Source: Planctomycetota bacterium
GTDB lineage: Bacteria > Planctomycetota > Planctomycetia > Isosphaerales > Isosphaeraceae
Assembly: GCA_021807585.1 (NCBI GenBank)
Contig: JAKBCQ010000024.1
Span: forward strand, 1-11,508
Reading direction: 5' to 3'
Length of the DNA: 11,508 bases
The notes under the pieces are model-generated. The model was not told the DNA's origin and made no database searches. It saw only the letters and a list, made by a program, of their open reading frames with translations. Shown one piece after another: positions 1 to 11,508 of the stretch. The first letter of the stretch is position 1; the number at the start of each line of letters is the position of its first letter. The position numbers and the translations under genes were made by a program.

Positions 1-2195
1 TCTCGTCGATCGTCGGGCTTCGCGATCGCCTGGATCGCGTCGATCGCTTTCTCGATGATATCTCGATCCGGATCGTCCAACAGCTTTGTGAGCGCGTTGA
101 TCCATTCGGCGGGCGCCCGCTTGACCGCCGAACGAGCGATCGATTCGAGCGCCGAGATTTTGATCGCCCGCGATCGATCGGCGGCGAGCGATTCGGTCAG
201 CACGCTTCGGATCGCTTCGGCCGGGGCGAACGCCGCGATTTTCGTCGTCAGATCGTCGCGATCCGACTGATCGAGCGTGTCGATCGCATTTATGCGTTCA
301 CGAAAGTATCCCCCGAGCTTTTCTCCCCACTCGGGTCGGCGCTCGGCGATCCACCACGCGGCGTCGCGGAGCGAGACGTCGCTCGACGCGAGCGCGGGGA
401 TCGTTTGTTCGGCGGTCAATCCCCCCCGCTCGATCTGATCCAGCGCGATCAACGCGGCTTTCCGCCTTCCCGGCGCTTCCGACGCGAGCCCCTTCGAGGT
501 CGCTCCGCGAGCGCCGATTTCAATCAATGCATAAATAATGGAATGCTCTAAAACACGATCGTTCGGACCTTCCGCGGCTTTCAATAAAGGCTCGACCGCG
601 GATTCGTCTTCGATTCGGCCGATCGCCTCGGCCGCGGCTCGACGGTTGTGCGGCGATTGAGAACGAAGGAATCCGAGAAGCACGGGGAGGGCTTGTCGAT
701 CGCGTCTTACGCCGATCGCGTGGATCGCCGCCTGCCGCACCGAAACGTCGGCGTCGTCGGCCGCGGCGCGGATCTCGGCCCCGGCTCGATCGCCTTCGAT
801 CCGACACAACGTCCAAACCGCATTCCGCCGAGCGAGCGGAGATTTCCCCTTGTGAACGACTTCGGCGAGCGCGCCGATCGCCTTCGATCCACGCGATGCA
901 AGCGTTTCGATCGCGCGCTTTCGCACCGCGATCCGAGCGTCTTCGAGCCGCGTGGCAAGCTCGGAAACATCGGCCTTGTCCCACGCGAGCCTGAGCCCCA
1001 AAGGATCGTCGACCCGCGCCGCCTCGACCCGCCGCACTCGATAAACGCCTCCCAATATATCGGGCTTAACGAGCTGAGAAGTCGGACAACAGATCTTATA
1101 CCAGCCTCCCGTATCGACGACGATCAACCCTCCCGAGGGATCCTCCAAAACGTCGGTCGGATGAAAATCAAGATCGGGTGAAACGATAAAATCGTGAACG
1201 TTCGATTTGAACGTTGATCCGTTCGGTTCGAGTTCGACTCGGACGACCTTACGCATGTTGAAGAGGGTCGCGAAGAGGTCGTCATGATAATCGGCGCCGA
1301 GCGTATCGGAATCGACTCGCGTGAGACCGCACGGAGCGGCGGGGCCGAGATGCGCGAGCACGGGCATGAGATCGCGACCGGTGCGCCGATGACCCGTGAT
1401 GACATCATGATCTTTGCCATATACCCCGCCGTAAATCGCGTGAATCAGGCCGTCGCGGTTTCCGCCGCCGGGATGAACGAGGAACGTCGTCGTGAAGATC
1501 CGTTCGCCTCCGGGCGTGAACGCGACGTCGACGGGATTGTCCATCCCCCCCGTCATCACCGCCTCGATCGCGCCCCCCTCGGGTTTTCGGCGAAAGATAT
1601 GCGCGGCGCGGGTGACGAAGGGAGATTTGCCGGGTCGATCATATGTTTGTTTTGCAAATGCTCCTTTGCACCAATAGATCCAGCCGTCGGGTCCGAGATA
1701 AGGTCCGTGAAGGTCGTTGGCGCATCCCGTGAGCGTTTCGCCCTTGAACCATTCGACGCGACTTTCGGCGATTCCGTCGTCGTCGGCGTCGGTCAATTTC
1801 CAGATCGAAGGGGGCGCGGCGACATACAGCGATCCCGCGTACCAGAGGGTTCCCTCGGGAAACATCATCCGGTCGGCGAAAACCGTGCGGCGGTCGAATT
1901 TGCCGTCGCGGTCGGTATCCTCGAGCCGAACGATCCGGTGGGTACGTTCTTTTTCTTGTTGCGCGACGGGGGCGTTCGACCCCGACGAGTCGGCGACATA
2001 AAGACGTCCGAGTTCATCGAAATCGGCGACGATCGGCCTGTCGACGAGCGGAGCCCCCGCGACGAGCTCGATCTCAAATCCGTCGGGAACAAGAAAAACG
2101 CGATCACCGACGCGACGCTCGCCGGCGAACGACGTCGCGGTGAGAATCCGAAATACGACGAGCGCGAATACGACGCAGCGGAGGGATTTTCGCAT
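1..2195 (-). CDS. Secreted PVC-type dehydrogenase-like protein with HEAT repeats (partial, 3' end off window)
   Basis: The frame stays open from ATG at 2195 to the left edge: 731 codons with no stop, so the C-terminus is missing. An in-frame TGA five codons upstream with no other start in between fixes the start. Residues 1-24 look like a Sec signal peptide ending TSFA before GE. Residues about 30-390 match the Planctomycetes/Verrucomicrobia 'putative membrane-bound dehydrogenase' domain (TIGR02604 type, a beta-propeller related to sugar dehydrogenases). It shows two DxDxDG loops (D93-G98, D136-G141), GMDNPVDVAFTP at 218-229 and the closing signature TGGWYKICCPTSQLVKPD at 362-379. Residues about 404-731 are alpha-helical HEAT-like repeats (for example VRKRAIETLASRG, VRQAAIHAIG, NRRAAAEAIGRIED). 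Family members usually end with a CxxCH c-type haem domain, which would lie beyond the edge. It probably acts outside the cytoplasmic membrane as an oxidoreductase; the substrate is unknown. Confidence 0.9.
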   Translation of the reverse strand, partial: MRKSLRCVVFALVVFRILTATSFAGERRVGDRVFLVPDGFEIELVAGAPLVDRPIVADFDELGRLYVADSSGSNAPVAQQEKERTHRIVRLEDTDRDGKFDRRTVFADRMMFPEGTLWYAGSLYVAAPPSIWKLTDADDDGIAESRVEWFKGETLTGCANDLHGPYLGPDGWIYWCKGAFAKQTYDRPGKSPFVTRAAHIFRRKPEGGAIEAVMTGGMDNPVDVAFTPGGERIFTTTFLVHPGGGNRDGLIHAIYGGVYGKDHDVITGHRRTGRDLMPVLAHLGPAAPCGLTRVDSDTLGADYHDDLFATLFNMRKVVRVELEPNGSTFKSNVHDFIVSPDLDFHPTDVLEDPSGGLIVVDTGGWYKICCPTSQLVKPDILGGVYRVRRVEAARVDDPLGLRLAWDKADVSELATRLEDARIAVRKRAIETLASRGSKAIGALAEVVHKGKSPLARRNAVWTLCRIEGDRAGAEIRAAADDADVSVRQAAIHAIGVRRDRQALPVLLGFLRSQSPHNRRAAAEAIGRIEDESAVEPLLKAAEGPNDRVLEHSIIYALIEIGARGATSKGLASEAPGRRKAALIALDQIERGGLTAEQTIPALASSDVSLRDAAWWIAERRPEWGEKLGGYFRERINAIDTLDQSDRDDLTTKIAAFAPAEAIRSVLTESLAADRSRAIKISALESIARSAVKRAPAEWINALTKLLDDPDRDIIEKAIDAIQAIAKPDDRR

Positions 2196-2307
2196 GACGA
2201 TCGAACCTCAAGCGGTGGGCGAGACGATTCGGGCGAACTCGTTGTACTCGATCCCGGGCTCGTTCGCCACGATCGAGCGAAAAGATTCGCGAAGCGGGTC
2301 GACGAAC

Positions 2308-2337
2308 AATTAACAGTTTGATCTAAACATGAATCAA
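2308..2337 (-). promoter_or_regulatory. Possible promoter for the dehydrogenase-like gene
   Basis: On the minus strand TTGATT (2337-2332) is followed, after an 18-base spacer, by TTAATT (2313-2308), in an AT-rich patch of the 153-base gap between the Uma2 gene and the dehydrogenase gene. The match to a sigma-70 promoter is only partial. It would give a leader of about 100 bases. Confidence 0.25.
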
Positions 2338-2348
2338 CTTGTAAGAGA

Positions 2349-2921
2349 TTAGATTTCAAAAAACTTGACGACTCGGGCGCGGAAACCCGGGAGGAACGGT
2401 TCGGCGGTGATTTCTTGTTCGGCGTTGAACATCGTCGGCTGTGCGCCGGATTGATGAACGACGACGGTGCGGAATTCGGGATCGACGATCCAAACGAGTT
2501 TCACGCCCGATTCAAGATAGAGGCGAATTTTTTCATGGATTGATTCGACGTCGTTCGACGGGGAGAGGATCTCGACCGCGAGGACGGGGGGTAGGTCGAC
2601 CAGTTTCGCTTCATCGCCGAGACGCGAAACGGTTTCGGCGGAGATGTAGGCGACATCGATTCCGACAATCGTGGCGGGTTCGCTTTGCAGGCGAAATCCG
2701 CTCTCACCGGATAAAACCGCGCCTCTCTCTTGAGATTGTTTTTCGAGCCAAGATTCGAGCAGATGAACGACCCGCGCCTCGGTTCGAGCGTGCGATCGAT
2801 TGCGATACGTCATGCCGTACTCCCGGATCTCGCCACGAATCAGCTCGCGATCGACTCCGTCGTCGGGGAGTGCGAGAAATTCTTCGAGCGAGCATGTCGA
2901 TTTTGGGGTCGTCGCGATCAT
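2349..2921 (-). CDS. Uma2-family (DUF820) PD-(D/E)XK nuclease-like protein
   Basis: A 190-residue protein of typical length for Uma2/DUF820, a restriction-endonuclease-like fold family expanded in cyanobacteria, planctomycetes and other large bacterial genomes. The N-terminus has the usual SLEEFLALPDDGVDRELIRGEI (about 11-32). The putative catalytic acidic residues are D89 in GIDVAYIS and E117 in VLAVEILSPSND (113-124). K131 and the YLESGVKLVWIVDP segment (135-148) complete the core. All expected fold residues appear present, so it is not an obvious pseudogene. No ribosome site of note precedes ATG at 2921. The in vivo role of these proteins is unknown; no toxin-antitoxin partner or transposase is visible next to it. 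It is probably its own transcription unit, separated from both neighbours (90 bases upstream, 153 downstream). Confidence 0.88.
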   Translation of the reverse strand: MIATTPKSTCSLEEFLALPDDGVDRELIRGEIREYGMTYRNRSHARTEARVVHLLESWLEKQSQERGAVLSGESGFRLQSEPATIVGIDVAYISAETVSRLGDEAKLVDLPPVLAVEILSPSNDVESIHEKIRLYLESGVKLVWIVDPEFRTVVVHQSGAQPTMFNAEQEITAEPFLPGFRARVVKFFEI

Positions 2922-2986
2922 GGCGATTTCGGGTCCCGTTTCAAGCGTGATTCGGCGAACGTTGATGTAGGCGTATTCTCGGCTCG

Positions 2987-2992
2987 ATTATA
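2987..2992 (-). promoter_or_regulatory. TATAAT -10-like box upstream of the Uma2 gene
   Basis: A perfect TATAAT on the minus strand lies 66 bases before the Uma2 start, in the 90-base gap after the flippase-like gene. The expected -35 position, which falls in the end of the upstream gene, has only a weak match (TGAAAC region). This supports independent transcription of Uma2 but is not proof. Confidence 0.3.
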
Positions 2993-3011
2993 AGAGGGAT
3001 CAACCTCGGTT

Positions 3012-4058
3012 TCACGCGGGCTCTCCCGCGAGCGGGTTTGCGGCTTCCGCCGCGGGTTCGATCGCATCGGCGGCCTCGGAAGCCGCCGCGGTCGAAAGAT
3101 CGCGTACGCGTTGAATATTGATCAAATAAATAACCAAGCTAACCAAGCCCGCCGCGTACATGATCACGCGAAACCCCATCATCGCCACCGCGCCGCTGGG
3201 ATGACCGACGACGTCGAAGAGTCGGTCGCTGATCTGCTCGCTCAGTCCGAGCGCGCCGAACGGGAGGGGGACCGCGGTCGAAAACAAAGCCAGCGGGACG
3301 ATTACGAAATGGCTGGCGAACGAGGGAATCGATCCAAATAAGCTCAGTCCCACAAGATAAAAAACGATCACATTAAGCGAATGATTCCCCATCGCCATCG
3401 CGATCGTCGCGGCGACGACCTTCAATTTCGTCCGGTAAACCGAAGCGACCTCGACGAGTTTCTCGAGGATCGATTTGAGCTTTTGACGATTGCTCGCGAG
3501 TCGAATCAACGGTTGATAAAGCCCCGGGGTGAACGCGATCGCGAGCAAGGTGGAAACGCCCAGCACCGCGAGCCACGCGAGGCCGATCATCAGTCGAACC
3601 TCGAAGCCCGCACCGGGCCATGCGGTCAACCCGATGATTCCGCCGAGCAAAAACAGCCCCAACAGACCGATCAGTCGATCGAGAACCACCGACGCGACGG
3701 CCTCGGTCCGCGCCCCCGGTTGCTCGCGGCAGAGGAACACGACCTTGATCAGATCCCCGCCGACGGCGCCCGGGATCACCAGATTGAAGACGTTGCCGAT
3801 GAACCCCAGCCGGAACGCGTCGCGGATTTTGAACGGAAAATCGACCGCCCTGGCGAGCAAATACCAACGATAAAACGTGGATAAAAGCGCCGCCATATAA
3901 ACAAAAAATGCGATCGCGAACAGTCGATAATCGGGGGTTCGCGCAAAAACATCTTGAATTTTGCCCCGATTTTTATAAACCGCCAGAGCCAAGAGCGCCA
4001 GTGCGATCGCCGTCAGGAGCGCCTGCGTTTTCCAAGATCGTTTTTTGGGGTCGTTCAC
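3012..4058 (-). CDS. Flippase-like membrane protein of the lysylphosphatidylglycerol synthase TM family
   Basis: 348 residues starting at GTG 4058, with GAGG about ten bases upstream and no better internal ATG nearby. Hydrophobic spans are visible at about 12-28, 45-62, 84-105, 124-146, 155-178, 213-241, 250-270 and 288-313. The conserved core is GFIGNVFNLVIPGAVGGD (85-102) followed by LIKV, then SVVLDRLIGLLGLF (123-136). This matches the membrane domain shared by MprF-type flippases and the stand-alone UPF0104/LPG_synthase_TM proteins. The soluble aminoacyl-transfer domain of MprF is absent, so no lipid-aminoacylation activity is expected. The likely job is moving a lipid or lipid-linked molecule across the inner membrane; the substrate cannot be told. 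The last 27 residues are an Ala/Glu/Pro-rich tail, probably cytoplasmic and disordered. It follows sixA by 69 bases and may share its transcript. Confidence 0.85.
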   Translation of the reverse strand: MNDPKKRSWKTQALLTAIALALLALAVYKNRGKIQDVFARTPDYRLFAIAFFVYMAALLSTFYRWYLLARAVDFPFKIRDAFRLGFIGNVFNLVIPGAVGGDLIKVVFLCREQPGARTEAVASVVLDRLIGLLGLFLLGGIIGLTAWPGAGFEVRLMIGLAWLAVLGVSTLLAIAFTPGLYQPLIRLASNRQKLKSILEKLVEVASVYRTKLKVVAATIAMAMGNHSLNVIVFYLVGLSLFGSIPSFASHFVIVPLALFSTAVPLPFGALGLSEQISDRLFDVVGHPSGAVAMMGFRVIMYAAGLVSLVIYLINIQRVRDLSTAAASEAADAIEPAAEAANPLAGEPA

Positions 4059-4127
4059 GTTCGAGTCGCCTCGTTTTCAAGGTATTTCGCGTCGATCGTC
4101 GGATCGCGGACGCGTTCAATGAGATCG

Positions 4128-4622
4128 TTAAACCTGCAAGCGTCGGAACAGTCGCGGCCGCGCCAGCCATTCGAGTTGGAAGCCCCCTTCGGGGTGCGTG
4201 CGGAACGCCACGACGCCTCCTTTACGGAGGCTGAAGATCGGCCTGCTGTGATCTCCCGTGACGAGCAGCCCCGTCAGGTGCGAGACCGCGGGGTCGTGGC
4301 CGACGATCAACAAACGCTCTTCCGATCGCGTGTGGATCCAATCGCGAATCGTCGCGGCGTCCGATGACGGACGTAATACGTCGTCGAATTCGACGTTTTC
4401 TTCGAGACCGAGTTCGCGAGCCAGGATTTCGGCGGTTTCGCGCGTTCTGGGGAGGGGGCTCGCGATGATTTTATCGAGATCGAGTTCGAGCTTCAAAAGC
4501 CCTCGAGCGATCGTTCGCAAGCGTTTTTTCCCTTTGGGAATCAACACCCGTGCGTCGTCTTCGATTCCCGGAGTTTCGCGGGGTTGCGCGATCGCGTGCC
4601 GCATGATAATCAGGCGTTCCAT
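4128..4622 (-). CDS. sixA: SixA-type phosphohistidine phosphatase
   Basis: 164 residues from ATG 4622, close to the 161 of E. coli SixA. The start is chosen because AAGGAA sits just upstream and the protein then begins MERLIIMRHAIAQ, the canonical N-terminus. The open frame extends upstream to 4718, but that stretch overlaps the arginine dihydrolase gene. Histidine-phosphatase-superfamily residues are visible: R8-H9 (the phospho-acceptor histidine), R59 in ASPLPRTRETAEIL (54-67), and H109 in LLIVGHDP (104-111). Like SixA it is a minimal domain with no large cap insertion. SixA removes phosphate from histidine; in E. coli its substrate is the NPr protein of the nitrogen-related phosphotransferase system. 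The gene starts 19 bases after the arginine dihydrolase stop, so co-transcription is likely. Physiological substrate here: unknown. Confidence 0.88.
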   Translation of the reverse strand: MERLIIMRHAIAQPRETPGIEDDARVLIPKGKKRLRTIARGLLKLELDLDKIIASPLPRTRETAEILARELGLEENVEFDDVLRPSSDAATIRDWIHTRSEERLLIVGHDPAVSHLTGLLVTGDHSRPIFSLRKGGVVAFRTHPEGGFQLEWLARPRLFRRLQV

Positions 4623-4641
4623 GGCGTTCCTTTTTCGCTTC

Positions 4642-5538
4642 TCAACTCTCTGGAGGGGAATGTAGGTCGTTTTTCCGGGGATCGGCGGGGCGCGGCGGAA
4701 GTCGACGAATCGCCTCACGCTTCCAGCTCGCGGCGTCTTCGCCGTCGATGCGGAACGTCAGGCATTTGGCGCTCCCTCCCGCCTTGATGAACTCCGAAAG
4801 CGGGGTCGCCCTCACCGTGTAGCCGTTCGCTTCGAGGTCGCGTTTGAGCCGCGGCGAGACGTCGTTGAGGATCACCGTCCGTCCCACGACGACCGCGTTG
4901 CAACTAAAAGAGACCGCCTCGTCGGCGTGCACCTCGATCAGCCGATCAACCCGCGCCGCGAGAACCGAACGTCCGTAATCGTCGAACGCTCCAGGATAAT
5001 AAATCGCCTGTTCGCTCGACAGGGGGCAGAAGCACGTATCCAGGTGGTAATAGCGGGGATCGACGAGTTCGAGCGGCAAGGTCTCGACGCCGAGCCGCTC
5101 GCCGATCCATTGCTGAGAGAGCGCGTCGCTCCGAAACCGATACCCCGCGAAGAGCGTCTCGCCGCAAAAAAGCGCGTCGCCGGCGCCCTCGAAAAACATC
5201 CCCTCGGGAAGCGATTCCACCCGAAACCCCGCGTCGACGAACCGGCGATCAAACAGCGGCGTCTCTCCCCGCCGTACCTCGAAACGAAATCGTGAGCTTA
5301 AAAACAAGTTATGATAAACAATCCCCGCATTCGCGGTGAAGACCAGATCGGGCAGCCCCCGCGCGGGTTCAAGCCGTTCGATCGTCGCTCCCAGATTCTC
5401 AAGGATCGCTACGAGCGCGCGCCATTGGAAAAGCGAACGCGCCGGATCGGCGTCGACCCGCGTGTTCATCCACGGGTTGATCTCGTACTCGATCCCGTAG
5501 AAATCGGGCGAACACATCAAGATGCGAGGGTTTTTCAT
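4642..5538 (-). CDS. Arginine dihydrolase (ArgZ/AgrE N-terminal type, guanidine-modifying superfamily)
   Basis: 298 residues from ATG 5538; a GTG immediately upstream (5541) is the alternative, and GAGG/AAGG lie just before. Guanidine-modifying (amidinotransferase/dimethylargininase fold) features, numbered from the ATG: PDLVFTANAG with D64 and N70; FFEGAGD with E117 and D121; YYHLDTCFCPL with H165 and D167; and nucleophile C259 in GGSAKCLTFR. The spacing and wording follow the N-terminal half of cyanobacterial ArgZ/AgrE, which turns arginine into ornithine, two NH3 and CO2. An Asn in the FTANAG motif has been reported as decisive for dihydrolase over deiminase chemistry, and it is present here. 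The neighbouring ornithine cyclodeaminase supports this over dimethylargininase or plain deiminase. It should be cytosolic. The end of the protein (RRLPPRPADPRKNDLHSPPES) is a charged, proline-rich tail with no cyclodeaminase domain. Confidence 0.87.
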   Translation of the reverse strand: MKNPRILMCSPDFYGIEYEINPWMNTRVDADPARSLFQWRALVAILENLGATIERLEPARGLPDLVFTANAGIVYHNLFLSSRFRFEVRRGETPLFDRRFVDAGFRVESLPEGMFFEGAGDALFCGETLFAGYRFRSDALSQQWIGERLGVETLPLELVDPRYYHLDTCFCPLSSEQAIYYPGAFDDYGRSVLAARVDRLIEVHADEAVSFSCNAVVVGRTVILNDVSPRLKRDLEANGYTVRATPLSEFIKAGGSAKCLTFRIDGEDAASWKREAIRRLPPRPADPRKNDLHSPPES

Positions 5539-5566
5539 CACGGCCTTGAGCCTCGTCGGCGAAGAG

Positions 5567-5581
5567 TTAAAGCGCCTTTAA
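5567..5581. promoter_or_regulatory. 15-base perfect inverted repeat upstream of the arginine dihydrolase gene
   Basis: TTAAAG-CGC-CTTTAA has two perfect six-base arms with a three-base centre. It lies in the 64-base gap between the cyclodeaminase stop and the dihydrolase start, about 28 bases before the ATG at 5538. It could be a binding site for a dimeric regulator or a small RNA hairpin affecting downstream expression. The sequence alone does not decide. Confidence 0.35.
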
Positions 5582-5602
5582 TCAATTATGTGAATGATCC
5601 GA

Positions 5603-6880
5603 TTATGTTTTGATATCTCCGACGAGTTCGGCGGCGAGGCCGCGGAGGAACGGCTCGGCGTCGGTGACGAGCCCGACGGTCTGAAACGAGCCTCGATCGA
5701 GCAGCTTGGTGACGGTCGCGGGGTTGATGTCGACGCAAACCACTTTCACCCGCGCGGGAAGCAGGTTCCCCGCGGCGATCGAATGGAGCGCCGTCGCGAC
5801 CATGATCGCCAGCCCGACGTCCTTGATCGCGGATCGCATCAGCGATTGCGCGCGGAGGGTGTCGACGATCACTTCGGGGAGCGGGCCGTCGTCGCGAATC
5901 GAACCCGCCAAGATGAACTCGACGTCGGCTTTGATACATTCATACATAATTCCTGATGTAAGAACCCCCTTGTCGACCGCGGCGCGAATCCCCCCCAGCC
6001 TGCGGATCGTGTTGATCGCGCGCAGGTGGTGTTGATGCCCGTGTTCGATCGCCTCTCCTTTACTAATCGACACCCCCAGGCTTGTTCCCATTAAAGCTTG
6101 TTCAATATCGTGTGTCGCGAGCGCGTTTCCGGCGAATAATTTTTGGATGAAGCCGTTGCGGACGAGCGCCGCGACGTGTCCCGCCGAGCCCGTGTGGATG
6201 ATCGCGGGGCCTCCCACGAGGAGCACTTTTTTCCCCGCGGCGCGGGTCGAGCGGATCGAATCGGCGACGGCGCGAACGCTGACCGCTTTGGGTTTCTCGC
6301 TTGAAACCGCCGAACCCATGAACCCGAAGACGTCGCCGTCGCGCGACCGTTCGGTCGGGATCACGCGAACCCCCGCGTGGCCGACGACGATCGGTAGGCC
6401 GAGGGGGACGTCGGCCATTGCGACGCACCGCGCCCTCCTGCCCGACCGATCGATCGCGATCCCGCAATCCATCTCCTGGTCGTCGACGTCGATCCACCGA
6501 CCCGCGATGCGGACCTGGGTTTGCTGATTCGTCGTGCTGTAAAACTGATCGGGAAACGCGCCGGCGATATCGGCGGCGACGGTCTTGGCGTCTTCAACGT
6601 CGACTTGGGTCGCTCCGTGTTCGACGAGATCGCCGAGGATCGCGGCGAGGAGATCGGCGTCGCGTGCGCGGATCGCAATCCGCGCGTGGCTTGGGTCGAC
6701 GCGCCGCGCGCCGATCTCGCACTTCCTGATCTCGAACGAACCCCCCATCTGGAGAATCCGATCGAGGATCTTGGGCAGAATCAGTGAATCGACGATGTGC
6801 CCGTGGACCTCGATCTCCTCGACGAACTCTTGGGAATCGGCTCGCTCGTCGGTTTCGGCGACATCCTCTTGCGGAGTCAT
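5603..6880 (-). CDS. Ornithine cyclodeaminase, TIGR00300 / LOR-SDH-domain type
   Basis: 425 residues from ATG 6880, preceded by GGAGG with a seven-base spacer. It matches the archaeal-type ornithine cyclodeaminase / 'LOR/SDH bifunctional enzyme conserved domain' family (TIGR00300, usually about 400 residues), also the C-terminal half of cyanobacterial ArgZ/AgrE. Visible signatures: GHIVDSLILPKILD and MGGSFEI (27-51), YSTTNQQTQVRI (114-125), the nucleotide-binding stretch VLLVGGPAIIHTGSAG (219-234), GNALATHDIE (251-260), AGSIRDDGPLPEV (325-337) and VDINPATVTKLLDRGS (383-398). Residues 1-22 are an acidic extension. The reaction is ornithine to proline plus NH3, using bound NAD+. It is unrelated to the mu-crystallin-type ornithine cyclodeaminases. 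It is the first gene of the minus-strand cluster and lies 64 bases before arginine dihydrolase, whose product is its expected substrate. Confidence 0.85.
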   Translation of the reverse strand: MTPQEDVAETDERADSQEFVEEIEVHGHIVDSLILPKILDRILQMGGSFEIRKCEIGARRVDPSHARIAIRARDADLLAAILGDLVEHGATQVDVEDAKTVAADIAGAFPDQFYSTTNQQTQVRIAGRWIDVDDQEMDCGIAIDRSGRRARCVAMADVPLGLPIVVGHAGVRVIPTERSRDGDVFGFMGSAVSSEKPKAVSVRAVADSIRSTRAAGKKVLLVGGPAIIHTGSAGHVAALVRNGFIQKLFAGNALATHDIEQALMGTSLGVSISKGEAIEHGHQHHLRAINTIRRLGGIRAAVDKGVLTSGIMYECIKADVEFILAGSIRDDGPLPEVIVDTLRAQSLMRSAIKDVGLAIMVATALHSIAAGNLLPARVKVVCVDINPATVTKLLDRGSFQTVGLVTDAEPFLRGLAAELVGDIKT

Positions 6881-7220
6881 CGACGCTCCTCCATCGAAAG
6901 AATCCGGTCTTATCGACGCGGCTCGATTCTACCCGAAAGCGTCGGGGCGTGTCGCGATCGACGGGTATGATCCAATAATCAAAAACATGATATTTTTTTA
7001 AAACAAGTGTAAATTGAATCCGCTCAAGTCGTCGACGGATCGGCGCCGCGACCGCGGCTCGTTTTCCATTTTCGGCTTGCGAGAATCGTCGCGGCTTTGT
7101 TGGAATATGTGGATCTTGAATGACCTTCGCGGTACGATATTCCTCGGAGGCGAAATCGCTCCCGGGATGTCGCTCCTCTTTGATCGAACGAACACCTGGG
7201 ACGTACTCGAGGATACACCC
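6881..7220. other. Divergent intergenic region between the arginine operon and the MPGEP-protein gene
   Basis: 340 bases without a convincing gene, expected to hold promoters for both directions. At 6970-7013 there is an AT-rich patch with a T-run (around 6990-7000), unusual for this DNA. Leftward, TAGAAT (minus strand, 6931-6926) is a fair -10 box without a clear -35. Rightward, TTGAAT (7116-7121) and TATTCC (7139-7144) are 17 bases apart, a weak promoter match. GCCGCG-AC-CGCGGC (7045-7058) is a perfect inverted repeat that could form a short hairpin. Open frames cross this region on both strands but have no recognisable protein content. Confidence 0.5.
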
Positions 7221-8648
7221 ATGTCGGCCACGACGTTGATGATCGCTCTCGCGTCGATACTTCAATCGCCCACGATGCCGTCGGCGCAGTGGAAGCCGTT
7301 CAAGCCGCCGCGAGGGAATTTCCGGATCATCATGCCCGGCGAGCCCGTCGAATCGTTGAAGTCGATCGACACCGACGACGGTCCGGTCGATCAACGCGTT
7401 TTCACGACGATTCAGGGGGGAACGCGGTATACGATCAGCTATTACGACCGTCCCGTCACCGCTCCCGCGAAGCCGCCCGCCGAGGTTTTGGAGGCGGTCG
7501 AAAAACGCGTCGTCGGCAACCTGCAAGGCAAGCTCATCACCCAAAACGAAGTCGACGTGTCGGGGCATCCCGGTAAGGATCTCGTCGTCGAGACGCCGAC
7601 CGCGAACCGCCGCGCCGTGGTGATCGTGAAAACGCGAGTTTATGTCGTCGATCGAAGGATCTTTCAAGTGATGACATCGGCCTATAAAACGCCGACGAAC
7701 AAAAACGCGACCAACGACCCGATTTATTTTAAATCGTTCAAGCTGACCGAACCCGGCGACGTTCCCTCGGCCGAGGCGAAGCCCGCGAAGACCGAATCTT
7801 CGACCGAGAAGGAGGAGAAGAAGCCGACTTCGACTTCAAGATCCAAAGCTGCGACGGCGACGGCGAAGTCGAAACCGGCCTCGAAGGGGAGTCGGGGGAG
7901 CGCCAAGATCGCGTCGACCGCGAAAAGCAAAGGGAAAACCGCGGCGACGAAGGGGGATCAAAAATCGGCTGGAATGATGAGCGGACTGTTCGCGGTGATG
8001 CGCGGCGATTCGCGGGGCGAAACGAAAAAGCCCGCGGTTCCCAATCCGACCCCGCTGGGGGGCCTGGCCGCGCTATTATCGGGGGGCAAGCCCGCGGCCG
8101 CCGCGACGCCTACGATCGTCGATCCCGCCGATCCCCAGGCGCCTCCGGGCTTCAAGCCGTTTCACGACGTCGAGCGAGAGTTCACTGTCTTGATGCCGGG
8201 CGAACCGAAGCGGCAATCCGTCGATGTTCCGCTTCCGTCGGCCATTGGGCGAATCGACACGAAGCCGCGTTCCATGAAGACGACAATCGTCAGCGGAACC
8301 GTGAACAATATCGAGTATATCGTAACGTGTTTGAACAATCCGTCGCGTGTGCCCGACGGCGCCGCCGACGCGTTTTTTATCGGCCTTGAGAGCTCATTTT
8401 TCCTGAAGGCGCCAGGCAAATTCGTGAAAAAAGAGGCGATCATTTTTCGCGGGCGAGCGGCGCGGAATTATTGGGCCGAGTGGACCGACGCATCGGGAGC
8501 CGTCGTCAAGCACGGAAGGTTGCGGGTGATCCTCACCGCCGATCGCAGTTACATCGTCTCCGTTGCGACCCGCGATCTTAAAATATCGCTTGACGATCAA
8601 ATGTTCTTCCTCGATTCGTTCAGGCTCGACGCGGCGGGGGCGAAATGA
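7221..8648 (+). CDS. Exported-looking protein with two 'MPGEP' domains and a basic H1-like linker
   Basis: 475 residues from ATG 7221, chosen because GAGGAT sits about eight bases upstream and a hydrophobic stretch (MSATTLMIALASILQ) follows. The frame is open back to 7014, but that part has no protein character. Residues about 30-175 and 311-469 are two related domains. Each begins near F-x-[IV]-x-MPGEP (34-42 and 321-329), has a run of beta-strand-like segments, and ends in F-[KD]-S-F-[KR]-L (170-175 and near 463-468). Between them, residues 176-305 are low complexity. At about 187-250 they are dominated by Lys, Ala, Ser and Thr, resembling a histone-H1 tail. Similar F-x-V-x-MPG-x-P domains occur in many planctomycete hypothetical proteins; function unknown. 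The signal sequence lacks a clear basic n-region, so export is likely but not certain. The gene precedes the glycosyltransferase by 34 bases, suggesting an operon. Confidence 0.75.
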   Translation: MSATTLMIALASILQSPTMPSAQWKPFKPPRGNFRIIMPGEPVESLKSIDTDDGPVDQRVFTTIQGGTRYTISYYDRPVTAPAKPPAEVLEAVEKRVVGNLQGKLITQNEVDVSGHPGKDLVVETPTANRRAVVIVKTRVYVVDRRIFQVMTSAYKTPTNKNATNDPIYFKSFKLTEPGDVPSAEAKPAKTESSTEKEEKKPTSTSRSKAATATAKSKPASKGSRGSAKIASTAKSKGKTAATKGDQKSAGMMSGLFAVMRGDSRGETKKPAVPNPTPLGGLAALLSGGKPAAAATPTIVDPADPQAPPGFKPFHDVEREFTVLMPGEPKRQSVDVPLPSAIGRIDTKPRSMKTTIVSGTVNNIEYIVTCLNNPSRVPDGAADAFFIGLESSFFLKAPGKFVKKEAIIFRGRAARNYWAEWTDASGAVVKHGRLRVILTADRSYIVSVATRDLKISLDDQMFFLDSFRLDAAGAK

Positions 8649-8682
8649 ACGGGTCGAACGCCCGCGAAACGAGCGATCACTC

Positions 8683-9879
8683 ATGAAGATCGTTCATGTT
8701 ATCACACGTTTGATTCTTGGCGGAGCTCAAGAGAACACGCTTTTAACGGTCGAGGGGTTGCACCGCGGCGGCCGCGACGCGACGACGCTGGTGACGGGCC
8801 CCGCCGAGGGACCCGAGGGGGATCTGTTCGATCGCGCGAATCGCGGCGGTATCGACGTGAGGATCGTACCCGAACTCGTGCGTGCGATCCGTCCCGCGAT
8901 CGATCTGCGAGCGTATCGGAAACTTCGGCGTTTATTTCGCGAACTCAAGCCCGACGTGGTGCACACGCACAGCTCGAAAGCGGGCGTTTTGGGACGCGCC
9001 GCGGCTTGGGCCGAGCGCGTTCCGCTCGTCGTCCACACGATCCACGGGCTTCCCTTCGGTCCATCCGAATCCACTGCGCGCAATATCCTTTATATCGCAC
9101 TCGAACGCTGGGCTGCGCGCAGGTGCCACGCGATCGTCTCGGTTTGTCACGCGATGACCGACCAGGCGCTCGCCGCGAACGTCGGTTCGCCCGAGCAATA
9201 TCAAACAATATACAGCGGTATGGATGTTGATTCGTTTTTGAATCCGCCTCGTCGGCGCGAAATCGTCAGGAGCGAGCTCGGTTTGGCCGAGAACGAGATC
9301 GCCTTCGGCACGGTTGCGCGGCTCTTCGAGCGCAAGGGGCACGACGATATCCTCGCCGCGGCGCCCAGGGTGCTTAAACAGAATCCGAACGTCCGGTTCG
9401 TCTTCATCGGCGACGGTATTCTTCGCGATCAACTTAAGGCCGAAGCCGAACGGCTGGGTGTCGACGCCGCGGTGATTTTTGTCGGGCTCGTCCCTCCCGA
9501 TCGAATCCCCGAACTTTTGCACGCGGTCGACGCCGTCGTTCATCCGAGCCTGCGTGAAGGGCTCGCGCGCGTCCTCCCGCAGGCGCTGATCTGCGAGCGT
9601 CCCGTGATCAGTTACGACGTCGACGGGGCGCGCGAGGTCGTCCTCCCCGAAACCGGAATCCTCCTGCCGAGCAGGTCGGTCGAAGACCTCGCCTCCGCGA
9701 TCCTCAGGCTCGCCGAGGATCGATCGCTTCGCCACGCGCTCGGCCGCGAAGGACGACGCCGCTTCGCCGATCAATTCCGTCATGAAACGATGACGGCGCA
9801 AATTCGCGAATTATATGAAAGAAAATTTGTCGAACTCTCGTCGCCTTCAAACCGTAAATATGAGACGATATCGACCTAA
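8683..9879 (+). CDS. GT4-family glycosyltransferase
   Basis: 398 residues from ATG 8683, where the protein begins MKIVHVITRLILGGAQENT, the standard GT-B/GT4 start. The open frame extends to 8563 but that part lies inside the preceding gene. The N-terminal acceptor domain (1 to about 185) carries the GGAQENTL loop (13-20) and PDVVHTHSSKAGVLGR (90-105). The C-terminal nucleotide-sugar domain carries GTVARLFERKGHDDIL (209-224), VRFVFIGDG (237-245) and HPSLREGLARVLPQAL (287-302). The E-x7-E donor-site motif appears as E292-x7-Q300, so the second acidic residue is replaced. R213 and K218 of the usual phosphate-binding pair are in place. There is no transmembrane segment; it is probably membrane-associated or cytosolic, building a polysaccharide or glycolipid. 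Donor and acceptor cannot be assigned. The final residues are encoded by unusually AT-rich codons. Confidence 0.88.
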   Translation: MKIVHVITRLILGGAQENTLLTVEGLHRGGRDATTLVTGPAEGPEGDLFDRANRGGIDVRIVPELVRAIRPAIDLRAYRKLRRLFRELKPDVVHTHSSKAGVLGRAAAWAERVPLVVHTIHGLPFGPSESTARNILYIALERWAARRCHAIVSVCHAMTDQALAANVGSPEQYQTIYSGMDVDSFLNPPRRREIVRSELGLAENEIAFGTVARLFERKGHDDILAAAPRVLKQNPNVRFVFIGDGILRDQLKAEAERLGVDAAVIFVGLVPPDRIPELLHAVDAVVHPSLREGLARVLPQALICERPVISYDVDGAREVVLPETGILLPSRSVEDLASAILRLAEDRSLRHALGREGRRRFADQFRHETMTAQIRELYERKFVELSSPSNRKYETIST

Positions 9880-9915
9880 CGAAAATAGAAATTCTTCATT
9901 TGAAAGTGAGTTCTT

Positions 9916-10296
9916 ATGTCCGATGGTCATGATCCCCGGGTGTACTTCGCCGCCGAGCGAACTTTGCTCGCGTGGGTGCGCACGGGTTTGGGTGTGATCG
10001 GGATGGGGTTCGTCGTCGCGCGGTTCGGCCTGTTTTTGCGGATGATGCGTCGAACCGACGACGTCGATACGCACGCTCAGCTCGGTTCGACGGTGATCGG
10101 CGTGGGGCTACTGTTGCTGGGTTCGATCGCGATCGCGCTCGCGGCTTGGCGGCACGTTCACTTTCAGCGCGGCCTCGATCCGCGCGATATCCCGCTCAAT
10201 TACGGAACCAAATGGCCCGTCTGGTTCGCGATGATCCTCGCGGTTTCGGGCGTGGCGCTCGCGGGCTATTTGCTCGCGAGGGCGAATTTCGCTTGA
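9916..10296 (+). CDS. DUF202 / YidH-family small membrane protein
   Basis: 126 residues from ATG 9916, 36 bases after the glycosyltransferase, with GTGAG upstream. The N-terminus DPRVYFAAERTLLAWVRTGLGV (6-27) is the DUF202 signature, and the family size (about 100-130 residues, three helices) fits. Hydrophobic spans are at about 22-41, 57-79 and 100-122. The loops contain RRTDDVDTH (45-53) and HFQRGLDPRDIPLNYG (82-97). DUF202 is found in bacterial YidH/YidG and at the end of fungal VTC polyphosphate subunits; its bacterial function is not established. Same strand and short gap suggest transcription with the glycosyltransferase. Its stop is only 18 bases from the cobT stop on the other strand; no clear terminator hairpin lies between them. 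Confidence 0.88.
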   Translation: MSDGHDPRVYFAAERTLLAWVRTGLGVIGMGFVVARFGLFLRMMRRTDDVDTHAQLGSTVIGVGLLLLGSIAIALAAWRHVHFQRGLDPRDIPLNYGTKWPVWFAMILAVSGVALAGYLLARANFA

Positions 10297-10314
10297 TTAA
10301 TAATGAACAATACG

Positions 10315-11421
10315 TTAAGTGGCAGAATCGTCGGGGCCTGAAACTCCCGCCGAATCGAACGTCGCCATATCGCGGAGCAGGTCGGCCGCGGCGGCGACGA
10401 TCGGCAGCGCGACCGCTGCGCCCGTCCCTTCGCCCAGCCTGAGGTCGAGTTCGAGCAACGGAACGAGACCGAGCTTTTCGAGCACGACGCGATGACCCGG
10501 CTCGGGACCTCGATGCGCCGCAAGCAAATAACCCTGGATATCAGGACATAATCGCGCCGCGATCAGTCCCGCGACCGAGCTGATGAATCCGTCGAGGACG
10601 ACGAGCCTGCGCGCCGCGGCTGCGCCGATCGCGAGTCCCGCAAGCCCGAGGATCTCAAACCCGCCGAGCGCCGCGATCCGATCCCATAAGTCTGATGACG
10701 ACGCATGGATCGCGAGGGCGCGTGCGACGATCTCGCGTTTGTGGATCAATCCCGAATCGTCGAGTCCCGTTCCCCTGCCGACAACGTCGGCGACACGCGC
10801 TCCTGTAAACGCCGCGGCGAGAGCCGACGCCGAGGTCGTGTTGCCGATTCCCATCTCGCCGAGCGCGAAAACCTCAAAACCTTCGGATCGAGCCCAAGAA
10901 TCGGCGAGCTCGATCCCCGTTTCGACCGCGCGATACGCTTCTTCTCGCGTCATCGCACCGCCTTCGAGAAAATTCCTTGTCCCCGCGGCGATCGGTGCTC
11001 GAATCAAAAGCGTCTCGAATGAATCACTTTGATATTCGCACGGATACTTGACTCCAAGATCAATCACGCGCACCGCCGCTTTGGCGCGTCGAGCCAGCAC
11101 ATTGACCGCGGCGCCTCCCGAGCGATAATTCGCAACCATCTGCCCCGTCACCTGAGGAGGGTATTTGCTCACCCCCTCCGCCGCCACGCCGTGATCCGAG
11201 GCACAAACCGCGATCACCGCGGGCTCGCCCCGCGGACGATCGGTCCGCTGAATCGACGCGAGCACCCGCCCTATTTCGAGCAGCCGACCCAAACTTCCCT
11301 CGGGCGCCGTCAGCGTCTTTTGCCGCTCCAGAGCGCGCTTCCCCCATTCTCGATCGATCGGCTCGACCCGCGCGATCGCCGCCTCTATCGTCTCCGAAGC
11401 CCGCGACACATTTTCGTTCAT
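10315..11421 (-). CDS. cobT: Nicotinate-nucleotide--dimethylbenzimidazole phosphoribosyltransferase
   Basis: 368 residues from ATG 11421 (a tandem ATG at 11424 is equally possible), compared with about 350 in characterised CobT proteins. It transfers phosphoribose from nicotinate mononucleotide to 5,6-dimethylbenzimidazole, making alpha-ribazole phosphate for the lower ligand of cobalamin. Motifs, numbered from 11421: LTAPEGSLGRL (37-47), DHGVAAEGVSKYPPQVT (76-92), YRSGGAAVNVLA (99-110), GEMGIGNTTSASALAA (188-203) and GEGTGAA (330-336), whose glutamate at 331 corresponds to the catalytic base. Every landmark is intact. It is cytosolic. No other cobalamin gene is in the window, so this could belong to a salvage/assembly set outside it or stand alone. 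The visible 84 bases upstream are AT-rich and show no cobalamin riboswitch. Confidence 0.95.
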   Translation of the reverse strand: MNENVSRASETIEAAIARVEPIDREWGKRALERQKTLTAPEGSLGRLLEIGRVLASIQRTDRPRGEPAVIAVCASDHGVAAEGVSKYPPQVTGQMVANYRSGGAAVNVLARRAKAAVRVIDLGVKYPCEYQSDSFETLLIRAPIAAGTRNFLEGGAMTREEAYRAVETGIELADSWARSEGFEVFALGEMGIGNTTSASALAAAFTGARVADVVGRGTGLDDSGLIHKREIVARALAIHASSSDLWDRIAALGGFEILGLAGLAIGAAAARRLVVLDGFISSVAGLIAARLCPDIQGYLLAAHRGPEPGHRVVLEKLGLVPLLELDLRLGEGTGAAVALPIVAAAADLLRDMATFDSAGVSGPDDSAT

Positions 11422-11481
11422 CATGCGTCTCGTTTTACAACACGAGGATTCGACCGTCAACCGCCCGGAAGAATCAGAAGA

Positions 11482-11503
11482 TATATTTATATATATAAAT
11501 ATA
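11482..11503. repeat. 22-base perfect AT palindrome at the right edge
   Basis: The stretch from 11481 to the window end is entirely A and T, in otherwise GC-rich DNA. Within it, 11482-11503 reads the same on both strands (tatattta...taaatata). It lies about 60 bases upstream of cobT. It may be part of the cobT promoter, an operator, or an AT-rich bend or unwinding element. The sequence is cut by the window edge. Confidence 0.5.
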
Positions 11504-11508
11504 ATATA

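Follow-up and report, generated by a model that had tools for sequence, protein, structure and literature searches.

ArgZ of Synechocystis (Sll1336) and AgrE of Anabaena (Alr4995), described by the NCBIfam model NF052231, carry an arginine dihydrolase unit followed by an ornithine cyclodeaminase unit on one polypeptide. The window (the whole 11,508-nucleotide stretch of DNA analysed here, which is one entire contig of a 69% complete, 884-contig assembly, assigned to the Isosphaeraceae, Planctomycetota, by how its close relatives are named) appears to carry the same two catalytic units as neighbouring genes in the opposite order. Do these genes provide the arginine-to-proline route as two separate enzymes, is their association more than chance, and how does it relate to the fusion? 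Our analysis confirms a conserved two-gene form, with the order reversed, of what reads as a known pathway; the enzymes likely have the predicted functions, and the pair has probably had a separate evolutionary history.

The gene pair in the window

Both open reading frames (ORFs) are intact and lie on the minus strand. The first (OCD; 5603-6880, minus strand, 425 amino acids from an ATG start) encodes a predicted stand-alone TIGR00300 ornithine cyclodeaminase, and the second (DIH; 4642-5538, minus strand, 298 amino acids from an ATG start) a predicted ArgZ-type arginine dihydrolase, a guanidine-modifying enzyme. An alternative DIH start, a GTG at 5541, is found one codon upstream of the ATG. 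The original prediction had placed a 298-residue enzyme with FTANAG, YYHLDTCF and AKCL motifs 64 bases 3' of a TIGR00300 protein, and both the ORFs and the motifs were confirmed. The 64-base gap between the genes (5539-5602, minus strand) contains a small inverted repeat, which we rejected as a conserved element as it is absent from the same-genus genome; no Rfam matches were found in the window. A third gene, 19 bases 3' of DIH (4128-4622, minus strand, 164 residues), encodes a SixA-type phosphohistidine phosphatase. Divergent from the OCD gene is a 544-residue ORF (7014-8648, plus strand) that matched nothing in Pfam or NCBIfam; the same-genus genome has a copy of 78% identity.

Conservation and adjacency of OCD and DIH

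We surveyed a set of 40 genomes (the window's own plus 39 relatives). Full-length OCD and DIH were present in the same 31 genomes and absent from the same nine (Fisher test, 3.7e-9, uncorrected for kinship), with partial OCD matches only in two further genomes (E 8e-5 and 8e-4). Within the window's family, 21 of the 25 sampled genomes had both genes, so that much of one bacterial family would gain a defined route for arginine nitrogen. OCD adjoins DIH in 22 of the 31 pair-bearers (19 of the 21 within the family and three of the other 10; 30 OCD loci were scanned, and G034, where the genes are >2 Mb apart, was scored from coordinates), and the pair is accordingly not confined to one genome. The co-occurrence extends to the nine pair-bearers in which the genes are not adjacent but lie on different contigs (including the fragmented G003) or at a distance, ~5 kb in G029, 94 kb in G026 and more elsewhere. 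Wherever the genes adjoin, in the 22 genomes and in two additional loci of other planctomycete genomes (L063 and L064), the order is OCD then DIH on one strand (24/24), and the gap is 4 to 202 bases when start codons are picked by script.

Comparison with a same-genus genome gave a dN/dS of 0.12 for OCD and 0.12 for DIH, i.e. purifying selection. Whilst the gene order of the whole window is preserved in that genome (L070), a tblastn search with ten window genes found only OCD, DIH and SixA in three loci of the family (L075, L076 and L078) and nothing beyond OCD and DIH in a fourth (L077); as few other window genes are kept in these loci, the OCD-DIH pair outlasts the background gene order. Purifying selection, identical presence and absence, and conserved adjacency confirm that the pair is maintained beyond chance.

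In a broader draw of 246 Planctomycetota genomes, all 13 with a strong DIH match (E<1e-55) also hold OCD. The other 17 of the 30 DIH matches are weaker homologues (E 1e-41 to 1e-46) from genomes without OCD, which suggests that the wider DIH family has other uses. Conversely, 39 of the 52 OCD-bearing genomes have no DIH match at E<=1e-40, which is how we define a stand-alone OCD; the genomes are 84-95% complete, and some DIH genes have perhaps been missed.

Identity of DIH

The top NCBIfam matches of DIH were the ArgZ models, at 288-290 bits, followed at a distance by the dimethylargininase model NF045659. Each score was below its curated cut-off: 288 bits for arginine dihydrolase NF052232 (cut-off 450), 238 for dimethylarginine dimethylaminohydrolase NF045659 (cut-off 300), and 290 and 426 bits for the window's two separate proteins against NF052231 (cut-off 1025), whose architecture of both units on one polypeptide, DIH first, is replaced here by two ORFs with OCD first. 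Three planctomycete fusions also scored below the cut-offs, at 323-346 bits against NF052232 and at 924.5, 965.3 and 991.6 bits against NF052231; that true planctomycete fusions are missed suggests, as far as these three go, that the models are narrowly fitted. The arcA model TIGR01078 had no match to the window protein at E 0.001.

The catalytic set is as in ArgZ. Asn70 (codon 5329-5331), His165 (codon 5044-5046) and Cys259 (codon 4762-4764, all minus strand) align with positions that we take to be Asn71 and His168 in native ArgZ numbering, and with Cys264; C264 stands in the title of structure 6lrh. The Asn and Cys of DIH also align with the positions mutated to Ser in ArgZ crystal forms (FTASAG, AKSLT).

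Could DIH instead be a dimethylarginine hydrolase or a deiminase, with the OCD neighbourhood incidental? Many of its relatives are publicly named 'N-dimethylarginine dimethylaminohydrolase' (many OCD relatives are named LOR/SDH-like, and one DIH relative, P0013, is named arginine dihydrolase), Pfam gives DDAH_eukar alone for DIH, and the NF052232 score is under its cut-off. We nevertheless judge this reading very unlikely, since the dihydrolase models beat the dimethylargininase model by 50 bits on the window protein, the FTANAG and AKCL motifs match ArgZ, DIH and OCD co-occur fully over the 40 genomes, and among solved structures ArgZ and AgrE are the closest in sequence (E 1e-72 to 8e-69), the best DDAH being much more distant (5e-8). 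For the paired DIH of L063, the dimethylargininase and dihydrolase models scored 253 and 252 bits, respectively.

The wider family also includes the mycobacterial Rv2323c, a guanidine-modifying enzyme that likewise stands alone and on which the NF045659 'dimethylargininase' model was presumably built. Rv2323c is annotated as a dimethylarginine hydrolase, and PMC4569260 describes a knockout that stops the flow from arginine to proline, and a gene that adjoins roc genes and not a TIGR00300 gene. The need for Rv2323c in this flow in vivo makes the naming boundary between dimethylarginine hydrolases and dihydrolases doubtful.

Identity of OCD and its cofactor

OCD scored 530 bits against TIGR00300 (curated cut-off 410.8) and shows the same three Pfam domains as the ArgZ/AgrE C-terminal half (LOR/SDH and ArgZ-like C-terminal). 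Two stand-alone TIGR00300 proteins with structures, from Methanococcus maripaludis (3c2q) and the N-domain of MJ1480 (3mgj), are archaeal, unlike the window OCD. For three stand-alone OCDs from one planctomycete family (L178, L194 and L196), alignment to the query OCDs starts only after query residue 56-100, leaving the N-terminal part unaligned.

Either NAD or a nickel-pincer nucleotide is a candidate cofactor. The AgrE structure 6lrg was solved with NAD+, according to its title, and its fold is near that of deoxyhypusine synthase; neither LarA nor another nickel-pincer enzyme was among the 50 structure matches listed. The current NCBI name of TIGR00300, on the other hand, is 'ornithine cyclodeaminase, nickel-pincer nucleotide-dependent', and our search of the open-licence literature found nothing tying TIGR00300, the pincer cofactor and ornithine together. 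We surveyed nickel-pincer genes through larC and larE. In the phylum draw, larC was present in 51/52 OCD-bearing and 130/194 other genomes (kinship ignored), an excess that fits a nickel-pincer cofactor. In the 40-genome set, larC was present in 30/31 genomes with OCD and 8/9 without, and larE in 29/31 and 9/9, respectively; as both are near-universal there, this set is uninformative on the cofactor and only the phylum draw informs. The two pair-bearers in which larE was not found over the cut-off, G003 (85% complete) and G017 (99% complete), do not fit a nickel-pincer cofactor. The window's own assembly (69% complete) has larE, and larC was not found in it. Two naturally unfused enzymes would offer material both for this cofactor question and for that of channelling by fusion.

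The predicted route and its genomic setting

On the strength of the catalytic residues, the co-occurrence and the adjacency, we consider it likely that the pair provides arginine-to-proline catabolism as two separate enzymes, DIH then OCD, as originally predicted. OCD, DIH and often SixA would be expressed from one transcript. DIH would convert arginine to ornithine, CO2 and two NH3, removing both guanidine nitrogens, and OCD would cyclise ornithine to proline, giving off a third ammonia, so that arginine nitrogen could be freed without arginase, urease or deiminase. Proline dehydrogenase, encoded elsewhere in the genome, would start proline on its way toward glutamate. The precedent is AgrE, which converts arginine to proline via ornithine and in doing so releases one CO2 and three ammonium, PutA then converting proline to glutamate (PMC8262935). 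In the open-licence literature, we found no assay of any enzyme from the paired clade and no paper titled on a planctomycete OCD-DIH pair, which has possibly been described elsewhere.

Proline dehydrogenase (PF01619) was present in 28/31 pair-bearers, the window's own genome included, compared to 5/9 genomes without the pair; most of these frames are ~1000 residues, PutA-like by length only. This frequency fits catabolism and argues against the pair serving mainly to supply proline from arginine rather than to release nitrogen. Such a role would sit well with the 39 OCD-bearing Planctomycetota without DIH, which indicate that OCD has a life outside arginine breakdown; we nonetheless regard it as improbable.

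We also surveyed other arginine-breakdown genes, namely urease, arcA and arginase. The suggestion that the organism releases arginine nitrogen without urease or classic deiminase genes was upheld for the window's genus as assembled, in that urease alpha over the cut-off was absent from its two genomes (69% and 92% complete). It did not extend to pair-bearers at large, 11/31 of which have a urease alpha over the cut-off. None of the 40 genomes had arcA over the cut-off, with arcA-like frames below it in four, three of them pair-bearers, and 6/31 pair-bearers had an arginase-family protein; most genomes of the window's family show neither an arginase-family nor a classic deiminase gene.

Fused forms in other bacteria

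Scanning named genomes with the DIH alignment gave at least 576 confirmed relatives. Of the best 80, 74 are DIH-OCD fusions in frame and one (L144) is a fusion with a frame shift; the remaining five loci have no OCD within reach, and one of these sits at a contig end. By record titles and NCBI ranks, the fusions among the best 80 come from Cyanobacteria, Planctomycetota (Phycisphaerae, Blastopirellula), Verrucomicrobiota, Pseudomonadota, Myxococcota and Nitrospinota, many of the records being metagenome-assembled genomes in which misbinning is possible; the names of relatives add Acidobacteria and Fuerstiella. Two planctomycetes of the draw also carry a fusion (L061, 2909-5026, minus strand; L062, 2990-5071, plus strand), and an adjoining open frame in both reads like the DNA mismatch repair protein MutS. 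Further fusions outside cyanobacteria were found in L079-L082, L085, L086 and L088. The view of the ArgZ/AgrE fusion as the cyanobacterial form, on which the original prediction relied, is therefore corrected by records of five other phyla. This spread agrees with a network analysis of the broader family (PMC11659421), in which the bifunctional enzymes reportedly share a cluster with a larger set of uncharacterised proteins.

Some candidates were set aside. The verrucomicrobial locus L144 might be read as a separate DIH-then-OCD pair, but its overlapping ORFs represent a frame-shifted fused gene and it was not counted as a pair. Long frames upstream of the stand-alone OCDs of G159, G268 and G265 were not accepted as fusions, the upstream stretches being unlike protein by eye. 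Four DIHs from the fused side have no OCD in the locus (L083, L084, L129 and L143; Deltaproteobacteria, Pseudoxanthomonas, Rhodanobacteraceae and Woeseiaceae by title), and in L143 the DIH gene follows a PF19420 gene (335 bits).

Origin of the pairing

We compared the histories of the two proteins in trees built largely from metagenome-assembled genomes, with some deep forks weak. These sampled 25 of the 39 stand-alone OCDs and 14 of the 17 weak DIH homologues, and took 26 of the best 80 loci into the DIH tree and 21 into the OCD tree. With 11 weaker homologues as its root, the DIH tree, whose rows do not include the NF045659 enzymes or Rv2323c, shows the planctomycete DIHs, paired or unlinked (31 rows, 100/97), as sister to the fused side (28 rows, 98/90), which takes in four stand-alone DIHs. 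In a first version of this tree, the outgroup rows L184-L186 branched, with a length of 3.45, from the base of the paired group, whose support was then 90/73; they were dropped from the second. The OCD tree, of 81 rows, places the paired OCDs together with seven stand-alone planctomycete OCDs (100/99), whilst the fused clade (100/100) groups with 12 other OCDs (100/98).

A single clade of all DIH-associated OCDs was rejected by the AU test (p 5.2e-5, 55 rows vs 25; 0.0075 without L063), in a comparison that used a quick tree, a set chosen after the OCD tree was known, and an alignment from which the long OCD row L195 was dropped. With L195 kept, as in the OCD tree, parsimony gives three changes of state, compared to one gain plus at least six losses (roots on end branches only); the three changes are three gains if the stand-alone OCD is ancestral.

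Compared to ArgZ/AgrE, then, the planctomycete pair consists of two polypeptides in the reversed order, with an OCD that sits on a different branch of its tree. A simple split of the fusion, which the original prediction had doubted from gene order, is ruled out by that order and by both trees. The prediction had left the choice between a pre-fusion arrangement and an independent pairing. In the former, the adjacent pair would be ancestral, the fusion would have formed once by reordering, and the stand-alone OCDs would have lost DIH later. The sister relationship of the paired and fused DIHs, against the outgroup used, makes one ancestral DIH plausible, and the evidence against such a relic comes from the OCD half: stand-alone OCDs separate the paired from the fused OCDs at the AU values above, one gain with at least six losses competes with three changes, and all 24 pairs run in the opposite order to the fusion. 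We consider the relic unlikely. Because the paired and fused OCDs are not one clade, we favour an independent pairing over either a split fusion or a direct precursor: the planctomycete pair probably arose separately from the fusion of cyanobacteria and other phyla, and the OCD-DIH(-SixA) arrangement would have formed in Planctomycetota when DIH was brought next to a local stand-alone OCD lineage.

SixA as a third gene

The SixA gene (4128-4622) scored 74.7 bits against TIGR00249, just above the cut-off of 74.5, and two relatives scored 81.0 and 81.6. Of the 20 testable genomes of the window's family, 13 have SixA 3' of DIH in the same orientation (the window, L032, L033, L034, L038-L043, L045, L046 and L049), the 21st genome being outside the count as its locus ends at a contig edge. 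The spacing between DIH and SixA is 2 to 74 bases in 12 genomes and 303 in one. Outside the family, SixA was found 3' of DIH in none of nine loci.

That SixA controls the route, through a link of the kind reported for E. coli in PMC7948535, is a guess from gene order. A wider reading would have DIH joining OCD at least twice, as the multi-phylum fusion and as a planctomycete operon, with the operon dependent on a nickel-pincer cofactor and its output tied to histidine-phosphate signalling via SixA. We consider this combination tentative and rather doubtful, the more so as a pair-bearer that is 99% complete gave no larE over the cut-off. In one of the 13 family genomes (G020), SixA lies 3' of DIH even though DIH and OCD are unlinked.
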